Assembly: GCF_003003075.1 (NCBI RefSeq)
Contig: NZ_PVTX01000001.1
Coordinates: forward strand, 248,001 to 312,000
Origin: Isoptericola halotolerans
Lineage (GTDB): Bacteria > Actinomycetota > Actinomycetes > Actinomycetales > Cellulomonadaceae
Direction of reading: 5' to 3'
DNA: 64,000 nt
The notes under the pieces are model-generated. The model was not told the DNA's origin. It made no database searches and saw only the letters and a list, made by a program, of their open reading frames with translations. Each line of letters opens with the position of its first letter. The stretch's first letter is position 1. The position numbers and the translations under genes were made by a program. Positions 1 to 64,000 of this stretch are shown piece after piece.

Positions 1-1401
1 ACGTACGAGGAGCAGCTCGACGCGCTCAACATCACCTACGAGGACTACGAGCCCGGCTTCGGCACGCCGTACGGCGTCGCCCGCACGACCGAGCTGATGT
101 TCTGGGCGCTGCCCGCGACGCCCACGCCGGCCCGGTTCGCCGAGCTCGCCGAGGCCAGCGCGACGCCACCGCTGCTGGCGAGCAGCCCGCAGCACAACCA
201 CTCCACGGGGGTGTTCGGCTCCTGGACGCCGGTCGACCGCTCGAACGCCGCGAAGGCCGAGCTGGAGGACCGGCTCGACGCGATCCACCGGTACCACCTC
301 GAGCAGGTGGACCAGCGCTCCTGGTACGGGTTCTGGGACTACGGGGACGTCATGCACTCCTACGACGGCGACCGGCACCAGTGGCGGTACGACGTCGGCG
401 GGTACGCGTGGGACAACTCGGAGCTGTCGACGGACATGTGGCTCTGGTACCACTACCTGCGCACCGGCGACGCCGCGGCGTTCCGGTTCGCCGAGGCCAT
501 GACCCGGCACACGGGGGAGGTGGACGTCTACCACCTCGGGGTCTGGAAGGGCTTGGGCACCCGGCACAACGTCCAGCACTGGGGCGACAGCGCCAAGCAG
601 GTTCGGATCAGCAACGCCAACTACCGGAGGTTCTACTACTACCTCACCGGCGACGAGCGCTGCGGGGACCTGCTGCGCGAGCTGGTCGACTCCGACCGGA
701 CGTACCTGGAGCTCAACGCGACGCGCAAGATCGACGGTTCGACCGGCGAGTACGACCCGGACCCACGGGCCCTGCCGCTGGGCACCACGACGGACTGGGG
801 CGCCATCGCCGGCGCGTGGCTCACGGAGTGGGAGCGTCGCGGCGACCCGGAGGCGAAGCGGCGGCTGCTACGCAGTGCGCGGTCGATCGCCGCGCTGCCC
901 AACGGCTGGGTCCAGGCCGGCACCACGTACAACCTGCACGACGCCGTCTTCAGCTCGGGCGACGAGAAGGCGGTCGCCGTCGGCAGCCTCAGCTCCGTCT
1001 TCGGCCTGATCGAGGTCATGACCGAGCTCCTCGACCTGGTCGACGAGCCCGAGGTCGAGGCAAAGTGGGTGGAGTTCTGCCGCCTGTACAACGCCTCCCG
1101 GGAGGAGCAGGCGGAGGTCACGGGGGAGCACTGGGGCAGCCTCAACCTCCGCCAGTCGTACTCCCGGGCGACTGCCTACGCCGCGGTGAAGCTTGAGGAC
1201 GACGCCCTGGCGGACCGCGCGTGGCAGGAGCTGCGCACCGGTCACGCCGGCTACCCGGACGACCACGACTGGGGAACGCGACGGATCGAGCCGCCCGCCG
1301 TGCTGCGCCCTGTCGACGAGGCGGACTTCTCGACCAACGCCAGCGCGCAGTACGGCCTGGCGGCCATGCAGTGCCTCGCGCTGGTCGGAGACCGCCTGTG
1401 A
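1..1401 (+). CDS. YetA-like exo-rhamnogalacturonan lyase family protein (3' part)
   Basis: The reading frame is open from the first base, so the true start lies outside the window and about 466 C-terminal residues are visible. The aromatic-rich stretch WYGFWDYGDVMHSYD followed by RHQWRYDVGGYAWDN, and later HNVQHWGDSAKQ, resembles the PcRGLX/YetA-like family (exo-rhamnogalacturonan lyases, polysaccharide lyase family 26). That family removes disaccharides from the end of the pectin rhamnogalacturonan I backbone. The visible part would be the (alpha/alpha)-barrel-like catalytic region and the C-terminal part. No pectin transporter is visible nearby, so the rest of the locus, if any, is upstream. 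The family assignment comes from recalled motifs. The substrate is inferred from the family. Confidence 0.72.
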   Translation, partial: TYEEQLDALNITYEDYEPGFGTPYGVARTTELMFWALPATPTPARFAELAEASATPPLLASSPQHNHSTGVFGSWTPVDRSNAAKAELEDRLDAIHRYHLEQVDQRSWYGFWDYGDVMHSYDGDRHQWRYDVGGYAWDNSELSTDMWLWYHYLRTGDAAAFRFAEAMTRHTGEVDVYHLGVWKGLGTRHNVQHWGDSAKQVRISNANYRRFYYYLTGDERCGDLLRELVDSDRTYLELNATRKIDGSTGEYDPDPRALPLGTTTDWGAIAGAWLTEWERRGDPEAKRRLLRSARSIAALPNGWVQAGTTYNLHDAVFSSGDEKAVAVGSLSSVFGLIEVMTELLDLVDEPEVEAKWVEFCRLYNASREEQAEVTGEHWGSLNLRQSYSRATAYAAVKLEDDALADRAWQELRTGHAGYPDDHDWGTRRIEPPAVLRPVDEADFSTNASAQYGLAAMQCLALVGDRL

Positions 1402-1419
1402 GGCGCTTGCGGCGGGACG

Positions 1420-1680
1420 TCAGGGCCCGAGCGCCCCGACCGGGATGACCGGAACACCGTCGTCGCGGCGATACCCGTACCCCGTCGCCGTGATCACGGC
1501 GTCGGGGGCTACGGACGCGGCTTCCCGTGCGGGGCGATCCGTGTCGTGGCGCACTGCCGTCGCGGCTTCCTGGGCGGTCGCTGTCTTGCCGCACGCCTTC
1601 GGCCCCTCGATCAAGACGGCCCCGGACGTCTGCAGAGCGATCCTCAACTCATCGTCGACGACACGGCGTCTGTACTCCAC
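1420..1680 (-). pseudogene. Remnant of a DUF4143-type AAA ATPase, internally deleted
   Basis: An 86-codon frame starts at GTG 1680 behind a purine-rich site (GAGGAGCGG). It begins MEYRRRVVDDEL and carries a P-loop-like IEGPKACGKTATAQEAA, as at the N-terminus of DUF4143 ATP-binding proteins of about 400 residues. The last 20 or so residues (YRRDDGVPVIPVGALGP) look like the extreme C-terminus of the same family. The product therefore looks like head and tail joined, with roughly 300 residues missing. DUF4143 proteins are often found in accessory regions. The remnant is convergent with the preceding lyase gene. It could be expressed as a short peptide, but it lacks Walker B and the DUF4143 nuclease-like domain and is most likely dead. 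Confidence 0.6.
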
Positions 1681-1702
1681 CGCTCCTCATCAAGGACTGG
1701 AC

Positions 1703-1738
1703 CGACAGGTTGCACCGGTTCTGATCGACAGGTTGCAC
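1703..1738. repeat. Pair of 13-bp direct repeats
   Basis: CGACAGGTTGCAC occurs at 1703-1715 and again at 1726-1738, 23 bp apart, in the divergent gap between the DUF4143 remnant and the CopD-CtaG gene. The two-turn spacing suggests a protein binding site. The end of a lost insertion sequence is another possibility. No transposase remains. Otherwise the 1402-1801 gap holds only the remnant gene and the -10 box of the next gene. Confidence 0.5.
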
Positions 1739-1789
1739 TGCGCGTCGCGTCTCACAGCGCCGGCGTCCGGGAGCGCCGGCGGGCCCCTC

Positions 1790-1804
1790 TAGTCTGGTGA
1801 GGTG
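1790..1804 (+). promoter_or_regulatory. Leaderless -10 box and GTG start of the CopD-CtaG gene
   Basis: TAGTCT at 1790-1795 fits an actinobacterial -10 hexamer and ends 6 nt before the GTG at 1802. There is no ribosome-binding site between them. This spacing is the usual signature of a leaderless transcript and supports GTG 1802 as the start. Confidence 0.55.
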
Positions 1805-3832
1805 ACCTCCACAGCTCCCGCCGGCCAGCGCCCGCGCGGCACCGCGCCCGCGCCCGCCCGGCCCTGGTGGATCATCGCCGCCGGGCCGGGCGCCGTCGTG
1901 GCCGCGATCCTCGCGCTGCTCCTCGCGGGCTCCTGGTCCGGGGCCTTCGAGGCGCTCGGGACGTTCTCCGACCCGGGGGCCGTCGCCCGCTGGGGGTCGC
2001 CCCTCGCCACCGTCCTGGCCGAGCTCGGCGTGGCCGTGACGCTCGGCAGCCTGTTCGCGGCGGCGTGCCTCGTGCCGCCCGGGCGGGCGCAGGCGCGCCT
2101 GCTCGACGTCGCGGGGTGGGCCGCCGCGGTGTGGGCCGTCGCCGCGGTGGTCGAGCTGGTCCTGCAGTACGCCGTGGTCTCGGCTCTGTCGCCCACGGCG
2201 GGCAACTTCGGGCAGGGCCTGACGCAGTTCGTGACCGACGTCGAGCTCGGCCGCATCTCCCTCGGCATCATCGCGCTCGCGGCGGTGACCTCAGGGGTCG
2301 CGCTCGCCGTGCGGGGTCCGGTGGGTGCGCTCTGCACGGCGCTGCTGCCCGTCGCGGCGCTGACGCTGCAGTCCACCACCGGCCACGCCGCCGGGGCGGC
2401 CGACCACTTCCTGGCGATCGGCGCGATGTGGCTGCACCTGATGGGCGCCGCGCTGTGGCTCGGCGGGCTCGCGGCGCTGGCCGTCCTCGTCGTCGGCCGG
2501 TTCGACGACGTCACCACCGCCGCCGTCGCGCGGTACTCGCCCGTCGCGGCCTGGTGCCTGGTCGCGGTCGGGGTGTCCGGCGTCGCCAACGCGTGGATCC
2601 GGATGGAGGGGTTCGACGACCTCGCGACGAGCTATGGCGTCCTGCTGGTCGTGAAGATCGTCCTGACCGCTGCCCTGGGCGTGCTCGGGTGGGCGCACCG
2701 CACCTGGATCGTCGGCCGGCTGGCGCGCGGGGCGTCCGCGGTGCGCCGGCTGTTCTGGCAGCTCCTCGCCGTCGAGCTCCTCGTGATCGGTGCGGTCTCC
2801 GGGGTGGCGGTGGCGCTCGGGTCCACCGCGCCGCCGGTGCCGGACGAGGTGCCCACGGACGCCTCGCCCGCCTACCAGCTCACCGGCTACGCGCTGCCCC
2901 CGGAGCCGACGGCGACGCGCTGGCTCACCGAGTGGGCCGTGGAGCCGATCCTCGCGTTCGCCTGCGTCGCCGGGATCGTCGTCTACCTGCGCTGGGTGGT
3001 CCGGCTGCGGCGCCGCGGCGACCGGTGGCCCCTGGGGCGGACGCTGACGTGGTGCGCGGGGATGCTCGTGCTGATCTGGACCACCAACGGCGCCCCGACC
3101 GTCTACGGGCACGTCATCTTCAGCGGCCACATGGTCCAGCACATGACCCTGGCGATGCTGGTGCCGCTGCTGCTCGTGCTCGCCGCCCCGGTCACGCTGC
3201 TGCTGCGCGCGGTGCCGGCCCGCAAGGACGGCTCGCGGGGGCCGCGGGAGTGGGTGCTGGCGCTGGTCCACTCCCGGGTGGGCACCTTCCTCGCGCAGCC
3301 GGTGGTCGCCGCCGTGCTCTTCGCGGGCGGCATGATCGCGTTCTACTTCACGCCCCTGTTCGAGCTCGCCCTGACGAACCACCTGGGGCACCTGTGGATG
3401 ATCGTGCACTTCACGATCGTCGGGTACCTCTTTGCCAACGCCCTCGTCGGCATCGACCCGGGTCCGCAGCGTCCCGGCTACCCGATGCGTCTCGTGCTGC
3501 TGTTCGCCACGATGGTGTTCCACGCGTTCTTCGGCGTGGTGCTGACCACCGGGACGTCCCTGCTCGTGGCGGACTGGTACGGCAACATGGGCCGCGACTG
3601 GGGCCTGAGCGCCATCGCCGACCAGCAGCGCGGCGGCGGCATCGCGTGGGGCATCGGTGAGCTGCCGACGCTCGCGCTGGCGATCATCGTCGCCGTGCAG
3701 TGGACCCGGTCGGACGAGCGGGAGGCCCGGCGTCGCGACCGGCAGGCCGAGCGCGACGGCGACGCGGAGCTCACCGCCTACAACGACATGCTGGCGCGGA
3801 TGGCCGACCAGGACGAGACCGCCGGCCGCTGA
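1802..3832 (+). CDS. CopD/CtaG fusion: copper-handling and cytochrome c oxidase assembly membrane protein
   Basis: This is a 676-residue polytopic membrane protein. The first half (about residues 20-345) has the CopD copper-transport pattern of many transmembrane helices, including HLMGAALWLGGL. The second half (about 370-640) matches CtaG/caa3 oxidase assembly factors, with GHVIFSGHMVQHM and several membrane-embedded His and Met residues suited to Cu(I). Such fusions are common in Actinobacteria and are thought to deliver copper to the CuB site of cytochrome oxidase. No other copper or oxidase genes flank it. The start is GTG 1802, set by the leaderless -10 box. The C-terminal tail (about residues 640-676) is charged and cytosolic. 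Confidence 0.88.
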   Translation: MTSTAPAGQRPRGTAPAPARPWWIIAAGPGAVVAAILALLLAGSWSGAFEALGTFSDPGAVARWGSPLATVLAELGVAVTLGSLFAAACLVPPGRAQARLLDVAGWAAAVWAVAAVVELVLQYAVVSALSPTAGNFGQGLTQFVTDVELGRISLGIIALAAVTSGVALAVRGPVGALCTALLPVAALTLQSTTGHAAGAADHFLAIGAMWLHLMGAALWLGGLAALAVLVVGRFDDVTTAAVARYSPVAAWCLVAVGVSGVANAWIRMEGFDDLATSYGVLLVVKIVLTAALGVLGWAHRTWIVGRLARGASAVRRLFWQLLAVELLVIGAVSGVAVALGSTAPPVPDEVPTDASPAYQLTGYALPPEPTATRWLTEWAVEPILAFACVAGIVVYLRWVVRLRRRGDRWPLGRTLTWCAGMLVLIWTTNGAPTVYGHVIFSGHMVQHMTLAMLVPLLLVLAAPVTLLLRAVPARKDGSRGPREWVLALVHSRVGTFLAQPVVAAVLFAGGMIAFYFTPLFELALTNHLGHLWMIVHFTIVGYLFANALVGIDPGPQRPGYPMRLVLLFATMVFHAFFGVVLTTGTSLLVADWYGNMGRDWGLSAIADQQRGGGIAWGIGELPTLALAIIVAVQWTRSDEREARRRDRQAERDGDAELTAYNDMLARMADQDETAGR

Positions 3833-3874
3833 CGCTCCGACCGGCCGACGCGCCGGCACGTGCCCGACGGGCCG

Positions 3875-5047
3875 TCAGAACAGCCCGTCGAGGACCCGCG
3901 GCGCCAGGCCGAGCGCCGTCGTCGTCGCCAGGCCGTCCGCGACCGTCACCGTCCGCACGCCCGGCATGGGCTCGGTGAGGACGAACGGGTCGTCCGCGCC
4001 GGGCCCCGGGGCACGGACGATCTCCGTGACCGACCAGCGGCTGCGGACCGTCGGCCGGCCGGTGCCGAGCAGCGCCGCCGTCTCGCGCAGCAGCAGCTCG
4101 TCGACGTCCTCCGAGCGGCCCGTCGCGTCCGCGGGCGCCCGCCCGTCGCCGACGACGACGGAGCCGTCCTGCTGCGCCGTGAGCGTCAGGTGGATCTCGG
4201 CCGCGAGCAGCTCGGGGTGCCGGGTGCGCAGGCGCTCGCGGACCTCGCCGAGCGCGCGGCTGTGCAGGTAGGCGCCGTCGCGCACGAGCGTGCTCGCGCC
4301 GACCAGCACGGGACCGGTGGCGAGCCGCTCGGCCGGTGGGCCGCCGTCGGGCAGCGGGGGCGCGATCCGCAGCATCTGGCGACGCACGGGCAGGAGGCGG
4401 TCGCCGACCTCGCCGAAGAGCTGCCCGACGTCGTGCCCGACCGCGACCACGACGCGCTTGGCGACGACCTCCCCGCGCGAGGTCCGCACGAGGGTGCAGC
4501 CGCTGCCGGCGTCGAAGGTCTGGGCAGCGGTCGACCAGGCGACGTGCGCCTGGGGGCGCCCGCCGAGCCAGTCCGCGACGATGCCGAGCGCCGCCGCGGG
4601 CTCGACCCGCAGGTCGAGGGGCAGGAACACGCCTCCGACGGCGTCGGCCACGGGCGTGCGGTCCGCGACCTCGCGGCCCGTCAGGAGCGTGGCGTCCCCG
4701 GCGCGCGCGGCGACGAGGTCGTCCAGGACGGCGAGCTCGTCCGGGTGCCCGGCGGCGACGACGGCGCCGCACTCCCGGACGCCGAAGCCCGCCTCGCGGC
4801 CGAGCTTCAGCCAGCGTTCCCGGGAGGCCAGGGCGCAGGCGAGCGCGGTGGTGTCCTGGGTCGTGATGGCGAGGTGACCACCGCGCCGAGCGGCGCTGCC
4901 GACCGGTCGCCGGGCGGCGTCGACGACGAGCACCGACAGCCCGCGCGCGTGCGCCTCGACGGCGTGCGCGAGCCCGACCGCACCCGCTCCGACGACCGCG
5001 AGGTCGACCTTCGCAGGGAGCGGGGGCTGCGCGCTGTCGTGGTTCAC
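3875..5047 (-). CDS. FAD-dependent oxidoreductase (TIGR03364-like, DAO superfamily)
   Basis: The product is 390 residues long from GTG 5047. An N-terminal Rossmann dinucleotide-binding motif, VVGAGAVGLAHAVEAHARG, is followed by the GGHLAITTQD region seen in the TIGR03364 subgroup of D-amino-acid oxidase-like flavoproteins. The C-terminus (VADGLATTTALGLAPRVLDGLF) fits the family FAD-contacting end. TIGR03364 proteins often sit beside phosphonate or aminophosphonate hydrolases, but no such gene is adjacent here, so the substrate is unknown. The start is uncertain: another GTG lies about 24 nt upstream and neither has a clear ribosome-binding site. It is convergent with the CopD-CtaG gene and divergent from the S9 peptidase. 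Confidence 0.75.
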   Translation of the reverse strand: MNHDSAQPPLPAKVDLAVVGAGAVGLAHAVEAHARGLSVLVVDAARRPVGSAARRGGHLAITTQDTTALACALASRERWLKLGREAGFGVRECGAVVAAGHPDELAVLDDLVAARAGDATLLTGREVADRTPVADAVGGVFLPLDLRVEPAAALGIVADWLGGRPQAHVAWSTAAQTFDAGSGCTLVRTSRGEVVAKRVVVAVGHDVGQLFGEVGDRLLPVRRQMLRIAPPLPDGGPPAERLATGPVLVGASTLVRDGAYLHSRALGEVRERLRTRHPELLAAEIHLTLTAQQDGSVVVGDGRAPADATGRSEDVDELLLRETAALLGTGRPTVRSRWSVTEIVRAPGPGADDPFVLTEPMPGVRTVTVADGLATTTALGLAPRVLDGLF

Positions 5048-5096
5048 GTCCAGAATCTGCCTGAGCACATGGCCGGCGTTCAAGGCGGGGATGGCC

Positions 5097-5105
5097 TGTG
5101 GACAA
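5097..5105 (-). promoter_or_regulatory. Single perfect DnaA-box-like site
   Basis: TGTGGACAA is the reverse complement of TTGTCCACA, the actinobacterial DnaA-box consensus. It lies alone in the divergent gap between the oxidoreductase and peptidase genes. A single 9-mer may be chance. Confidence 0.3.
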
Positions 5106-5160
5106 GGTGTTCGGCCAGTGTTCACCTGCGGTTCGGTCCGGCGTTCCCGCAGGGTCGCGC

Positions 5161-5236
5161 CGGCCCTCCGCCGGCCCTCCGCGAGGCCCTCCGCGGGGCC
5201 CTCCGCGGGGCCGTCCGTGGGCCCGTCCGCCGGGCG
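5161..5236. repeat. Degenerate 11-12 bp GC-rich tandem repeat
   Basis: Units close to GGCCCTCCGCG recur about four to five times, decaying to GGGCCGTCCGTGG and CCGTCCGCCGGGCGG, directly upstream of the peptidase gene's -10 box. It is a slippage-prone simple repeat. No spacer-repeat organisation is present. Confidence 0.6.
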
Positions 5237-5253
5237 GTCCCGGGCAGTTGTGG

Positions 5254-5269
5254 TAGACCCGTCTGCGTG
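5254..5269 (+). promoter_or_regulatory. Leaderless -10 box and GTG start of the S9 peptidase
   Basis: TAGACC at 5254-5259 is a plausible -10 hexamer 7 nt before GTG 5267, with no ribosome-binding site between. It fixes the start within a frame that stays open for more than 1.4 kb further upstream. Confidence 0.5.
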
Positions 5270-7402
5270 ACCCAGGACACCTCGGCGGACGCCGCTCCGC
5301 ACCCCCAGACCCCGTTCCACGACCTCGACTCCTACCTCGCGCTCGGGCGCGTCGGAGGGCTGGTGCTCAGCCCCGACGGCACCCGGCTCGTCACCGCGGT
5401 GCAGAGCCTCGACCCGGGGCGCACCGGCTTCGTCTCGGCGCTGTGGGAGGTCGACCCGGCCGGCGAGCGCCCGGCCCGGCGCCTCACCCGCAGCGCCAAG
5501 GGCGAGTCCTCCGCAGCGTTCACGGCCGCCGGTGACCTGCTGTTCACCTCGGCCCGCCCGGACCCGGACGGCACGCCGGACGACGACGCCCGCGCCGCGC
5601 TGTGGAGCCTGCCCGCCGGGGGCGGCGAGGCACGCGTGGTGGCGACCGCTCCCGGTGGCCTCGGCGGCATCTGCACGGCGCGGGACGCCGACGTCGTGTC
5701 GGTGACGGCGCCGGTGCTGCCATCGGCGGCGGACCTCGCCGAGGACGCCGGTCTGCGCAAGACCCGCAAGGACCTCAAGGTGGACGCCGTCTGGCACACG
5801 GGCTACCCGGTGCGGCACTGGGACCACGACCTGGGCCCGGACGCGGACCGCCGGTTCGCGCTGTCGCTCGGCCGGCTCGCCGAGGGGGAGCAGGCCGAGC
5901 TGCGCCAGCTGACCGGGGCCGGCCGCCAGCTCGACGAGGCGGGAGCCGCGCTGTCGCCCGACGGTGCGACGCTCGTGACCTCCTGGACGGTGGACGACGC
6001 CGGTGCCGCCCGGCGCGAGACGCTGGTCGCCGTCGACACGGCCACGGGGGAGCGGCGCACCCTGGTCGACGACCCCGACGCCGAGGTCGGCTCGCCCGTG
6101 GTCTCGCCGGACGGGCGCTGGGTGGCCTACGTGACCTCGACGATCACCTCGCCGACCGAGTCGCCGGTGGTGCGGGCGGGTCTGGTGGCGCTGGACGGCA
6201 GCGGTGAGCCCCAGGTCCTGGCCGACGACTGGGACCGCTGGCCCACGTCGCTGGCGTGGCTCCCCGACTCCTCGGGCCTGCTGGTCACGGCGGACGAGGA
6301 CGGCCGCGGCCCGGTGTTCCTGCTGACCTTCGACGGCGCCCCCGGTGCGGGGTCGGTGACGGTCGAGCGGGTCACGGCGGACGCCGCGACGTTCACCGAC
6401 GTCCAGGTGGCACCGGACGGCTCGGCGTCCTACGCGCTGCGCACCTCGTACGCGGCACCGTCGGAGCCCGTCCGGGTCGACCTGGCGGCGTTCGTGGCGT
6501 CCGGCGCACCGGGGGAGCGCGAGCCGGTGGTCGCCGTCGTCCTCCCGTCGCCCGCGCCGGCGCCGGAGCTGCCGGGCACGCTCACCGAGGTGGAGACGAC
6601 GGCGGAGGACGGCTCGCGCGTGCGGGCCTGGCTCGCGCTGCCGGCCGGTGCCTCGGCCGCGGATCCGGCGCCGCTGCTGCTGTGGATCCACGGCGGGCCG
6701 CTGAACTCGTGGAACGCCTGGTCGTGGCGCTGGAACCCGTGGATCATGGTCGCCCGCGGGTACGCGGTGCTGCTGCCGGACCCGGCGCTGTCCACCGGGT
6801 ACGGGCAGGAGTTCGTGCAGCGCGGCTGGGGCGCGTGGGGCGACAAGCCGTACACCGACCTGCTGGCGATCACCGACGCCGCCGAGGCGCTCGACGAGAT
6901 CGACGCCTCGCGGACCGCGGCGATGGGCGGCTCGTTCGGCGGGTACATGGCGAACTGGGTGGCGGGGCACACGGATCGGTTCCGCGCGATCGTCACCCAC
7001 GCCTCGCTGTGGGCGCTCGACCAGTTCGGCCCGACGACGGACCACGCCTACTACTGGGCGCGCGAGATGACGCCGGAGATGGCCGAGGCGCACAGCCCGC
7101 ACCGGTACGTCGGTGACATCCGCACGCCGGTGCTGGTGGTCCACGGCGACAAGGACTACCGGGTGCCGATCGGCGAGGGGCTGCGGCTGTGGCGCGAGCT
7201 CCTGGCCGACTCCGGGCTGCCCGCCGCCGACGACGGGACCACGGTGCACCGGTTCCTGTACTTCCCGACCGAGAACCACTGGGTGCTCACGCCGCAGCAC
7301 GCGAAGGTCTGGTACTCCGGCGTGCTGGCGTTCCTGGCCGAGCACGTGCTCGACGTGCCGGAGGGCGAGGGCGACAGGGTCCTGCCGACCACGCTCGGCT
7401 GA
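5267..7402 (+). CDS. S9 family peptidase (acylaminoacyl/dipeptidyl peptidase type)
   Basis: The product has 711 residues. The N-terminal 440 or so contain WD40-like beta-propeller elements (LSPDGTRLV, LSPDGATLV, VSPDGRWVA). The C-terminal alpha/beta-hydrolase domain carries the complete catalytic triad of prolyl oligopeptidase family enzymes: Ser556 in GGSFGGYMANW, Asp630 in HGDKDYRVP and His671 in TENHWVL. There is no signal peptide, so the enzyme should be cytosolic and act on oligopeptides. It is a single gene followed by a long perfect hairpin that may act as terminator. The exact class (acylaminoacyl versus dipeptidyl peptidase) cannot be read from sequence. Confidence 0.92.
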   Translation: MTQDTSADAAPHPQTPFHDLDSYLALGRVGGLVLSPDGTRLVTAVQSLDPGRTGFVSALWEVDPAGERPARRLTRSAKGESSAAFTAAGDLLFTSARPDPDGTPDDDARAALWSLPAGGGEARVVATAPGGLGGICTARDADVVSVTAPVLPSAADLAEDAGLRKTRKDLKVDAVWHTGYPVRHWDHDLGPDADRRFALSLGRLAEGEQAELRQLTGAGRQLDEAGAALSPDGATLVTSWTVDDAGAARRETLVAVDTATGERRTLVDDPDAEVGSPVVSPDGRWVAYVTSTITSPTESPVVRAGLVALDGSGEPQVLADDWDRWPTSLAWLPDSSGLLVTADEDGRGPVFLLTFDGAPGAGSVTVERVTADAATFTDVQVAPDGSASYALRTSYAAPSEPVRVDLAAFVASGAPGEREPVVAVVLPSPAPAPELPGTLTEVETTAEDGSRVRAWLALPAGASAADPAPLLLWIHGGPLNSWNAWSWRWNPWIMVARGYAVLLPDPALSTGYGQEFVQRGWGAWGDKPYTDLLAITDAAEALDEIDASRTAAMGGSFGGYMANWVAGHTDRFRAIVTHASLWALDQFGPTTDHAYYWAREMTPEMAEAHSPHRYVGDIRTPVLVVHGDKDYRVPIGEGLRLWRELLADSGLPAADDGTTVHRFLYFPTENHWVLTPQHAKVWYSGVLAFLAEHVLDVPEGEGDRVLPTTLG

Positions 7403-7438
7403 GGCCCCACGCCGAGGCGCCCCGCCGGGATGCCGAAC

Positions 7439-7486
7439 GTCGAGGTTCGGACCGCTATAGGGAGTCATAGCGGTCCGAACCTCGAC
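7439..7486. terminator. Perfect 20-bp hairpin between peptidase and polyol dehydrogenase genes
   Basis: Arms 7439-7458 (starting GTCGAGGTTCGG) and 7467-7486 are exact reverse complements around the 8-nt loop AGGGAGTC. A second short pairing (GCCGA/TCGGC) extends outside it. There is no U-tract, so this is not a textbook intrinsic terminator. The length and perfection suggest either an actinobacterial U-less terminator or a palindromic repeat element. Confidence 0.6.
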
Positions 7487-7506
7487 ACTCGGCGAACAGA
7501 GTGGGT

Positions 7507-7537
7507 GCTCATCTGGGCGAGCGCCATCGCTCATCTG
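7507..7537. promoter_or_regulatory. Candidate operator: two GCTCATCTG repeats upstream of the polyol dehydrogenase
   Basis: GCTCATCTG occurs at 7507-7515 and 7529-7537, 22 bp (two helical turns) apart, in the promoter region of the dehydrogenase gene. The core CTCATCTG and its complement also flank the transporter promoter at 11185-11213. The likely binder is the SorC-type regulator encoded between the two. This is inference from shared motifs. Confidence 0.5.
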
Positions 7538-7578
7538 TTACGTTGGGGTCCCTGGACCCGACGGAGCAAGGACGCGCC

Positions 7579-9069
7579 ATGACCGCACTCAGCGACGAGA
7601 ACCTGGGCACCCTGCGCAGCGCCGGGGGCGGCGCCGGCGGGCTGGCCCTGCCGGGATACGACCGCTCCGCGCTCCGCGCGGGGATCGTCCATCTGGGGGT
7701 CGGCGGCTTCCACCGGGCGCACCAGGCGATGTACCTCGACCGGCTCATGGCCCGGGGCGAGGCGCTCGACTGGGCCATCTGCGGCGTCGGGGTGCTGCCG
7801 CACGACGCGCGCATGCGCGACGCGCTCCGCTCCCAGGACGGCCTGTACACCCTGGTGCTCAAGCACCCCGACGGTGCCCTCGAGGGCCGCGTGATCGGGT
7901 CGGTCGTGGACTTCCTGCTCGCCCCGGACGACCCGGAGGCGGTTATCGAGAAGATGGCCTCGCCGCAGATCCGCATCGTCTCCCTGACGGTGACCGAGGG
8001 CGGCTACAACGTGCACCCGGTGACCGGGGAGTTCGACGAGTCCGACCCGGCCGTGCAGGCCGACCTGGCACCCGATGCCGTGCCCGCGACGTCGTTCGGC
8101 CTCGTGACCGAGGCCCTGCGCCGGCGCCGGGACCGGGGGATCGCCCCCTTCACCGTGATGAGCTGCGACAACATCCAGGGCAACGGCGAGGTCGCGCACA
8201 AGATGTTCGGTGCCTTCGCGCGGCTCAAGGACCCGCAGCTCGGTGCGTGGATCGAGGAGCACGTGCCGTTCCCCAACTCGATGGTCGATCGGATCACGCC
8301 GGTTACCACCGACGACGACCGCGCCATGGTCGCCGAGCAGTTCGGGGTCGACGACGCCTGGCCCGTGGTCGCCGAACCGTTCTGCCAGTGGGTGCTCGAG
8401 GACCGCTTCGCCGACGGGCGTCCGCCGCTCGAGGACGTCGGCGTCCAGGTGGTCGACGACGTCGAGCCCTACGAGCTGATGAAGCTGCGGCTGCTCAACG
8501 CGAGCCACCAGGCGCTGTGCTACCTCGGCTACCTGACCGGGTACCGGTACGCCCACGAGGTGTGCGCCGACGAGACGTTCGTGCGGTTCCTGCTCGACTA
8601 CATGGAGCGCGAGGCCACCCCCACGCTGCAGCCGGTCCCCGGCATCGACCTCGACGACTACCGGCGCACGCTCGTCGAGCGGTTCGCGAACCCCGCGGTG
8701 CGGGACACGCTGGCCCGGTTGTGCGCCGAGTCCTCGGACCGGATCCCGAAGTGGTTGCTGCCGGTGGTGCGGGAGAACCTGGCCGACGGCGGGGAGATCC
8801 ACCGCGCGGCCGCCGTCGTCGCTGCGTGGGCCCGCTACGACGAGGGCGTCGACGAGCAGGGCGAGCCGATCGAGATCGTGGACCGGCTCGCCGACCGGCT
8901 CCGCGCGGCGGCCGCCCGGCAGAGCGAGGACCCGCTGGCGTTCCTGCGCGACCGCGAGCTGTTCGGCGACCTCGTGGACGACCAGCGCTTCACGGCCGCC
9001 TACCTCGCGGCGCTGGAGTCGCTGCACCGGGACGGCGCCCGGGCGACGGTGGAGGTGCTGGCAGGCTGA
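7579..9069 (+). CDS. Mannitol dehydrogenase family protein (polyol 2-dehydrogenase)
   Basis: The product has 496 residues and belongs to the long-chain mannitol dehydrogenase / fructuronate reductase family. The N-terminal Rossmann part has IVHLGVGGFHRAHQAMYLD. The catalytic triad of this family is present as Lys302, Asn307 and His310 in KLRLLNASHQ. The family oxidises D-mannitol, D-arabitol or sorbitol to the ketose with NAD, or reduces fructuronate. The neighbouring SorC-type regulator and polyol-type ABC transporter favour a polyol role. The start is ATG 7579 behind GGAGCAAGGAC. Its promoter shares the CTCATCTG motif with the transporter operon, which points to one regulon. Confidence 0.85.
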   Translation: MTALSDENLGTLRSAGGGAGGLALPGYDRSALRAGIVHLGVGGFHRAHQAMYLDRLMARGEALDWAICGVGVLPHDARMRDALRSQDGLYTLVLKHPDGALEGRVIGSVVDFLLAPDDPEAVIEKMASPQIRIVSLTVTEGGYNVHPVTGEFDESDPAVQADLAPDAVPATSFGLVTEALRRRRDRGIAPFTVMSCDNIQGNGEVAHKMFGAFARLKDPQLGAWIEEHVPFPNSMVDRITPVTTDDDRAMVAEQFGVDDAWPVVAEPFCQWVLEDRFADGRPPLEDVGVQVVDDVEPYELMKLRLLNASHQALCYLGYLTGYRYAHEVCADETFVRFLLDYMEREATPTLQPVPGIDLDDYRRTLVERFANPAVRDTLARLCAESSDRIPKWLLPVVRENLADGGEIHRAAAVVAAWARYDEGVDEQGEPIEIVDRLADRLRAAAARQSEDPLAFLRDRELFGDLVDDQRFTAAYLAALESLHRDGARATVEVLAG

Positions 9070-10133
9070 CGAGGGCCGCCTGCCGGGCAGCCTCGTACGG
9101 ATAGGGCGTCTCCCGGCTCTCCTGCCGGAACCGGCGGTGGAAGTCGCCCACCACCGCGGCGACCGGCGCGTCGCGCGCGAGGATGGCCGCGACCGCCGTC
9201 GGAGCTCCCTCCGGGACGACACCATGGGGCGCAGGAGCGCACGAACGCGCGGCGTTCCTCCGGCGCGAACCCGTACAGGGCGACGGCCAGCCAGTTCACG
9301 AGGTACGTCGCGGCGTAGTCCTGGTCGTAGGTCTGGTGCTCATCGAAGAACGTGGCCTCGTCCGGCGCCAGCTCGAAGCGCGACGAGACGGCCAGGCCGT
9401 AGTCGGCGACGTAGAGCCGGTGGCCGTCGGTGAGGATGTTCTCGAAGTGGGCGTCGAGGTGCAGCAGCCCGCGGGCGTTCATGAACCCGACGGCGGTCCG
9501 CAGCTCGTCGTCCACCCAGGCGCACGCCGCCTCGGCCACCTCGTCGCCGGCGTCCACCCGGGCGCTCAGCCAGTCGTGCAGGGTCTGCGGGATGTGCTCG
9601 AGGAACAGCAGCAGGCTCGCGGACGAGTCCCGCAGCTCCTCGATCCGGCGGCGCACCGCTGGTCCGCCGCCCCAGTAGGCGACGGCTCGCTCCACGTCGG
9701 CCAGCTCCGCGGGCAGCGGGTGGCCGGCGTCCGGCAGCACCCGCCAGTGGTGCATCAGCGGGAAGCCCTCGTGGTCCCCGGCGATCACCCAGCCCGTGGT
9801 CATCGTGTGCACGGCGAGCTCGCGCCAGGCGCCCCACCCCGGCCCGCCGATCGTGCCGATGCCGTAGTGGGAGAAGGTCGGCAGCCCGAACACGTTCGCC
9901 GTGGACCGGACGTTCTCCGGCCGCCGCTCGAGGTCGGTCAGCCGCACCCGCTTGACGAACACCGGGGTGCCGTCGACGTCCAGCCGCAGGGTCGTGCCAC
10001 CGAACCCGGACCCGATCGCCGGAGCGGCGTCCACGAGCTCGCGCAGCCGGTGGTCGCTGTGCAGGGACAGCGCGGTGGCGACGGCGGCGTGGGCAGCGAG
10101 GCGAGCGACCCGCGTCCTGTCAGAGGTGGTCAA
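8990..10133 (-). pseudogene. Protein-kinase-like gene with a one-base frameshift near the 3' end
   Basis: The frame shows a protein-kinase fold: a lysine in VFVKRVRL, the catalytic-loop motif GLLHLDAHFENIL and the metal-binding DYG of VADYGLAVSS (like DFG). The likely start is TTG 10133, overlapping the regulator's end by 14 nt. At the G4 run 9226-9229 (CCCC on the coding strand) the frame breaks. As written it continues into an arginine-rich tail that ends near 9000. Removing one base gives a family-like tail (AILARDAPVAAVVGDFHRRF, then YPYEAARQAALVS) and a stop at 8990, overlapping the dehydrogenase end. It may be a true mutation or a homopolymer sequencing error. The kinase core is intact, so a slightly altered product may still work. 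Its place beside the polyol regulator has no obvious explanation. Confidence 0.6.
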
Positions 10134-11085
10134 GGATGCCGGCGGGCGGGTCCGCCAGGAGGTGCTCGAGCTCGACCGCGGCGGCGTCGTCCATGACGAG
10201 CACCGTGGCGATCCCGCCCAGGACGGCGCCCCGCAGCCCGGCCGCCGCCTCGGTGCCGTAGCCGATCGCCACCACGTCCGGCGTGCGGACGAGCTGGTCG
10301 AGCGTGACGCCCACGACGCGGGCGTCGAGCGGCGTGACCACCGCGCGCCCCCGGGTGTCGAAGAGCCGGCCGGAGCACTCGCCGACGGCGCCGGCCTCGG
10401 TGGCGGCGCGCCGCTCGGCCTCGGTGACCTGCGGGTAGACGGTGGAGCCCGTGGCGTTCCAGCTGCCGATCGACACGACGGCGAGGTCGAGGGCGTCGGC
10501 CCGGTCGAGCGCGGCGGCGATCTCCGGCTGCTGCCGCATGCCGCGCGCCGTCGCGGGGTCGCCGACGAGGAGAGGGGACCAGACGGGCCAGGTGCGCACG
10601 CCGGCCATGGTGGTGAAGCGCTGGATGAGCTCGAGCGAGTTCCCGCTGCCGTGCACGGGCAGCGCGCCGACGAGCTGGACGACGTCGCAGGGCGGCAGGG
10701 TGCCGAGGGTGCGGACCGCCGCCTCGATGGTCCGGGACCACGAGACGCCGACGGTCGCACCGGAGCTGACCCGGGCCGCCATGACTCGCGCGAGCTCGCG
10801 GGCGAGCGCCTCACGCGTCGTGTCCCGGTCGTCGGCGCCCGGGACGATGACGACCTCCTGGGCGCCGAGCCGCTCCGCGAGGCGCCGGGCCCGTCCCGCG
10901 TCGAGGTGGGCCGGTGCGGCGATCTCGATACGCACGATGCCGGCGTCGCGGGCCTCGGTGAGCAGCCGGGCCACCTGGAACCGCGAGATGCCGCGGTTCT
11001 TCGCGATCTCGACCTTCGACAGCCCGTCGAGGTAGTAGTCCGTGCTCACCTCCACGAGGAGGCGCGTGTGCTCGGCGTCGGTCAC
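10120..11085 (-). CDS. SorC/DeoR-type sugar-responsive transcriptional regulator
   Basis: The product has 321 residues. An N-terminal helix-turn-helix (about residues 15-55: DGLSKVEIAKNRGISRFQVARLL) is followed by the SorC sugar-binding domain (about 60-320), with segments such as VGVSWSRTIEAAV and AIGYGTEAAAGLRGAVLGG. SorC proteins bind phosphorylated sugars or polyols and control the uptake and catabolic genes next to them. It is divergent from the ABC transporter operon and sits between it and the polyol dehydrogenase. Both flanking promoters carry CTCATCTG repeats. The likely ligand is a polyol or ketose phosphate, by inference. Confidence 0.85.
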   Translation of the reverse strand: MTDAEHTRLLVEVSTDYYLDGLSKVEIAKNRGISRFQVARLLTEARDAGIVRIEIAAPAHLDAGRARRLAERLGAQEVVIVPGADDRDTTREALARELARVMAARVSSGATVGVSWSRTIEAAVRTLGTLPPCDVVQLVGALPVHGSGNSLELIQRFTTMAGVRTWPVWSPLLVGDPATARGMRQQPEIAAALDRADALDLAVVSIGSWNATGSTVYPQVTEAERRAATEAGAVGECSGRLFDTRGRAVVTPLDARVVGVTLDQLVRTPDVVAIGYGTEAAAGLRGAVLGGIATVLVMDDAAAVELEHLLADPPAGILDHL

Positions 11086-11150
11086 TGGTCCTCGTCTCCC
11101 CGGCGACGCTGGTCTCCGGCAACGCTGCGCGAAAGTTTGAGCGGATGGCC

Positions 11151-11179
11151 TTGCTCACGTGAGCATATCGAACTATGGT
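11151..11179 (+). promoter_or_regulatory. Promoter of the polyol ABC transporter operon
   Basis: A -35 TTGCTC (11151-11156) and -10 TATGGT (11174-11179) are 17 bp apart. The palindrome GCTCACGTGAGC (11153-11164) overlaps the -35 box and could be a repressor site. Confidence 0.5.
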
Positions 11180-11184
11180 CGGTT

Positions 11185-11213
11185 CAGATGAGCAGCACTG
11201 CTGCTCTCATCTG
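11185..11213. promoter_or_regulatory. Candidate SorC-type operator upstream of the transporter operon
   Basis: CAGATGAG (11185-11192) and CTCATCTG (11206-11213) form an inverted repeat. Inside it lies the perfect repeat GAGCAGC-ACT-GCTGCTC (11190-11206). It sits just downstream of the -10 box, where binding would block transcription. The outer octamer matches the repeats at 7507-7537. Confidence 0.55.
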
Positions 11214-11240
11214 AGCGGACGACTCGACGTGAGGACAACG

Positions 11241-12653
11241 ATGTTCCAACCATCCGGCGCACGGCGCCGACCGGATCGACGCAGGGCACCACGGCTCCTC
11301 GCCGGTGCGGCAGCCCTCACTCTCGGTCTCGCGGGGTGCGCCGGTGCCGGTGCCGTCGGCGGCGACGGGGAGCAGATCGTCGTCGCGATCGTCTCCAACC
11401 CGCAGATGCAGGACGCCATCTCGCTGCAGGACCACTTCCGCGCCGAGCACCCCGGCGTCGACGTCCAGTTCGTCAGCCTTCCCGAGAACGAGGCGCGGGC
11501 CAAGATCACCGCCTCCGTCGCGACGGGCGGCGGCGAGTTCGACGTCGTGATGATCTCCAACTACGAGACCCCCATGTGGGCGGAGAACGGCTGGATCGAG
11601 AACCTCCAGCCGTACGCCGACGCCACCGAGGGGTACGAGCCCGACGACTTCGTGCCGAGCGTGCGGGAGGCCCTCTCGGTGGACGGCGACCTGTACTCGG
11701 TGCCGTTCTACGGGGAGTCGTCGTTCCTGGCCTACCGCCAGGACATCTTCGACGAGCGGGGTCTGGAGATGCCCGAGCGGCCCACCTGGGACGACGTCCG
11801 CGACCTCGCCGCCGAGCTCCACGACCCGGCCCAGGACTTCTCCGGGGTCTGCCTGCGCGGGTTGGCCGGCTGGGGCGAGGTCATGGCCCCGATGGGCACC
11901 GTGATCAACACCTTCGGCGGCCGCTGGTTCGACGAGGACTGGAACGCGCGGCTCGACAGCCCGGAGGTCCGGGCCGCCGCCGAGACCTACGTCGAGACCG
12001 TCCAGCAGTACGGCCAGCCCGGCGCGGCGACCTCCGGGTTCGGTGACTGCCTCACCCGGTTCGCCCAGGGCAACGCCGCCATGTGGTACGACGCGACCTC
12101 GATGGTCTCCAGCGTCGAGGACCCGGCGTCGTCCAACGTCGCCGGCGACGTCGGCTACGTCCCGGCGCCGGTCAGCGAGACGGACGCCGCGGGGTGGCTC
12201 TACTCCTGGTCGCTGGCGATCCCCTCGACGAGCGAGCACAAGGACGCCGCCTGGGACTTCGTCTCCTGGATGACCGACCAGGACTACATCGAGCTCGTCG
12301 GTGAGGAGCTGTCCTGGGAGCGGGTGCCGCCGGGCAGCCGGTTGTCCACGTACGAGATCCCCGAGTACGCCGAGGTCTCCGAGGCCTACGCCGAGGCCAC
12401 GCTGACGGCGATGGGCGAGGCGACGCAGGAGAACACGATGACCGAGCCGGTGCCGTACCCGGGCATCCAGTTCGTCGGCATCCCCGAGTTCCAGGACCTG
12501 GGGACCCGCGTGGGTCAGCAGATGTCGGCCGCGATCGCCGGGCAGAAGACGGTCGCCGAGGCGCTCGAGCAGTCCCAGTCCTACGCCGAGACCGTCGCCG
12601 AGACCTACCGGGACGAGGCCGACGCCGCAGCCACCACCGACGGAGGCTCCTGA
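11241..12653 (+). CDS. ABC transporter substrate-binding lipoprotein (polyol/sugar, family 1)
   Basis: The product has 470 residues. A basic N-terminus, hydrophobic segment and lipobox LAGC (Cys33) mark a lipoprotein anchored outside the membrane. The body is an extracellular solute-binding protein family 1 fold, with YGESSFLAYRQDIF and FAQGNAAMWYDAT typical of this class. With two permeases and a SorC-type regulator it resembles the SmoE/MtlE sorbitol-mannitol binding proteins. ATG 11241 follows GAGGAC. The operon lacks its own ATPase, as is common in Actinobacteria, where a shared MsiK-type ATPase serves many sugar importers. Confidence 0.85.
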   Translation: MFQPSGARRRPDRRRAPRLLAGAAALTLGLAGCAGAGAVGGDGEQIVVAIVSNPQMQDAISLQDHFRAEHPGVDVQFVSLPENEARAKITASVATGGGEFDVVMISNYETPMWAENGWIENLQPYADATEGYEPDDFVPSVREALSVDGDLYSVPFYGESSFLAYRQDIFDERGLEMPERPTWDDVRDLAAELHDPAQDFSGVCLRGLAGWGEVMAPMGTVINTFGGRWFDEDWNARLDSPEVRAAAETYVETVQQYGQPGAATSGFGDCLTRFAQGNAAMWYDATSMVSSVEDPASSNVAGDVGYVPAPVSETDAAGWLYSWSLAIPSTSEHKDAAWDFVSWMTDQDYIELVGEELSWERVPPGSRLSTYEIPEYAEVSEAYAEATLTAMGEATQENTMTEPVPYPGIQFVGIPEFQDLGTRVGQQMSAAIAGQKTVAEALEQSQSYAETVAETYRDEADAAATTDGGS

Positions 12654-13609
12654 TGACCACGCTCACCTCCCAGGCGGCGAGCGCCCGCCGCGCGCAGGAA
12701 CAGCGCGCCGCGCGCGCGGAGCACCAGACGAGTCGCGCCGAGCGCTGGCGCCGGCGCGGGCCGCTGCTGCCGGCACTGCTCTTCACGATCGTCGTCACGC
12801 AGATCCCGTTCCTCGTGACGATCTGGTACTCGCTGCACTCGCGCAACCTGCTGCGACCCGACTCCGACCTGTTCGTCGGCTTCGCCAACTACGGGGACAT
12901 CGTCGGTGACTCGACGTTCCGCGGGGCGGCGGTGAACTCGGTCGTCATCACGCTGGGGTGCGTGCTGGTCGCGATGGCCCTGGGCATCGTGCTCGCGCTG
13001 CTCCTCGACCGGCCCTTCCGCGGGCGGGGGGTGGCCCGGACGCTGCTCATCACCCCGTTCCTCATCATGCCCGTCGCGAGCTCGGTGCTGTGGTCGATGG
13101 CGATGCTCAACCCGACGTACGGCCTGTTCAACTGGACGCTGGGCCTCGTCGGGATCGACCCGGTCGACTGGACGTCGACGTACCCGATCGTCGCGATCCT
13201 CATGGCGCTCGTGTGGCAGTGGACGCCGTTCATGATGCTGCTCGTCCTCGCCGGCCTGCAGGCGCAGCCGAAGGACGTCATCGAGGCGGCGTCGGTCGAC
13301 GGCGCAGGCCCGTGGCGCACGTTCACGTGGATCACGATGCCGCACCTGCGCCGCTACGTGGAGCTGGGCGTGCTGCTCGGGATCATCTACGTGGTCAACA
13401 CGTTCGACCAGATCTACCTCATGACGGCGGGCGGGCCCGGCACGGCGAGCGCCAACCTGCCCTTCTACATCTACCAGCGCGCGTTCCTCGGCTTCGACGT
13501 GGGTCAGGCCGCCGCGATGGGCGTGGTCGTCGTGATCGCCACGATCTTCGTCGCGATGGCCGCGCTGCGTCTCATCTTCCGCAGCTTCGACGTCAAGGAG
13601 CGCTCATGA
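12653..13609 (+). CDS. ABC sugar/polyol transporter permease (MalF/SmoF type)
   Basis: The 318-residue protein has six predicted transmembrane helices. The cytoplasmic EAA loop is clear (IEAASVDGAGPWRTFTWITMP, about residues 205-225) and is where the importer ATPase docks. The N-terminus is charged and cytosolic, followed by a membrane helix near residue 45. The start overlaps the binding-protein stop (ATGA), so the genes are translationally coupled. It pairs with the next permease to form a heterodimeric channel for a polyol or related sugar. Confidence 0.87.
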   Translation: MTTLTSQAASARRAQEQRAARAEHQTSRAERWRRRGPLLPALLFTIVVTQIPFLVTIWYSLHSRNLLRPDSDLFVGFANYGDIVGDSTFRGAAVNSVVITLGCVLVAMALGIVLALLLDRPFRGRGVARTLLITPFLIMPVASSVLWSMAMLNPTYGLFNWTLGLVGIDPVDWTSTYPIVAILMALVWQWTPFMMLLVLAGLQAQPKDVIEAASVDGAGPWRTFTWITMPHLRRYVELGVLLGIIYVVNTFDQIYLMTAGGPGTASANLPFYIYQRAFLGFDVGQAAAMGVVVVIATIFVAMAALRLIFRSFDVKERS

Positions 13610-14481
13610 CCACCACCGCACCGGCCCCGACGTCCTCGCGGCCCGCCGCGCCCGGCGGTGCACGGCGGCGACGCCCCCGGACCGCGGGCACGCTCCTGAC
13701 GGCCCTCACGTGGATCCTCGCCCTCGGGTTCTTCTTCCCCGTCGCCTGGATGGCGATGACGGCCTTCAAGCAGGAGAGTCAGGCGTCCTCCAACCCGCCC
13801 ACGTTCTTCTTCGAGCCCACGCTCGACCAGTTCCGTGCCGTCGTCGGCGAGTCGGGCACCTACGTGGCGAACTCCCTCATCGCGACCGGCTTCTCCACGC
13901 TGCTCGTGCTGCTGCTCGGGATCCCGGCCGCCTACGCCCTGTCGATCCGGCCGGTGGAGAAGGTCGGCGACGTGCTGTTCTTCTTCATCTCGACGAAGAT
14001 GCTGCCGGTCGTGGCCGTCATCGTCCCGATCTACGTCATCGCGGGCCAGCTGAAGGTCCTGGACAACATCTGGACCCTGGTCGTGCTCTACACGGCGATG
14101 AACCTGCCGATCGCCGTGTGGATGATGCGCTCGTTCCTCCAGGAGGTGCCCGCCGAGGTGCTCGAGGCGGCGTCGGTCGACGGGGCCGGGCTGCTGCGGA
14201 CCATGCGCTCCGTCCTGCTGCCGATGGTCGCGCCGGGGATCGCCGCGACGGCGCTCATCTGCGTGATCTTCGCGTGGAACGAGTTCTTCTTCGCTCTCAA
14301 CCTCACGGCGTCGCAGGCGGCCACCGTGCCGTTGTTCATCGTGTCCACGATGACGAGCGAGGGCCTGTTCCTGGCCCGGCTCTGCGCGGCCGCGCTGCTC
14401 GCGTCCCTGCCGGTGATCCTGGCCGGGTGGATCGCCCAGAAGCAGCTCGTGCGCGGCCTGTCGATGGGCGCCATCAAGTAG
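13606..14481 (+). CDS. ABC sugar/polyol transporter permease (MalG/SmoG type)
   Basis: The 291-residue membrane protein has its EAA loop at LEAASVDGAGLLRTMRSVLLP and ends in QKQLVRGLSMGAIK, the usual C-terminus of MalG-type permeases. ATG 13606 overlaps the upstream stop (ATGA). Together with the preceding permease it forms the membrane part of a carbohydrate uptake type 1 importer. It is the last gene of the operon. Its 3' end overlaps the end of the convergent TetR gene by 8 nt. Confidence 0.87.
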   Translation: MTTTAPAPTSSRPAAPGGARRRRPRTAGTLLTALTWILALGFFFPVAWMAMTAFKQESQASSNPPTFFFEPTLDQFRAVVGESGTYVANSLIATGFSTLLVLLLGIPAAYALSIRPVEKVGDVLFFFISTKMLPVVAVIVPIYVIAGQLKVLDNIWTLVVLYTAMNLPIAVWMMRSFLQEVPAEVLEAASVDGAGLLRTMRSVLLPMVAPGIAATALICVIFAWNEFFFALNLTASQAATVPLFIVSTMTSEGLFLARLCAAALLASLPVILAGWIAQKQLVRGLSMGAIK

Positions 14482-15148
14482 CGGGCGGATCCTCCCGCGG
14501 AGCGAGGAGCAGGTCCACGAGGGCCTCGAGGCGGCGGGTCGGCGGTGCGGGCTCACCCGCGCCGGCGGCCGGCCGTTCGAGCAGGTCCGCCCGCCCGGCG
14601 GCGTCCTCGGCGGACATGAGCAGGTCGACGGCGGTGGGCATGTCGACGACGAACCGGAGCCCGAGGCCCTCGAGGATGCGGTCGAGCACGGCGCCGACCT
14701 CGGCCCGGATGCGCCGGTGCTCGGTGAGGTACAGCTCGGCGACGGCGGCGTCGCGCAGGGCGAGGAGCTCGAACTCGGCGGCCACGAGGCACCACTGCCG
14801 GCGTGCGCTGCCGTCGGGGCGCACGGCCGCCATGACGGTCCCCAGTGCCGCACGGAAGCCCTCCGGGGTGCCGAGGCTGCCGGCGTCGATGGTCTCGACG
14901 GCCTGCTCGAGCGCGCCGAGCTGGCGCGTCGCGTCGCGCTGCATGAGCGCGAGGAACAGCTCCTCCTTCGACGCGAAGTTGGAGTAGAACGCGCCACGCG
15001 TGAACCCGGCCGCCTCGCAGACCGCCTCGATGGACGTCGCCTGCATCCCGACCTCGGCGAACACGTCGAGCGCCGCGTCGAGCAGACGCTCCCGGGTGCG
15101 CGTACGGCGCGGGGAACGCACGCTGGTGACGTGCTCCGTGGTCCTCAC
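14474..15148 (-). CDS. TetR family regulator of the MMPL-YhgE operon
   Basis: The product has 224 residues from GTG 15148, placed 8 nt after GAGGAGGC. The N-terminal TetR helix-turn-helix spans about residues 15-60 (RERLLDAALDVFAEVGMQATSIEAVCEAAGFTRGAFYSNFASKEELF). The C-terminal ligand domain is family-variable. It is divergent from the MMPL transporter, and the gap holds three evenly spaced operator-like repeats. It most likely represses that operon and itself until an effector, possibly an amphipathic compound, is bound. The effector is not deducible. Confidence 0.87.
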   Translation of the reverse strand: MRTTEHVTSVRSPRRTRTRERLLDAALDVFAEVGMQATSIEAVCEAAGFTRGAFYSNFASKEELFLALMQRDATRQLGALEQAVETIDAGSLGTPEGFRAALGTVMAAVRPDGSARRQWCLVAAEFELLALRDAAVAELYLTEHRRIRAEVGAVLDRILEGLGLRFVVDMPTAVDLLMSAEDAAGRADLLERPAAGAGEPAPPTRRLEALVDLLLAPREDPPAT

Positions 15149-15199
15149 AGGGTGGCCTCCTCGGTCGGGCGGTTGACCCACTCTAGTCAATGCAGGGCT

Positions 15200-15240
15200 G
15201 TATCGGATACATTCCTGTATCGGATACAGTGCTGTATCGG
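15200..15240. promoter_or_regulatory. Triple TetR-type operator, 17-bp period
   Basis: The perfect 11-bp palindrome GTATCGGATAC lies at 15200-15210 and 15217-15227, and a half copy GTATCGG at 15234-15240. The starts are exactly 17 bp apart. The array sits between the divergent TetR and MMPL genes. Repeats on nearly the same helical face suggest cooperative binding of several repressor dimers. Confidence 0.7.
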
Positions 15241-15290
15241 CCCGCTCGAACCAGCGGGGCCCTGACCCTCCGTCGCACCCGGGAGCCTCT

Positions 15291-18215
15291 GTGTCCTCCG
15301 TCCTCTACCAGCTCGGTCGTTGGGCCGTGGGCGCCCGTCGCCTCGTCGTCATCGGCTGGCTCGGCATCCTCGTGATCACCGGTGCGGCCGGGGGCCTGGT
15401 CTTCCAGGGCTTCGACAACTCGATCACGATCCCGGGCACCGAGTCGCAGGAGGCGCTCGACCAGCTCTCGGCGACGTTCCCAGAGGTGAGCGGCACCTCG
15501 GCCCAGGTGGTCGTCGTCGCTCCCGACGGCGGCACCATCGAGGACGACGACGTCCGCGGCCCCGTCGAGGACGCCGCCGACCGCATCGGTGACCTCGACG
15601 AGGTCGCCGCCGTCGCGACCCCCTACGACGAGCAGGCCCCGTCCCCGGTCAGCGACGACGAGGCCGCGACCATCGTGACGGTCCAGCTCGACGGCGACGC
15701 GTTCGCCATCAGCGACGCGACGAAGGACGAGCTCGGCGAGATCACCGACGATCTCGCCGCCGCGCTGCCGGACGGTGCGCAGGCGTCCCTGGGCGGGCAG
15801 CTCTACGCGAACGAGCTGCCGCACCTGAGCATCATCGAGGTCATCGGCGTCGTCGTCGCCCTGATCGTGCTGCTGTTCACGCTCGGGTCGCTGGTGGCCG
15901 CCGGCCTGCCCCTGGTCAACGCGCTGCTCGGCGTCGGCGTGTCGATGCTGCTGCTCCTGGCGGCCACGGTGTTCGGGCCGATCAACTCCACGACGCCGAT
16001 GCTCGGGCTCATGCTCGGTCTCGCCGTCGGCATCGACTACGCCCTGTTCATCGTCTCCCGGCACCAGGAACAGCTCCGGGACGGGATCGACGTGCGTGAG
16101 TCCGTCGCCCGGGCGACGGCGACGGCCGGGTCCGCGGTGATCTTCGCCGGCCTGACGGTGATGATCGCCCTGGTCGGCCTGGGCGTCGCGGGCATCCCCT
16201 TCCTCAGCGTCATGGGCATCGCCGCGGCGGCCGCCGTCGGCGTGGCCGTCCTGGTCTCCCTGACCCTGCTGCCTGCGCTGCTCGCCATCGCCGGCGACCG
16301 GCTCCGTCCCCGCGCGACGAAGCGCCGCACCTCCCGCCGTGCGTCGCGCCGGGCGGACCGCGGTGCGGACGCTGCGCCCGACGGCGCCGCCCACCACAAC
16401 CGGTTCTTCGCCGGCTGGGTGCGGGGCGTCACCAAGGTGCCGATCGCGACGATCGCGATCGTCGTGGTCGCGCTGGGCGCCCTCACCCTGCCCGCGGCGA
16501 ACCTCCGTCTCGCGCTGCCCGACGCCGGGTACCTGCCCGAGGACAACTCGGCACGGCAGACGTACGACCTGGTCAGCGAGTACTTCGGCCCCGGCTTCAA
16601 CGGGCCCCTCATCGTGACGGGGTCGATCATCACCAGCACGGACCCGGTCGGGCTCATGGACGACCTCGCCGCGGAGATCGAGGACCTGCCGGGGGTCGCG
16701 AGCGTCCCGCTGTCCACGCCGAACCAGACGGCGGACACCGGCATCATCCAGGTGGTGCCCGAGGGCGCGCCGGACTCGGAGGAGACGAAGGCCCTCGTCG
16801 AGGAGATCCGCGGCCTGCACGACCAGTTCCTCGACGAGTACGGCGTCGACCTGGCCGTCACCGGCGCGACCGCCGTGGGCATCGACGTCTCGGACAAGCT
16901 CGGTGACGCCCTGGTGCCGTTCGGGCTCGTGGTGGTGGGGCTCTCGCTGCTGCTGCTGACCATGGTGTTCCGGTCCGTCTGGGTCCCCGTCAAGGCGACC
17001 CTCGGCTACCTGCTCAGCGTCGGGGCGGCGTTCGGCGCCGTCACGCTCGTCTTCGAGGAGGGCCTGTTCGCCGAGGCGCTGAACGTCACCAAGCTGGGTC
17101 CGGTGATCAGCTTCATGCCGATCATCCTCATGGGCGTGCTGTTCGGCCTCGCGATGGACTACGAGGTCTTCCTGGTCTCGCGCATCCGGGAGGACTACGT
17201 GCACAACGGCGGCCGCGCACGTCAGGCGATCCTCACCGGCTTCCAGGGGTCGGCGAAGGTCGTCACGGCGGCGGCGATCATCATGTTCGGGGTCTTCGTG
17301 GCGTTCGTGCCCGAGGGCGACATGACGCTCAAACCCATCGCGCTCGGGCTCGCCGTCGGCGTCGCCGTCGACGCGTTCGTCGTGCGGATGGTCCTCGTCC
17401 CGGCGGTCCTCGCGCTGCTCGGCGACAAGGCCTGGTGGATGCCGCGCTGGTTGGACCGCGCGCTGCCGACGTTCGACGTCGAGGGCGAGGGGCTGGCGAA
17501 GGAGCTGCGGCTCGCGTCCTGGCCCGGCGCGCGCCCGGACGGCGGGGTCGACGCCGTCGTCGTGCGCGACCTCGAGGTGAGCGGCCCCCGCGGTCCCGGC
17601 CTGGGCGAGCCGCCGCTCGTCGGCCCGGTCAGCGTCCGGGTGCCCGACGGCGGCACGCTCGCCGTGCACGGCGACGCCGCGGCCCCGGTCAACGCGTTCC
17701 TCCTGGCCGTCGCCGGACGGATCCGCCCGGACGCCGGCGTCGCGAAGGTCACCGGTCTGGTCCTGCCCGAACGGGCGTCGTCGGTGCGCTCGCGCGTCGC
17801 CGTGGTCGACGCCGTGGCGGAGGACGGCGATCCGGCCGCTGCCGTGACGGCCGCGGTGCGCCAGGGCGCCACCGTCGTGGTGGTCGACCGCACCGACGTC
17901 GTCGCCGACCGACCGGCGCGCGAAGCGCTCGCCACGACGCTGTCCCGCGCGCACGCCGCCGGGGTGACGCTCCTGGTGGGCGCCACCGGGGTCGTCGCGA
18001 CCGACCTGCTGCCGGGGCCGACGCCGGTCCTCGACGTCGGCGTCGGCTGGGGCGCTCCGGCGACCCTGCAGGGCGGGGAGGAACCACCACCCGTGCCCCG
18101 GCACGAACCCCGGCACGCACCGGGGCACGAGGCCGAGGACGGCGCCGGGCCGGACGGCCAGGGCGAGCCCGAGGCCGCCGAGACGGACGACACCACCGAG
18201 GAGGTGCGGGCATGA
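15291..18215 (+). CDS. MMPL family (RND) transporter with a C-terminal ABC-ATPase-like domain
   Basis: The product has 974 residues from GTG 15291. Residues about 1-740 are an MMPL/RND exporter with two repeats of a large extracytoplasmic loop plus helix bundles. GLAVGIDYALFIVSRHQEQLRDG and FGLAMDYEVFLVSRIREDYVHNG carry the intramembrane Asp pair used for proton coupling. Residues about 760-950 are unusual: VVVRDLEVSGPRG, then a beta-strand pattern, LAVHGDAAAPVNAFLLAVAGRIRPDAG where an ABC ATPase has its Walker A and following helix, and VVVVDRTD at the Walker B position. The P-loop lysine is absent, so it would not bind ATP normally. The tail is rich in His, Pro and acidic residues. It is coupled (ATGA) to a YhgE/Pip gene and likely exports a lipid or amphiphile. 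Confidence 0.85.
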   Translation: MSSVLYQLGRWAVGARRLVVIGWLGILVITGAAGGLVFQGFDNSITIPGTESQEALDQLSATFPEVSGTSAQVVVVAPDGGTIEDDDVRGPVEDAADRIGDLDEVAAVATPYDEQAPSPVSDDEAATIVTVQLDGDAFAISDATKDELGEITDDLAAALPDGAQASLGGQLYANELPHLSIIEVIGVVVALIVLLFTLGSLVAAGLPLVNALLGVGVSMLLLLAATVFGPINSTTPMLGLMLGLAVGIDYALFIVSRHQEQLRDGIDVRESVARATATAGSAVIFAGLTVMIALVGLGVAGIPFLSVMGIAAAAAVGVAVLVSLTLLPALLAIAGDRLRPRATKRRTSRRASRRADRGADAAPDGAAHHNRFFAGWVRGVTKVPIATIAIVVVALGALTLPAANLRLALPDAGYLPEDNSARQTYDLVSEYFGPGFNGPLIVTGSIITSTDPVGLMDDLAAEIEDLPGVASVPLSTPNQTADTGIIQVVPEGAPDSEETKALVEEIRGLHDQFLDEYGVDLAVTGATAVGIDVSDKLGDALVPFGLVVVGLSLLLLTMVFRSVWVPVKATLGYLLSVGAAFGAVTLVFEEGLFAEALNVTKLGPVISFMPIILMGVLFGLAMDYEVFLVSRIREDYVHNGGRARQAILTGFQGSAKVVTAAAIIMFGVFVAFVPEGDMTLKPIALGLAVGVAVDAFVVRMVLVPAVLALLGDKAWWMPRWLDRALPTFDVEGEGLAKELRLASWPGARPDGGVDAVVVRDLEVSGPRGPGLGEPPLVGPVSVRVPDGGTLAVHGDAAAPVNAFLLAVAGRIRPDAGVAKVTGLVLPERASSVRSRVAVVDAVAEDGDPAAAVTAAVRQGATVVVVDRTDVVADRPAREALATTLSRAHAAGVTLLVGATGVVATDLLPGPTPVLDVGVGWGAPATLQGGEEPPPVPRHEPRHAPGHEAEDGAGPDGQGEPEAAETDDTTEEVRA

Positions 18216-20587
18216 ACCGCGTCAAGCAGAACCCCTGGGCGATCGTGCTGGTCGCGCTCCTGCCCGTCCTGGTGCTCGGCATCCTGCTGGCCGCCCTGTG
18301 GAACCCGATGGACCGGCTCGACACGGTGCCGGCCGCCATCGTCAACAACGACGAGCCCGTCGAGGTGGACGGCCAGACGGCGCCGCTCGGGCGCCAGCTC
18401 GCGGCCGGTCTGGTCGAGGGCGGCACCGACGACGCGGAAGGGTCCGACGTCAACTACGACTGGACGGTCACCGACGCCGAGCACGCCACCGAGGGGCTCG
18501 CCGACGGCACGTACGCGGCCGTGGTGACGATCCCGGAGGAGTTCTCCGCTGCGGCGACGTCGTTCGGCGGGGACGACGCCGCCGACGCGCGGCAGGCCAC
18601 CATCGACATCAGCACGCCGCCGGGCGGTCGGGTGGTCGACGACGCGCTGGCCAGGATCGTGGCCACGACCGCGACCACGGTGATGGGGTCCACGCTCACC
18701 GAGACCTATGTGGACAACGTCCTCATCGGGTTCGACCAGCTCTCCGACGGCATCGGCCAGGCCGCGGACGGCGCCGACCAGCTCGCCTCGGGCGCCGGGG
18801 ACGCGGCGGACGGTGCGGACGAGCTCTCCGACGGGGCCGGGCAGCTCTCCGACGGTGCCGCGCAGCTCGCGGACGGGGCGACCGACGCCTCCTCGGGTGC
18901 CTCGCAGCTCGCCGGTGGTGCCGGCGAGCTGGCCGGTGGTGCGGACCAGGCGGCGGCGGGCGCGTCCGAGCTCGCGGGCGGCGCCGGGCAGGTGGTCGCC
19001 GGCGCGACCGGGCTCTCGCAGGGGGCGTCCCAGCTGGCGGACGGCGCCGGGCAGGTGGCTGCCGGCGCGAAGGGGATCACGGGCGGGATCACCGAGAGTG
19101 CCCGCGGCGCCGACGACCTCGCCGACGGTGGCTACGCGTTGGCGGACGGTGCGGACCAGGTCGCCGACGGTGTGGGACGGCTCGCCGACCAGGTCGGCGC
19201 CGTGAACGACGACCTTCCCGGCACGGAGGAGATCGAGGCAGGGCTGGGCGAGGTCGAGGCAAGGCTCGAGGGCAGCAGCGCCACCGTGGAGACGGCGCTC
19301 GACGAGGCGTCGACCGCGCTCGGGTGCGACGGCGCCGAGGTGCCGGACCCGGCCGCCTGCGAGCGGGTCGCCGACGCGCAGGCTGCGCTCGCGGGCGCGT
19401 CCGAGGACTTCGTCGACGAGTTCAACGCGGCGTCGACGGCGATCGTGGACGCTCGCGGCCAGCTCACCGGGCTGGCTGAGGGCACCTCGCAGCTCGCGCA
19501 GGGCGCCGAGGAGGTCGCCGTGGGCACGCGGGGTATCGCGGACGGCAACGCCGAGCTGGCCGACGGGCTGGACGAGCTGGCCGACGGCAACCGCCAGGTG
19601 GCGGCGGGTGCCTCCGGCGTCGCCGACGGCGCCGACGAGCTCGCCACCGGCGCCGGGCAGCTCGCCACCGGAGCCTCCGGGATCTCGAGCGGTGCCTCGG
19701 GACTGGCCGACGGCGTCGGGCAGCTCGCCACCGGAGCCTCCGGGATCTCGAGCGGTGCCTCCGGCCTGGCCGACGGCGTCGGGCAGCTCGGGTCCGGGGC
19801 GTCCGAGCTCGCGACGGGTACCGACGGCCTCGCCGACGGCGCCTCCGGCCTGGCCGACGGCGTGGACCAGGTCGCCGGGGGCGCCGACGACCTCGCTGAC
19901 GGCCTCCAGCAGACGGCCGACGGCATCCCCACCTACAGCGACAGCGACCGGGAGAATCTGGCGTCGGTCGTGGCCGACCCGGTCGCGGCACCGGGTGTCG
20001 ACGACCTCACGACCGGGGCGACCGGACCGCTGTTCGCCGTCGTCGCGCTGTGGCTCGGAGCGCTGGGGCTGATGACGGTCCTCCCGCCCGTCGCGGCCCG
20101 CGCCCTCGGGTCGACGCGGTCCGCGCTGCGGCTCACGCTGGGCACGCTGGCCGTGCCCGCGGCCGTCGGTGCCGGGACGGGTGCCGCCGTCGGCGCCGTG
20201 CTCGCCGGGGTGGAGGGGCTCTCGCCGGTCGGGTGGGTCGGCACCATCCTGCTCGGGGCGCTGGTCTCGGTCAGCTTCGTGGCCGTCCACCTGGGGTTCC
20301 TCGCGTGGCTGGGGAACGTCGGCCGGGGGATCAGCCTGCTGATCGCGGTGCTGATGATCGGCACCGGCGTCGTGGCGACCGTGCCGGCCGTGCTCGTCTC
20401 GGTGGCCGACGCGCTGCCGACCGGGGCGGCGCGCGACGCGCTCGCTGCCGCGGTGGTGCCGGAGGTCGGCGGCCTCGGCGGGGCGGTGACCGCGGTGGTG
20501 CTGTGGGGTCTGGTGGGCCTCGGGCTCGGCGTCGGGGCGGCGGCCCGGGCGCGCCGCACCCGCGTCGCCACCCTGCTGCGGGCCTGA
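18212..20587 (+). CDS. YhgE/Pip family membrane protein with heptad repeats
   Basis: The product has 791 residues. One N-terminal transmembrane helix (about 8-30) is followed by a YhgE domain, then a long extracytoplasmic region (about 175-580) of 7-residue repeats of the type xxLAxGA (DGADQLASGAGDAADGADEL and so on; TIGR03057-like), broken by a segment with a Cys pair. Five to six C-terminal helices follow (about 605-790). The family includes the phage-infection protein Pip and ESX-associated YhgE proteins, and resembles ABC-2 permeases in its membrane part. It starts by ATGA overlap with the MMPL gene, so the two probably work as one exporter. A 63-bp tandem duplication lies inside the repeat region. 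Confidence 0.85.
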   Translation: MNRVKQNPWAIVLVALLPVLVLGILLAALWNPMDRLDTVPAAIVNNDEPVEVDGQTAPLGRQLAAGLVEGGTDDAEGSDVNYDWTVTDAEHATEGLADGTYAAVVTIPEEFSAAATSFGGDDAADARQATIDISTPPGGRVVDDALARIVATTATTVMGSTLTETYVDNVLIGFDQLSDGIGQAADGADQLASGAGDAADGADELSDGAGQLSDGAAQLADGATDASSGASQLAGGAGELAGGADQAAAGASELAGGAGQVVAGATGLSQGASQLADGAGQVAAGAKGITGGITESARGADDLADGGYALADGADQVADGVGRLADQVGAVNDDLPGTEEIEAGLGEVEARLEGSSATVETALDEASTALGCDGAEVPDPAACERVADAQAALAGASEDFVDEFNAASTAIVDARGQLTGLAEGTSQLAQGAEEVAVGTRGIADGNAELADGLDELADGNRQVAAGASGVADGADELATGAGQLATGASGISSGASGLADGVGQLATGASGISSGASGLADGVGQLGSGASELATGTDGLADGASGLADGVDQVAGGADDLADGLQQTADGIPTYSDSDRENLASVVADPVAAPGVDDLTTGATGPLFAVVALWLGALGLMTVLPPVAARALGSTRSALRLTLGTLAVPAAVGAGTGAAVGAVLAGVEGLSPVGWVGTILLGALVSVSFVAVHLGFLAWLGNVGRGISLLIAVLMIGTGVVATVPAVLVSVADALPTGAARDALAAAVVPEVGGLGGAVTAVVLWGLVGLGLGVGAAARARRTRVATLLRA
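19661..19786 (+). repeat. 63-bp tandem duplication inside the YhgE/Pip gene
   Basis: Two nearly identical 63-bp units (19661-19723 and 19724-19786) each encode three heptads around ATGASGISSGASGLADGVGQ. The near-identity at DNA level shows a recent in-frame duplication that changes the length of the extracytoplasmic rod. Confidence 0.8.
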
Positions 20588-20588
20588 C

Positions 20589-20816
20589 TCAGCAGTGCGC
20601 CCGCGGGAGCTCGGCGACGAGCCCCCGCGGGCCGGCGTCGCGGAGACCGGTCCGGGTGGCGTCCTGCCACCGCGCGACGAGCGCGGCGTCGGCCTGCCAG
20701 CGTGCCGAACGGTCGAGGTGGCCCACCTGCCGGTAGGCGAGCAGCGCCGCCAGGTCGTGGCTCAGCGCCCAGTGGACCGCGGAGTGGACGTCGTCGGGCG
20801 TCGGATGTGTCATCAC
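20589..20816 (-). CDS. Small hypothetical protein
   Basis: The 75-residue frame begins GTG-ATG at 20816 and ends 2 nt from the convergent YhgE gene. The protein has no recognised domain. It is His/Ala/Trp-rich (VHSAVHWALSHDLAALLAYRQ) and looks helical and soluble. The gap-filling position and codon bias fit a real gene, but no family supports it. Confidence 0.4.
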   Translation of the reverse strand: MMTHPTPDDVHSAVHWALSHDLAALLAYRQVGHLDRSARWQADAALVARWQDATRTGLRDAGPRGLVAELPRAHC

Positions 20817-20930
20817 CTGGTGAGAGGGTGAACCTTCGACTTCATGACGTGGGTTGCGTCACATTTCTTCGAAGCGCTTCCGCGTCAGTGCTCCCGGCGT
20901 GCCGGACGCGCGCCGTGCGGCACGGTCCGC

Positions 20931-20945
20931 CAGACTCCCACCATG
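20931..20945 (+). promoter_or_regulatory. Leaderless -10 box and ATG start of the trypsin-like gene
   Basis: CAGACT (20931-20936) lies 6 nt before ATG 20943, with no ribosome-binding site. It supports this start over the longer open frame upstream. Confidence 0.45.
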
Positions 20946-22019
20946 GACCTGACGCACGCTCGCGAGACCAAGGCGCAGCTGACCGCCTACGCCCGTGACC
21001 TGGCCGAACGCTACGGAGCGGTCGCGAGTCCGCAGCTGGCCGACCGCACCCCGGCCGACGCCGTCCGCGCCCCCACGCTGGCCATCGGGATCGCCCCGTC
21101 GACGGCGGCGGGCGGCTACGAGATCGCGATCCGCTACCGCCTGGGCGTGCCGGCGGCGCGCGCCGTCGTCCGCAAGGTCGTGGCGGAGGCCGGCTCCGCG
21201 GTGGACGTGCGCCGTACGGGGCGCATCCGGCGCCTGGGGCCCGGACGGCGGGGCAGCGTCCGGGCCGACGTGCTCGAGCGCCAGCCGCCGGTCGCCACGG
21301 CGCTCGCCGAGGGCGAGACGGACCGCGTCCGGCCGCTGCGCCCCGGGGTGTCGATCGCGCACGTCGACGTCACGGCGGGGACGCTCGGCGGGTTCGTCGT
21401 GGCCGACCCCGCCCGCTCCGGCCCCGGCGTCCCGGAGCTGCCGGGCGGCGCCGACGCGCTGTACGCGCTGTCCAACCGGCACGTGCTGGACGGAGTCCCC
21501 GGGGACGGTGTGCTGCAGCCCGGCCCCGCGGACGGCGGCACGGACCCCGCGGACCGGGTGGGCACGATCGCCGCCGTCGTGCCGCTCGCTCGCGGTGAGC
21601 GGGCGTCGGTCGACGCGGCCCTCGCGCTGCTGGACGACCCGCAGGTGGACCTCGACTACCCGGTGGGCCGCGTGACGACGACGGCGGAGGCCGTCCCGGG
21701 CGACGAGGTCGAGAAGATCGGGCGCACCACGGGCCACACCCACGGGCGGGTGTCCGCGATCGAGATGGACGACGTGCTGGTCGGCTACGGCCCGGAGCTG
21801 GGCGTGCTCGCGTTCGACGGCCAGATCGAGGTCGAGTCCACGGGACCCGGGCCGTTCTCGCGCGGCGGCGACTCGGGCTCGCTGGTGTACCGGGCGGACG
21901 GCGTCGCCCTCGGCCTGCTCTTCGCCGGCTCCGAGACCGGCGGCCCGGACGGCGCGGGGCTCACCTACGTCAACCCCGTCGACGCGGTGCTCGGCGCGCT
22001 GGGGGTCCGGCTGCGCTGA
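20943..22019 (+). CDS. Trypsin-like serine peptidase fold protein, apparently cytosolic
   Basis: The product has 358 residues. A putative N-terminal alpha/beta domain (about 10-100: LAIGIAPS ... GGYEIAIRYRL) precedes a chymotrypsin-like domain with all three catalytic residues placed as expected: His in ALSNRHVL, Asp in ASVDAALALL and Ser in RGGDSGSLVYR. It has no signal peptide or membrane helix, which is unusual for this fold in bacteria. The N-terminal part resembles the small stand-alone protein encoded at 29055-29276. The substrate is unknown. Its neighbours (YhgE, GntR/PTS) give no functional hint. Confidence 0.7.
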   Translation: MDLTHARETKAQLTAYARDLAERYGAVASPQLADRTPADAVRAPTLAIGIAPSTAAGGYEIAIRYRLGVPAARAVVRKVVAEAGSAVDVRRTGRIRRLGPGRRGSVRADVLERQPPVATALAEGETDRVRPLRPGVSIAHVDVTAGTLGGFVVADPARSGPGVPELPGGADALYALSNRHVLDGVPGDGVLQPGPADGGTDPADRVGTIAAVVPLARGERASVDAALALLDDPQVDLDYPVGRVTTTAEAVPGDEVEKIGRTTGHTHGRVSAIEMDDVLVGYGPELGVLAFDGQIEVESTGPGPFSRGGDSGSLVYRADGVALGLLFAGSETGGPDGAGLTYVNPVDAVLGALGVRLR

Positions 22020-22039
22020 TCGTGCGGGGCACCCTCGGG

Positions 22040-22777
22040 TCACGCCCACCGGGGGACCGGTGAGCGGGCCTCTCCCAGCGGGACGAACACGCTGTACCGG
22101 TCACCCCGGTAGGAGAACCGTGAGTGGATGAGCGGCACGTCAGCGGCGTACGTGCGCCGCTCGATCCGCATCACGGCGTGCGCGGTGGTCATGGCCAGCA
22201 GGCGCCGCTCGGAGTCCGTCGCGTCGGCCGCGCTGATCGTCTCCTCGCCACCGGTGGGCACGTGGCCCCGGTCGCGCAGCGCCTGGTCGAGGGACTCGGG
22301 CACTCCGTCGTCCAGGAGATCGGGCGCCAGGTGAGCCGGGATCCAGGCGTCCTCGACCGCCCAGGGCTCCGCGTCCGCCGTGCGGACCCGCAGCACCCGG
22401 TGGGCGGGCTCGCCGACGGTGAGGGCGAGCAGCTCGGCGACCGCCGCGGGGCACGGCGTGGTGTGCGCCCGCAGCACCTGGGAGGCCGGGGTCATGCCGC
22501 GGCGGCGCACCTCCTCGCCGAACGTCGTCAGCCGCATCTCGAAGTCGGCCCGCGGGGGAGCGACGAACGTGCCGCGGCCCTGCGCACGCTCGAGGACGCC
22601 CTCGATGACGAGGGCGTCGATCGCCTGGCGCACCGTGGTGCGGGAGACGCCGAGCTGCCGGGTCAGCGCCCGCTCGGAGGGAACGGCGTCGCCCACGGTC
22701 AGCTCGCGTGCCACCAGGTCCGCCAGGTGGGCGCGGACGGCGACGTACTTCTGCGTCACCCGCGGCTCACCGGTCAC
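22040..22777 (-). CDS. GntR/HutC family transcriptional regulator, PTS-linked
   Basis: The product has 245 residues. An N-terminal winged helix-turn-helix (about 10-75: VPSERALTRQLGVSRTTVRQAIDALVIEGVLERAQGRGTFV) is followed by a UTRA effector domain (about 95-240) ending RFSYRGDRYSVFVPLGE. HutC-type regulators with UTRA domains sense sugars, amino sugars or their phosphates. The start overlaps the IIA gene end by 11 nt on the same strand, so the two form an operon. It may control the PTS genes in response to N-acetylglucosamine- or glucose-type substrates. The substrate is inference. Confidence 0.87.
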   Translation of the reverse strand: MTGEPRVTQKYVAVRAHLADLVARELTVGDAVPSERALTRQLGVSRTTVRQAIDALVIEGVLERAQGRGTFVAPPRADFEMRLTTFGEEVRRRGMTPASQVLRAHTTPCPAAVAELLALTVGEPAHRVLRVRTADAEPWAVEDAWIPAHLAPDLLDDGVPESLDQALRDRGHVPTGGEETISAADATDSERRLLAMTTAHAVMRIERRTYAADVPLIHSRFSYRGDRYSVFVPLGEARSPVPRWA

Positions 22778-23228
22778 CCAGCTCGAGCAGCGGGTCCCCG
22801 GCCGAGACCTCGGTGCCGGGCAGGGCGGTCAGCCGGACGTCCTCGACCGGCGCCTCCAGCAGGACCACCGGGCACACCGCGGACAGGCCGCCGGCCCGGA
22901 CCGCGGCCGGGTCCCACTCCACGAGCAGGTCGCCGGCGCGGACGAGGTCGCCCTCGCCGACGTGCAGCGTGAACCCCTCGCCGCCGAGCCGGACGGTGTC
23001 GATCCCGAGGTGGACGAGCACCGCCTGACCGCCGGCCGCCTGGACGACGCAGGCGTGCGGGTGCAGCTTCACCAGGCGACCGTCCAGCGGTGCGAGGACC
23101 CGGTGGCCGGACGCGCCGGGCTCGACGGCGGTCCCGGGGCCGACCATCCCCTCGGCGAACACGGGGTCGGGCACGTCGGCGACGGGGACGACCGTCCCGG
23201 CGACGGGGGAGCGGACGAGCAGGGTCAT
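22767..23228 (-). CDS. PTS glucose-type enzyme IIA component
   Basis: The 153-residue single-domain protein matches the IIA-Glc (Crr) fold. It has the active-site pair His58 (KLHPHACV) and His73 in VLVHLGIDTV, equivalent to His75 and His90 of E. coli IIA-Glc. His73 is the one phosphorylated by HPr. It starts divergently from ptsI and is followed by the overlapping GntR regulator gene. The membrane IIBC partner is not in this window, so the sugar is unknown; glucose-family permeases (glucose, GlcNAc, beta-glucosides) use this IIA type. Confidence 0.9.
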   Translation of the reverse strand: MTLLVRSPVAGTVVPVADVPDPVFAEGMVGPGTAVEPGASGHRVLAPLDGRLVKLHPHACVVQAAGGQAVLVHLGIDTVRLGGEGFTLHVGEGDLVRAGDLLVEWDPAAVRAGGLSAVCPVVLLEAPVEDVRLTALPGTEVSAGDPLLELGDR

Positions 23229-23265
23229 GGTTCTCCTGGCGTGAGGGCCTGCGGCGTGCCGGATA

Positions 23266-23294
23266 TTGACACAGGGTGCCGCATCGACCACTGT
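23266..23294 (+). promoter_or_regulatory. ptsI promoter
   Basis: A perfect -35 TTGACA (23266-23271) and -10-like CACTGT (23289-23294) are separated by 17 bp. They lie about 65 nt before the ptsI start, in the gap shared with the divergent IIA gene. Confidence 0.5.
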
Positions 23295-23358
23295 GCGAGC
23301 CAACGGTCCTGCTTGCGTGTCGAACGATGCCGTCCAGGGCGTACGGAGGTCAATGTCG

Positions 23359-25032
23359 ATGAGCACGACTCTCACCGGTGCGCCGGTCAGCCCCGGACGC
23401 GCCGCGGGCCCCGCCGTCACGATGCCCGACCCGGTGCCGGAGCCCCGGACGACCCGGCTCGCGAGCGCCGACGTCGAGGCGGCCGTCCAGCACCTCACGG
23501 CGGCGGCCGCCGCGGTGCGCGACGACCTCACCGAGCGCGCCGGTCAGGTCACCGGGACGGCCGCGGACCTGCTGTCGGTGACGGCCGCGATCGCGGCCGA
23601 CCCGTCGCTGGCGGCCGATGCGGAGCGGCTCGTCCGGGCCGACCACCTCACCCCGGAGCGGGCGGTCTGGGACGCGGCCCGGGCGCTGGTCAAGCAGCTC
23701 GAGAAGCTCGGTCCGCCGCTGTCCGAGCGTGCCCGGGACGTCCGGGACGTCCGCGACCGGATCGTCGCCGAGCTCATCGGTGTGCGGCCACCGGGCGTCC
23801 CGCGGCCCGACCACCCGTTCGTGCTGGTGGCCGACGACCTCGCGCCGGCGGACACCGCGACGCTCGACCCCGCCGTCGTCCTCGGCGTCGTCACCGCCGG
23901 CGGGGGGCCGACGTCGCACACCGCCATCCTGGCCCGCGCGCTCGGCATCCCCGCCGTGGTCGCGGTCAGGGGAGCGGAGCGGATCCGCGACGGCGAGACG
24001 GTGCTCCTGGACGGGGGTGCCGGCGTCGTCGTCCTCGACCCGGCTCCGGAGACGGTGGCGGCCGCGCAGCAGCGCGAGACCACGCGGCGGGCCTTCGACG
24101 GTCGCGGGCGCACCGCCGACGGCACCCGCGTGGAGCTGCTCGCCAACGTCGCCGACCCCGCCGGGGCGCAGGCGGCGATCGAGGCCGCGGCCGAGGGCGT
24201 CGGCCTGTTCCGCACTGAGTTCTGCTTCCTGGGGCGCAGCTCGGAGCCGTCGGTCGAGGAGCAGGTCGCCGCCTACCGGCGCGTCCTCGCCGCGTTCCCC
24301 GGGCGCAAGGTCGTGGTGCGCACGCTCGACGCGGGCGCCGACAAGCCGCTGCCGTTCGTCACGTCCGACGGCGAACCCAACCCCGCGCTCGGCGTGCGGG
24401 GCCTGCGCACGGCGGCGCCCCACCCCGGGGTGCTGGACCGCCAGCTCCAGGCCGTCGCCACGGCCGCCGAGGCGGAGAACGCCGAGGTCTGGGTGATGGC
24501 GCCGATGGTCGCCACGGCGGCCGAGGCCGCGGAGTTCGTGACGGCCTGCACCCGGCACGGCCTGCACACCGCGGGCGTGATGATCGAGGTGCCCGCCGCG
24601 GCGCTACGGTCGGCGGACATCTTCGCCCGGGCCGCGTTCGGGAGCCTCGGCACCAACGACCTCATCCAGTACACGATGGCCGCGGACCGCATGCTGGGCG
24701 AGCTGGCTGCGCTCTCGACGCCGTGGCAGCCCGCGGTGCTGGAGCTCGTCCGGCTGTCGTGCGAGGGGGCCGCCGTCCACGACCGGCCCGTCGGGGTGTG
24801 CGGCGAGGCCGCCGCGGACGCCACGCTGGCCCCGGTGCTCGTCGGCCTCGGAGTGCGCTCGTTGTCGATGACCCCGCGCGCGCTCGCGGACGTGGCGGCG
24901 GTGCTCGCCCACGTGACCCTGGACGAGTGCCACGAGCTGGCCCGCGTCGCGCTGGCCGAGCACGACCCCGTCGCGGCCCGCAACGCGGTGCGGGACGCGA
25001 TCCGGCCGGTGCTCACCGACCTGGGTCTGTGA
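23359..25032 (+). CDS. ptsI: PTS enzyme I (phosphoenolpyruvate-protein phosphotransferase)
   Basis: The product has 557 residues. The phosphohistidine domain has GGGPTSHTAILARALGIPAVV with the active His187. The PEP-binding TIM barrel contains VGLFRTEFCFL, FGSLGTNDLIQYTMAADR and the catalytic Cys481 in GVCGEAA. The enzyme transfers phosphate from PEP to HPr and starts the sugar PTS cascade in the cytosol. ATG 23359 is chosen because the GGAGG at 23345-23349 is 9 nt away; ATG 23353 would leave only 3 nt. Its 3' end overlaps the convergent HPr gene by 20 bp, an arrangement that could cause antisense interference. Confidence 0.95.
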   Translation: MSTTLTGAPVSPGRAAGPAVTMPDPVPEPRTTRLASADVEAAVQHLTAAAAAVRDDLTERAGQVTGTAADLLSVTAAIAADPSLAADAERLVRADHLTPERAVWDAARALVKQLEKLGPPLSERARDVRDVRDRIVAELIGVRPPGVPRPDHPFVLVADDLAPADTATLDPAVVLGVVTAGGGPTSHTAILARALGIPAVVAVRGAERIRDGETVLLDGGAGVVVLDPAPETVAAAQQRETTRRAFDGRGRTADGTRVELLANVADPAGAQAAIEAAAEGVGLFRTEFCFLGRSSEPSVEEQVAAYRRVLAAFPGRKVVVRTLDAGADKPLPFVTSDGEPNPALGVRGLRTAAPHPGVLDRQLQAVATAAEAENAEVWVMAPMVATAAEAAEFVTACTRHGLHTAGVMIEVPAAALRSADIFARAAFGSLGTNDLIQYTMAADRMLGELAALSTPWQPAVLELVRLSCEGAAVHDRPVGVCGEAAADATLAPVLVGLGVRSLSMTPRALADVAAVLAHVTLDECHELARVALAEHDPVAARNAVRDAIRPVLTDLGL

Positions 25033-25300
25033 GGAACTCCTCGAGGGCGTCGAGCGCGTCCCGGGCGCGGTCCAGGTCGGCCTCGGCCGCGTCGTCGGGC
25101 ACGTCGACCTGCAGCGTGACGTCGGTGCCGGCGTCGGCCCCGAGCGTCATGATCGCGAGGATGCTCGCGGCGTCGACGGGAGGGTTCCCGTCCCGGGAGA
25201 TGCGCACGGGGACGGGCTGGGCGGCGGCGAGCCGGGCGAACTGCGCGGCGGGGCGGGCGTGCAGTCCCTCGGGGATCGCGACCACGGCGTGGCGTTCCAT
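25013..25300 (-). CDS. ptsH: PTS phosphocarrier protein HPr
   Basis: The 95-residue protein has the HPr active-site His14 in EGLHARPAA. Ser46 lies in VDAASILAIMTLG, at the position of the regulatory serine used in Gram-positive bacteria. HPr accepts phosphate from enzyme I and passes it to IIA proteins. The gene is convergent with ptsI, overlapping it by 20 bp, rather than in the usual ptsHI order. This suggests that its transcription is set separately. No HPr kinase gene is in the window, so use of Ser46 is unproven. Confidence 0.95.
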   Translation of the reverse strand: MERHAVVAIPEGLHARPAAQFARLAAAQPVPVRISRDGNPPVDAASILAIMTLGADAGTDVTLQVDVPDDAAEADLDRARDALDALEEFLTDPGR

Positions 25301-25348
25301 GTCGACATCATGGCGGATGCTTCCGGCGCGCGCCGGTGGGAGCAGCCG

Positions 25349-26101
25349 TCAGGCCGCCGCGCGGTCGATCGCGAGCTCGATGCCGTCGAGCAGGCGGTCG
25401 AGGGTCGCGTCGAAGGACGCGTGCCCCGCGTCGAAGCCGCCGGCCTCCCAGACCTGGGTCATCGTGGGGTACCTCTCGGGGTCGAAGTAGGTGCCCCAGA
25501 ACGTCGACATGGAGTCCCAGTAGTCGTCGTTGCTCAGCCCGGACTCCGAGCCCTCGGACTGCTCGGCGATGCTGGCGCGCGCCACGCCGCGCACGTACGT
25601 GTCCACGAGCCCGATGACCTCGACCACCTGGGTGGCGGGCAGGCCGGCGCCGACGAGCACCCGCAGCCCGGCCTCCTCCGCGTCGAGCACGTGGGGCGCC
25701 AGCGGGAGCCGCCACATGTTGGTCTGCAGGATCCACGGGTGGCGCAGGTAGAGGTCGCGGTGCTCGCGGGCGTACCGGGACATGGCGGCGCGCCACGGCT
25801 GGTCGGCACCGGGGAGGTCGAGCTCGGCGAAGGCGCGGTCGATCATGAGGTCGACCAGCTCGGTGCGGCCGGGGACGTAGGTGTAGAGGGTCATGGCGCC
25901 GACCCCGAGGTGCGCGGCGACCTTGCGCATGGACAGGCCCTCGAGGCCGGCGTCGCGCACGACGGTGGTCCCGGCGTCGACGACCTCGTCGAGGCTGAGG
26001 CGGGCCTTGCGGCCGCGGCCGGAGGGCTGCGGCGGGTCCCACAGCAGGGCGAGGCGGCGCTCGCCGTCGGTGGGCACGGACGTCGGCAGGCTGCTCGTCA
26101 T
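25349..26101 (-). CDS. TetR family regulator of the ABC-2 exporter
   Basis: The product has 250 residues. A proline/arginine-rich N-terminus precedes the helix-turn-helix (about 35-80: SLDEVVDAGTTVVRDAGLEGLSMRKVAAHLGVGAMTLYTYV). The C-terminal part resembles the TetR/TetR_C domain that binds planar or aromatic drugs (LMIDRAFAELDLPG, HPWILQTNMWRLPLAPHVLD). It is divergent from a DrrAB-like ABC exporter, a classic repressor-efflux pair. The shared gap contains an inverted repeat. Repression of the exporter and release by its substrate is the likely logic. Confidence 0.87.
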   Translation of the reverse strand: MTSSLPTSVPTDGERRLALLWDPPQPSGRGRKARLSLDEVVDAGTTVVRDAGLEGLSMRKVAAHLGVGAMTLYTYVPGRTELVDLMIDRAFAELDLPGADQPWRAAMSRYAREHRDLYLRHPWILQTNMWRLPLAPHVLDAEEAGLRVLVGAGLPATQVVEVIGLVDTYVRGVARASIAEQSEGSESGLSNDDYWDSMSTFWGTYFDPERYPTMTQVWEAGGFDAGHASFDATLDRLLDGIELAIDRAAA

Positions 26102-26129
26102 GGTTCCTCTGTCGGGGTTCCTCACTATT

Positions 26130-26180
26130 CTCGTACAGTGTATGCTCAACTCGACCGAGCATTCCGGTACAACGTACGAG
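26130..26180. promoter_or_regulatory. Candidate TetR operator between regulator and exporter genes
   Basis: CTCGTAC (26130-26136) and GTACGAG (26174-26180) are exact inverted copies. A further GGTAC half-site lies inside, at about 26166-26170. The stretch is notably A/T-rich and contains the likely promoters of both genes. Confidence 0.45.
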
Positions 26181-26192
26181 AGGCGGGTCGTG

Positions 26193-27206
26193 ATGATCCG
26201 AGCGAGAGGTCTCACCAAGACCTTCACGCGGGGCAAGGACACCGTCGAGGCGGTCAGAGGAGTGGACATCGACGTCGCGGAGGGCGAGCTCGTCGCCTTC
26301 CTCGGGCCCAACGGGGCCGGCAAGTCCACGACGCTGCGCATGCTCACCTCCCTGCTGCAGCCCACGGCCGGCACCGCCACGGTGGCCGGGTACGACGTCG
26401 GCACCCACCCCGCGCAGGTGCGCGCCCGCCTCGGCTTCATCGGCCAGGGCAACGGCGGCGGCTTCAGCTACCAGGTGCGCGACGAGCTGCACAACCAGGG
26501 CCGCTTCTACGGGCTCGCACCGGCCGAGTACAAGCGGCGGGCCTCCGACCTCGTCGAGGCCCTCGAGCTGGGCGGGCTCGAGAAGCGGACCGTCCAGTCG
26601 CTCTCCGGCGGGCAGCGGCGGCGCCTCGACGTCGCGCTCGGCCTCATGAACCACCCGCCGCTGCTGTTCCTCGACGAACCCAGCACCGGCCTCGACCCGC
26701 ACGCGCGCGCCAACCTGTGGGAGCACATCGTCGCGATGCGCGAGCGGTACGGCATGACCATCGTGCTCACCACGCACTACCTGGACGAGGCGGACGACAT
26801 GGCCGAGCGCGTCGTCGTCATCGACCACGGCCAGATCATCGCCGACGCCTCGCCCGAGGCCCTCAAGCGCGAGCACGCGGACGACGTCCTCGCGCTCACC
26901 GTGCGCGGCGACTCGGCCGAGGCCGTCCGGGCGGCGCTCGGGACCGTCGTCGGCCCGGACGCCCCGCACCCCGGCGAGGTCACCGTGCCCGACGGCGGCA
27001 CCCCGGCCGCGGACGGCGGCCTGCGGGTCCGGGTGGCCACCACGCACGGGGCCGACCGCCTGCCCGAGGCCATCGAGGCCCTGCGGCTCGCCGGCCTGAC
27101 CACCACGTCGGCGGCCGCCCGGCAGGCCAGCCTCGACGACGTGTTCCTCAACCTCACCGGCCGCAGCCTGCGCGAGGAAGCGACGACCCAGGCGGTGGCG
27201 GCATGA
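26193..27206 (+). CDS. ABC transporter ATP-binding protein (DrrA-like)
   Basis: The product has 337 residues. Walker A GPNGAGKS is at residues 38-45. The signature is SLSGGQRRRLDVALGLM, Walker B is LLFLDEPSTGLDPHAR and the switch His lies in LTTHYLDEADDMA. About 100 extra residues follow the core, as in DrrA-type drug export ATPases, and end with the LDDVFLNLTGRSLRE motif of that group. ATG 26193 has GAGAGG 9 nt upstream; GTG 26190 is an alternative. It pairs with the overlapping permease gene as an exporter controlled by the divergent TetR protein. Confidence 0.92.
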   Translation: MIRARGLTKTFTRGKDTVEAVRGVDIDVAEGELVAFLGPNGAGKSTTLRMLTSLLQPTAGTATVAGYDVGTHPAQVRARLGFIGQGNGGGFSYQVRDELHNQGRFYGLAPAEYKRRASDLVEALELGGLEKRTVQSLSGGQRRRLDVALGLMNHPPLLFLDEPSTGLDPHARANLWEHIVAMRERYGMTIVLTTHYLDEADDMAERVVVIDHGQIIADASPEALKREHADDVLALTVRGDSAEAVRAALGTVVGPDAPHPGEVTVPDGGTPAADGGLRVRVATTHGADRLPEAIEALRLAGLTTTSAAARQASLDDVFLNLTGRSLREEATTQAVAA

Positions 27207-28042
27207 CCACGCACGAGGACACGAGCACCCGGACCGAGGCGGTGCACGAGGAGGCCCGCATCGTGGTGCGGACGGGGCCGGGCAAGTTCGTGGCGGACAC
27301 CCGCGCGGTGTTCGTCCGCGAGATCCTGCTCATGCTGCGCGACCCGTTCACGCTGATCTTCTCGCTGCTGCAGCCGCTGGTGTTCCTGGGGCTGTTCGCC
27401 CCGCTGCTGACCGGGACGTTCGGCGGCACCGGGATGTCCACGGCGGACACCTTGCAGTGGTTCGTGCCGGGCGTGATCGTCATGATCTCGCTGTTCGGCA
27501 CCTCGATGACCGGGTCGAACCTGCTGTACGAGCTGATGACCGGGTCCTACGAGCGGGTGCTCGCGACCCCGCTCGACCGGTCGGCGATCCTGGTGGGGCG
27601 CGCGCTCAAGGAGTTCGCCCCGCTGGTGGTTCAAGGACTGCTGATCGCGGTGCTGTGCCTGCCCTTCGGGTTCCGGTTCAACCCGCTGCACGCGGTGGCC
27701 GCGCTGGTGCTGCTCGGCGTGTTCGGCGTCGGCGTCGGGGCGTTGTCCTACGCGCTGGGCCTGGCCGCGAAGAACCGCGAGTGGCTGTTCTGGGGCGTGC
27801 AGCAGGCGCTGATCTTCCCGCTGCTGATCCTCTCCGGGATGATGCTGCCGCTCGAGGCCGGCCCGGGCTGGATGCAGGTCGCGGCGCGCTTCAACCCGCT
27901 GACCTACATCGTCGACGCCGAGCGGGCGCTGTTCGCCGGGAACGTCACCGACCCCGTGGTGCTGTGGGGCGTGCTCGCGGCCGCGGTGACGTGCGCGGGC
28001 GGTCTGTTCGTCGGGATCCGCACCACCCGCCACGCCACCTGA
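27203..28042 (+). CDS. ABC-2 type transporter permease (DrrB-like)
   Basis: The 279-residue membrane protein has six predicted helices: a cytosolic N-terminus, REILLMLRDPFTLIFSLLQPLVFLGLF, a central block, and LILSGMMLPLEAGPGWMQVAARFNPLTYIVDAERAL. The last is the ABC-2 signature near the C-terminus. It starts by ATGA overlap with the ATPase gene. The pair should export a hydrophobic compound, drug or lipid. The substrate cannot be read from the sequence. A long hairpin follows the stop codon. Confidence 0.9.
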   Translation: MTTHEDTSTRTEAVHEEARIVVRTGPGKFVADTRAVFVREILLMLRDPFTLIFSLLQPLVFLGLFAPLLTGTFGGTGMSTADTLQWFVPGVIVMISLFGTSMTGSNLLYELMTGSYERVLATPLDRSAILVGRALKEFAPLVVQGLLIAVLCLPFGFRFNPLHAVAALVLLGVFGVGVGALSYALGLAAKNREWLFWGVQQALIFPLLILSGMMLPLEAGPGWMQVAARFNPLTYIVDAERALFAGNVTDPVVLWGVLAAAVTCAGGLFVGIRTTRHAT

Positions 28043-28054
28043 GCCTCCCCTTTG

Positions 28055-28130
28055 GGGTTGTGGGCGGGAAATCTGGCCCGGTATGCGTTATTTATACCGA
28101 TGCTGGCCCCCGATTTCCCGCCCACAACCC
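28055..28130. terminator. Bidirectional hairpin between convergent genes
   Basis: Arms 28055-28073 (GGGTTGTGGGCGGGAAATC) and 28112-28130 are perfect 19-bp complements. A nested hairpin CGGTAT/ATACCG (28079-28084, 28094-28099) lies in an A/T-rich loop. The structure fills the gap between the convergent exporter and aldo/keto reductase genes, its outer end 2 bp from the latter's stop. It probably stops transcription from both sides. Confidence 0.65.
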
Positions 28131-28131
28131 T

Positions 28132-28974
28132 TCAGCGGCCGGTGTTGTTCATCTCGTCCGGGTGCGAGCCGACGCGCTCGCCGCGGTCGAGGGCCGTGAT
28201 GTCTGCCATGTCGGCCTGGGACAGCTCGAAGTCGAACAGCCGGAAGTTCTCCCCGATGCGCGCCGGCGTCACCGACTTGGGGAAGATGACGTCGCCACGC
28301 TCGATGTGCCAGCGCAGCACCACCTGGGCGGGTGTCCTGCCCAGGTTCTCGGCGATGCGCGCGATCGTCGGGTCCTCCAGCACGCGGCCCCGGCCCAGCG
28401 GCGACCACGCCTCGGTCACGATGCCGTGCTCGGCGTCGACGGCCCGCACGTCCTCGTTGCCCAGCCACGGGTGCACCTCGACCTGGTTGACGGCCGGGAC
28501 CACGGTGGTCTCGTCCATCAGGCGGCGCAGGTGGTGCGGCTCGAAGTTGGACACGCCGATCGCCCGGGCGCGGCCCGAGCGGTAGATCTCCTCCAGCGCG
28601 CCCCACGCCTCGACGTACCTGTCGACGGCCGGCAGCGGCCAGTGGATGAGGAACAGGTCGACGTGCTCGAGCTGCAGCTCCTCCAGGGTCAGGTCGAACG
28701 CCGCCAGGGCGTCGTCGTGCGCGTGGAACGCGTTGTTGAGCTTGCTCGTGACGAAGTAGTCGGCGCGGTCCAGGCCGGAGGCGGCCAGCGCCTCACCGAC
28801 GCCGCGCTCGTTGCGGTACATCTGCGCGGTGTCGATGTGCCGGTAGCCGATGTCCAAGGCGGTGGACACGACGTCGCGGGTCTGCTCCGGCGGCACCTGG
28901 AACACCCCGAAGCCGAGCTGCGGAATCTGGACGCCGTTGTTGAGGGGCAGGGACGGGATCGACTCGTTGCTCAT
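28132..28974 (-). CDS. Aldo/keto reductase (AKR5-like)
   Basis: The 280-residue TIM-barrel protein has the full catalytic tetrad: Asp in YRHIDTAQMY, Tyr in the same segment, Lys in FVTSKL and His in FLIHWPLP. The NADPH-binding motif FPKSVTPARIGENFRLFDFEL is near the C-terminus. It resembles the 2,5-diketo-D-gluconate reductase / methylglyoxal reductase group, reducing small aldehydes and ketones in the cytosol. It starts at ATG 28974 and is a single gene divergent from a small protein gene. The physiological substrate is unknown. Confidence 0.92.
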   Translation of the reverse strand: MSNESIPSLPLNNGVQIPQLGFGVFQVPPEQTRDVVSTALDIGYRHIDTAQMYRNERGVGEALAASGLDRADYFVTSKLNNAFHAHDDALAAFDLTLEELQLEHVDLFLIHWPLPAVDRYVEAWGALEEIYRSGRARAIGVSNFEPHHLRRLMDETTVVPAVNQVEVHPWLGNEDVRAVDAEHGIVTEAWSPLGRGRVLEDPTIARIAENLGRTPAQVVLRWHIERGDVIFPKSVTPARIGENFRLFDFELSQADMADITALDRGERVGSHPDEMNNTGR

Positions 28975-29054
28975 CCGACCATCCTGCTCACATCTCGGAT
29001 CATGATGCGACCCGTCCAGCGGGTGCACAATGGAAGGGCACCGGGAGGTTGACG

Positions 29055-29276
29055 ATGGTCACGAGGGACGAGGCGCGGACGGCCAAGAGCACGTTGCGTG
29101 AGAGGCTCGGCCGCGTCGAGGGCGTGTGCGGGGTCGGCCTGGCGCAGCGCGGCGACACCCACGACTGGGTGCTGCAGGTCAACGTGCAGAACGTCAGCGC
29201 CCGCAAGGACGTGCCGCCCGACGTCGACGGCGTCCCGGTCCGCGTCCACGTGGTCGGCGCCGTCGAGGCGCTCTGA
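29055..29276 (+). CDS. Small protein resembling the N-terminal domain of the trypsin-like protein
   Basis: The 73-residue product starts at ATG 29055, 6 nt after GGGAGG; TTG 29049 would leave no spacing. A helical N-terminus (RDEARTAKSTLRERLGRVEG) is followed by a beta-alpha-beta pattern: GVGLAQRGD, WVLQVNVQN and VDGVPVRVHVVGAVEAL. The same pattern (AIGIAPS, YEIAIRYRL, VDVRRTGRI) appears near the N-terminus of the trypsin-like protein at 20943. It is a small soluble protein of unknown role, convergent with a K+ channel gene. Confidence 0.6.
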   Translation: MVTRDEARTAKSTLRERLGRVEGVCGVGLAQRGDTHDWVLQVNVQNVSARKDVPPDVDGVPVRVHVVGAVEAL

Positions 29277-29284
29277 CCCCAGCC

Positions 29285-30160
29285 TCACGCCGGCGCGTCG
29301 ACGCGGTGGTCGGCCCGGAAGGCCTCGACGATGCGGTCGGTGCCGCCCCCCACGTGGAGGAACTGGGCGTCGAGCACGCGCGCGAGCTCGTCGAGGGCCT
29401 CCTCGAGCATGCTCCCCAGGTGCCGGACATCCGGCAGTCCCGATTGCTGGGCCGCTTCGGTCAGGTCCTGGGCGTGGACGATCGTGTCGGCCAGCGACGT
29501 CGACCGGTCCTGGTCGCGGAAGTAGTACGTCTCGGAGTACTGGATCAGGTCCACGTGCACCTGCTCGACCTGCTGGGTGACGCCCTCGAGCAGGAGCGCC
29601 GCGGTCGCGTTCTCCATCGAGGGCAGCCTCGCCGCGGCTCCGCTGCGGTGCAACGTCATGAGGCGCAGGGCGAGTACGCGCCGGCGGGTCAGCGCCGGGT
29701 AGACCTGCAGCACCCAGGAGACGGCGGCGGTGAGGAGGGCGAAACCCAGCAGCCCCTCGACGGGGGTGACGATCCGCAACCAGGGGGCCAGCGGGGTGAT
29801 GTCGCCGTAGCCCAGGGTCGTGACGGAGACCAGCGAGAGATAGAGCGCGTCCACCACGGTGCTGCGCGTCGCGGGGTCGATGCCGGTGGCGTACAGGAAT
29901 CCCGCGGGCATCCACGACCAGAAGATCAGGGCCCAGCCGAGCACCATGAGAACGGCCCAGCCGCCGATCGCCGCCACCATGGCCGCCGCACCGCTGAGGC
30001 GGCGACCGTACGTCCCGAGGTGTCGCGACGCCCGCCACACAGCGTGCATCAGGGACTTGCTGAGGCGACCCTGGCCCGTCGGGTGCCACAGCGTGTGAAA
30101 GACGTCCCACATCACGACCAGGACGAGTGCCCCGCCCAGACCGGTCATCAACCAGCTCAC
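29285..30160 (-). CDS. Two-helix potassium channel family protein
   Basis: The product has 291 residues. An N-terminal helix (about 5-22) is followed by two helices around a pore loop. The selectivity filter TTLGYGD lies at residues 114-120, the signature of K+ channels. The C-terminal 120 or so residues are cytosolic and helical (NATAALLLEGVTQQVEQVHVDLIQ) without a recognisable RCK nucleotide-binding domain. It should form a tetrameric pore in the membrane. What gates it is unclear. It is divergent from an acetyltransferase gene. Confidence 0.88.
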   Translation of the reverse strand: MSWLMTGLGGALVLVVMWDVFHTLWHPTGQGRLSKSLMHAVWRASRHLGTYGRRLSGAAAMVAAIGGWAVLMVLGWALIFWSWMPAGFLYATGIDPATRSTVVDALYLSLVSVTTLGYGDITPLAPWLRIVTPVEGLLGFALLTAAVSWVLQVYPALTRRRVLALRLMTLHRSGAAARLPSMENATAALLLEGVTQQVEQVHVDLIQYSETYYFRDQDRSTSLADTIVHAQDLTEAAQQSGLPDVRHLGSMLEEALDELARVLDAQFLHVGGGTDRIVEAFRADHRVDAPA

Positions 30161-30261
30161 CCTCGGACGCTAGGCGGGCGGGCGGGTGCAGGCACGTCGG
30201 AGCGATGCCGTCGCATCGGATAATCCCTCGCCCGCCGCTCTCCGCAGGCGCACAGTGGAGC

Positions 30262-31449
30262 ATGACCACGGCACCGACGCCCGCCCCGCAGGCCACCTGG
30301 CGCATCATCGACGCACCCCACGGCGCGTCGCTCGACGCCCCGGAGGCGTGGGCCTACCGCGGCATCGCGGAGGTCGAGCGGGAGTGCGCCCTGGACGAGT
30401 TCGGGCACGACGACGTGGCGCAGCGTGCGATCGACGTCCTGGTCGGCATGCAGGACCAGCGGTACCTGCGCCGACGTCGGTTGGTCGCCGTCGAGGACCA
30501 GCCCGACGGCACGCCGCGCGTCGTCGGGCACGCCGTGCTGTACCTGCCGCAGACGTCGAACGAGCACCTCGCCGACGGCCGGGTCGCCGTGCTGCCCTCG
30601 CACCGCCGTCGCGGGATCGGAGCCCAGCTCGCCGAGCGCCTGCGGCAGATCGCCGTGGCGGAGGGGCGCACGACGGCGTTCGCCGAGGTGGACTTCGCCC
30701 ACGAGCCGGTGCCCGCCGAGGACGAGGCGGACGACCGCGTCCTGGTGCCGCCCACCGGCAGCGGGGCCGTGGCCGCCGACCACCCCGGCATGGTCCTCGC
30801 GCGGCGGCTCGGGCTGCGGCTCGAGCTCGTGTCTCGGCGTTCGGTCCTCGAGCTCCCGCTGCCCGACGGCGCGGCCGAGCGCTTCGCCGCCGACGCGCGG
30901 GCGGCCGCCGGCCCGGACTACCGCGTCCACACGTGGCAGGACCGCACCCCGGAGGAGTGGATCGAACAGTACGCCGATCTCGAGACGCGACTGACCATGG
31001 ACGAGCCCAACGCCGACCTGGACCTGCTGCCCGAACGGTGGGACGCGGACCGGGTCCGCTTCCACGACGCCGAGCACGCGGCCGCCGGCCGGGGCTACGT
31101 CGTCACGGCGGCCGAGCACGTGCCGACGGGGCAGCTCGTCGCCGTGACGATGCTGCTGTTCGCGCGGGACCGGCCCGAGCTCAGCGAGCAGGAGACCACC
31201 GTCGTCCTGCCGGAGCACCGTGGCCATCGTCTCGGCATGCTCGTCAAGGCGGTCAACCTGCAGGCCCACGCCCGCGTGCGCCCCGCGACGCGCCGCATCT
31301 CCACCTGGAACAACGAGAACAACCCGCACATGCTGGCGATCAACGTCGCCCTGGGGTTCCGGCCGGCCGGCGGGTGCGCCGCCCTGCAGGCGAACGTGGC
31401 GGACGTGGTGCCCGCGGACGTCGGGGCGGCGCCGCCCGCCGGAGGCTAG
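30262..31449 (+). CDS. Tandem GNAT-domain acetyltransferase
   Basis: The product has 395 residues. The first GNAT half has VAVLPSHRRRGIGAQLAERLRQIA (about 110-135), a good acetyl-CoA-binding motif A. The second half has VVLPEHRGHRLGMLVKAVNLQ (about 315-335) and ends with ISTWNNENNPHMLAINVALGFRP, the usual GNAT C-terminus. Two-domain GNATs of this type are common in Actinobacteria. Their substrates (often small amines or antibiotics) are mostly unknown. The ATG 30262 has only a closely spaced GTGGAG. Its end overlaps the convergent ChaB-like gene by 4 nt. Confidence 0.85.
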   Translation: MTTAPTPAPQATWRIIDAPHGASLDAPEAWAYRGIAEVERECALDEFGHDDVAQRAIDVLVGMQDQRYLRRRRLVAVEDQPDGTPRVVGHAVLYLPQTSNEHLADGRVAVLPSHRRRGIGAQLAERLRQIAVAEGRTTAFAEVDFAHEPVPAEDEADDRVLVPPTGSGAVAADHPGMVLARRLGLRLELVSRRSVLELPLPDGAAERFAADARAAAGPDYRVHTWQDRTPEEWIEQYADLETRLTMDEPNADLDLLPERWDADRVRFHDAEHAAAGRGYVVTAAEHVPTGQLVAVTMLLFARDRPELSEQETTVVLPEHRGHRLGMLVKAVNLQAHARVRPATRRISTWNNENNPHMLAINVALGFRPAGGCAALQANVADVVPADVGAAPPAGG

Positions 31450-31871
31450 CCGCCCTCCCGGGCGTGGCGGCTCTCGCGATCGTTCGCCTTCTGGATCGCC
31501 TCGACCAGCTCGTCCTTGTCCATGGTCGACCGGCCCGGGACATCGAGCTCCTGCGCGATCTCGTACAGGTGCTCCTTGGAGGCGTTGGCGTCCACGCCGC
31601 CAGCTGTCGGTCGCGAGGTGTTCGCGCCGCCCTCTGCCTGCCGGTCCGACGGGCCGGCCTCGTCCTTCGGCTGCCAGTGGTCGCCGACCTTCTCGTGCGT
31701 GTGCTTCAGCGCGGCGTAGGCGACGCGGTGCGCGCGCTCCTCGTCGTCGTACTCGTCCATGGCGGAGTCGTACGCCTTGGTGAACGTGCGCTGGGCCTTG
31801 TCGTCGGAACGCTGCAGGGTCGAGGGCAGCTCGCTCTGCCGGGCGTCGCCGCTGCGGGTGGTCTTCGGCAT
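31446..31871 (-). CDS. ChaB-domain protein with C-terminal Rho-N/SAP-like domain
   Basis: The 141-residue soluble protein has a ChaB domain in its first half (about 10-70: ELPSTLQRSDDKAQRTFTKAYDSAMDEY, then HRVAYAALKHTHEKVGDHWQPKD). The C-terminal segment (about 98-135: ASKEHLYEIAQELDVPGRSTMDKDELVEAIQKAN) matches the Rho N-terminal/SAP-like helix-extension-helix nucleic-acid-binding fold. The linker is hydrophilic. Such combinations are seen in actinobacterial stress proteins; the function is undefined. A purine-rich GGAAGGAGT precedes the ATG. Confidence 0.85.
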   Translation of the reverse strand: MPKTTRSGDARQSELPSTLQRSDDKAQRTFTKAYDSAMDEYDDEERAHRVAYAALKHTHEKVGDHWQPKDEAGPSDRQAEGGANTSRPTAGGVDANASKEHLYEIAQELDVPGRSTMDKDELVEAIQKANDRESRHAREGG

Positions 31872-31959
31872 GGTCGGACTCCTTCCTCTCAGGTCCCACC
31901 GTGCGTCACCGCGCCGATCTTCGCAGCGGCTGTCGGTGCCGGGCGGGTAGGCCCGAGGC

Positions 31960-33078
31960 CTAGAGCGAAGCGCTCACAGACGTGGCTTGGTCCACGCCAC
32001 CTCCGAATCGGCCCAGAGCGAGAGTCTGCGGAATGGACTTCCAGGCGTACACCAGAAGGAGCAGCGCGGCTATGGCCGCGAGTATCCAGGCCAGGGGGAG
32101 CGCTACTGCGGCCGCTGCCGTGAACAGCAGGCCGGTCGTTCCGAGCAGAACGATGATCGAGGCCACCAATACCCCGCCGATCGTGTTGTGCTTCGCGATG
32201 CCACCCTGATCGTCATAGCGGCGTTTGAAGATGGTCAGCCAGAGAGGCCCGCTTCCGATGATGCCCGTGGACAGGCCAGCGGCGACGGCGACAACACCAA
32301 GAGTTGCCTGAGCTTCGTCACCGACGATGGCATCGAGCGAATCCCCTCCCGCGAAGACGGTCGTGAAGAGCGCCGCAGCCAAGCCGACGCTTGATGCCCA
32401 GTTGTCTTGAAAGCTCCAGTCCGACGTGATGCCAGGCAGCGAGAACTTCAGGTAGCGCGGGTCCCACCACGGCTCGAGACCTCCCGTGGGCTGATCGCTG
32501 GTGTGTTGGAATCGCTCTTCTGTTCGTACCCGTCGGGTGTTGCCGCGTGGCCTGTTCAGCCAGAACAAGTAGGGAGGCACCACCCCCACCAAGGAGAGCG
32601 GCACTCCGAGCCACACATACCACCAGAGCGCGCTCCACTGTGGCTCGGCAACCGGAGCCAGACCGATGATGACGGCGATCGACGAGGGGACCAGGGGGCC
32701 GGCCTCGCTCTGTGCAGAGACCTCGGCCGGACGAGGTTGTTCACCAGCGGTGCAGCTCATCACGAACGTGACATCGCCGCTCGAATAGGGCTGCAGGTCG
32801 GGCGTCCCCACTGCCTGGCCGCACGAAGCGTCCGTCACAGTAAGCATCAGCGTGATCTCCGACGGCGTGATGTTTGTTGCCGTCATCGTCAGTTCCGAAG
32901 TGCCATCCTGTGCGCGCTCAGCGTCATACGGAGCGCCCGAGATGAAGTAATCAGCTGCGTCGTCGGCCGCGCCGAGGCCCAAGACGGGAGCGGATGCTAC
33001 GAGGCTGAGCGTGGCTATGCCCAGCACGCCCGCGAAGAAGAGACCAGAAGAGCGCCCTCGATGTTTCCGTATCGACAT
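31960..33078 (-). CDS. Hypothetical membrane protein, lower GC
   Basis: The product has 372 residues. A signal-like or first membrane helix (residues about 10-32), then an extracytoplasmic beta-rich segment with two Cys (DASCGQAVG, FVMSCTAGE), a helix near 170, a basic cytosolic loop and about four C-terminal helices (GLAAALFTTVFAGG; LGVVAVAAGLSTGIIG; VLVASIIVLLGTTGLLF; LAWILAAIAALLLLVYAW). I recognise no family. Codon usage is visibly less GC-rich than in the neighbours, suggesting recent acquisition. ATG 33078 is chosen; an in-frame ATG about 27 nt upstream is possible. Confidence 0.65.
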   Translation of the reverse strand: MSIRKHRGRSSGLFFAGVLGIATLSLVASAPVLGLGAADDAADYFISGAPYDAERAQDGTSELTMTATNITPSEITLMLTVTDASCGQAVGTPDLQPYSSGDVTFVMSCTAGEQPRPAEVSAQSEAGPLVPSSIAVIIGLAPVAEPQWSALWWYVWLGVPLSLVGVVPPYLFWLNRPRGNTRRVRTEERFQHTSDQPTGGLEPWWDPRYLKFSLPGITSDWSFQDNWASSVGLAAALFTTVFAGGDSLDAIVGDEAQATLGVVAVAAGLSTGIIGSGPLWLTIFKRRYDDQGGIAKHNTIGGVLVASIIVLLGTTGLLFTAAAAVALPLAWILAAIAALLLLVYAWKSIPQTLALGRFGGGVDQATSVSASL

Positions 33079-33258
33079 CTCGGCCCCGATCTGCACCGGC
33101 ATGCCCGGCACACGTTCACGGTCCCACCGCGTGCCGTAGCGCGCCAACGCTTGTGCGTCATCGCCTCCATGCCGCTCACGTGCCGCGGGGAGGACGGCTT
33201 CGCTCGGCCGATCGATTCTGCCGCCGCGCGCGTCGCTCGGTGACGCCGCCCGGTGCCT

Positions 33259-33273
33259 CACAATGGCCGGGTG
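33259..33273 (+). promoter_or_regulatory. Leaderless -10 box and GTG start of the NHL-thioredoxin gene
   Basis: CACAAT (33259-33264) lies 6 nt before GTG 33271 with no ribosome-binding site between them. Confidence 0.45.
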
Positions 33274-35247
33274 ACTGCTACCTCCCGCCTGCCCAAGGTC
33301 CGCGCCTCCGAGCTGGTCGGCCGTGGCTGGTTGAACACGGGTGGCCAGGACCTGCGGCTGAAGGACCTGCGCGGGAAGGTCGTCGTCCTCGACTTCTGGA
33401 CCTTCTGCTGCTTGAACTGCCTGCACGTCCTGGACGAGCTGCGCGAGCTCGAGGAGTCCCGGCGCGAAGAGCTGGTCATCGTCGGGGTGCACTCCCCGAA
33501 GTTCGCGCACGAGGCCGACCCGGACGCCCTGGCCGCCGCCGTCGAGCGCTACGACGTGCGCCACCCGGTCCTCGACGACCCGGAGCTGACCACCTGGGAC
33601 GCCTACACCGCGCGCGCCTGGCCCACCCTGGTGGTCGTGGACCCGGAGGGCTACGTGGTGGCGCAGATGGCGGGGGAGGGGCATGCGTCGGCGATCGCCG
33701 CGATCGTGGACGATCTGGTCGCCGAGCACGAGGCGAAGGGCACCCTGCACCGCGGTGACGGCCCGTACGTCCCGCCGACGCCGGAGCCCAGCACCCTGCG
33801 CTTCCCCGCCAAGGCGGTGGAGCTGCCGGGCGGGAACCTGCTCGTCGCGGACGCCGGCCACCACTCGCTCGCGGAGCTGGGGCCCGATGGCGAGACGCTG
33901 GTCCGGCGCATCGGCTCCGGCGAGCGCGGGTTCGCCGACGGCGGTCCCGGCCCGGACGGCACGCACACCGCGCGGTTCAGCGAGCCGAACGGGCTCTGCC
34001 TGGTGCCGACGGAGCTCCGGCCGCGCCTCGGTTACGACGTGCTGGTCGCCGACACCGTCAACCACGCACTCCGTGGTGTACATCTCGACACCGGCCAGGT
34101 GTACATGGTCGCAGGGACCGGCCGGCAGTACATGGTCGGCGGCCAGGAGAACGTCGAGGTGCCGGGCGAGGCGCCGCGGGCGCACCGGCCCGGCGACCAG
34201 TACCCGCCCACCTGGGTCAACCTGTCCTCGCCCTGGGACGTGGCCTGGTCAGAGCCGCTGGCCGCGTTCGTCGTGGCCATGGCGGGCAACCACACCCTGT
34301 GGGCGTTCGACGGCGAACAGGCCTCGCTCCGCCTGCTCGCCGGCACGATGAACGAGGGACTCGAGGACGGCACGGGGAGCACAGCCTGGTTCGCCCAGCC
34401 GTCCGGTCTGGCGCCGTCGCTCGACGCCGACGGGCGCCCTGACGGCGGCTTCTGGCTCGCCGACGCCGAGACCTCGGCCCTGCGCCACGTCGCACCCGCC
34501 GACGGCTCCGGCGTGGAGGTGCGCACCGCCGTCGGGCAGGGACTGTTCGACTTCGGTCACCGGGACGGCCCGGCCGGCGAGGCGCTGCTGCAGCACCCGC
34601 TCGGGGTGGCCACGCTGCCGGACGGCAGCGCCGTCGTCGCCGACACGTACAACGGCGCGCTGCGGCGGTACGACCCGGCCTCGGGCGAGGTCACCACGCT
34701 GGCGACCGGCCTCGCGGAGCCGAGCGACGTCGTCGTGCAGGCGGACGCCGACGGCGGCACGGTGCACCTGCTGGTGGTCGAGTCCGCCGCGCACCGGCTC
34801 ACCCGGCTCGCCCTGCCCGCCGACCTCGCGGGTCAGGTGCTCGACGCCGGCGCGCACCGCGTCGCGCGCGCGGCCACCGACGTCGTCCCGGGCGCGCTGC
34901 GCCTGGACGTGCCGTTCGTGCCGGCACCAGGGCAGAAGCTCGACGACCGGTTCGGCCCGTCCACCGAGCTCCGCGTCAGCGCGACACCGCCCGAGCTGCT
35001 GCTCGACGGCGCCGGCGACGGCACCGACCTCGTCCGGACGCTGCGCATCAACCCCGAGGTACCCGAGGGCGTCCTGCACGTGACCGCCAAGGCCGCCTCC
35101 TGCGACGAGGTGCCGCTCGGCCCGGACGGCGAGCCCGACCCGGACGTGTTCCCGGCCTGCCACCTCGCCCAGCAGGACTGGGGCGTGCCGGTCCGGGTCA
35201 CGCTGGACGGTGGCACCACCCTCACGCTCCCGCTGCGGGGCGCGTAG
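33271..35247 (+). CDS. Thioredoxin-like protein fused to an NHL beta-propeller
   Basis: The product has 658 residues. The N-terminal domain (about 15-165) is a TlpA/thioredoxin fold with the redox motif CCLNC, in which Cys47 and Cys50 form CxxC. About six NHL repeats follow (170-540), for example FPAKAVELPGGNLLVADAGHH and HPLGVATLPDGSAVVADTYN. The C-terminal 100 residues are beta-rich. This is the architecture of NHLRC2-like proteins, widespread but poorly understood. No signal peptide is seen, so it should be cytosolic. A PfkB kinase gene starts 3 nt after its stop and is probably cotranscribed. Confidence 0.9.
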   Translation: MTATSRLPKVRASELVGRGWLNTGGQDLRLKDLRGKVVVLDFWTFCCLNCLHVLDELRELEESRREELVIVGVHSPKFAHEADPDALAAAVERYDVRHPVLDDPELTTWDAYTARAWPTLVVVDPEGYVVAQMAGEGHASAIAAIVDDLVAEHEAKGTLHRGDGPYVPPTPEPSTLRFPAKAVELPGGNLLVADAGHHSLAELGPDGETLVRRIGSGERGFADGGPGPDGTHTARFSEPNGLCLVPTELRPRLGYDVLVADTVNHALRGVHLDTGQVYMVAGTGRQYMVGGQENVEVPGEAPRAHRPGDQYPPTWVNLSSPWDVAWSEPLAAFVVAMAGNHTLWAFDGEQASLRLLAGTMNEGLEDGTGSTAWFAQPSGLAPSLDADGRPDGGFWLADAETSALRHVAPADGSGVEVRTAVGQGLFDFGHRDGPAGEALLQHPLGVATLPDGSAVVADTYNGALRRYDPASGEVTTLATGLAEPSDVVVQADADGGTVHLLVVESAAHRLTRLALPADLAGQVLDAGAHRVARAATDVVPGALRLDVPFVPAPGQKLDDRFGPSTELRVSATPPELLLDGAGDGTDLVRTLRINPEVPEGVLHVTAKAASCDEVPLGPDGEPDPDVFPACHLAQQDWGVPVRVTLDGGTTLTLPLRGA

Positions 35248-35249
35248 CC

Positions 35250-36128
35250 GTGGAGCCCGCCGAGATCCTCGTCGCCGGACCGGCGTCGTGGAACCAGCTC
35301 GTCCACCTCGACCGGCTGCCGGACCCACGCCCGCACACCACGTTCGCCCGCGGCCACCACGCCACGGTGGGCGGGACGTCGGCCGGGAAGGCGCTCAACC
35401 TGCGATGGCTCGGCCGCACCGTCCAGCTCCGCACGGTGCTCGGCACGGACGCCGAGGGTGCGCGCGTGCGCCGGCGGCTCGAGTCCGCGGGCGTGGACCT
35501 CGTCGTGACCGACGCCCCGGACGGCCGCACGGAGCGGCACCTCAACCTCCTGGACCCCGACGGCGGACGCGTGTCGATCTACCTCCAGGCACCCGACGCG
35601 TTGCCGGAGCAGGACCACGGCGCGGAGGCCGCGGCCGAGGCAGCAGCGCTCGGGCGCGCCGTCGACGCCGCCCGCGCCGTCGTCGTCGACCTCGCCGTCA
35701 CGGCCCGCCCCGTGCTGGAGGCCGCGACGGCGCGGGGCGCCGACGTGTGGGTGGACCTGCACGACTACGACGGCGCCTCGGCGTTCCACCAGCCCTGGGT
35801 GGACGCCGGGACGCACGTGTTCCTCAGCTCCGACCGGATGCCCGGCTACCGCGACTTCCTGCGGTCCCGGCACGACGCCGGTGCCCGCCTCGTGGTCTGC
35901 ACCCACGGGGCAGGGGGCGCCACGGCCCTGACGGACGAGGGGTTCGTCGACGTCCCCGCGGTGCGGGTCGACCAGGTCGTGGACACCAACGGCGCCGGGG
36001 ACGGGTTCTTCGCGGGATTCCTCGACGCCCACCTGGGCGGTGCAGGGGTGGATGCGGCGATGCGGGCGGGCGCCGAGCACGCCGCGCGCGTGGTCCGGAG
36101 CCCCGAGCTGGCGCCGGCTGACCGCTGA
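35250..36128 (+). CDS. PfkB family carbohydrate kinase
   Basis: The 292-residue ribokinase-fold protein has the PfkB signature 2, VVDTNGAGDGFFAGFL (about 238-255), including the catalytic Asp, and the anion-hole GAGD. The N-terminal sugar-binding part contains VGGTSAGKALNLRWLG in place of the usual GGNxxN motif. It phosphorylates a sugar or nucleoside with ATP; the substrate is not deducible. GTG 35250 is 3 nt after the NHL-thioredoxin stop, suggesting coupled translation. It is convergent with an SDR gene, with 1 nt between stops. Confidence 0.88.
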   Translation: MEPAEILVAGPASWNQLVHLDRLPDPRPHTTFARGHHATVGGTSAGKALNLRWLGRTVQLRTVLGTDAEGARVRRRLESAGVDLVVTDAPDGRTERHLNLLDPDGGRVSIYLQAPDALPEQDHGAEAAAEAAALGRAVDAARAVVVDLAVTARPVLEAATARGADVWVDLHDYDGASAFHQPWVDAGTHVFLSSDRMPGYRDFLRSRHDAGARLVVCTHGAGGATALTDEGFVDVPAVRVDQVVDTNGAGDGFFAGFLDAHLGGAGVDAAMRAGAEHAARVVRSPELAPADR

Positions 36129-36129
36129 C

Positions 36130-36948
36130 TCACACCATCGCGGCCGACCGCTCCCAGAGCTCGTCGGCGACCCGGGGGTCCGTGGCCTCCCGGCTGACCC
36201 CTGACGCGATCCGGTGGCCCTCGTAGTAGGCGCCCGGCTGGAAGGTCGAGCCCGGGGTGCCCTCGGCGAACCGGACGAGCTGGTCGGCGCCCTTGTCGGG
36301 GCTGACGGTGAACAGCCGCCGGAGCGGACCACGGTAGAGGTACCGCAGCACGTGGTTCGTCTCCCCGGCGAAGCTCGTGCCCACCACGCCGGGGTGGAAC
36401 GCGACCGCGCTGAGACCCTGGTCGCCGTAGCGGCGCTGCAGCTCCTGCGTGAACAGGATGTTGGCCAGCTTGGCGTTGCCGTACGCCCGGTGCGCGGCGT
36501 AGCGATGGGCGTTCTGGAGGTCGTCGACGTCGAACCGGCTGAACAGCTGGGCGGCCCGGCTCGCCGTCTGGATCACGGTGGCACGCCCGGAGACCAGGGC
36601 GGGCAGCAGCAGCTCGGTCAGCAGGAACGGCGCCAGGTGGTTGACCTGGAAGGTCTTCTCGTGGCCGTCGACGGTGAGCTCGCGCTCGCCCATGATGCCC
36701 CCGGCGTTGTTGGCGAGGACGTCGATCCGCGGGTGCGCGGCGAGCAGGTCGGCGGCGAGTCGGCGCACCTGAGCCAGCTCGGCGAAGTCGGCCAGGAAGA
36801 AGGGGGCGTCCAGCTCGGCGGCGACCGCCTCGGTCTTGGCCGCCGAGCGCCCGACGAGCACCACGTGGTGCCCGTCGCCGGCCAACCGGCGGGCGGCGGC
36901 CGCGCCGATCCCGTCGCTGGCCCCGGTGAGGACGATGGTCCGCGACAT
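36130..36948 (-). CDS. Short-chain dehydrogenase/reductase (SDR)
   Basis: The 272-residue Rossmann-fold oxidoreductase has the cofactor motif TGASDGIGAAAARRL, the NNAG motif (VLANNAGGIMG), the catalytic Ser region (TASRAAQL) and YGNAKLAN, the YxxxK catalytic pair. The overall pattern resembles retinol-dehydrogenase-like or WW-domain oxidoreductase-like SDRs. It is followed on the same strand by no other gene and preceded by an APH-like kinase gene 50 nt away, so the two may share a transcript. The substrate is unknown. Confidence 0.9.
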   Translation of the reverse strand: MSRTIVLTGASDGIGAAAARRLAGDGHHVVLVGRSAAKTEAVAAELDAPFFLADFAELAQVRRLAADLLAAHPRIDVLANNAGGIMGERELTVDGHEKTFQVNHLAPFLLTELLLPALVSGRATVIQTASRAAQLFSRFDVDDLQNAHRYAAHRAYGNAKLANILFTQELQRRYGDQGLSAVAFHPGVVGTSFAGETNHVLRYLYRGPLRRLFTVSPDKGADQLVRFAEGTPGSTFQPGAYYEGHRIASGVSREATDPRVADELWERSAAMV

Positions 36949-36961
36949 GTGTTCTCCCGTC

Positions 36962-36991
36962 GTGCGGTCGGTCGGCGTGCGGTCGGTCGGC
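36962..36991. repeat. 15-bp tandem repeat, two copies
   Basis: GTGCGGTCGGTCGGC occurs twice head to tail between the SDR and APH-like kinase genes, encroaching on the SDR ribosome-binding region. It appears to be a simple slippage repeat. Confidence 0.6.
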
Positions 36992-36998
36992 AGGCGCG

Positions 36999-37994
36999 TC
37001 AGGGCGCCTCCAGCTCGTCGAGCATGCGCTCGAGGTTGCCACGGGCGGTCGCGGCGTACCCCTCGACCCAGTCGCCGGTGTAGGCGCGGGGCACCACCTC
37101 GACCACGAGCAGGCACGCGAAGTAGGCGCGGTACAGCCGCAGGCGGGTCCATGCCGAGGGGTCGCCCGCACCCGGCGTCCCGTCGCCGAGCCCGAGCTCC
37201 CCGCCCGTCTCCCGGTACCCGGCGAGCAGCTCGGGGTCGACGGCGCCCGCGCCGAGCTGGTCGGCGCCGACCAGCTCGAACACCGGGTCGCCCCACAGCG
37301 CCCTCTCCGCGTCGAGGAACGCGGTGAGGCGGTGGTCGGCCGGGTCGAGCAGCACGTTGCCGGGCCACAGGTCGGCGTGCACCAGCCGAGGCGTGGTGAC
37401 GGCCGCCAGGACCTCGTGCCCGGCGCGGACGGCGGCGCGCAGGCGCCCGTGCGGCAGCGGCACGTCCCAGCGGTCGGCGTCCGCGAGGACCGCCTCGACC
37501 ATCGCGCCGAAGGCCTCGGGCCAGGTCTCCCGGCTGAGGCCGGCCGACGGCGCGGGGTAGCCGAACCGGTCGCCGGTGATCCGGTGCAGGCGCGCCATGA
37601 CGGCGCCGAGGGAGCGCCGCACGGCTCGCGCGGCGCCGTCGTCGAGGTCCGCGCCGTTCCACAGCACGCCGGCCAGGTGCTCGGTGACGACGACGTCGCC
37701 GTCGACGTGCTGCCGGCTGGCGTCCACGTGCAGCACGGCGGGCACGGGCAGGCCGGCACGGTGGGCGAGACGGTAGACGGCGGCCTCCGTGCCGGAGATC
37801 CCGTGCTCGTAGCGCAGCAGCCGGGTGGTGTCCGCGCCGGTCACCTTCACCACCACGTCACGGCCGTCCGCGAGGCCGACGCGCAGCACGGTGGCGAACA
37901 GCCCGCCCGCCAGCGGCTCGACGTCCCGGACGGTCCCGACCGGAGCCAGGACCGCCGCGACCTGGTCGTCCGTGACGGCGGTCTTGGTCAGCAC
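36999..37994 (-). CDS. Aminoglycoside-phosphotransferase/fructosamine-kinase-like protein
   Basis: The 331-residue kinase-fold protein has the N-lobe lysine in DVVVKVTGAD, the catalytic loop RLVHADLWPGNVLLD (HxDxxxxN) and the metal-binding Asp in LTAFLDAERALWGDP. This arrangement fits the APH superfamily, which phosphorylates small molecules such as aminoglycosides, fructosamines or choline. No resistance context is present, so a housekeeping role in small-molecule phosphorylation is more likely. It starts at ATG 37994 and lies upstream of the SDR gene on the same strand. Confidence 0.85.
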   Translation of the reverse strand: MLTKTAVTDDQVAAVLAPVGTVRDVEPLAGGLFATVLRVGLADGRDVVVKVTGADTTRLLRYEHGISGTEAAVYRLAHRAGLPVPAVLHVDASRQHVDGDVVVTEHLAGVLWNGADLDDGAARAVRRSLGAVMARLHRITGDRFGYPAPSAGLSRETWPEAFGAMVEAVLADADRWDVPLPHGRLRAAVRAGHEVLAAVTTPRLVHADLWPGNVLLDPADHRLTAFLDAERALWGDPVFELVGADQLGAGAVDPELLAGYRETGGELGLGDGTPGAGDPSAWTRLRLYRAYFACLLVVEVVPRAYTGDWVEGYAATARGNLERMLDELEAP

Positions 37995-38035
37995 GCGCCG
38001 AGCCTAGCCCCGCGCCGACGTGGCCGACAGGTCCC

Positions 38036-38728
38036 TCAGGCCAGGCCGGTCCGCCGGGCGACCACGGCCGCCTGCATCCGCGACGGCACCTGCAGCTTGG
38101 CGAGCACCCGGGACACGTGGGTCTTGGTGGTGGCCTCGGAGATGACCAGCTCGGCGGAGATGTCCTGGTTCGACAGGCCCCGACCGAGCGCGGCCAGCAC
38201 GTCGACCTCCCGCGGGGTCAGACCGTCGAGCCGGGGGTCGGCCTCGCGAGCTGCGGGATCGGGTGCCACGGCGTCGGACGGCGCCGGTGGGGTGCCGGCG
38301 ATCCGGGCCAGCACGCGCCGGGTCACCTCGGGGGCGAGCACCCCCTCCCCGGCCGCCACCTGCCGCACGGCACGCAGCAGGTCGGCCGGCTCGGCCGACT
38401 TGAGCAGGAACCCGGCCGCGCCTGCGTCGAGGGCGCCGTGGACGTACTCGTCGAGGTCGAACGTGGTGAGCACGAGGACGTCGGCCAGCCCCTCGGTGGT
38501 GATGATCCGTGTCGCCTCGACGCCGTCGGTGCCGGGCATCCGCAGGTCCATCAGCACGACGTCGGGCCGCAGCGCACGCGCGTTCGCCACGGCGGCGTGG
38601 CCGTCGGCCGCCTCCGCGACCACCTCGATCCCTTCCGCGGCCTCCAGCAGCAGGCGCAGGCCTGCACGGATCGCGGCGTGGTCGTCGGCGACCAGGACGC
38701 GGACCGGTCGCTCTGCCGGCACGGTCAC
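38036..38728 (-). CDS. NarL/FixJ family response regulator
   Basis: The product has 230 residues. The receiver domain (about 9-125) has the acidic pair in VLVADDH, the phospho-acceptor Asp61 in VVLMDLRMPG, Thr in VLTTFD and Lys in FLLKS. A LuxR-type helix-turn-helix follows (about 165-225: LTPREVDVLAALGRGLSNQDISAELVISEATTKTHVSRVLAKL). The linker is longer than usual and Ala/Pro-rich. GTG 38728 overlaps the histidine-kinase stop (GTGA), so the pair is a coupled two-component system. Target genes are not evident; the divergent GAP gene is a candidate. Confidence 0.93.
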   Translation of the reverse strand: MTVPAERPVRVLVADDHAAIRAGLRLLLEAAEGIEVVAEAADGHAAVANARALRPDVVLMDLRMPGTDGVEATRIITTEGLADVLVLTTFDLDEYVHGALDAGAAGFLLKSAEPADLLRAVRQVAAGEGVLAPEVTRRVLARIAGTPPAPSDAVAPDPAAREADPRLDGLTPREVDVLAALGRGLSNQDISAELVISEATTKTHVSRVLAKLQVPSRMQAAVVARRTGLA

Positions 38729-40098
38729 GCGGACTCCCTCCCGGCGGGCAGCCGGGCCTCGACGTGCCAGGTGCGGTCCGCCGTCGGCCCCGCCGTGAAC
38801 GTCCCGCCGAGGCCCTCGGCCCGCTCGCGCATGGTGGCCAGCCCGGTCCCCGCGCTGAGCGGCCCCACCTCTCGCTGTGGGTGCACGACACGCCGCTGAG
38901 CCGCGTGAGCCGACGGCGCGTCGTGCACCCACAGCGAGGGGAGGGGGTTGCTGATGCGCAGGGTCAGACCGGCGCCCTCGTCGAGGGCGACCGTCACGGG
39001 TTCACCGGGGGCGTGCTTGCGGGCGTTCGTCAGCGCCTCCTGCGCGATGCGGTGCAGCGCCTGCCCGACGGCGGCCGGGACCGCGCGGCCCGCGAGCTGC
39101 TGCGGGTCGTCGACGGTGACGTCGTCGCCGGCCGAGCGCGCCGTCCGCACCAGCTCGCCCAGCCCGTCGAGGCGGCCCGGGGCGGTGAGCGGTTCGGGCG
39201 CGACGTCGGCCCGCAGCAGCTCGATCATCGACCGCATCTCGGTGAGCGAGGCGACCGAGCTCTCGCGCACCTGCTCCAGGGCGGCGCGGTCCCGCCCCGC
39301 GTCGGGCGGCAGGGCGAGCGCCGCGCCGGAGTGGATCGCGATGGACGACAGGTGCGAGGCGATGACGTCGTGCAGGTCGCGGGCCATCGCCGCCCGCTCG
39401 GCCTGGACGGCCTCGTGCCGGTCCAGAGCGGCGATGCGGGCCTGGTCGGCGGCGCGCTCGCGCTCGAGGTCCGCCGCCCGGGCGGCCTCGTCGGCGCGGG
39501 CCCGCTCGAGGTCGGCGAGCTCGGACTTCTGCCGCACGTTGTCCGCCCACCACATCGGCATCACCACGACCCCGGCCATCTGCAGACCGGCGAACACGAA
39601 GTAGCGCAGCTCCTGGCTCGCCTCCCCGGCGGCGACCGCCACCGCCAGGGTGAGCGTCGCCGCCGCCGTCCACAACCAGGTCCGCGCCGTGCGGCCGGTC
39701 CGCAGGACGGCCTCGAACAGCAGCTCCCACAGCACCACGAGGAGGATCGCCAGGCTGCCGCCCCACACGAGGTCGACGGCCACGACGGCCAGGCCGGCGG
39801 CGAGCGCGAGCAGCGGGTGCGTGCGCTTGGCGAGGAGCAACAGGCAGCCGACGGCGAGCAGCGCGACGCGCCACCACGGCTCCGGGTCGACCGAGCCCAG
39901 CGGTCCGACCTGCTGGACGAGGTCGACCAGCCCGACCCCCAGCAGCACGAGGCCGACGACGAAGGCCACGACGGCACCGAGCACGTCCGCCAGCAGGTCC
40001 TCACCGGTCCACGCCCGCAGCGGGCTCCACGCCCGCAGCGGGGTCCACGCCCGCAGCGGGCCGCGCGAGCTCGCGCTGGCGGGGGACTCGGTGCTCAC
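38725..40098 (-). CDS. NarL-type sensor histidine kinase with an inserted palindrome
   Basis: The 457-residue protein has about five to six N-terminal membrane helices (35-185), a coiled-coil (190-230), the HisKA_3 box MARDLHDVIASHLS with His243, and a HATPase domain (EALTNARKH as N-box, GTGLATMRERAEGLGG as G-box). Two oddities are visible. The N-terminus contains three copies of PLRAW(T/S) from an 18-bp tandem repeat. Between the N and G boxes, about 23 extra residues (near 387-410, SLWVHDAPSAH to VVHPQRE) are encoded by a near-perfect DNA hairpin at 38871-38938. The start is GTG 40098. It forms a two-component system with the overlapping response regulator. Confidence 0.9.
   Translation of the reverse strand: MSTESPASASSRGPLRAWTPLRAWSPLRAWTGEDLLADVLGAVVAFVVGLVLLGVGLVDLVQQVGPLGSVDPEPWWRVALLAVGCLLLLAKRTHPLLALAAGLAVVAVDLVWGGSLAILLVVLWELLFEAVLRTGRTARTWLWTAAATLTLAVAVAAGEASQELRYFVFAGLQMAGVVVMPMWWADNVRQKSELADLERARADEAARAADLERERAADQARIAALDRHEAVQAERAAMARDLHDVIASHLSSIAIHSGAALALPPDAGRDRAALEQVRESSVASLTEMRSMIELLRADVAPEPLTAPGRLDGLGELVRTARSAGDDVTVDDPQQLAGRAVPAAVGQALHRIAQEALTNARKHAPGEPVTVALDEGAGLTLRISNPLPSLWVHDAPSAHAAQRRVVHPQREVGPLSAGTGLATMRERAEGLGGTFTAGPTADRTWHVEARLPAGRESA
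38871..38938. repeat. 68-bp palindromic element inside the histidine kinase coding region
   Basis: Arms 38871-38895 (starting CTCGCTGTGGGTGCACGAC) and 38914-38938 are reverse complements over 25 bp with one mismatch, around an 18-nt loop. It is read in frame by the kinase gene and lies in the ATP-lid loop, where homologues vary in length. It appears to be an inserted palindrome tolerated by the protein. Confidence 0.7.
40008..40061. repeat. 18-bp tandem repeat, three copies
   Basis: TCCACGCCCGCAGCGGG(C/G) repeats at 40008, 40026 and 40044, each unit encoding six residues (PLRAWT/S) at the kinase N-terminus. It is an in-frame, slippage-prone repeat. Confidence 0.8.
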
Positions 40099-40236
40099 GT
40101 CCCCATCCCAGCACAGCGCGCGGAGCGGCGGATCGGCGAAAGGTTGTACACGCCGCGCCAGGAGCCTCGGAGGCGGGCCCGAGGATCATCCGTCCGGCGG
40201 ACGCCGCGGACCTGCTCCCCGGGCGATGCTCGGCCC

Positions 40237-40998
40237 ATGGACCTTCCAGTGGACCTCGTCGGGACCGAGGGCGGGCTCGTCGCGATGGCGGGCGTGCTCG
40301 TCGTGCTCGCGCTCGTCGACTCGACCAGCTTCGGCACCCTGCTCGTTCCCGTCTGGCTGCTCCTGGCCCCCGGCCGGGTGCGGTCCGGTCGCGTGCTCGC
40401 CTACCTCGGCACCGTGGCCGTCGCCTACCTGCTGATCGGTGTCGCGGTGCTGCTCGGTGCCGGCGTGGTGCTCGCACGGTTCGGCGACGTCCTGGAGTCG
40501 CGGCCGGTCCTGCTGGCGCAGCTCGTGCTGGGCGTCGGCCTGCTGGCGCTGAGCTTCCGGTTCGACGGCAAGCGGTCGGCCCGCCGGGCCGAGGCGGCCG
40601 GCGGCCGGCCGGGCCGGTTGGCGCGGTGGCGCGGACGGGCCCTCGGGCTCGACCCCGGTTCCTCGTCCGTGCTGCCGCTGATGGGGCTGGCGCTCGGGGC
40701 CGTCACGCTGGAGGCGGCGACGATGCTGCCGTACCTGGCCGCGATCGGCCTGCTGACGGCGTCGGACCTCGCGACCCCGGTGACGGTGGGGATCCTCGCC
40801 CTGTACTGCGTGGTGATGGTGCTGCCGGCGCTGCTCCTGCTCGGCGGACGCCTGGTGGCGGCACGGTGGATCGACCCGCTCCTGCGCCGCCTCGAGCGGT
40901 GGTTGTCGAAGAACGCCGCCGAGATGACCGGCTGGGTGCTCGGCGTCGTCGGTGTGCTGCTCGCCCTGGACGCCGTCGGGCGCCTCGGGTGGACGTGA
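40237..40998 (+). CDS. GAP/Sap family polytopic membrane protein
   Basis: The 253-residue protein has about six hydrophobic helices with short loops and a basic middle loop (FDGKRSARRAEAAGGRPGRL). The order of segments (LALVDSTSFGTLLVPVWLLL, LGAVTLEAATMLPYLAAIGLL) fits the GAP/Sap family (PF11139), named for a mycobacterial protein that addresses sulfolipid or glycopeptidolipid to the surface and related to LysE-type exporters. It may move a small amphiphile. It is divergent from the histidine kinase, with 138 bp between them. Confidence 0.7.
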   Translation: MDLPVDLVGTEGGLVAMAGVLVVLALVDSTSFGTLLVPVWLLLAPGRVRSGRVLAYLGTVAVAYLLIGVAVLLGAGVVLARFGDVLESRPVLLAQLVLGVGLLALSFRFDGKRSARRAEAAGGRPGRLARWRGRALGLDPGSSSVLPLMGLALGAVTLEAATMLPYLAAIGLLTASDLATPVTVGILALYCVVMVLPALLLLGGRLVAARWIDPLLRRLERWLSKNAAEMTGWVLGVVGVLLALDAVGRLGWT

Positions 40999-41005
40999 GC
41001 CGCCG

Positions 41006-41647
41006 TCAGGCGAGGAGGCCCGGCAGCTCGAGCAGCGAGTCGACGACGTCGACGCGGCCCGCGGCGGGGCGCGTCGCGTGCAGGTACCCCCACGGGCCGC
41101 GACGGACCAGCACGGGCCGCATCCCGGCGTCGGCCGCCGGGAGCACGTCGTTGTCGAGGCGGTCGCCCACGTAGGCGATGTCCGACGGCGGCACGCCGGT
41201 CAGCTCCGCCACCGCGGCGAAGAACCGGGGGTCGGGCTTCTCGACGCCCCACTCGTCGGAGGTGCGGATGCTGTCGACGGGCAGGTCCATCGCCTCGAGC
41301 GCGGCACGCGCCTGGGGCGGCTGGTTCCCCGCGACGACGACGGCGAACCCGGCGTCGCGCAGCGCGGCCAGAGCGGGGCGGACGTCGTCGTAGAGGTCGT
41401 CCGCGTCGAAGTTCTCGCGCAGGTCGTCCGGGTCGTCGACGGCCCACCGGGCGATCTCCGCGGGCAGGTCGAGGCCGGGCCGGGCGAGCTCGAACGCATC
41501 CTCCAGCGGACGGTCCGTGGCGGCGCAGGCGCCGATCAGGCCGAGGAACGTGCCGGCCGGGACGCCGAGCCGGCCCGCCCAGCGGGAGAAGATGCGGGTC
41601 TCGTCCACGAGGGTCTCACCGACGTCGAACACCACCGCGCGCACCAT
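41006..41647 (-). CDS. HAD family hydrolase
   Basis: The 213-residue protein has the HAD motif I as VVFDVGETLVDE (nucleophile Asp8; the second Asp of the usual DxD is replaced by Gly, as in a known FDVGxT subgroup), motif II near VVAGNQ, the motif III Lys in GVEKPDPRFF and motif IV YVGDRLDNDV. It probably dephosphorylates a small metabolite. The missing general acid/base Asp could mean weak phosphatase activity or another chemistry. It is divergent from a sugar isomerase gene. Confidence 0.85.
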   Translation of the reverse strand: MVRAVVFDVGETLVDETRIFSRWAGRLGVPAGTFLGLIGACAATDRPLEDAFELARPGLDLPAEIARWAVDDPDDLRENFDADDLYDDVRPALAALRDAGFAVVVAGNQPPQARAALEAMDLPVDSIRTSDEWGVEKPDPRFFAAVAELTGVPPSDIAYVGDRLDNDVLPAADAGMRPVLVRRGPWGYLHATRPAAGRVDVVDSLLELPGLLA

Positions 41648-41751
41648 GGGCCCGAGCCTAGCCTCCGCGCCGGGCGTGGGATGCGCGCTCTTCGGGGGGC
41701 AGAGGTAGCGTGTTCAGCGCACGTTCAGATCCCCGGCCTAAGGTGAGTGAC

Positions 41752-42639
41752 ATGACCGATCCGGCGATCCCCGTGACGCTGTCCACAGCGTCCGTCTACC
41801 CGCGCCGTGCGGCGTTCGCCTTCGAGTCCGCGGCCGAGATCGGCTACGACGGCGTCGAGGTCATGGTCTGGTCCGACCCCGCCACGCAGGACCCGAAGGC
41901 GCTCTCGCGGCTCGCGGCCGACACCGGCATGCCGATCCGTTCGATCCACGCCCCGACGCTGCTCGTCAGCCAGCGGGTGTGGGGGCGGTCCCCGGCGGAC
42001 AAGCTCGCCCGAGCCGTGGACATGGCGGGCGAGCTGGGGGCGCGGACCGTCGTCGTGCACCCGCCGTTCCGCTGGCAGTACCGCTACGCCCGCAGCTTCG
42101 AGGAGCAGGTGCGCGAGCTCAACGCGGCCAGCCCGGTGACCGTCGCGGTGGAGAACATGTACCCGTGGCGCCCCCACTCCCGGCTCGACCGGGAGCTCAA
42201 GGCGTACCTGCCCGGCTGGGACCCGATGGAGCACGGCTACGACGCCGTGACGCTCGACCTCTCGCACGCCGCGATCGCGCAGCAGGACGGCCTGAGCCTG
42301 CTCCACGAGTTCGGCGACCGCCTGCGGCACGTGCACCTGGCGGACGGCACGTTCAACGCGCGCGACGAGCACCTCGTGCCGGGCCGGGGCGACATGCACT
42401 GCGACAAGGTGCTGACCGAGCTGGCCCACTCCGGGTTCGACGGCGACGTGGTCCTGGAGATCTCCACCCGCAAGGCGTACGACGCCCACGAGCGGCACAC
42501 CGACCTCGTGGCCGGGCTGGAGTTCGCGCGCGCCTACCTCTCGCCGGAGCCCGTCCCGTACACGCCGCCGCCCCCGGAGCACCGGCACCGTCCGGCGGAC
42601 GCGTGGGAGCCGGAGCGCCACGGCCTCGCGGGCTCCTGA
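41752..42639 (+). CDS. Sugar phosphate isomerase/epimerase (xylose-isomerase-like TIM barrel)
   Basis: The 295-residue AP-endonuclease-2-like TIM barrel has metal ligands expected from VVVHPPF, VAVENMYP (Glu), LDLSHAAIA (Asp/His), HVHLADG (His) and VVLEIST (Glu). The family isomerises or epimerises sugars and inositols. ATG 41752 has AAGGTGAG upstream. The C-terminus (from about residue 270) is a Pro/His-rich tail. It is a single gene flanked by HAD and TetR genes, so the pathway is unknown. Confidence 0.87.
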   Translation: MTDPAIPVTLSTASVYPRRAAFAFESAAEIGYDGVEVMVWSDPATQDPKALSRLAADTGMPIRSIHAPTLLVSQRVWGRSPADKLARAVDMAGELGARTVVVHPPFRWQYRYARSFEEQVRELNAASPVTVAVENMYPWRPHSRLDRELKAYLPGWDPMEHGYDAVTLDLSHAAIAQQDGLSLLHEFGDRLRHVHLADGTFNARDEHLVPGRGDMHCDKVLTELAHSGFDGDVVLEISTRKAYDAHERHTDLVAGLEFARAYLSPEPVPYTPPPPEHRHRPADAWEPERHGLAGS

Positions 42640-42671
42640 CCTGGCGGGCTCCTGGCCCCGCGGGGGTCAGG
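42635..42671. terminator. Bidirectional hairpin after the isomerase gene
   Basis: CCTGACC (42635-42641) pairs with GGTCAGG (42665-42671), and GCGGG (42644-42648) with CCCGC (42657-42661). It lies between two convergent stop codons and overlaps both gene ends. There is no U-tract. Confidence 0.4.
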
Positions 42672-43272
42672 CGGCCAGCGAGGGGCGTGCGCCGACCGCG
42701 CGGAGCACGAACGTCTCCGCTGCGCTGATGGCGCGCTCCCGGGCCTCCGGTTCCTCGGGGATGAGCCGGCCCGAGAGGCATGCGTTGACGAGCTGCACGG
42801 TCGGCTCGATGTCCTGGCGCGGGAACGAGCCGACGGCGATGCCCTCGTGCAGGATCCGCTTGAGGATGGACTCCACGATCTCGGCGTGCTCGCGCAGCCG
42901 GTTCTGCGTCGACCGGGAGAGCACGGTCCGCAGGTCGGGGCCGGGCGCCAGGTGGAAGACCCGCGCGAGCTGGGCCTGCTGGCGGATGTAGGTGCGCAGC
43001 TGCTCCACGGGGTCCTGGACCTCGGCGAGCGCGCGCTCGAGCGTCAGGGCGTACTGCTCGGTCTCGTGGGTGATGAACCCGAGGAGCAGCGACTCCTTGT
43101 CGGAGAAGTGGTTGTACACCGCGGTGCGCCCCACGCCGGCCGCCGTCGCGATGTCGGCCAGCGTGATCGTGTCGAACCCGCGCTCCGCCATGAGCGTGGA
43201 CAGCGCCGCGAACAGCTTGTGCCGGGTCATCTGGCGGTGCTCGTGCAGACTCTTGCCGATGATCTTGGGCAT
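42667..43272 (-). CDS. TetR family regulator
   Basis: The 201-residue protein has an N-terminal helix-turn-helix (about 15-65: KLFAALSTLMAERGFDTITLADIATAAGVGRTAVYNHFSDKESLL) and a helical ligand domain (70-200). It starts at ATG 43272. An inverted repeat CTGACA/TGTCAG lies just upstream, in the gap shared with the divergent DinB-like gene, and probably serves for autorepression or control of that gene. The effector is unknown. Confidence 0.87.
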   Translation of the reverse strand: MPKIIGKSLHEHRQMTRHKLFAALSTLMAERGFDTITLADIATAAGVGRTAVYNHFSDKESLLLGFITHETEQYALTLERALAEVQDPVEQLRTYIRQQAQLARVFHLAPGPDLRTVLSRSTQNRLREHAEIVESILKRILHEGIAVGSFPRQDIEPTVQLVNACLSGRLIPEEPEARERAISAAETFVLRAVGARPSLAA

Positions 43273-43273
43273 G

Positions 43274-43299
43274 CTGACATCATAGGCAGCGTGTGTCAG
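43274..43299. promoter_or_regulatory. Candidate TetR operator
   Basis: CTGACA (43274-43279) and TGTCAG (43294-43299) are inverted copies separated by 14 bp, 2 nt upstream of the TetR start codon. Confidence 0.4.
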
Positions 43300-43311
43300 G
43301 TCAAGGGCCGC

Positions 43312-43327
43312 TATCCTCCCGGTTGTG
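43312..43327 (+). promoter_or_regulatory. Leaderless -10 box and GTG start of the DinB-like gene
   Basis: TATCCT (43312-43317) lies 7 nt before GTG 43325. There is no ribosome-binding site. Confidence 0.5.
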
Positions 43328-43891
43328 ACTGATGACACCGGTGGCCGGGAGACGGAGCGCGAGGGCATCCGTGACGGCATCGTCCCCGACACCAAGGACT
43401 GGACGTGGGTGATCGAGCGCCCGTGCGACGAGTGCGGCTTCGACCCGACCGGCGTCGACCCCCTCGCCGTCGGTGACGCCGTCCGGGCGACCGTCCCGGC
43501 CTGGCAGGGCGTCCTCGCCCGGCCCGAGGTCCGGCGTCGGCCCGCCCCCGGCGTCTGGTCACCGCTGGAGTACGCGGCCCACGTGCGCGACGTCTTCCGG
43601 GTCTTCGACGAGCGGCTCGCGCTCATGCTGGCGACGGACGGCGCGGCCTTCCCGAACTGGGACCAGGACGCGGCGGCGGTGGCCGGCGGGTACGCGCAGG
43701 CCGACCCCGCGGTGGTCGCCACCGAGCTGGCCGACGCCGCGGGCGCCGTCGCCGACCGGTTCGACACCGTGCGCGCGGACCAGCTCGAGCGGGTCGGGCA
43801 GCGCTCCAACGGGTCCACCTTCACGGTGCGGACCTTCGGGCGGTACTTCCTCCACGACGTCGTCCACCACCTGCACGACGTGCGCGCCTGA
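43325..43891 (+). CDS. DinB/DfsB-like metal-binding four-helix protein
   Basis: The 188-residue protein has the DinB-like four-helix-bundle pattern, with metal-ligand histidines in PLEYAAHVRDVFRVFDERL and near the C-terminus in FLHDVVHHLHDV. An N-terminal Cys pair (PCDECGF) is typical of the actinobacterial members that act as thiol-dependent enzymes or mycothiol transferases. The exact reaction is unknown. A TetR gene with an operator-like palindrome is divergent from it. Confidence 0.82.
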   Translation: MTDDTGGRETEREGIRDGIVPDTKDWTWVIERPCDECGFDPTGVDPLAVGDAVRATVPAWQGVLARPEVRRRPAPGVWSPLEYAAHVRDVFRVFDERLALMLATDGAAFPNWDQDAAAVAGGYAQADPAVVATELADAAGAVADRFDTVRADQLERVGQRSNGSTFTVRTFGRYFLHDVVHHLHDVRA

Positions 43892-43953
43892 CCTGCCGCC
43901 CGTCACACGCCTGTAACACGCGGGGCTTATGGCGGACGGCGGGGAGGAGTACC

Positions 43954-44970
43954 TTGCGCGACATGTCGTACGTGCAGACGCTCGTCCCGCCGGAGCACGC
44001 CTCGAACCACGTCCTCGTCGTGCCCGAGGCGTGGGGGCCCGACCGTGTCCGGGGACTCGCCGACGCATGGTTCCCGGACGTGCGGTGGCTGAAGGAGCCG
44101 CGGGCCGACGCCGCCCCGCGGCCCCACGGCGGCGCACGCTTCCGGGGCATGGCCACCGGACCCGCCCAGCAGGCCGGGCCCGGCGTGCTCGGCGTCGGCG
44201 ACGAGCACGGGGCGGCCGGGCCGTTCCCGGTCAGCGAGACGCTGTCGCCGCAGGCCGGCCTGACCGGGCGCGCCGCGGCGTACGCCCTCGGCCGCGTCGA
44301 CGGCATGTTCGACGCCCGTGCCGGGCGACCGACGACCACGGAGGACCGCGACGGCATCGCGCGGGCCTTCGCGGCCGGGCTGCCCGAGGGCGAGGAGCTC
44401 CGGCTGGTCCAGTGGGGCGTCGCGGTGGCACGCAAGACCAGCGGGGTGCTGCTCGCCGACGGGCGCCAGCTGCTGCACCCCGACCCGGCGAGCGCCGTGG
44501 ACCTCGCCCTCTTCGCGGCCCACCTCGTCCCGCCCGACGAGCTGCTCGGCTTGCTGCGCTCGTTCGTCGCGACCGCGGAGCAGGAGTCCAGCACGACGGC
44601 CCCCGACGGCACGGCCCGCACGCGCCTCGTGGCGCGCACTCCCTACGACGGCACCATCACGGTGGAGGCGGAACGCGTCGAACGCGTGCCGCGCGCCCTC
44701 GTCGGGCTCGACTGGCGCGAGTACGGGCCGCACACCTACCGGATGGCGTGGGTGCCGCAGGACCCCTACGAGCTGGGTCTCGAGCAGCCCTCCGGGGTCC
44801 ACGTCATCGCCCGGGCGCGCATGCGGGCGATGATCGCGCGGATCGCCCTCCTGCTGCACTCGACGGTCGGCGGCGCGATGGTCGACGACGGGGCTTTCCT
44901 CGCGACGACGGCGGAGGTCGAGCGGCGGACGGCCGAGGACCAACGCACGGCGTCGCGCGCCTGGATCTGA
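43954..44970 (+). CDS. Uncharacterised actinobacterial protein, paralogue of 55938-57062
   Basis: The product has 338 residues from TTG 43954, which is 6 nt after GGAGG; ATG 43963 is an alternative. No known family is recognised. Blocks DRDGIARAFAAGLP, HPDPASAVDLALF, a Trp/Tyr-rich YRMAWVPQDPYELG and a C-terminal GGAMVDDGAFLATTAE align in order with the protein encoded at 55938-57062 (DRDGIARSFPSGLP, TPDPGAAVDLTVW, YRVVWDPPDLHEAQ, GGEIADESEFLLAPED). It has no signal peptide or membrane helix and is probably a soluble cytosolic protein. Upstream is a single-gene promoter region. The function is unknown. Confidence 0.75.
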   Translation: MRDMSYVQTLVPPEHASNHVLVVPEAWGPDRVRGLADAWFPDVRWLKEPRADAAPRPHGGARFRGMATGPAQQAGPGVLGVGDEHGAAGPFPVSETLSPQAGLTGRAAAYALGRVDGMFDARAGRPTTTEDRDGIARAFAAGLPEGEELRLVQWGVAVARKTSGVLLADGRQLLHPDPASAVDLALFAAHLVPPDELLGLLRSFVATAEQESSTTAPDGTARTRLVARTPYDGTITVEAERVERVPRALVGLDWREYGPHTYRMAWVPQDPYELGLEQPSGVHVIARARMRAMIARIALLLHSTVGGAMVDDGAFLATTAEVERRTAEDQRTASRAWI

Positions 44971-45725
44971 GCGGGTGGCGCCGGGGGACGCCGCCGCCGT
45001 TGTCCACAGGTGTGTGGAGGACCGGCGCCGTGCGCCGGTACCTGCGACGACGCCGGTGAACGCTGGGCTCATCGGCGGACTTCGGTGGCGGGACGGGCGA
45101 GCCGGACATCCCTCTCGAACGGCTCGGACCCGCAGGATCCTGCGGCTGCGACTCGTTACCACGCTGTTCCCGCGGTCGACAACTCGACCGGCCTCCCGCC
45201 GTCGAACCTCCCGACGGCGCGCCGGTGCTGGCGTGTCGTCCACAGATTTCTTCCACAGGGCTGTGGACGGTATGGGGATTCCGGGCGTCGGGCTGTGGAC
45301 GACGCTGTGGCCGAAGATCCACGGCCCCCGACCCCTTGCAGACCTCCTCCAGCGGGTCTAGAAACGTGGCTATCGGTCTCGACGGGATGTGGCACGGATC
45401 ACGGTGACGTGGCAGTGGCGCAGACCGCCGGGATGAAGGTCGACCGGAGAACGACGGGCCGATCCGCACCGAGTGCGGGCCGTGGGTGACGACACGGGTG
45501 TCCGGCGGCGCCGGAAGACCAGCCGCGTCCGAGGACTCTGCGGAGAACGGGCCGGCCGAGGCGACGACGCATCAGGCCTCGACCGGTTTGGCAGAAGATC
45601 CGGAGCTGTGACGTCGACGCAGCGCCCCGACAGCGATCGCTGGGGAACGCGGTGATGCCGAGGCCCCCGGCCGCCCCGGGGGCCTCGGCCGCCCGTGGGA
45701 GCGTGACCGCGCGTAACCTCGGCCC
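44971..45725. other. Gene-free region with clustered DnaA-box-like sites
   Basis: No credible gene is seen in these 755 bp: the open frames are Arg/Pro-rich shadows that lack conserved motifs. The region holds a perfect TTGTCCACA at 45000-45008. A tight cluster follows within 75 bp: TCGTCCACA 45236-45244, TCTTCCACA 45249-45257, and on the other strand sites at 45262-45270, 45294-45302 and about 45306-45314. Composition is mixed and not strongly A/T-rich. A regulatory or non-coding RNA role is possible. Confidence 0.5.
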
Positions 45726-45728
45726 ATG
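45714..45728 (+). promoter_or_regulatory. Leaderless -10 box and ATG start of the pirin gene
   Basis: TAACCT (45714-45719) ends 6 nt before ATG 45726, without a ribosome-binding site. Confidence 0.5.
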
Positions 45729-46772
45729 AGCAACCTCGAGACGCGTCCTGCCGAGCAGGTGTGCGAGGCCGGGAGCGCGGCCGGCGGCATCGAGCTGCTG
45801 GACGCGCGCGACGTCCCGCTCGGGGGACCCCGCGCCATGACGGTCCGCCGCACCATCCCGCAACGCCGACGGTCCCTCATCGGGGCGTGGTGCTTCTGCG
45901 ACCACTACGGCCCGGACGACGTCTCGTCGTCGGCCGGCATGCAGGTGCCGCCGCACCCCCACATCGGGCTGCAGACGGTGAGCTGGTTGTTCGCCGGGGA
46001 GATCCTGCACCGCGACTCCGTCGGCTCGCTGCAGACCGTGCGCCCGGGCGAGCTCAACCTCATGACGGCGGGCCGCGGCATCTCCCACTCGGAGGAGTCG
46101 CCGGAGGGCGCGTCCGAGCACCCGCGGCCGCCGACCCTGCACGGCGTCCAGCTGTGGACGGTGCTGCCCGGCGAGTCGAAGGACGGCGAACCGGCCTTCG
46201 AGCACCACGCCGACCTGCCCGTCGCCGTGCATGCCGGCGCCCGGGTGCAGGTCTTCATGGGCACGCTGCGGGTGGCGGGCGAGACGCTCGTGTCGCCCGC
46301 TCGCACCTGGACCCCGCTCGTGGGGGCCCAGCTCGACCTGGAGGCCGGGGCGTCGGTCGAGCTCGACGTCGACCCCGGGTTCGAGCACGGCCTGCTCGTC
46401 GATGCCGGCGAGGCGCGACTGGAGGAGGCGATCGTCCCGGTGAGCACGCTGGCGTACGCGGGACCGGGCCGCCGCCGGCTCGTCGTCTCGGCGGGCGAGG
46501 CACCCGTCCGCGCGGTCCTCATCGGCGGCACGCCGTTCGCCGAGGACGTCGTCATGTGGTGGAACTTCGTGGGCCGCAGCCACGAAGAGATCGTCGAGGC
46601 GCGCGCGGACTGGGCCGCGCAGGTCACCGATGCGGACGACGGCGGCACCGGCTACGCCGCGGGATCCGCCGACCGGCGCTTCGGCCGGGTCGACGGGTAC
46701 GCGAGCGGGCCGCTGCGCGCTCCGGCCCTCCCGGACGTCCGGCTCCGACCACGCCGGCGACCGGGGGAGTGA
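45726..46772 (+). CDS. Pirin family protein
   Basis: The 348-residue bicupin protein has the pirin motif PPHPHIGLQTVSWLFAGEILHRDS, with metal-binding histidines, followed by GELNLMTAGRGISHSEE (fourth ligand). The C-terminal cupin covers about 190-320. Pirins bind Fe(II). Some act as quercetin dioxygenases and others modulate enzymes or transcription. The C-terminal 30 residues are basic and variable. It starts leaderless at ATG 45726 and is convergent with the secreted protease gene, with 12 nt between them. Confidence 0.93.
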   Translation: MSNLETRPAEQVCEAGSAAGGIELLDARDVPLGGPRAMTVRRTIPQRRRSLIGAWCFCDHYGPDDVSSSAGMQVPPHPHIGLQTVSWLFAGEILHRDSVGSLQTVRPGELNLMTAGRGISHSEESPEGASEHPRPPTLHGVQLWTVLPGESKDGEPAFEHHADLPVAVHAGARVQVFMGTLRVAGETLVSPARTWTPLVGAQLDLEAGASVELDVDPGFEHGLLVDAGEARLEEAIVPVSTLAYAGPGRRRLVVSAGEAPVRAVLIGGTPFAEDVVMWWNFVGRSHEEIVEARADWAAQVTDADDGGTGYAAGSADRRFGRVDGYASGPLRAPALPDVRLRPRRRPGE

Positions 46773-46784
46773 GCCCCGCCGTCG

Positions 46785-48137
46785 TCAGGGGAAGGTGATC
46801 CGGAGCTTGGCGCTCCGCATCCCCGTGCCGATGTTGACCACCTTGATCTTCAGGTCGCCGCTGCGGCTGATGAACGTCTGCCCCTCCCGCATGGTCGACC
46901 GGCGGTTCGACTCGCGCCCCATGGGCACGATGAGGTGCTCCCCCGGGTAGGCCCAGGTGGAGGAACCTCCGGCCATCCGGCTCACGGTGATGCCGTACCG
47001 CACGGTGTAGTCGGAGGACGCCCGGTAGGGCAGGCGGGTGTACGGGTAGCGCACGCCGGGCTCCGCGCGCCGCAGCTCGATGAAGTAGACGTCACCGGTG
47101 CGCGGGTCGCGGGCACGGACCAGCGTGGGCCGCCGCGTGTCGCGGTGCCGCGCGGTGAGGAGCACTGTCTGGTTGCCGTCCCGGGCGCCCACGTACCGCT
47201 GCTCCGACCGCGGCAGCACCCCGAGCCGGCGCTTCTGGGCGCCGGAGAGCGCGGGGACGCCGTCGGCCGCGAACTCGGACCCCATCAGGTCGAGCGGGTC
47301 CAGGCCCTCGGCGGCCCCGCAGCGCGAGCTCTTGAATCCGCCGTCGGCCTTGCCCTCGCACCAGCCGACACCGGAGTGCTCGAGGCCCATGTTGTGCGCG
47401 AGCTCGTGCGCCAGCGTGGCGACACCCTTCTCGTACTGGCCGTGGCCCCACCGCTGCCCGGAGCCGTAGCCGTTCGGCCCGCCGAAGAGCGAGAACGTCC
47501 ACCCGCCCGGCGAGTTGCGCCCGGCCGTCGACGGCATCGAGCCGAGGCCGACCTTGCCCCCGCAGGTCGTGCCGTAGCGGGACCCGCCCGCGTAGTCGCC
47601 CTTGCGGTAGGGGAAGAGCACGGCGAGGTGGGCTCGGCGGTCCGGCCCGCGGTCGGCGGACGTGTACCAGCGCTTGCCGTAGTGCTTGGACCCGCCGCGC
47701 TTGACCTGCTTGATCACCTGCTGGGTGGTGCGGCACGCCCCGTCGCCCGTGTTGATCCGTCGCACCTTTCCGGAGCGGACGAACTTCACCTTGCCGCCGG
47801 ACTGTTCGGACCAGTAGACCGACACCTCCTTGAGGAGGCGGTCGACATCAGAGCGGCGAATCCATTTCTTGACGCGCTTCTGCGAGACGTTCTTCGGTGT
47901 CGCGACGACGACCTGCACGGTGTGCTGCTTCTTGCTGGTGGTCGCCGCCGTCGCCAGGGCGCGGGTGCCGTCGTTCGCCGACGAACGCCCGAATCGGGAC
48001 GAGTCCACCGAGGACTCCCAGGTCACAGGGCTGGCGTCGTGCGGTTCCCGCACGTCCGGGGCGGCCGCGGCGGCGGTCACGTCGACCAGGAGCAGAGCGG
48101 CCACGACAGTGGCGACCACAGGAAAGCGGAACGACAT
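46785..48137 (-). CDS. Secreted metzincin-type zinc protease
   Basis: The product has 450 residues. A signal peptide (MSFRFPVVATVVAALLLVDV, cleavage near AAAAAP) is followed by a propeptide-like stretch, then the zinc site HELAHNMGLEH (His244, His248, His254; HExxHxxGxxH), with a Met-turn candidate in LDLMGSEF. Cys residues around the active site (ACRTTQQ, GTTCGG, GWCEG, SSRCG) probably form disulfides. The C-terminal 100 residues are beta-rich. It is a reprolysin-like secreted peptidase of Actinobacteria; the target is unknown. It is divergent from the ECF sigma gene. Confidence 0.87.
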   Translation of the reverse strand: MSFRFPVVATVVAALLLVDVTAAAAAPDVREPHDASPVTWESSVDSSRFGRSSANDGTRALATAATTSKKQHTVQVVVATPKNVSQKRVKKWIRRSDVDRLLKEVSVYWSEQSGGKVKFVRSGKVRRINTGDGACRTTQQVIKQVKRGGSKHYGKRWYTSADRGPDRRAHLAVLFPYRKGDYAGGSRYGTTCGGKVGLGSMPSTAGRNSPGGWTFSLFGGPNGYGSGQRWGHGQYEKGVATLAHELAHNMGLEHSGVGWCEGKADGGFKSSRCGAAEGLDPLDLMGSEFAADGVPALSGAQKRRLGVLPRSEQRYVGARDGNQTVLLTARHRDTRRPTLVRARDPRTGDVYFIELRRAEPGVRYPYTRLPYRASSDYTVRYGITVSRMAGGSSTWAYPGEHLIVPMGRESNRRSTMREGQTFISRSGDLKIKVVNIGTGMRSAKLRITFP

Positions 48138-48351
48138 ATCGAGCCCCCGAGCCGATCGACATCGATTTGTCGGAGCGTATCGACGAAGTGCGGAACGTGC
48201 CTGTCGAGCGACAATGTCCTTTTGGTCTGATATCGGATTTTCGGCATGGTGCCCGCGAGGAGATCGCGGCACGCCAACGGCACCGTCGACACCGTGTGTT
48301 GCACTTGCGCGCGGTCGAACGACGTAGGGGTGTGAGACGAAGGATGAGGTC

Positions 48352-48912
48352 GTGACAGCCGGCCCGGACATGGTGTTCAGCGAGGTCTTTCGCGCGATGT
48401 ACCCCGAGGTGCTGCGGTTCGTGCAGCGGCGTGCAGGGCCCGACGCCGCCGAGGACCTCGCGGCCGAGGTCTTCACGATCGCGTGGGGAAAGTGGGGCGC
48501 CGTGCCGCGTGAGGTCCGTCCGTGGCTGTTCGGCGTCGCCCGGAACGTGCTGGCCGAGGACCGGCGTGTCCAGGGACGGAGACGCCGGCTCGAGCTGCGG
48601 CTCGGCGGTGAGCGGGAGCCGCTATATGACGAGGTCGGTCTGACAGCCATGACGGTGGACCTGCATGTCGCGTGGGCCCGGCTGAGTGATGTCGACCGCG
48701 AGGCACTTGCTCTGGTCGCCTGGGACGGCCTGACCGGGCGCGAGGCGGCTCAGGTGCTCGGCTGCACACGAGCGGCCTTCTCCGTCCGCCTCAGCCGCGC
48801 GCGCCGGCGCCTCAAGCGCCTGCTCTCCGACGTCGAACCGCACGCGGCCACGGGTTCCACTCCGTGCGTCGCTCATGACTCCACGCCGTCCACCCTCAAG
48901 GGAACGCCATGA
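48352..48912 (+). CDS. ECF-type RNA polymerase sigma factor
   Basis: The 186-residue protein has sigma region 2 (about 10-75: VFRAMYPEVLRFVQRRAGPDAAEDLAAEVFTIAW, then RPWLFGVARNVLAEDRR) and region 4 (about 100-160: DVDREALALVAWDGLTGREAAQVLGCTRAAFSVRLSRARRRL). The start is GTG 48352 behind AAGGATGAGG. The stop overlaps the next gene's ATG (ATGA). The partner gene encodes a membrane-anchored protein that takes the position of an anti-sigma factor. It probably controls a cell-envelope regulon, maybe including this operon. Confidence 0.92.
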   Translation: MTAGPDMVFSEVFRAMYPEVLRFVQRRAGPDAAEDLAAEVFTIAWGKWGAVPREVRPWLFGVARNVLAEDRRVQGRRRRLELRLGGEREPLYDEVGLTAMTVDLHVAWARLSDVDREALALVAWDGLTGREAAQVLGCTRAAFSVRLSRARRRLKRLLSDVEPHAATGSTPCVAHDSTPSTLKGTP

Positions 48913-49889
48913 CGAAAAGCTTGATGGATGACCCGGTGATGCGTCGCCTGGCTGACGCCGACCCTGTGCCTACCGGCCCCCTGACTCTGGCCGAGACCGC
49001 GCGAGCCCAATCCGTGCTGTACCGCATCATGGCTCGACCGCGGACCGCCGTGCGCCGCTCGCACCGACGGCGGTTGTGGACCCGAGGGGCCGCAGCCGCA
49101 GCCGCGCTCGCCACCGCACTGCTCGCCGGGACGTTCGCCACGACACCGGCATCGGCACGGTACGTCCTGCTCGAGGCGGCAGCCGGTGCCGCGGTCCAGC
49201 CGGTGGAGGACGGCGAGTACTGGTACGTGCGGTCACAAGAGGACGATCCGCGATCGGTTCCGTACCAGCGCGAGGTCTGGAGGTCTGCGGACAGCTTCCT
49301 CCTGCGAAGCGAGTCCTCGGCCGCTTTCGCAGCATGGGAAGCGGGCGTGTCGTTCCTGGATCCTGAATTGGTGCGGGTGCAGGACATGAGCAACGACGAC
49401 GGGACCATCGCGGGGTTCGGAGACGGTGTGCAGCTCACCTGGGCAGAGCTCGAGTCCTTGCCCAGCGATCCTGATGCGCTCTCCCGGCAACTCACCGCAG
49501 AGCTTGCCGTCTCGGGACACGGCGGTGACTGGGACCTGTGGAACCAGGTCGTCGGCATGCTGCAGGAGAGCCCTGCTTCACCAGAGTTGCGTCGTGGGTT
49601 GTGGCAAGTTCTCTCCGGCATTTCGGGCGTGGAACTCGTCGGGACCGTCACCGACAGCGCCGGGCGCGAGGCGACGGCGATCCAGGCCGACTTCACCGAC
49701 AGGAGGCTGCCGCGGTACGAGCTTCTGCTCGATCCCGGGGACGGGTCCTTGCTGGAGACCCGGGTCTACGACCTCGACGACTCGCTGCTGTTCCGCTCGA
49801 CCGTGCTGGAGCAGGGCTACCGGGATGCAGCACCGGCGCCGGAGCCCCCGCTCTGCGGCCCCGGCTCCGCACCCGAGCAGTCCTGCTGA
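48909..49889 (+). CDS. CU044_5270-type membrane-anchored protein, sigma-factor partner
   Basis: The product has 326 residues. A cytosolic N-terminus (about 1-55) ends in a basic RRSHRRRLWTRG. One membrane helix (about 58-82) follows, then an extracytoplasmic domain with the pattern of CU044_5270 proteins (GEYWYVRSQEDD, VGMLQESPASPELRRGLWQVLSGISGVELVGTVTDSAGR, LLDPGDGSLLETRVY). Such proteins follow ECF sigma genes in Actinobacteria and are thought to act as sigma partners or envelope sensors. Codon use is less GC-biased than in the surroundings. Confidence 0.82.
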   Translation: MTKSLMDDPVMRRLADADPVPTGPLTLAETARAQSVLYRIMARPRTAVRRSHRRRLWTRGAAAAAALATALLAGTFATTPASARYVLLEAAAGAAVQPVEDGEYWYVRSQEDDPRSVPYQREVWRSADSFLLRSESSAAFAAWEAGVSFLDPELVRVQDMSNDDGTIAGFGDGVQLTWAELESLPSDPDALSRQLTAELAVSGHGGDWDLWNQVVGMLQESPASPELRRGLWQVLSGISGVELVGTVTDSAGREATAIQADFTDRRLPRYELLLDPGDGSLLETRVYDLDDSLLFRSTVLEQGYRDAAPAPEPPLCGPGSAPEQSC

Positions 49890-49924
49890 ACCGGTGGTAC
49901 CTGTCGGCGTGCGCCGGCGTGGTG

Positions 49925-50416
49925 TCAATGCCGTCGTCGGATGACCACGGGCAGCACGACCCACAGCCCGAGCAGCAGCAGGGCGCACCCGCCGCCGACG
50001 ATCAGGCCTGCCGTGCGGTCCAGCACGACGTCGAAGACGAGCAGCGCCGTGGAGGACAGCGCGACGGCGAGCAGCACCAGGGCGGCACGGGTCATCCGGT
50101 CGCCGACGGTGACGACCGGCTGCTTGAGGTGCTTGCGGAAGAGTGCGCGGTGGATGGCCACCGGCGCGACGAACAGTCCGGTGGCCGCGATGCACGTCAA
50201 GAGGTCGACGAGATAGACGTTGCGCTGGAAGGCGTCGAGGTCCTGGAAGCGCGACTGGAACGGCAGGATCAGCAGGAACCCGGTGAGGATCTGTACGCCG
50301 GTCTGCATGACGCGCAGCTCCTGGAGCAGCTCGACCCAGTTGCGGTCGGAGCGTTCGTCCGGCGACTCCTCCCGGCTGTCCTGGCGGTGCTCCGGCATTC
50401 CGGCGGTGTCCGTCAT
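49925..50416 (-). CDS. DUF6328 family small membrane protein
   Basis: The 163-residue protein has a charged N-terminus (DSREESPDERSDRNW), the conserved-looking ELLQELRVMQTGVQILTGFLLILPFQSRF segment and four predicted helices, with the pattern of DUF6328. The start at ATG 50416 follows a strong GGAGGAGG. The function is unknown. It is convergent with the sigma-partner gene and divergent from a GNAT gene. Confidence 0.8.
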   Translation of the reverse strand: MTDTAGMPEHRQDSREESPDERSDRNWVELLQELRVMQTGVQILTGFLLILPFQSRFQDLDAFQRNVYLVDLLTCIAATGLFVAPVAIHRALFRKHLKQPVVTVGDRMTRAALVLLAVALSSTALLVFDVVLDRTAGLIVGGGCALLLLGLWVVLPVVIRRRH

Positions 50417-50527
50417 CGTGCCTCCTCCGCGACTGCTGATGGGCACCTCATCGTGCCATCGGCGCCGACACGTCGCACCGGTGTGCGGGCTGCGTCCCGA
50501 TGCTGCTCGACGAGGCATGATGCTGGG

Positions 50528-51019
50528 ATGCCTGCGAGATTCGTTCTCCGTGCCGCGACGCCGGACGACGCCGACGGCTGCGCCTTCGTCCACCACACCT
50601 CGTGGGTCGAGACGTACTCCGGGCTGCTCCGGGCGGACCACTGGAACTCCGACACCCTGGCCGGGCGCGTCGCGACCTGGCGGCGCTGGCTCGCGGGGGA
50701 CAGGACCGTCACCGTGGCCGAGTCCGGTGGCCGGATCGTCGGGATCGCCTTCGGCGGCAGCGGCAGACAGGTCGGGACCCATGGGCCCGTGCGCGACCGC
50801 GAGCTGTACCTCCTCTACGTCCTCGCGGCGCACCACGGGACCGGGTCCGGCCAGGCGCTGCTCGACGCCGTGCTGCCGCCGGACGCGCCCGCCCAGCTCT
50901 GGGTCGCGGAGCACAACCCCCGGGCCCGCCGGTTCTACGAGCGCAACGGGTTCGTCCCGGACGGTGCGCGGTTCGTCGACGAACAGCTCGGCCTCGCCGA
51001 GGTTCGCCACGTCCGTTGA
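50528..51019 (+). CDS. GNAT family N-acetyltransferase
   Basis: The 163-residue single GNAT domain has motif A LYVLAAHHGTGSGQALLDAVL (about 95-115) for acetyl-CoA binding and a C-terminal WVAEHNPRARRFYERNGFVPDG, both typical of the family. Which amine it acetylates is unknown. It starts at ATG 50528 and appears to be transcribed alone. Confidence 0.9.
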   Translation: MPARFVLRAATPDDADGCAFVHHTSWVETYSGLLRADHWNSDTLAGRVATWRRWLAGDRTVTVAESGGRIVGIAFGGSGRQVGTHGPVRDRELYLLYVLAAHHGTGSGQALLDAVLPPDAPAQLWVAEHNPRARRFYERNGFVPDGARFVDEQLGLAEVRHVR

Positions 51020-51155
51020 TTTCGGCCGAGTCTGAGCTGGTGATCCAGAACCGGCCAGCTCTGGGCCACGCTCGGCAGGAGAGCGGACCGAGCGCGAAGA
51101 GTAGGGTGAAGGGTGCCGTGAGTTCGACAGCGGCCCGCACCGACAGGAGCGCCAC

Positions 51156-51626
51156 ATGGGCGGCTTCGAGATCACCTCGTGTCCCCTGAGGAACCAGGTC
51201 GATCCGCGCGCCTTGCGGTTCGCCGCCGGCGCCACGGCCATCGTGCTCGCCGTCGTGCTGCTCACCGTCGGCGCCGCTCGGCCCCTCGCCCTCGGGCTGC
51301 TCGCGTCGCAGGTCGCCGTGTTCGGTTTCACCGCGTTCGTGAGCGTGCAGTGGTCCGTGTGGGCACAGCTCTTCGCGCGCGTCGTCTGGCCCCGGATCGG
51401 CGCGGCGACGCAACTGGTAGACGCTCGCTCGGCGCGCTTCGCCCAGCTCCTCGGTTTCGTGCTGACCGCCGTGGCACTGGTGGGATTCGTCCTCGGCGCC
51501 GACGGTCCGGCCAGCGCCCTGATCGTCGTCGTCGTGGCTGCGGCCGCCGTCGACGCCGCCACGGGCCGGTGCGCGGGGTGCGCCATCTACCGGCTGGCTC
51601 GCCGGAGGCGGTCGCACGCCGGGTGA
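51156..51626 (+). CDS. DUF4395 family membrane protein
   Basis: The 156-residue protein has four predicted helices: about 18-38, 42-65, 98-115 and 118-135. The middle loop PRIGAATQLVDARSARFAQLLGF and the C-terminal GRCAGCAIYRL with its CxxC pair are hallmarks of DUF4395. Members often sit beside thioredoxin- or rhodanese-like genes and may move sulfur or redox equivalents. No such neighbour is present here. AGGAGCGCC precedes the ATG at 51156. Confidence 0.82.
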   Translation: MGGFEITSCPLRNQVDPRALRFAAGATAIVLAVVLLTVGAARPLALGLLASQVAVFGFTAFVSVQWSVWAQLFARVVWPRIGAATQLVDARSARFAQLLGFVLTAVALVGFVLGADGPASALIVVVVAAAAVDAATGRCAGCAIYRLARRRRSHAG

Positions 51627-51657
51627 GGGCCCGTGCCCCCGCGGCGGGAGACGACGA

Positions 51658-51684
51658 AGGGCCCGGCCGTCCTGGCCGGGCCCT
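51658..51684. terminator. Hairpin: original terminator of the displaced tRNA-Gly
   Basis: GGGCCCGGCC (51659-51668) and GGCCGGGCCC (51674-51683) form a perfect stem with an extra A-T pair at its base. On the minus strand it is followed by TTCGTCGTC. It lies just past the tRNA-Gly 3'-end copy and probably terminated that tRNA before the element inserted. It may also end the DUF4395 transcript. Confidence 0.55.
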
Positions 51685-51694
51685 GCGTGCTGCG

Positions 51695-51740
51695 GAGCGG
51701 GTGACGGGAATCGAACCCGCGCTATCAGCTTGGGAAGCTG
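51695..51740. other. att repeat, distal copy (3' part of tRNA-Gly)
   Basis: The 46-bp sequence is identical to 55081-55126 and reproduces the 3' half of tRNA-Gly(CCC), from the anticodon loop to the acceptor end. It cannot fold as a complete tRNA because the 5' half is missing. It marks the far boundary of the integrated element. Confidence 0.9.
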
Positions 51741-51959
51741 CCACATGCAGTTGCGATTGGCGAGATAGCCAGCCTCCGAGGCCGTCTACCTGGGCCGATA
51801 GTACCCGTGGGAGCCGTTGCCTACCGCCAAGGACCAGCTCGTAGGGGCATGTCCAGGGCACGACGAGCGGCGGCGCGCCCCAAGAACCTCACCCGGGCAA
51901 CTAGCGGCAGCAGTGGGCACTTACAGATACGATTCGGGTACCATGCCGAAGGAGGACGG

Positions 51960-53684
51960 GTGCGCTCTGTAGTCAACTATGTGCACATCGAGAACTTCCG
52001 ATCCATTCGATCGCTAACAATGGACGGCCTCGATGGATACAATGCAATTGTGGGATTGAACAGTGCCGGGAAATCCAACATTCTCCGTGCGTTGAACCTG
52101 TTCTTTAACAACCATGTCGACGAGGGGCTTGAGCCGTTACGGTTCGGAACCGATTACAGCTCACATGCCCCCGTGGGGAAGAAGAAGCGCGTAGCGGTGA
52201 CTGTCGGACTGGCTCTCGGAGCATCTTTGAAGGTCCCAAAGCAACGAGATTTTGAGAGTAATCACGGAATCACGAACTCAATCGTCATTGAGCGCGTATG
52301 GAGCTTGGCGCAAGATACCCAGGCGAACCAGGAAACCTTCCGATTCGGGCCGACTCTCGAGAGCATGACCGATGCGACTGCCGACGACCTCTCCTCGATC
52401 CTGGCTTACATCCGGGCGGTTCGGTTTGTCTACATCCCGAACCATGCCAGGCCGGCGGATTTGATCCGGCAAGAACTCGAGCCACTTCGGGGCAGCCTCG
52501 TCGCGCGCCTACGAAGAACGAACGCATACCGAGATTCAAACGTTAATGACGTTCTTTCGGAGCTCGGGCGGCTGGGCGACCGGATGTTCGGCGGAGTCTC
52601 TGCGCAATTGCAGAAAGGGCTACCCGGGACCAGCATCTCCGCATCGTTGCCCGACGATTTTGCAGATCTGCTATTTGACGTGGGTCTCAGCGCAGTTTCC
52701 GGTGGGCAGTCTCGCGCGCCAGAGTACGAAGGGTCCGGGGCGCAGTCGTTCATGCTACTCCACATCCTCGACCTAGCGGACCGCACTCGAAGGTCGGGCG
52801 GGTTCGGTTGGGTGCAGGCGAGTGTTTGGGCAATGGAGGAGCCGGAGAGTTTTCTCCACGCTGGATTGCGTGCGCAATTCTCCGTTGACCTCGCAAAGTA
52901 TGCTTTGGATGACCGACGTCAGGTACTGGTAACGACACATCAGGCCGAGTTCCTTCGAGTCGCTGCGACTGCCTGGACAACCGACAAGCGCGCAGATGGC
53001 GACACGTACGCCACAAAGTCTTCCGCCAAGGAGGCCCTACGCTCCGCCACGCGACGCGAGATTACTAATTTCCAGCATCCGCTCTTCGTGTCCACCGATC
53101 GTCCAGTAGTTATCGTCGAAGGAAAGTTTGACGCGATCTACTTGAAGGCTGCAATTGAATCGCTTGATCTGCGGCCGCGATGGGTATTGCTTTCACCCCA
53201 GGAAGCGCTCGGCCAGGACGTCGGTGGAGATTCTGTGTTGCAGTACCTTCGATGGAACAAGTCGGTGATTGCCTCGCGGCCCGATATTGCTCCTGTTATT
53301 GTGCTTCGGGATTGGGAGGCCACTGATGCGAATAAGTATAACGATCAGTTAAGAGTCCATGCCTATTCTCGCGCTCTTACATGTGACGCGAGTTGCGTGA
53401 ATCCGGATCTTGATGATTCATGGTTCGGGATCGAGCGCTATCTCCCCACAGAGCACCTGAAATTGCATATTCCAAGCGGGAAGCTCGGTCTAGAGTCGGC
53501 GGCACCAGGTGCGCGCCTGTCCGTCAAGAAGAAGGTGCTTGAAGAGTATAAATCGGTCTTGGCGCGAGGGATCCGAGATGGCGGAGATCCCGGCGACTAC
53601 CTGCGCGAGTTGGTTCGATGGCTTGATGCGGAAGTTGAGGAGACCATCAGGAGTGTGCCGGTCCGCGATTTTGTCAACTCTTGA
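51960..53684 (+). CDS. OLD family ATP-dependent endonuclease (AAA + TOPRIM), candidate defence gene
   Basis: The product has 574 residues from GTG 51960 after AAGGAGGA; the frame is open further upstream but without family-like residues. The ABC-type ATPase has Walker A GLNSAGKS (32-39), Walker B VWAMEEPESFLH (Glu293-Glu294) and the H-loop VLVTTHQAEFL. The TOPRIM nuclease domain has PVVIVEGKFDAIYL (Glu387) and VLRDWEAT (Asp451, Glu453) as metal ligands. OLD proteins cut DNA and several give phage resistance. Class 2 members pair with a UvrD-like helicase (Gabija), which is absent, so this is a stand-alone class 1-type protein. It is the only cargo of the integrated element, and its codon usage is distinctly foreign. 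Confidence 0.88.
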   Translation: MRSVVNYVHIENFRSIRSLTMDGLDGYNAIVGLNSAGKSNILRALNLFFNNHVDEGLEPLRFGTDYSSHAPVGKKKRVAVTVGLALGASLKVPKQRDFESNHGITNSIVIERVWSLAQDTQANQETFRFGPTLESMTDATADDLSSILAYIRAVRFVYIPNHARPADLIRQELEPLRGSLVARLRRTNAYRDSNVNDVLSELGRLGDRMFGGVSAQLQKGLPGTSISASLPDDFADLLFDVGLSAVSGGQSRAPEYEGSGAQSFMLLHILDLADRTRRSGGFGWVQASVWAMEEPESFLHAGLRAQFSVDLAKYALDDRRQVLVTTHQAEFLRVAATAWTTDKRADGDTYATKSSAKEALRSATRREITNFQHPLFVSTDRPVVIVEGKFDAIYLKAAIESLDLRPRWVLLSPQEALGQDVGGDSVLQYLRWNKSVIASRPDIAPVIVLRDWEATDANKYNDQLRVHAYSRALTCDASCVNPDLDDSWFGIERYLPTEHLKLHIPSGKLGLESAAPGARLSVKKKVLEEYKSVLARGIRDGGDPGDYLRELVRWLDAEVEETIRSVPVRDFVNS

Positions 53685-53698
53685 GGGGGCACGGTGAT

Positions 53699-54946
53699 TT
53701 ACCGGTAGTTGAACCGTCCTGGCGTGGTGTGATGGATAAGCGTCGCCGCGTGGTGCCGAAGGTCGTGAAACCGCACGTGCGGCACACCGGCAGCCACGCG
53801 GGCCCGATCGAACATCTTCGTGCGTGCCCCGGCGCGCAGCGGTCGACCGGTCTCAGTCGCAAACACGAGCGCCCGCTGCTCCAGCGCGGTCCACTCGGCC
53901 AGATGAGTCACAAGGGCGACGGCGGTGGCATGTGGCAGGTGGACCGTCCTGCGCCCCGCGGACGACTTCGGCGGTCCCAGAGTCACTGGCTGTCCGCCGA
54001 TGTCGACCAGCGCCTGCTCCACCCGTACCGCAGCCCCGACGACGGCGCCGGAGGAGTCTCGTCGCACTTCGACGTGCCGTCGCTCCATCGCGAAGACCTC
54101 AGAGGCGCGCAGTCCGCCCCATGCGGCCACGAGCACGGCTGTTCGGTACTTCTGCGGCATGGCTGCGGCGATGCGGGCTACCTCGGCCGGAGTGGCCGGA
54201 ACACGTTCGGCAGCGTGAACCTGGCCAGCGCGGGGCACCTGGCAGGGGTTGTGGTCCAGCAGGCGCTCCCGGACGGCCCCGGAGCAGATCGTCCGCAGCA
54301 GCCGGTACGCCTGCGCCGCCTGGGTGCGTCCGGCGCCCGGTCCCGGAGGCTCACTGGACGGCTTCGGGCTGCCAGCGTCATGCCAGGCGTCCAGGACCTC
54401 CCAGCGCAAGCGCCCCGTCCGATGGGTATCCCATCCTGCCGCTGCGGCCCAGGTGCGAGCGGCCTGGGTGTCGGAGACCTTGGCGGTGCGGCTCGCCCTG
54501 GACGTAGCCGATTCGCGCGCGGCCACGGTGACCGCGGCGTACCAGTCGGTCACGAGCGTCACGGAAAGTGCTCGCAGTTCGGTGGCTCCGAGGTCCAATG
54601 TCATCGTCGGGTGTCCCGGCAGTGGCTGGGGTGTCACGATCCAGCGGGCCAGGAGCCGCTCGTACAGCGCCCGGGTCCGGGGTGCGAGCTGGTGCTGGCG
54701 GTCCAACCATCGACGGGCGTAGTCGGCCAGCGGCTCGGCGCCGAGTTCAGGTGCACGCCAGGTGCCCCGGTGGGACTTGGCGAGCTCGACGGCCAGCGCG
54801 CCCTCGGCGTCGGCTCGGCTGGGGTAGGTGCCGACTGTGCGGCGGACGTCGTCCGGACCGGTGTACCGAGCCTGCCACCGGCCCGAGGGCAAGCGGCGGA
54901 CGGAGCCGGTGGCTCGACGGGAGGAGTTGCGACGCTGGGTCGGCAT
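53699..54946 (-). pseudogene. Tyrosine recombinase/integrase, C-terminally truncated
   Basis: The frame encodes 415 residues from ATG 54946. An arm-binding N-terminus (GSVRRLPSGRWQARYTGPDD) and SAM-like core-binding domain (about 80-240) precede the catalytic domain. It has Arg in AWGGLRASEVF, Lys in PPKSSAGRRTV and the HDLRHHAATL motif. The frame then ends after 15 unrelated residues (IHHTTPGRFNYR). The expected GH(x)n and nucleophilic Tyr, normally 35-45 residues further on, are missing; the next bases belong to the convergent nuclease gene. The protein should therefore lack strand-cleavage activity. The gene lies beside the tRNA target, as usual for integrases. Confidence 0.8.
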
Positions 54947-55080
54947 GGCGGTCACTCCGTGCGTTCCTGCCCTGGCGGCGGAGCCGCTGGGCACGTTGGG
55001 GCACGTAAGCAGGTTGCCCACGTGCTCCAGAGCGGCCCCAGTCGGGGGCGAAACTCACTCTGACCAGCACATTCACTGGA

Positions 55081-55126
55081 GAGCGGGTGACGGGAATCGA
55101 ACCCGCGCTATCAGCTTGGGAAGCTG
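55081..55126. other. att repeat, tRNA-proximal copy
   Basis: This 46-bp sequence is identical to 51695-51740. It covers the tRNA-Gly 3' half including the anticodon loop, the classical crossover region of tRNA-targeting tyrosine integrases. Confidence 0.9.
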
Positions 55127-55152
55127 AAGTTCTACCATTGAACTACACCCGC
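55082..55152 (-). tRNA. tRNA-Gly (CCC anticodon)
   Basis: The minus strand folds as a complete 71-nt cloverleaf: acceptor GCGGGTG/CACCCGC with discriminator T, D arm GTTC/GAAC, anticodon arm TCAGC-TTCCCAA-GCTGA giving anticodon CCC, and T arm GCGGG-TTCGATT-CCCGT. No CCA is encoded. The 3' half is also the integration site of the neighbouring element, which restored the gene on insertion. It lies upstream of and divergent from dcd, as in many Actinobacteria. Confidence 0.95.
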
Positions 55153-55245
55153 ACGATCGTCCTCGACGACGCGCGTCCCGATCATACCCAACACCCCGCC
55201 ACATGCCGAAACCGGGCGCGCGGTGCACGCCGGGGGGCGGCCGAC

Positions 55246-55260
55246 TACCGTGTCCACGTG
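55246..55260 (+). promoter_or_regulatory. Leaderless -10 box and GTG start of dcd
   Basis: TACCGT (55246-55251) lies 6 nt before GTG 55258, without a ribosome-binding site. Confidence 0.5.
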
Positions 55261-55833
55261 CTGCTCTCCGACCGCGACATCCGTGCCGAGCTCGACGCCG
55301 GGCGCGTCGCCCTGGACCCCTACGACCCGCAGATGGTCCAGCCGTCGAGCATCGACGTCCGGCTCGACCGGTACTTCCGGCTGTTCGACAACCACCGGTA
55401 CCCGTTCATCGACCCGTCCCAGGAGCAGCCCGAGCTGACCCGCCTGGTCGAGGTGGAACCCGGTGAGCCCATGGTGCTGCACCCGGGGGAGTTCGTCCTC
55501 GGCTCCACCTACGAGGCCGTCTCGCTGCCCGACGACGTCGCCGCGCGGCTCGAGGGCAAGTCCAGCCTCGGCCGCCTCGGTCTGCTCACGCACAGCACCG
55601 CGGGCTTCATCGACCCGGGGTTCTCCGGGCACGTCACCCTCGAGCTGAGCAACGTGGCGACCCTGCCGATCACGCTGTGGCCGGGGATGAAGATCGGCCA
55701 GCTCTGCTTCTTCCGGCTCTCCTCGCCGGCCGAGCACCCGTACGGCTCGGAGCGCTACGGATCGCGCTACCAGGGCCAGCGCGGCCCGACGGCGAGCCGG
55801 TCCTGGCAGTCCTTCCACCGCTCGGACGTATGA
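55258..55833 (+). CDS. dcd: dCTP deaminase
   Basis: The 191-residue protein begins [36 protein letters not shown], typical of Dcd. The central [33 protein letters not shown] contains the catalytic Glu region and the substrate-binding Arg/Ser, and the tail ends [13 protein letters not shown]. The enzyme deaminates dCTP to dUTP, or directly to dUMP in the bifunctional type found in some Actinobacteria, feeding thymidylate synthesis. It is trimeric and cytosolic. A second gene follows about 100 nt downstream. Confidence 0.96.
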
Positions 55834-55937
55834 GCGCGTACTACCGGGGTGGCCGACGTCGGTACGCTCGGTCCCGCCGCGCGGGTTCCACGACCAGGCA
55901 CGACGCGGCGCCCCGGTCCCGGAAGGAGCTCCGTCAG

Positions 55938-57062
55938 ATGGCCAAGCAGTCGCCACCGTCCCTGCCACCGCTGCCACGCGCGACCACACAGGGCCACCAG
56001 GCCCGGCACCTGCTGGCCGTGCCCGCCGACGTCCAGGTCGACGAGGTGGAGGTGCTGGCGATGTCCCGGTTCTCGGGCGCGCGCTGGGACGTGGCTCCGG
56101 CCTCCCTCCTGGGGGCCGACCTGCCCGCCGGACGGATCGCCGCCCCGGGAGAGCCGGGCGTGCTCCGCCTGACCCGGCACAGCCACGTCCACGGCCCCTA
56201 CGCCCCGCGGGGTGACGGCATGGACCTCGGCCTGCCCAGCAGCACCGAGATGGTGTTCGACGTGATCACCCCGCGCGAGCGCTGGGACGACCCACCGTTC
56301 CCCGGCGGCGGGGACCGTGACGGGATCGCCCGATCCTTCCCCTCGGGTCTGCCGAACCGCGAGGAGGAGCGCGTCGTGGCATGGCTGGTGGCGGCCGCCC
56401 GCCGGCTGGGCGGTTCGGCGCGGCTCGACGTCGCGGCGCTGTGGGACCCGGCGGAGGAGGCGCGGCGCGGCCCGGGTGCCGGCGTCGTGCTCACCCCGGA
56501 CCCCGGTGCCGCCGTCGACCTCACCGTCTGGTCGGACATCTGGCTGGACCCGCAGGCCGCCCACCGGGTCCTGCAGGAGGTGCACCCGCGCGTCGTGCTC
56601 GCCACGGAGGGTGCCGACTACCAGGGACCGCCGCCCGGGATCGCGGACAAGCCGCTCTACCCGGGCGAGAAGATGGATCCCGACGTGCGGCGTGCGCTGC
56701 ACGCCCGCGCCGACGACTTCGACATCGCCGCGCTCCAGGAGCCGGTGGTCCTGGACGGGTACGGGCTCACCATCGACCTGGGCCACGACGGCTACGTCAC
56801 GGTGGAGGTCAGCGGCGACGAGGTGCTGCCCCTGCTCGTCAAGGAGCTGCCGTGGGCGGCGGGCGGCGCCATCTGCTACCGCGTCGTGTGGGACCCGCCG
56901 GACCTCCACGAGGCGCAGCGGGAGTTCCCGCAGCCCGCGCTCGTCGTGGCGCGCCGTCGGGCCTCGGACCTGGTCGGCAAGGTGGCGGCCGCCATCCAGG
57001 CGGCGGTCGGCGGCGAGATCGCGGACGAGTCGGAGTTCCTGCTCGCCCCCGAGGACCTGTAG
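55938..57062 (+). CDS. Uncharacterised actinobacterial protein, paralogue of 43954-44970
   Basis: The product has 374 residues from ATG 55938, 9 nt after AAGGAG. No known family is recognised. It has no membrane helix. Shared blocks with the 43954-44970 product, in the same order, are DRDGIARSFPSGLP (about 125-140), TPDPGAAVDLTVW (about 185-200), YGLTIDLGHDGYVTVEV, ICYRVVWDPPDLHEAQ and the C-terminal GGEIADESEFLLAPED. Compared with the paralogue it has a longer N-terminus (SPPSLPPLPRATTQG) and an insertion of about 40 residues before TIDLGHDG. It lies between dcd and the Mrp operon and is probably transcribed on its own. Confidence 0.75.
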   Translation: MAKQSPPSLPPLPRATTQGHQARHLLAVPADVQVDEVEVLAMSRFSGARWDVAPASLLGADLPAGRIAAPGEPGVLRLTRHSHVHGPYAPRGDGMDLGLPSSTEMVFDVITPRERWDDPPFPGGGDRDGIARSFPSGLPNREEERVVAWLVAAARRLGGSARLDVAALWDPAEEARRGPGAGVVLTPDPGAAVDLTVWSDIWLDPQAAHRVLQEVHPRVVLATEGADYQGPPPGIADKPLYPGEKMDPDVRRALHARADDFDIAALQEPVVLDGYGLTIDLGHDGYVTVEVSGDEVLPLLVKELPWAAGGAICYRVVWDPPDLHEAQREFPQPALVVARRRASDLVGKVAAAIQAAVGGEIADESEFLLAPEDL

Positions 57063-57149
57063 CCCGGCGTCGCCCACCGCCGACCGGCCTCATCGAAGGT
57101 CCGGCGATACAGTGAAGCCCCCGCCCCGCCCCCGGACGGACGGAGTGTC

Positions 57150-60035
57150 GTGCTGCCGGTCCTGCTGCTCACCTTCCTGCTGGCGCTCGCCGCGCCGGCG
57201 TTGGTCGCCTGGTGGGGTCGGCGTGCGTTCTGGGTGCTGGCCCTGGGGCCCGCGTCGGCCGCCGCCTACGCGCTGGCCAGCACGGAGCGGGTCGCCGCCG
57301 GCGACCTCCCCGTCTCGAGCACCCCGTGGGTGCCGGGCCTCGACCTGTCGATCGACCTGCGGCTCGACACGCTCTCGTGGCTGCTGCTCCTCGTCGTCGG
57401 GGGCGTGGGCGCGCTGGTGCTCGTCTACTGCAGCGCCTACTTCTCCCGGGACGCGGAGGGCACCGGCCGGTTCGCCGCCGTCCTGACGGCCTTCGCCGGC
57501 GCGATGATCGGCGTCGTCACCGCCGACGACCTGCTGCTCCTGTTCGTCTTCTGGGAGCTCACCACCGTCTTCTCCTACCTGCTGATCGGTCACTACGCCG
57601 AGCGCAAGACCTCCCGGCGCGCGGCGATGCAGGCGATCGTCGTGACGACGGGCGGCGGCCTCGCGATGCTGGTGGGCCTCGTGGTCCTGGGTGTCTCGAC
57701 GGGCACGTGGCGCATCTCCGAGGTCGTGGCCGCCCCGCCCACCGGTGCCGCCGCCGTCGTCGCCACCGTGTGCCTGATCGCCGGCGCCGCGACCAAGGCC
57801 GCGCTCGTCCCGTTCCACTTCTGGCTCCCTGCGGCGATGGTGGCGCCGACGCCGGTGTCGGCCTACCTGCACGCCGCGGCCATGGTGAAGGCCGGCGTCT
57901 ACCTCGTGGCGCGGTTCGCCCCCGGGTTCGCCGAGCTGGCCGTGTGGCGGTGGCTGGTCCTGCTGCTGGGCGGCGGCACGCTCCTGCTCGGCGGCTACCG
58001 CGCGCTGCGCCAGCACGACCTCAAGCTCGTCCTGGCCTTCGGCACCGTGTCCCAGCTCGGCCTCATCGTGCTGCTGGTGGGCCTGGAGAGTCGCGCGCTC
58101 GCCCTGGCGGGGCTCGCGATGCTGGGCGCGCACGCGATGTTCAAGGGTGCGCTGTTCCTGGTGGCCGGCGCGGTGGACGTCGCCACGGGCACCCGTGACA
58201 TGCGCAAGCTCTCGGGCCTGTGGCGCACCATGCCGGTCGCCGCCGCGGCGGCCGCGCTGGCGACGGCGTCCATGGTCGGCCTGCCGCCGTTCGCCGGCTA
58301 CGTGGCGAAGGAGGCGGCGCTCGAGGGGCTCTGGCACGACGCGACCCACGGCGGGGGCGTGGTGGTGGTGGTCGCGCTGGTCGCCGTCGTCGTCGGCTCG
58401 GTCCTGACCGTGGCCTACAGCCTGCGGTTCCTCTGGGGCGCGTTCGGGACCAAACCGACGGCGGCCGACGGCGGAGCGGCCGAGCCGACGCCGGTCGGGC
58501 GGCGCTCCTGGTTGCTCGTCCTGCCGCCGCTGGTCCTCGGCCTGCTCGGGCTGGCGGCGGGCCTGACGCCGTCGACGGGCGAGCGGCTGCTCGGCCCGTA
58601 CGCCGCGTCCTACCCGGCGGGCGAGCCGGGCCACCTGGTGCTGTGGGCCGGCCTGACGCCGGCGCTGGGCCTGTCGGTGCTGGTGCTCGCGGGCGGGGCG
58701 GTCCTGTTCTGGCAGCGGCGTGCGGTCGAGCGGCTGCAGGGCCTCGCCTGGTCCCCGCGGGCTGCGGACCTGGTCTACCGCCGGTCGATGCGCCGGCTCG
58801 ACGACCTGGCAGCCGACGTCACGGGCGCCACCCAGCGCGGTTCCCTGCCCGTCTACCTGAGCATCATCCTGGTGGTGCTGGCGATGGCACCGGGGGCGGT
58901 GATCGCGTCGGGGCTGCTGGGCGGCAGCACCGTGGTCCCCGCGGCGGTGGCCTGGGACCGGCCGGCGCAGGCGGCCGTCGTGGCCGTGGTGGTGGCCGCC
59001 GCGGTGCTCGCCGCCCGTGCGCGGCGACGCCTCAAGGCGGTGGTGCTCGTGGGCGTCGCCGGGTACGGCAACGCCGGGCTGTTCCTCCTGCACGGCGCCC
59101 CCGACCTCGCCCTCACCCAGGTGCTCACGGAGACGGTGACGCTCGTCGTCCTCGTGCTGGTGCTGCGCCGGATGCCGACGTACTTCTCCGACCGGCCGCT
59201 GGCGGCCAGCCGGTGGCTCCGGCTCGTCCTGGCGGTCGTCACCGGCGCCGTGATGATGGCGCTGACGTTCGCGGCCCCGCTGGCCCGGGTCGCGATCCCG
59301 ATCAGCGTGGACTTCCCCGAGGAGGCCGTGGAGTTCGGCGGAGGCCACAACATCGTCAACGTCACGCTCGTCGACATCCGCTCGTGGGACACCGTCGGCG
59401 AGATCTCCGTGATCCTCGTCGCGGCGACCGGCGTCGCGTCGATGGTCTTCCTGCGGCAGCGCAGCGGTGAGCTGCTCCGGCTCTCCCGGGCCGACGCCGA
59501 CGGTCTCGGACCGGACGGCCACACCCGTGACGTGTGGATCGCCGCCGGGCGCACCGTGTCGCCCGCCCGCCGCTCCGTCATGTTCGAGGTGGTCACCCGG
59601 CTGATCTTCCACGCCATGATCGTCGTGGCGCTGTTCCTGCTCTTCAGCGGCCACAACGCGCCCGGCGGCGGGTTCGCGGCAGGGTTGATGGTGGGCATCG
59701 CGCTGACGGTGCGCTACCTGGCCGGCGGCGGGTACGAGCTGGGCGAGGCCCTCCCGGTGCAGCCGGGCGTGCTGCTCGGCTCCGGGCTGTTCCTGTCCGC
59801 CGGGGTGGGGCTGGCGGCCCTGCTGACCGGCAACGAGGTGCTGGAGAGCGTCATCATCGACCTCACCGTGCCCGTGCTGGGCAAGGTGCACCTGGTGACC
59901 TCGCTCTTCTTCGACGTCGGCGTGATGCTCGTGGTGGTCGGCCTCGTCCTCGACCTGCTGCGCACCCTCGGCGCCGAGATCGACCGGCAGAGCGAGCAGC
60001 GGTCACGTCCCCGCTCGACGGAGGGGGTCGCGTGA
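57150..60035 (+). CDS. mrpA: Mrp antiporter subunit A with fused MrpB domain
   Basis: The 961-residue polytopic protein is related to NADH dehydrogenase ND5. LLLFVFWELTTVFSYLLIG, the conserved Lys in TKAALVPFHFWLPAAM and FGTVSQLGLIVLLVG mark the proton-channel part (about 1-620). The C-terminal HNAPGGGFAAGLMVGIALTVRYLAGG (about 825-850) is the MrpB domain. The Mrp complex exchanges Na+ (or K+) for H+ across the membrane using the proton-motive force and supports pH and salt homeostasis. It starts at GTG 57150 and is the first gene of a six-gene operon with overlapping starts. Confidence 0.93.
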   Translation: MLPVLLLTFLLALAAPALVAWWGRRAFWVLALGPASAAAYALASTERVAAGDLPVSSTPWVPGLDLSIDLRLDTLSWLLLLVVGGVGALVLVYCSAYFSRDAEGTGRFAAVLTAFAGAMIGVVTADDLLLLFVFWELTTVFSYLLIGHYAERKTSRRAAMQAIVVTTGGGLAMLVGLVVLGVSTGTWRISEVVAAPPTGAAAVVATVCLIAGAATKAALVPFHFWLPAAMVAPTPVSAYLHAAAMVKAGVYLVARFAPGFAELAVWRWLVLLLGGGTLLLGGYRALRQHDLKLVLAFGTVSQLGLIVLLVGLESRALALAGLAMLGAHAMFKGALFLVAGAVDVATGTRDMRKLSGLWRTMPVAAAAAALATASMVGLPPFAGYVAKEAALEGLWHDATHGGGVVVVVALVAVVVGSVLTVAYSLRFLWGAFGTKPTAADGGAAEPTPVGRRSWLLVLPPLVLGLLGLAAGLTPSTGERLLGPYAASYPAGEPGHLVLWAGLTPALGLSVLVLAGGAVLFWQRRAVERLQGLAWSPRAADLVYRRSMRRLDDLAADVTGATQRGSLPVYLSIILVVLAMAPGAVIASGLLGGSTVVPAAVAWDRPAQAAVVAVVVAAAVLAARARRRLKAVVLVGVAGYGNAGLFLLHGAPDLALTQVLTETVTLVVLVLVLRRMPTYFSDRPLAASRWLRLVLAVVTGAVMMALTFAAPLARVAIPISVDFPEEAVEFGGGHNIVNVTLVDIRSWDTVGEISVILVAATGVASMVFLRQRSGELLRLSRADADGLGPDGHTRDVWIAAGRTVSPARRSVMFEVVTRLIFHAMIVVALFLLFSGHNAPGGGFAAGLMVGIALTVRYLAGGGYELGEALPVQPGVLLGSGLFLSAGVGLAALLTGNEVLESVIIDLTVPVLGKVHLVTSLFFDVGVMLVVVGLVLDLLRTLGAEIDRQSEQRSRPRSTEGVA

Positions 60036-60577
60036 TCGTCCTGGAGAACACCCCGTCGGCCGTGCTGCTCCTCGCCGTGGGCGTGCTGTGCGGCGCCGGC
60101 GTCTACCTGCTGCTGGACCGCCCGCTCACCCGGGTGCTGCTCGGCATCGTCCTGCTGAGCAACGGCGCCAACCTGATGCTCCTCGTCGCGGGAGGCCGCG
60201 CGGGGGCGTCGCCGGTGGTGGGCAACGCCCCGGCGGACGTGCGGATGAGCGACCCGCTCGCGCAGGCCATGATCCTCACGGCGATCGTCATCACGCTCGC
60301 GCTGACGTCGTTCGTGCTCGCGCTGGCGTACCGGTCCTGGCAGCTCCACGGCCACGACGAGGTCGCGGACGACGAGGAGGACCGGCGCGTGGCCCGGCAG
60401 GCCGCCGACAACGCGCCCGCGTACGAGGACTCCGACGCGGCCGAGACGGGCGAGACGCTGGACGAGGAGGCGGCCACCGTCTACGACCAGGTGGTCGAGC
60501 GCGCGGAACGGCTGCGCGCGCAGCGCGAGCGTGACGAGCGTGACCAGCACGGCCCGCAGGGTGGTGGTGCGCGATGA
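60032..60577 (+). CDS. mrpC: Mrp antiporter subunit C
   Basis: The 181-residue protein has the three-helix NuoK-like core of MrpC (about 1-105: GVYLLLDRPLTRVLLGIVLLSNGANLMLL, then DPLAQAMILTAIVITLALTSFVLALAYR). The Glu/Asp-rich cytosolic tail of about 70 residues is much longer than in Bacillus MrpC. The GTG start overlaps the mrpA stop (GTGA). Its role is as a proton-path subunit of the Mrp complex. Confidence 0.93.
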   Translation: MIVLENTPSAVLLLAVGVLCGAGVYLLLDRPLTRVLLGIVLLSNGANLMLLVAGGRAGASPVVGNAPADVRMSDPLAQAMILTAIVITLALTSFVLALAYRSWQLHGHDEVADDEEDRRVARQAADNAPAYEDSDAAETGETLDEEAATVYDQVVERAERLRAQRERDERDQHGPQGGGAR

Positions 60578-62178
60578 TCGACACCGCTGCGCTGTGGTCC
60601 GTGCAGACCCTCGTGCCGCTGCCCGTGCTCCTGCCGCTCTTCGCGGCCGGTCTCACGCTCGCCCTGCACCGGTACGCGAACGTCCAGCGGGTCATCAGCG
60701 TCACGGCGCTGTCGGTGACGACGGCGTCGTCGGCCGGGCTCATGGCGGCCGCGGACAACGGCCCGGTGGTGGTGGACGTCGGCGGCTGGGCGGCGCCCGT
60801 CGGCATCGCCCTGGTCGCCGACCGGCTCTCCGCCCTCATGCTCACCGTGAGCGGCGTCATGCTGCTGTGCGTGCTCCTCTACTCCCTCGGGCAGGGCATC
60901 CCCGAGGGGGAGGACCCCCGCGAGGGTGGCCGCTTCGGCGGGACGATCCCGGTGGCGATCTTCCACCCGACGTACCTGGTGCTGGCCGCGGGGGTCGCCA
61001 ACGCGTTCCTCACGGGCGACCTGTTCAACCTCTACGTCGGTTTCGAGATCCTGCTCGCGGCGTCGGCGGTGCTGCTGACGCTCGGTGGGACGGCGGAACG
61101 GGTGCGGGCCGGGTCCGTGTACATCGTCGTGACCTTGATGTCCTCGCTGCTGTTCCTCACGGCGATCGCCCTGATCTACGCCGCGACGGGCACCGTCAAC
61201 ATGGCGCAGCTCGCCGAGCGCCTGCCGGACATCGACCCCACCGTGCGCCTCGCGCTGCAGGCCCTGCTGCTCCTGGCGTTCGCCATCAAGGCGGCGATCT
61301 TCCCGCTGGCCGCCTGGCTGCCCGACTCGTACCCGACCGCCCCCGCCCCGGTGACGGCGGTCTTCGCGGGCCTGCTGACCAAGGTGGGCGTCTACTCGAT
61401 CCTACGGACCCAGACGCTGCTGTTCCCCGACGACGACGCCGTGGACCGCGTGCTGATGGCTCTCGCGCTGGCCACGATGCTGGTGGGCATCCTGGGCGCC
61501 GTCGCCCAGAACGACGTCAAGCGGCTGCTGTCGTTCACGCTGGTGAGCCACATCGGCTACATGATCTTCGGTGTCGCGCTCGCCTCCGAGGCGGGCACCG
61601 CCGCCGCCATCTTCTACGTGGTGCACCACATCTCCGTCCAGACGGCGTTGTTCCTCGTGGTGGGGCTCGTGGAGTGGCGGGGCGGGTCGACGTCGCTGGA
61701 CCGGCTGGGCGGTCTGGCCCGCCTGGCACCGGTCCTGGCCGTGCTGTTCTTCGTCCCGGCGATGAACCTCGCGGGCATCCCGCCGTTCTCGGGGTTCCTG
61801 GGCAAGGTGGGGCTGATCACCGAGGGCGTCCGGGACGGGTCGGGCCTCGCGTGGGCGCTGGTCGTGGGATCGGTGGTCACGTCGCTGCTCACCCTCTACG
61901 CCGTCGTGAAGGCGTGGAACAAGGCGTTCTGGCAGGAGGCGCCGTCGGGCGTCGCGCGGGACTTGGCCCTGCCGCGCAGCCTGGTGCTGCCGGCGGGCGC
62001 CCTCGTCGCCTTCGGCCTGGCGCTCACCGTGGTCGCCGGGCCGCTGTACGGCTATGCGGAGCGGGCCGCCCGCACCTCGATGGACGGGTTCACCTACGTC
62101 AACGCCGTGTACCCCGGCGGGTCGGAGCGCGGCACGGGCGAGTCGGTGGAGGTCTCCGAGGACGAGGGGCAGCCATGA
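60574..62178 (+). CDS. mrpD: Mrp antiporter subunit D
   Basis: The 534-residue ND4/ND2-like membrane protein has FNLYVGFEILLAASAVLLTLGG with the conserved membrane Glu, AFAIKAAIFPLAAWLPDSYPTAP with the key Lys, and AQNDVKRLLSFTLVSHIGYM. With MrpA it forms the ion-conducting part of the antiporter. ATG 60574 overlaps the mrpC stop. The C-terminal tail is acidic. It is in the usual operon order. Confidence 0.95.
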   Translation: MIDTAALWSVQTLVPLPVLLPLFAAGLTLALHRYANVQRVISVTALSVTTASSAGLMAAADNGPVVVDVGGWAAPVGIALVADRLSALMLTVSGVMLLCVLLYSLGQGIPEGEDPREGGRFGGTIPVAIFHPTYLVLAAGVANAFLTGDLFNLYVGFEILLAASAVLLTLGGTAERVRAGSVYIVVTLMSSLLFLTAIALIYAATGTVNMAQLAERLPDIDPTVRLALQALLLLAFAIKAAIFPLAAWLPDSYPTAPAPVTAVFAGLLTKVGVYSILRTQTLLFPDDDAVDRVLMALALATMLVGILGAVAQNDVKRLLSFTLVSHIGYMIFGVALASEAGTAAAIFYVVHHISVQTALFLVVGLVEWRGGSTSLDRLGGLARLAPVLAVLFFVPAMNLAGIPPFSGFLGKVGLITEGVRDGSGLAWALVVGSVVTSLLTLYAVVKAWNKAFWQEAPSGVARDLALPRSLVLPAGALVAFGLALTVVAGPLYGYAERAARTSMDGFTYVNAVYPGGSERGTGESVEVSEDEGQP

Positions 62179-62777
62179 CCGAGCAACCGCGCCGTCGTGC
62201 CGGCGCCCTGCGCCGTGTGGTGGGCCGCCCGGTGGCCCAGTGGCCCGCCGTGGTGCTGCTCGCGGCCGTCTGGGTGCTGCTGTGGGGCGACCTGTCCTGG
62301 GCCAACGTGATCGCGGGCGCGCTCCTCGCCGTCGTGGTGGTGGTGGCCTTCCCGCTCCCGCCGATCAAGGCCGACGCCGCGTTCCGGTTCCTGCCGTTCT
62401 GCCGGCTCGCGTGGCGGTTCGTCGCGGACCTGGTGGTCGCCTCGCTCCAGGTGGCCTGGACCGCCCTGCGGCCCGGCCCGCCGCCGCAGGGGGCGATCGT
62501 GCGGGTGCAGCTGCGCAACCCGGACGACGTCTTCCTGACCCTCACCTCGGTGCTGGCCACCCTGGTCCCGGGGACGCTCGCGGTGGAGACCAGCCGTCGG
62601 ACCGGTCGCGTGTTCGTGCACGTGCTCGACATCGAGGGGTTCGGCGGGGCCGACGGGGTGCGCCGCAGCACCGAGGAGCTCGAGGAGCGCGTGCTGCGGG
62701 CCCTCGCCGGTGACGCCGTCCTCGAGCGGTGCGGCCTGGCGGGGCCGACGGAGCACCACGAGGAGGTGCAGACCTGA
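62175..62777 (+). CDS. mrpE: Mrp antiporter subunit E
   Basis: The 200-residue protein has two N-terminal membrane helices (about 22-60), then the MrpE-type soluble part: PLPPIKADAAFRFLPFCRLAWRFVADLVVASLQVAWTAL followed by LTSVLATLVPGTLAVE and VHVLDIEG. MrpE is needed for assembly and activity of the complex. ATG 62175 overlaps the mrpD stop (ATGA). Confidence 0.92.
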   Translation: MTEQPRRRAGALRRVVGRPVAQWPAVVLLAAVWVLLWGDLSWANVIAGALLAVVVVVAFPLPPIKADAAFRFLPFCRLAWRFVADLVVASLQVAWTALRPGPPPQGAIVRVQLRNPDDVFLTLTSVLATLVPGTLAVETSRRTGRVFVHVLDIEGFGGADGVRRSTEELEERVLRALAGDAVLERCGLAGPTEHHEEVQT

Positions 62778-63109
62778 TGGTCGTGGTGGTCGTGATCGCG
62801 GCGGTGCTGGTGGCGGCCGCCGCCCTGATGGCGCTGGTACGCGTGGAGCGCGGCCCCTCGATGCTCGACCGCGCGCTCGGCCTGGACCTGCTGACGGCGA
62901 GCCTCGTGTGCGCGATCGCCATCGAGGCCGTGTGGTCGCGACGCACCGAGACGGTGCCGATCCTCCTGGCGCTCTCGCTGGTGGGGTTCGTGGGCTCGGT
63001 GGTCATCTCGCGGTTCGGCGTCCGCCAGTCCGGGTCCCGGCCGGACGGGGCGGCGGAGTCGGGCGCACCAGCGGAAGCCGGGTCCACGGACGAGGAGGAG
63101 CCCGTATGA
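62777..63109 (+). CDS. mrpF: Mrp antiporter subunit F
   Basis: The 110-residue protein has three membrane helices (about 1-85), with ALVRVERGPSMLDRALGLDLLTA, the MrpF hallmark, and an acidic tail. ATG 62777 shares one base with the mrpE stop (TGATG). It is a small accessory subunit of the Mrp Na+/H+ antiporter. Confidence 0.92.
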   Translation: MVVVVVIAAVLVAAAALMALVRVERGPSMLDRALGLDLLTASLVCAIAIEAVWSRRTETVPILLALSLVGFVGSVVISRFGVRQSGSRPDGAAESGAPAEAGSTDEEEPV

Positions 63110-63627
63110 CGGAGGTCGACGCGGGCACCTGGACGACGGTCGCTGACGTCGTCGCCGCGATCTGCCTGCTGGCCGGCGCCTTCCTGACCTTCGCGGCCGG
63201 CGTCGGGGTGCTGCGGTTCCCCTCGCTGCTCGACCGGATGCACGTGGTGACCAAGCCGCAGGTGCTCGGCCTGCTCCTGCTGCTCCTCGCCCTCGCGCTG
63301 CGGGTGCGCAGCTGGTCGGCGGTGTCGATGCTGGTCCTGGTGGCCGTGTTCCAGCTCGCGACGGCGCCCGTGGCGGCGCACCTGGTCAGCCGCGCCGGGT
63401 TCCGCACCGGCAAGGTGGACGAGGCCGTGCTGCGGCCGAACGAGATGGCGGGACCGCTCGACGCCCCCGACGACGAGGACGCCGACGGTGCCGACGACGG
63501 TGCCGACGACGGTGCCGACGGTGCCGGGCCGGTCGACGCCGACTCCGCTGAGCCGGACCATCCCGGGCCCGGTGGTCCGGGACGCACCTTGGACGACGAT
63601 CCCGCCGGCCGGCCCCGGGACCACTGA
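63106..63627 (+). CDS. mrpG: Mrp antiporter subunit G with acidic repeat tail
   Basis: The 173-residue protein has the MrpG core of three helices (about 10-100), with GAFLTFAAGVGVLRFPSLLDRMHVVTKPQVLGL as family signature. The C-terminal 60 residues are a low-complexity acidic tail containing DDGAD repeats from a short DNA tandem repeat (about 63480-63525). ATG 63106 overlaps the mrpF stop. It is the last gene of the operon. Confidence 0.92.
   Translation: MTEVDAGTWTTVADVVAAICLLAGAFLTFAAGVGVLRFPSLLDRMHVVTKPQVLGLLLLLLALALRVRSWSAVSMLVLVAVFQLATAPVAAHLVSRAGFRTGKVDEAVLRPNEMAGPLDAPDDEDADGADDGADDGADGAGPVDADSAEPDHPGPGGPGRTLDDDPAGRPRDH
63480..63525 (+). repeat. 12-bp tandem repeat in the mrpG tail
   Basis: Units of GACGGTGCCGAC recur about four times, encoding DGAD repeats. 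This is an in-frame, length-variable low-complexity segment. Confidence 0.65.
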
Positions 63628-63743
63628 ACCGGCAGGACCTTCGCCTCTGGCCTCCCACCGGCGCGGCTCCGCACGGTGGTGGTGGGGTGCGGCGGACGCC
63701 GCGGCCCCGCGTGCGTCCGCCGAGGCCGCAGAGGTGGTTGCTG

Positions 63744-64000
63744 ATGAGGACGAGGGACGAACGAGGTCGACGCCTCGCAGTCCGCCGCTATCCGTGGGTC
63801 ACCGCCACGGTGGCGACGGGGGGCGTCGGCGGCCTGCTCGAAGCGTTCGGTCCGGCCGGGTCGGCGCAGATCGCCGTCTCGGCCTTCGCGCTCGTCCTCG
63901 TCGTGGTCCGGGGGCGCCGCATGGTCATGGACCTGCGTGCCGGTACCTACGGCGTCGACATGCTGGCCGTGCTGTCGGTGGCCGCCACGGTGCTGGTCGG
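63744..64000 (+). CDS. Heavy-metal P-type ATPase, N-terminal part only
   Basis: About 85 residues are visible from ATG 63744, behind AGAGGTGG. They begin with a basic segment, then YPWVTATVATGGVGGLLEAFG and IAVSAFALVLVVVRGRRMVMDLRAGTYGVDMLAVLSVAATVLVG. This matches the first membrane helices and the conserved GxxGxDxLAxxxxxAt region of P1B-type (CadA/ZntA-like) ATPases. No N-terminal heavy-metal-associated domain precedes it. The metal cannot be told because the CPC or other motif lies beyond the window. It is the first gene after the Mrp operon, with a 116-bp gap. Confidence 0.75.
   Translation, partial: MRTRDERGRRLAVRRYPWVTATVATGGVGGLLEAFGPAGSAQIAVSAFALVLVVVRGRRMVMDLRAGTYGVDMLAVLSVAATVLV

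Follow-up and report, generated by a model that had tools for sequence, protein, structure and literature searches.

The CIME-type layout, in which both attachment copies are kept while working integration and transfer genes are lost, is already known and is defined in this way in the part of PMC5704250 that we draw on. Proteins of the OLD family have likewise been described in several settings. According to its sequence-record note, P2 old blocks lambda, and the part of PMC13261556 that deals with induced expression of YbjD describes phage phenotypes for which the TOPRIM domain is dispensable, while an archaeal OLD-family ATPase works in the cell cycle, as stated in the excerpt of PMC12796447 available to us. 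A search of the open-licence literature using few terms found no paper on an element of the kind described below.

Here we analysed a 3.4-kb unit at a tRNA-Gly(CCC) gene of Isoptericola halotolerans, in a stretch of DNA of 64,000 nucleotides that we call the window. An earlier note on this DNA had presented the unit as a minimal integrative element with two genes. We consider it likely that the unit is a decayed, CIME-like remnant of a larger, probably mobilizable tRNA-Gly(CCC) element, which carries an OLD-like gene as probable defence cargo.

Results

The insertion site at tRNA-Gly(CCC)

The unit is bracketed by direct repeats at 51695-51740 and 55081-55126 (46/46 bp identity), and no other exact direct repeat in the window is as long. 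The copy at 55081-55126 is the tRNA-side attachment copy and belongs to an intact tRNA-Gly(CCC) gene (55081-55152, minus strand), and the copy at 51695-51740 (minus strand) is the far attachment-site copy, identical over its 46 bp to the 3' part of that gene. We rejected coincidence as the source of the pair, with a chance expectation of about 3e-15, and also rejected a second whole tRNA gene at the far end, with no tRNA called at the left copy by the tRNA search. The perfect repeats, their coordinates and the tRNA-Gly(CCC) site given in the earlier note are therefore borne out by sequence identity and by the intact tRNA call.

Just outside the far repeat lies a hairpin of 15 pairs (51654-51688), which appears to be the tRNA-Gly gene's terminator-like hairpin in a displaced position, while beside the intact tRNA only 8 pairs form. 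A hairpin beyond the far repeat and a weak stem at the tRNA is what insertion into a tRNA 3' end predicts. The tRNA-dcd query was matched in 18/18 genus genomes (own included), and 15 of the 17 genus relatives have a hairpin of 10-19 pairs at most 70 bases from the 3' end of the tRNA. Two relatives depart from this junction: in G004 the same tRNA is occupied by a separate element of 8.5 kb, and in G012 there is a single repeat copy and no hairpin. A single stem says little, since among 400 random 70-base stretches of the GC-rich window 37% form stems of 9 or more pairs and 11% form stems of 11 or more, and the constancy of the hairpin's place and of the surrounding sequence means more than any one stem. 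Relatives without the element do not carry both 46-bp copies; near the tRNA, a second near-full copy was found in one of the 17, namely G004 with its own element, and G007, which is among the 15 relatives with the hairpin, repeats part of the sequence (39 bp) at a distance of 1.3 kb, across unrelated DNA. With the repeats and the unoccupied sites in relatives, insertion at tRNA-Gly(CCC), as originally proposed for this locus, is a well-supported reading.

Layout of the unit and truncation of the integrase

Between the repeats are two ORFs with family matches, at 51960-53684 (plus strand) and 53699-55021 (minus strand), which are convergent and lie 14 bases apart. The remaining bases outside them number 219 and 59, leaving no room for further sizeable genes, an excisionase gene included. 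The leader from the far repeat to the cargo gene (51741-51959) contains AGGAGG at about 51950, and a promoter scan returned a single site, located inside the cargo gene and no better than shuffles. GC content is 0.562 in the cargo gene and 0.716 in the integrase gene, compared with 0.729 for the window, which upholds the view of the former as an A/T-rich foreign gene.

The minus-strand ORF (53699-55021) encodes a C-terminally truncated tyrosine integrase of 440 residues, in which the Phage_integrase match extends only to position 138 of 172. After HDLRHHAATL the protein departs from its family and runs into IHHTTPGRFNYR, then a stop, with 13 residues past residue 427 compared with 50 to 68 in 22 aligned homologues. 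By sequence comparison it lacks the box III His and the catalytic Tyr that should come after box II, these being the names that we take to apply to the integrase motifs. We compared the integrase loci of the best 29 listed matches. Box II, box III GH and the YxH motif with the catalytic Tyr are all present in 23, of which L056 has an internal stop at another place. The remaining six comprise two that run off the locus and four in which the gene is cut or its frame disrupted, and since some of the 29 listed homologues are damaged in this way, decay is no rarity among such integrases. A frameshift hiding the integrase end was rejected after the other reading frames were inspected by eye and the missing part was not seen. 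We also rejected the tail as a real box III, with 4389 of 20000 random peptides scoring equally high against the box III profile. Because the catalytic end is gone and the tail gives no box III match, self-mobility of the unit is very unlikely, and among the matches listed the host's own genome has no second match to the window integrase at E 1e-20 or better. Thus the two bracketed genes of the earlier note are present as ORFs with family matches, but one is an incomplete integrase, and the proposal of a minimal integrative unit is not borne out, since that integrase lacks its catalytic end.

Larger tRNA-Gly elements with related integrases

Integrase matches at E 1e-20 or better were present in 62/221 family genomes (own included). 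A tRNA-Gly gene (CCC or TCC) adjoins 28 of the 29 listed integrase loci and a tRNA-Ala gene the other. Among the matches listed, the tRNA end occurs twice in 13 of 23 regions with related integrases, and no second occurrence was found within the other ten, three of which are incomplete stretches. The 13 elements delimited in this way span 5,082-17,820 bp, with 12 at tRNA-Gly and one at tRNA-Ala, and their second copy measures 42-46 bp in 12 elements and 25 bp in one. The smallest (G176, 5.1 kb) has six ORFs by the simple composition-based caller that we used for relatives, and contains an HTH_17 excisionase-type gene, being the only element examined for one. A TrwC relaxase is a mark of mobilizable elements, and in a scan of nine chosen proteins it was found in at least four of the 13 (G181, G032, G020 and G108). 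None of the 13 is a two-gene unit of integrase and cargo, so that the suggested recurring two-gene class did not hold up, and it is the family of larger tRNA-Gly elements that recurs, of which the window unit looks like a pruned copy.

Using PADLOC we scanned 15 proteins from 12 of the 13 elements, hand-picked, mostly towards the far repeat, and not exhaustive. Clear matches were obtained for four of the 15, a weak match for one and none for ten, and three of the 12 elements had a clear match of defence type, so defence-type cargo is present in some but not all of the related elements scanned. The clear matches were to IetS (0) and IetA (3e-145) in G032, a PD-T4-5-like protein (8e-13) in G212 and PDC-S01 (1.4e-60) in G108, and the weak one was to mad1 (3.4e-6) in G044. 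Within the G032 element, 1.5 kb with a single called ORF separates IetAS from the far repeat, and the pair is oriented towards the integrase gene. The window cargo is likewise at the far-repeat end and oriented towards the integrase gene.

The OLD-like cargo protein

The plus-strand ORF (51960-53684) is intact and encodes an OLD-like protein of 574 residues, as judged from domain and homologue matches. Its start was placed at GTG 51960, behind AGGAGG, because the G096 homologue (72%) aligns from exactly that residue, and the alignment continues from the first to the last residue. We take Walker A (32-39), EEPE (293-296) and H327 to be its ABC ATPase motifs, and EGKFD (387-391), RDWE (450-453) and GIERYL (490-495) to be the motifs of its C-terminal domain. 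The ATPase domain matches Pfam AAA_15 (PF13175) at 2.6e-18, above cut-off, and the best PADLOC matches of the protein are Old (1.2e-19) and then AriA (1.5e-18). Furthermore, hhalign aligned residues 4-337 with phage OLD-like proteins at 99.2%, and the prediction of an N-terminal ABC ATPase of OLD/AAA_15 type is solid.

The C-terminal domain gave a different picture. The OLD TOPRIM profile PF20469 recognised the controls P2 Old (1.2e-17) and YbjD (3.8e-16) but, even at E 5, neither the window protein nor the homologue in G096; the reach of this profile is limited, since it also missed the phage OLD-like protein L093. A profile search with the C-terminal 209 residues found the EGKxD stretch to be weakly like that of retron Ec67 (E 0.3), and in pairwise hhalign this stretch gave 86% over 35 columns with a Mollicutes protein and 0.1-1.8%, no likeness, with P2 Old or YbjD. 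An AF2 model built from a six-sequence alignment had a mean pLDDT of 49, too low for use. The three full-length members (the window protein, G096 and G1224) share EGKFD or EGRYD, RDWE and GIERYL, and E387, D391, D451, E453, G490 and E492 are invariant in these three. Placing these residues by motif and not by structure, we infer that they may be the counterparts of the Ts OLD metal ligands E377, D381, D431, D433, S478 and E480, as listed in the section of PMC7049728 used here. Since PF20469 does not recognise the C-terminal domain, we speak of a putative nuclease, and because its TOPRIM stays putative we label the protein OLD-like and not a full OLD member; the ATPase part of the earlier designation as an OLD ATPase/TOPRIM nuclease stands, and the TOPRIM part was not found by the profile. 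Comparison of the window and G096 genes gave a pN of 0.193, a pS of 0.772 (saturated) and a pN/pS of 0.25, and as pN is well below pS the protein is constrained.

Distribution and neighbourhood of the cargo gene

Two homologues of the full cargo protein were found, in G096 (72%) and G1224 (42%). The cargo was matched in none of the 17 genus relatives and in one of 220 other family genomes (G096; E 1e-10), which runs counter to the possibility that it is a conserved core gene. It was matched in 0/395 other genomes of an order draw and 0/395 of a phylum draw (E 1e-15), and its C-terminal part in 1/344 other genomes of a class draw (E 1e-4), although these three draws may overlap. None was found in phages; plasmids gave seven remote records, chiefly for the ATPase part, viral contigs gave five loci at 23-25%, and species genomes gave one remote match covering residues 3-51 only. 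The GC content of both homologous genes is below that of their surroundings (0.594 compared with 0.715, and 0.540 compared with 0.687). To all appearances the cargo gene is foreign, intact and rare.

We did not find a window-type integrase in the 19.9 and 18.0 kb around the two homologues, and ten scanned neighbours of these contained no helicase, reverse transcriptase or integrase. Genes of ParA type, for a HIRAN protein and for a 3'-5' exonuclease occur in the neighbourhood of the G096 homologue.

Discussion

In the reading that we favour, the tyrosine integrase of a larger element inserted it into tRNA-Gly(CCC) at the 3' end, so that the tRNA was made whole again and a 46-bp copy came to lie at the far end, as the anatomy and the unoccupied sites in relatives support. 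Part of the interior would then have been deleted, between a point within the 3' end of the integrase gene and one just past the cargo gene, and with it the catalytic end of the integrase and genes for excision, transfer and replication. Since no intact version with the same integrase and the same cargo was found, this deletion is one that we infer from the relatives. The cargo and the two attachment copies are still in place, leaving a unit that would be immobile alone but could be excised in trans by an incoming related integrase.

This remnant has to be set against a functional two-gene integrative element, in which the short integrase would be active, would use its terminal Tyr as nucleophile and would move the cargo. 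The 46-bp copies are still identical, and MAFFT sets the His and Tyr of the tail over box III, if only with a 15-residue gap. However, the protein lacks what should lie between box II and box III as well as every residue but one beyond the Tyr, the tail does no better than random peptides, the full motif set is kept in most of the listed homologues and an excisionase gene has no room, so we regard an active element as very improbable. It is also conceivable, since neither cargo homologue adjoins a related integrase, that the cargo arrived separately, by illegitimate recombination that cut the integrase, and was never carried by the element. Some 50 bases separate the break in the integrase gene from the cargo gene's end, which speaks for such an event. 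Against this, the position at the far repeat and the orientation towards the integrase gene match those of IetAS in the intact G032 element, and the repeat search shows, apart from the attachment copies, no repeat at the ends of the cargo; late entry is therefore unlikely in our view.

As part of the decayed remnant, the cargo would act alone as a phage-defence effector, in which by analogy with its family an infection signal would gate the ABC ATPase head and the C-terminal TOPRIM-like domain would cut nucleic acid. The cell-cycle role of the archaeal ATPase (in the portion of PMC12796447 cited above) and the absence of a PF20469 match to the putative nuclease domain could point instead to a DNA-repair or cell-cycle ATPase, or to a maintenance function of the element. 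Such a role seems improbable given the patchy distribution among family genomes and a GC content below the surroundings in all three genomes. As the TOPRIM domain of YbjD is dispensable for its phage phenotypes, defence is possible even without a classical TOPRIM, and we regard the cargo as a likely phage-defence gene.

Lone defence genes beside tRNAs may thus come from the pruning of larger mobile elements and not from two-gene elements. The analysis flags both a family of tRNA-Gly elements, some of them with clear defence-type matches, and a rare, divergent OLD-like protein with a C-terminal domain that the current Pfam profile overlooks. It is quite possible, though short of probable, that these reflect an undescribed actinobacterial family of mobilizable tRNA-Gly elements that carry defence genes at the far site and are pruned by their hosts, such that lone tRNA-flanked defence genes are often fossils, together with an RDWE-type OLD subfamily that the TOPRIM profile misses.

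Counterparts of the unit include the G004 element (8.5 kb, same tRNA), which it resembles in its integrase (60%), tRNA-Gly(CCC) and 44-bp repeat, and the G176 element (5.1 kb), which it resembles in its integrase (59%), tRNA-Gly(CCC) and 42-bp repeat. Unlike the window unit, both have a full integrase end and more genes, and the OLD-like cargo had no match in either genome. Gabija GajA and the retron Eco8 effector share ATPase-domain similarity with the cargo, and the retron Ec67 effector has a weakly similar EGKxD stretch; in contrast to these systems, no UvrD-like helicase and no reverse transcriptase occur among the cargo neighbours read or scanned. The class 1 OLD proteins (P2 Old, Thermus scotoductus OLD and E. 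coli YbjD) share with the cargo an isolated gene, an N-terminal ABC ATPase, a VEGK- or VEGE-type motif at the start of TOPRIM and a comparable length, and the window neighbours likewise include no UvrD-like helicase. The cargo differs from them in lacking a PF20469 match, and where Ts OLD has D431/D433 and S478/E480, according to the same section of PMC7049728, the cargo has RDWE (D-x-E) and G-I-E. With regard to CIMEs, the window unit apparently derives from an actinobacterial tRNA-Gly element and not from a characterised ICE or IME. It shares with them both retained attachment copies and the lack of a working integrase and of transfer genes, and as far as sequence can tell its layout fits the CIME definition.

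The far repeat of the window element (51695-51740) is adjoined by a DUF4395 gene (51156-51626), for which a tblastn search at E 1e-6 returned no match in the searched stretches of relatives, and this gene may itself be a local acquisition. The near relative G012 (L067) carries a tRNA-Gly(CCC) without the usual terminator-like hairpin beside its 3' end and without a second repeat copy; DNA may have been deleted here, or this may be the scar of an old insertion. At the G007 site (L065:7339-8620), the tRNA-Gly end recurs as a partial copy of 39 bp adjoining a GNAT gene. This copy and the intact tRNA stand on opposite sides of the hairpin, ~1.3 kb apart, and the DNA separating them is unrelated.

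Elsewhere in the window, an array at 19610-19903 has repeat units of 21 and 63 bases, which, if coding, would give repeats of 7 and 21 residues.

The 17.8-kb tRNA-Gly element of G032, headed by a related integrase, contains an IetAS pair (L084:3222-6808) 1.5 kb inward from its far repeat, as well as a TrwC relaxase. The third full-length OLD-like gene, that of G1224 (L105:8608-11101), is accompanied by a GC3-poor 135-aa ORF, with the two flanked by a ketoacyl-synthase gene and a tRNA-Leu; together they are possibly another small foreign insert.
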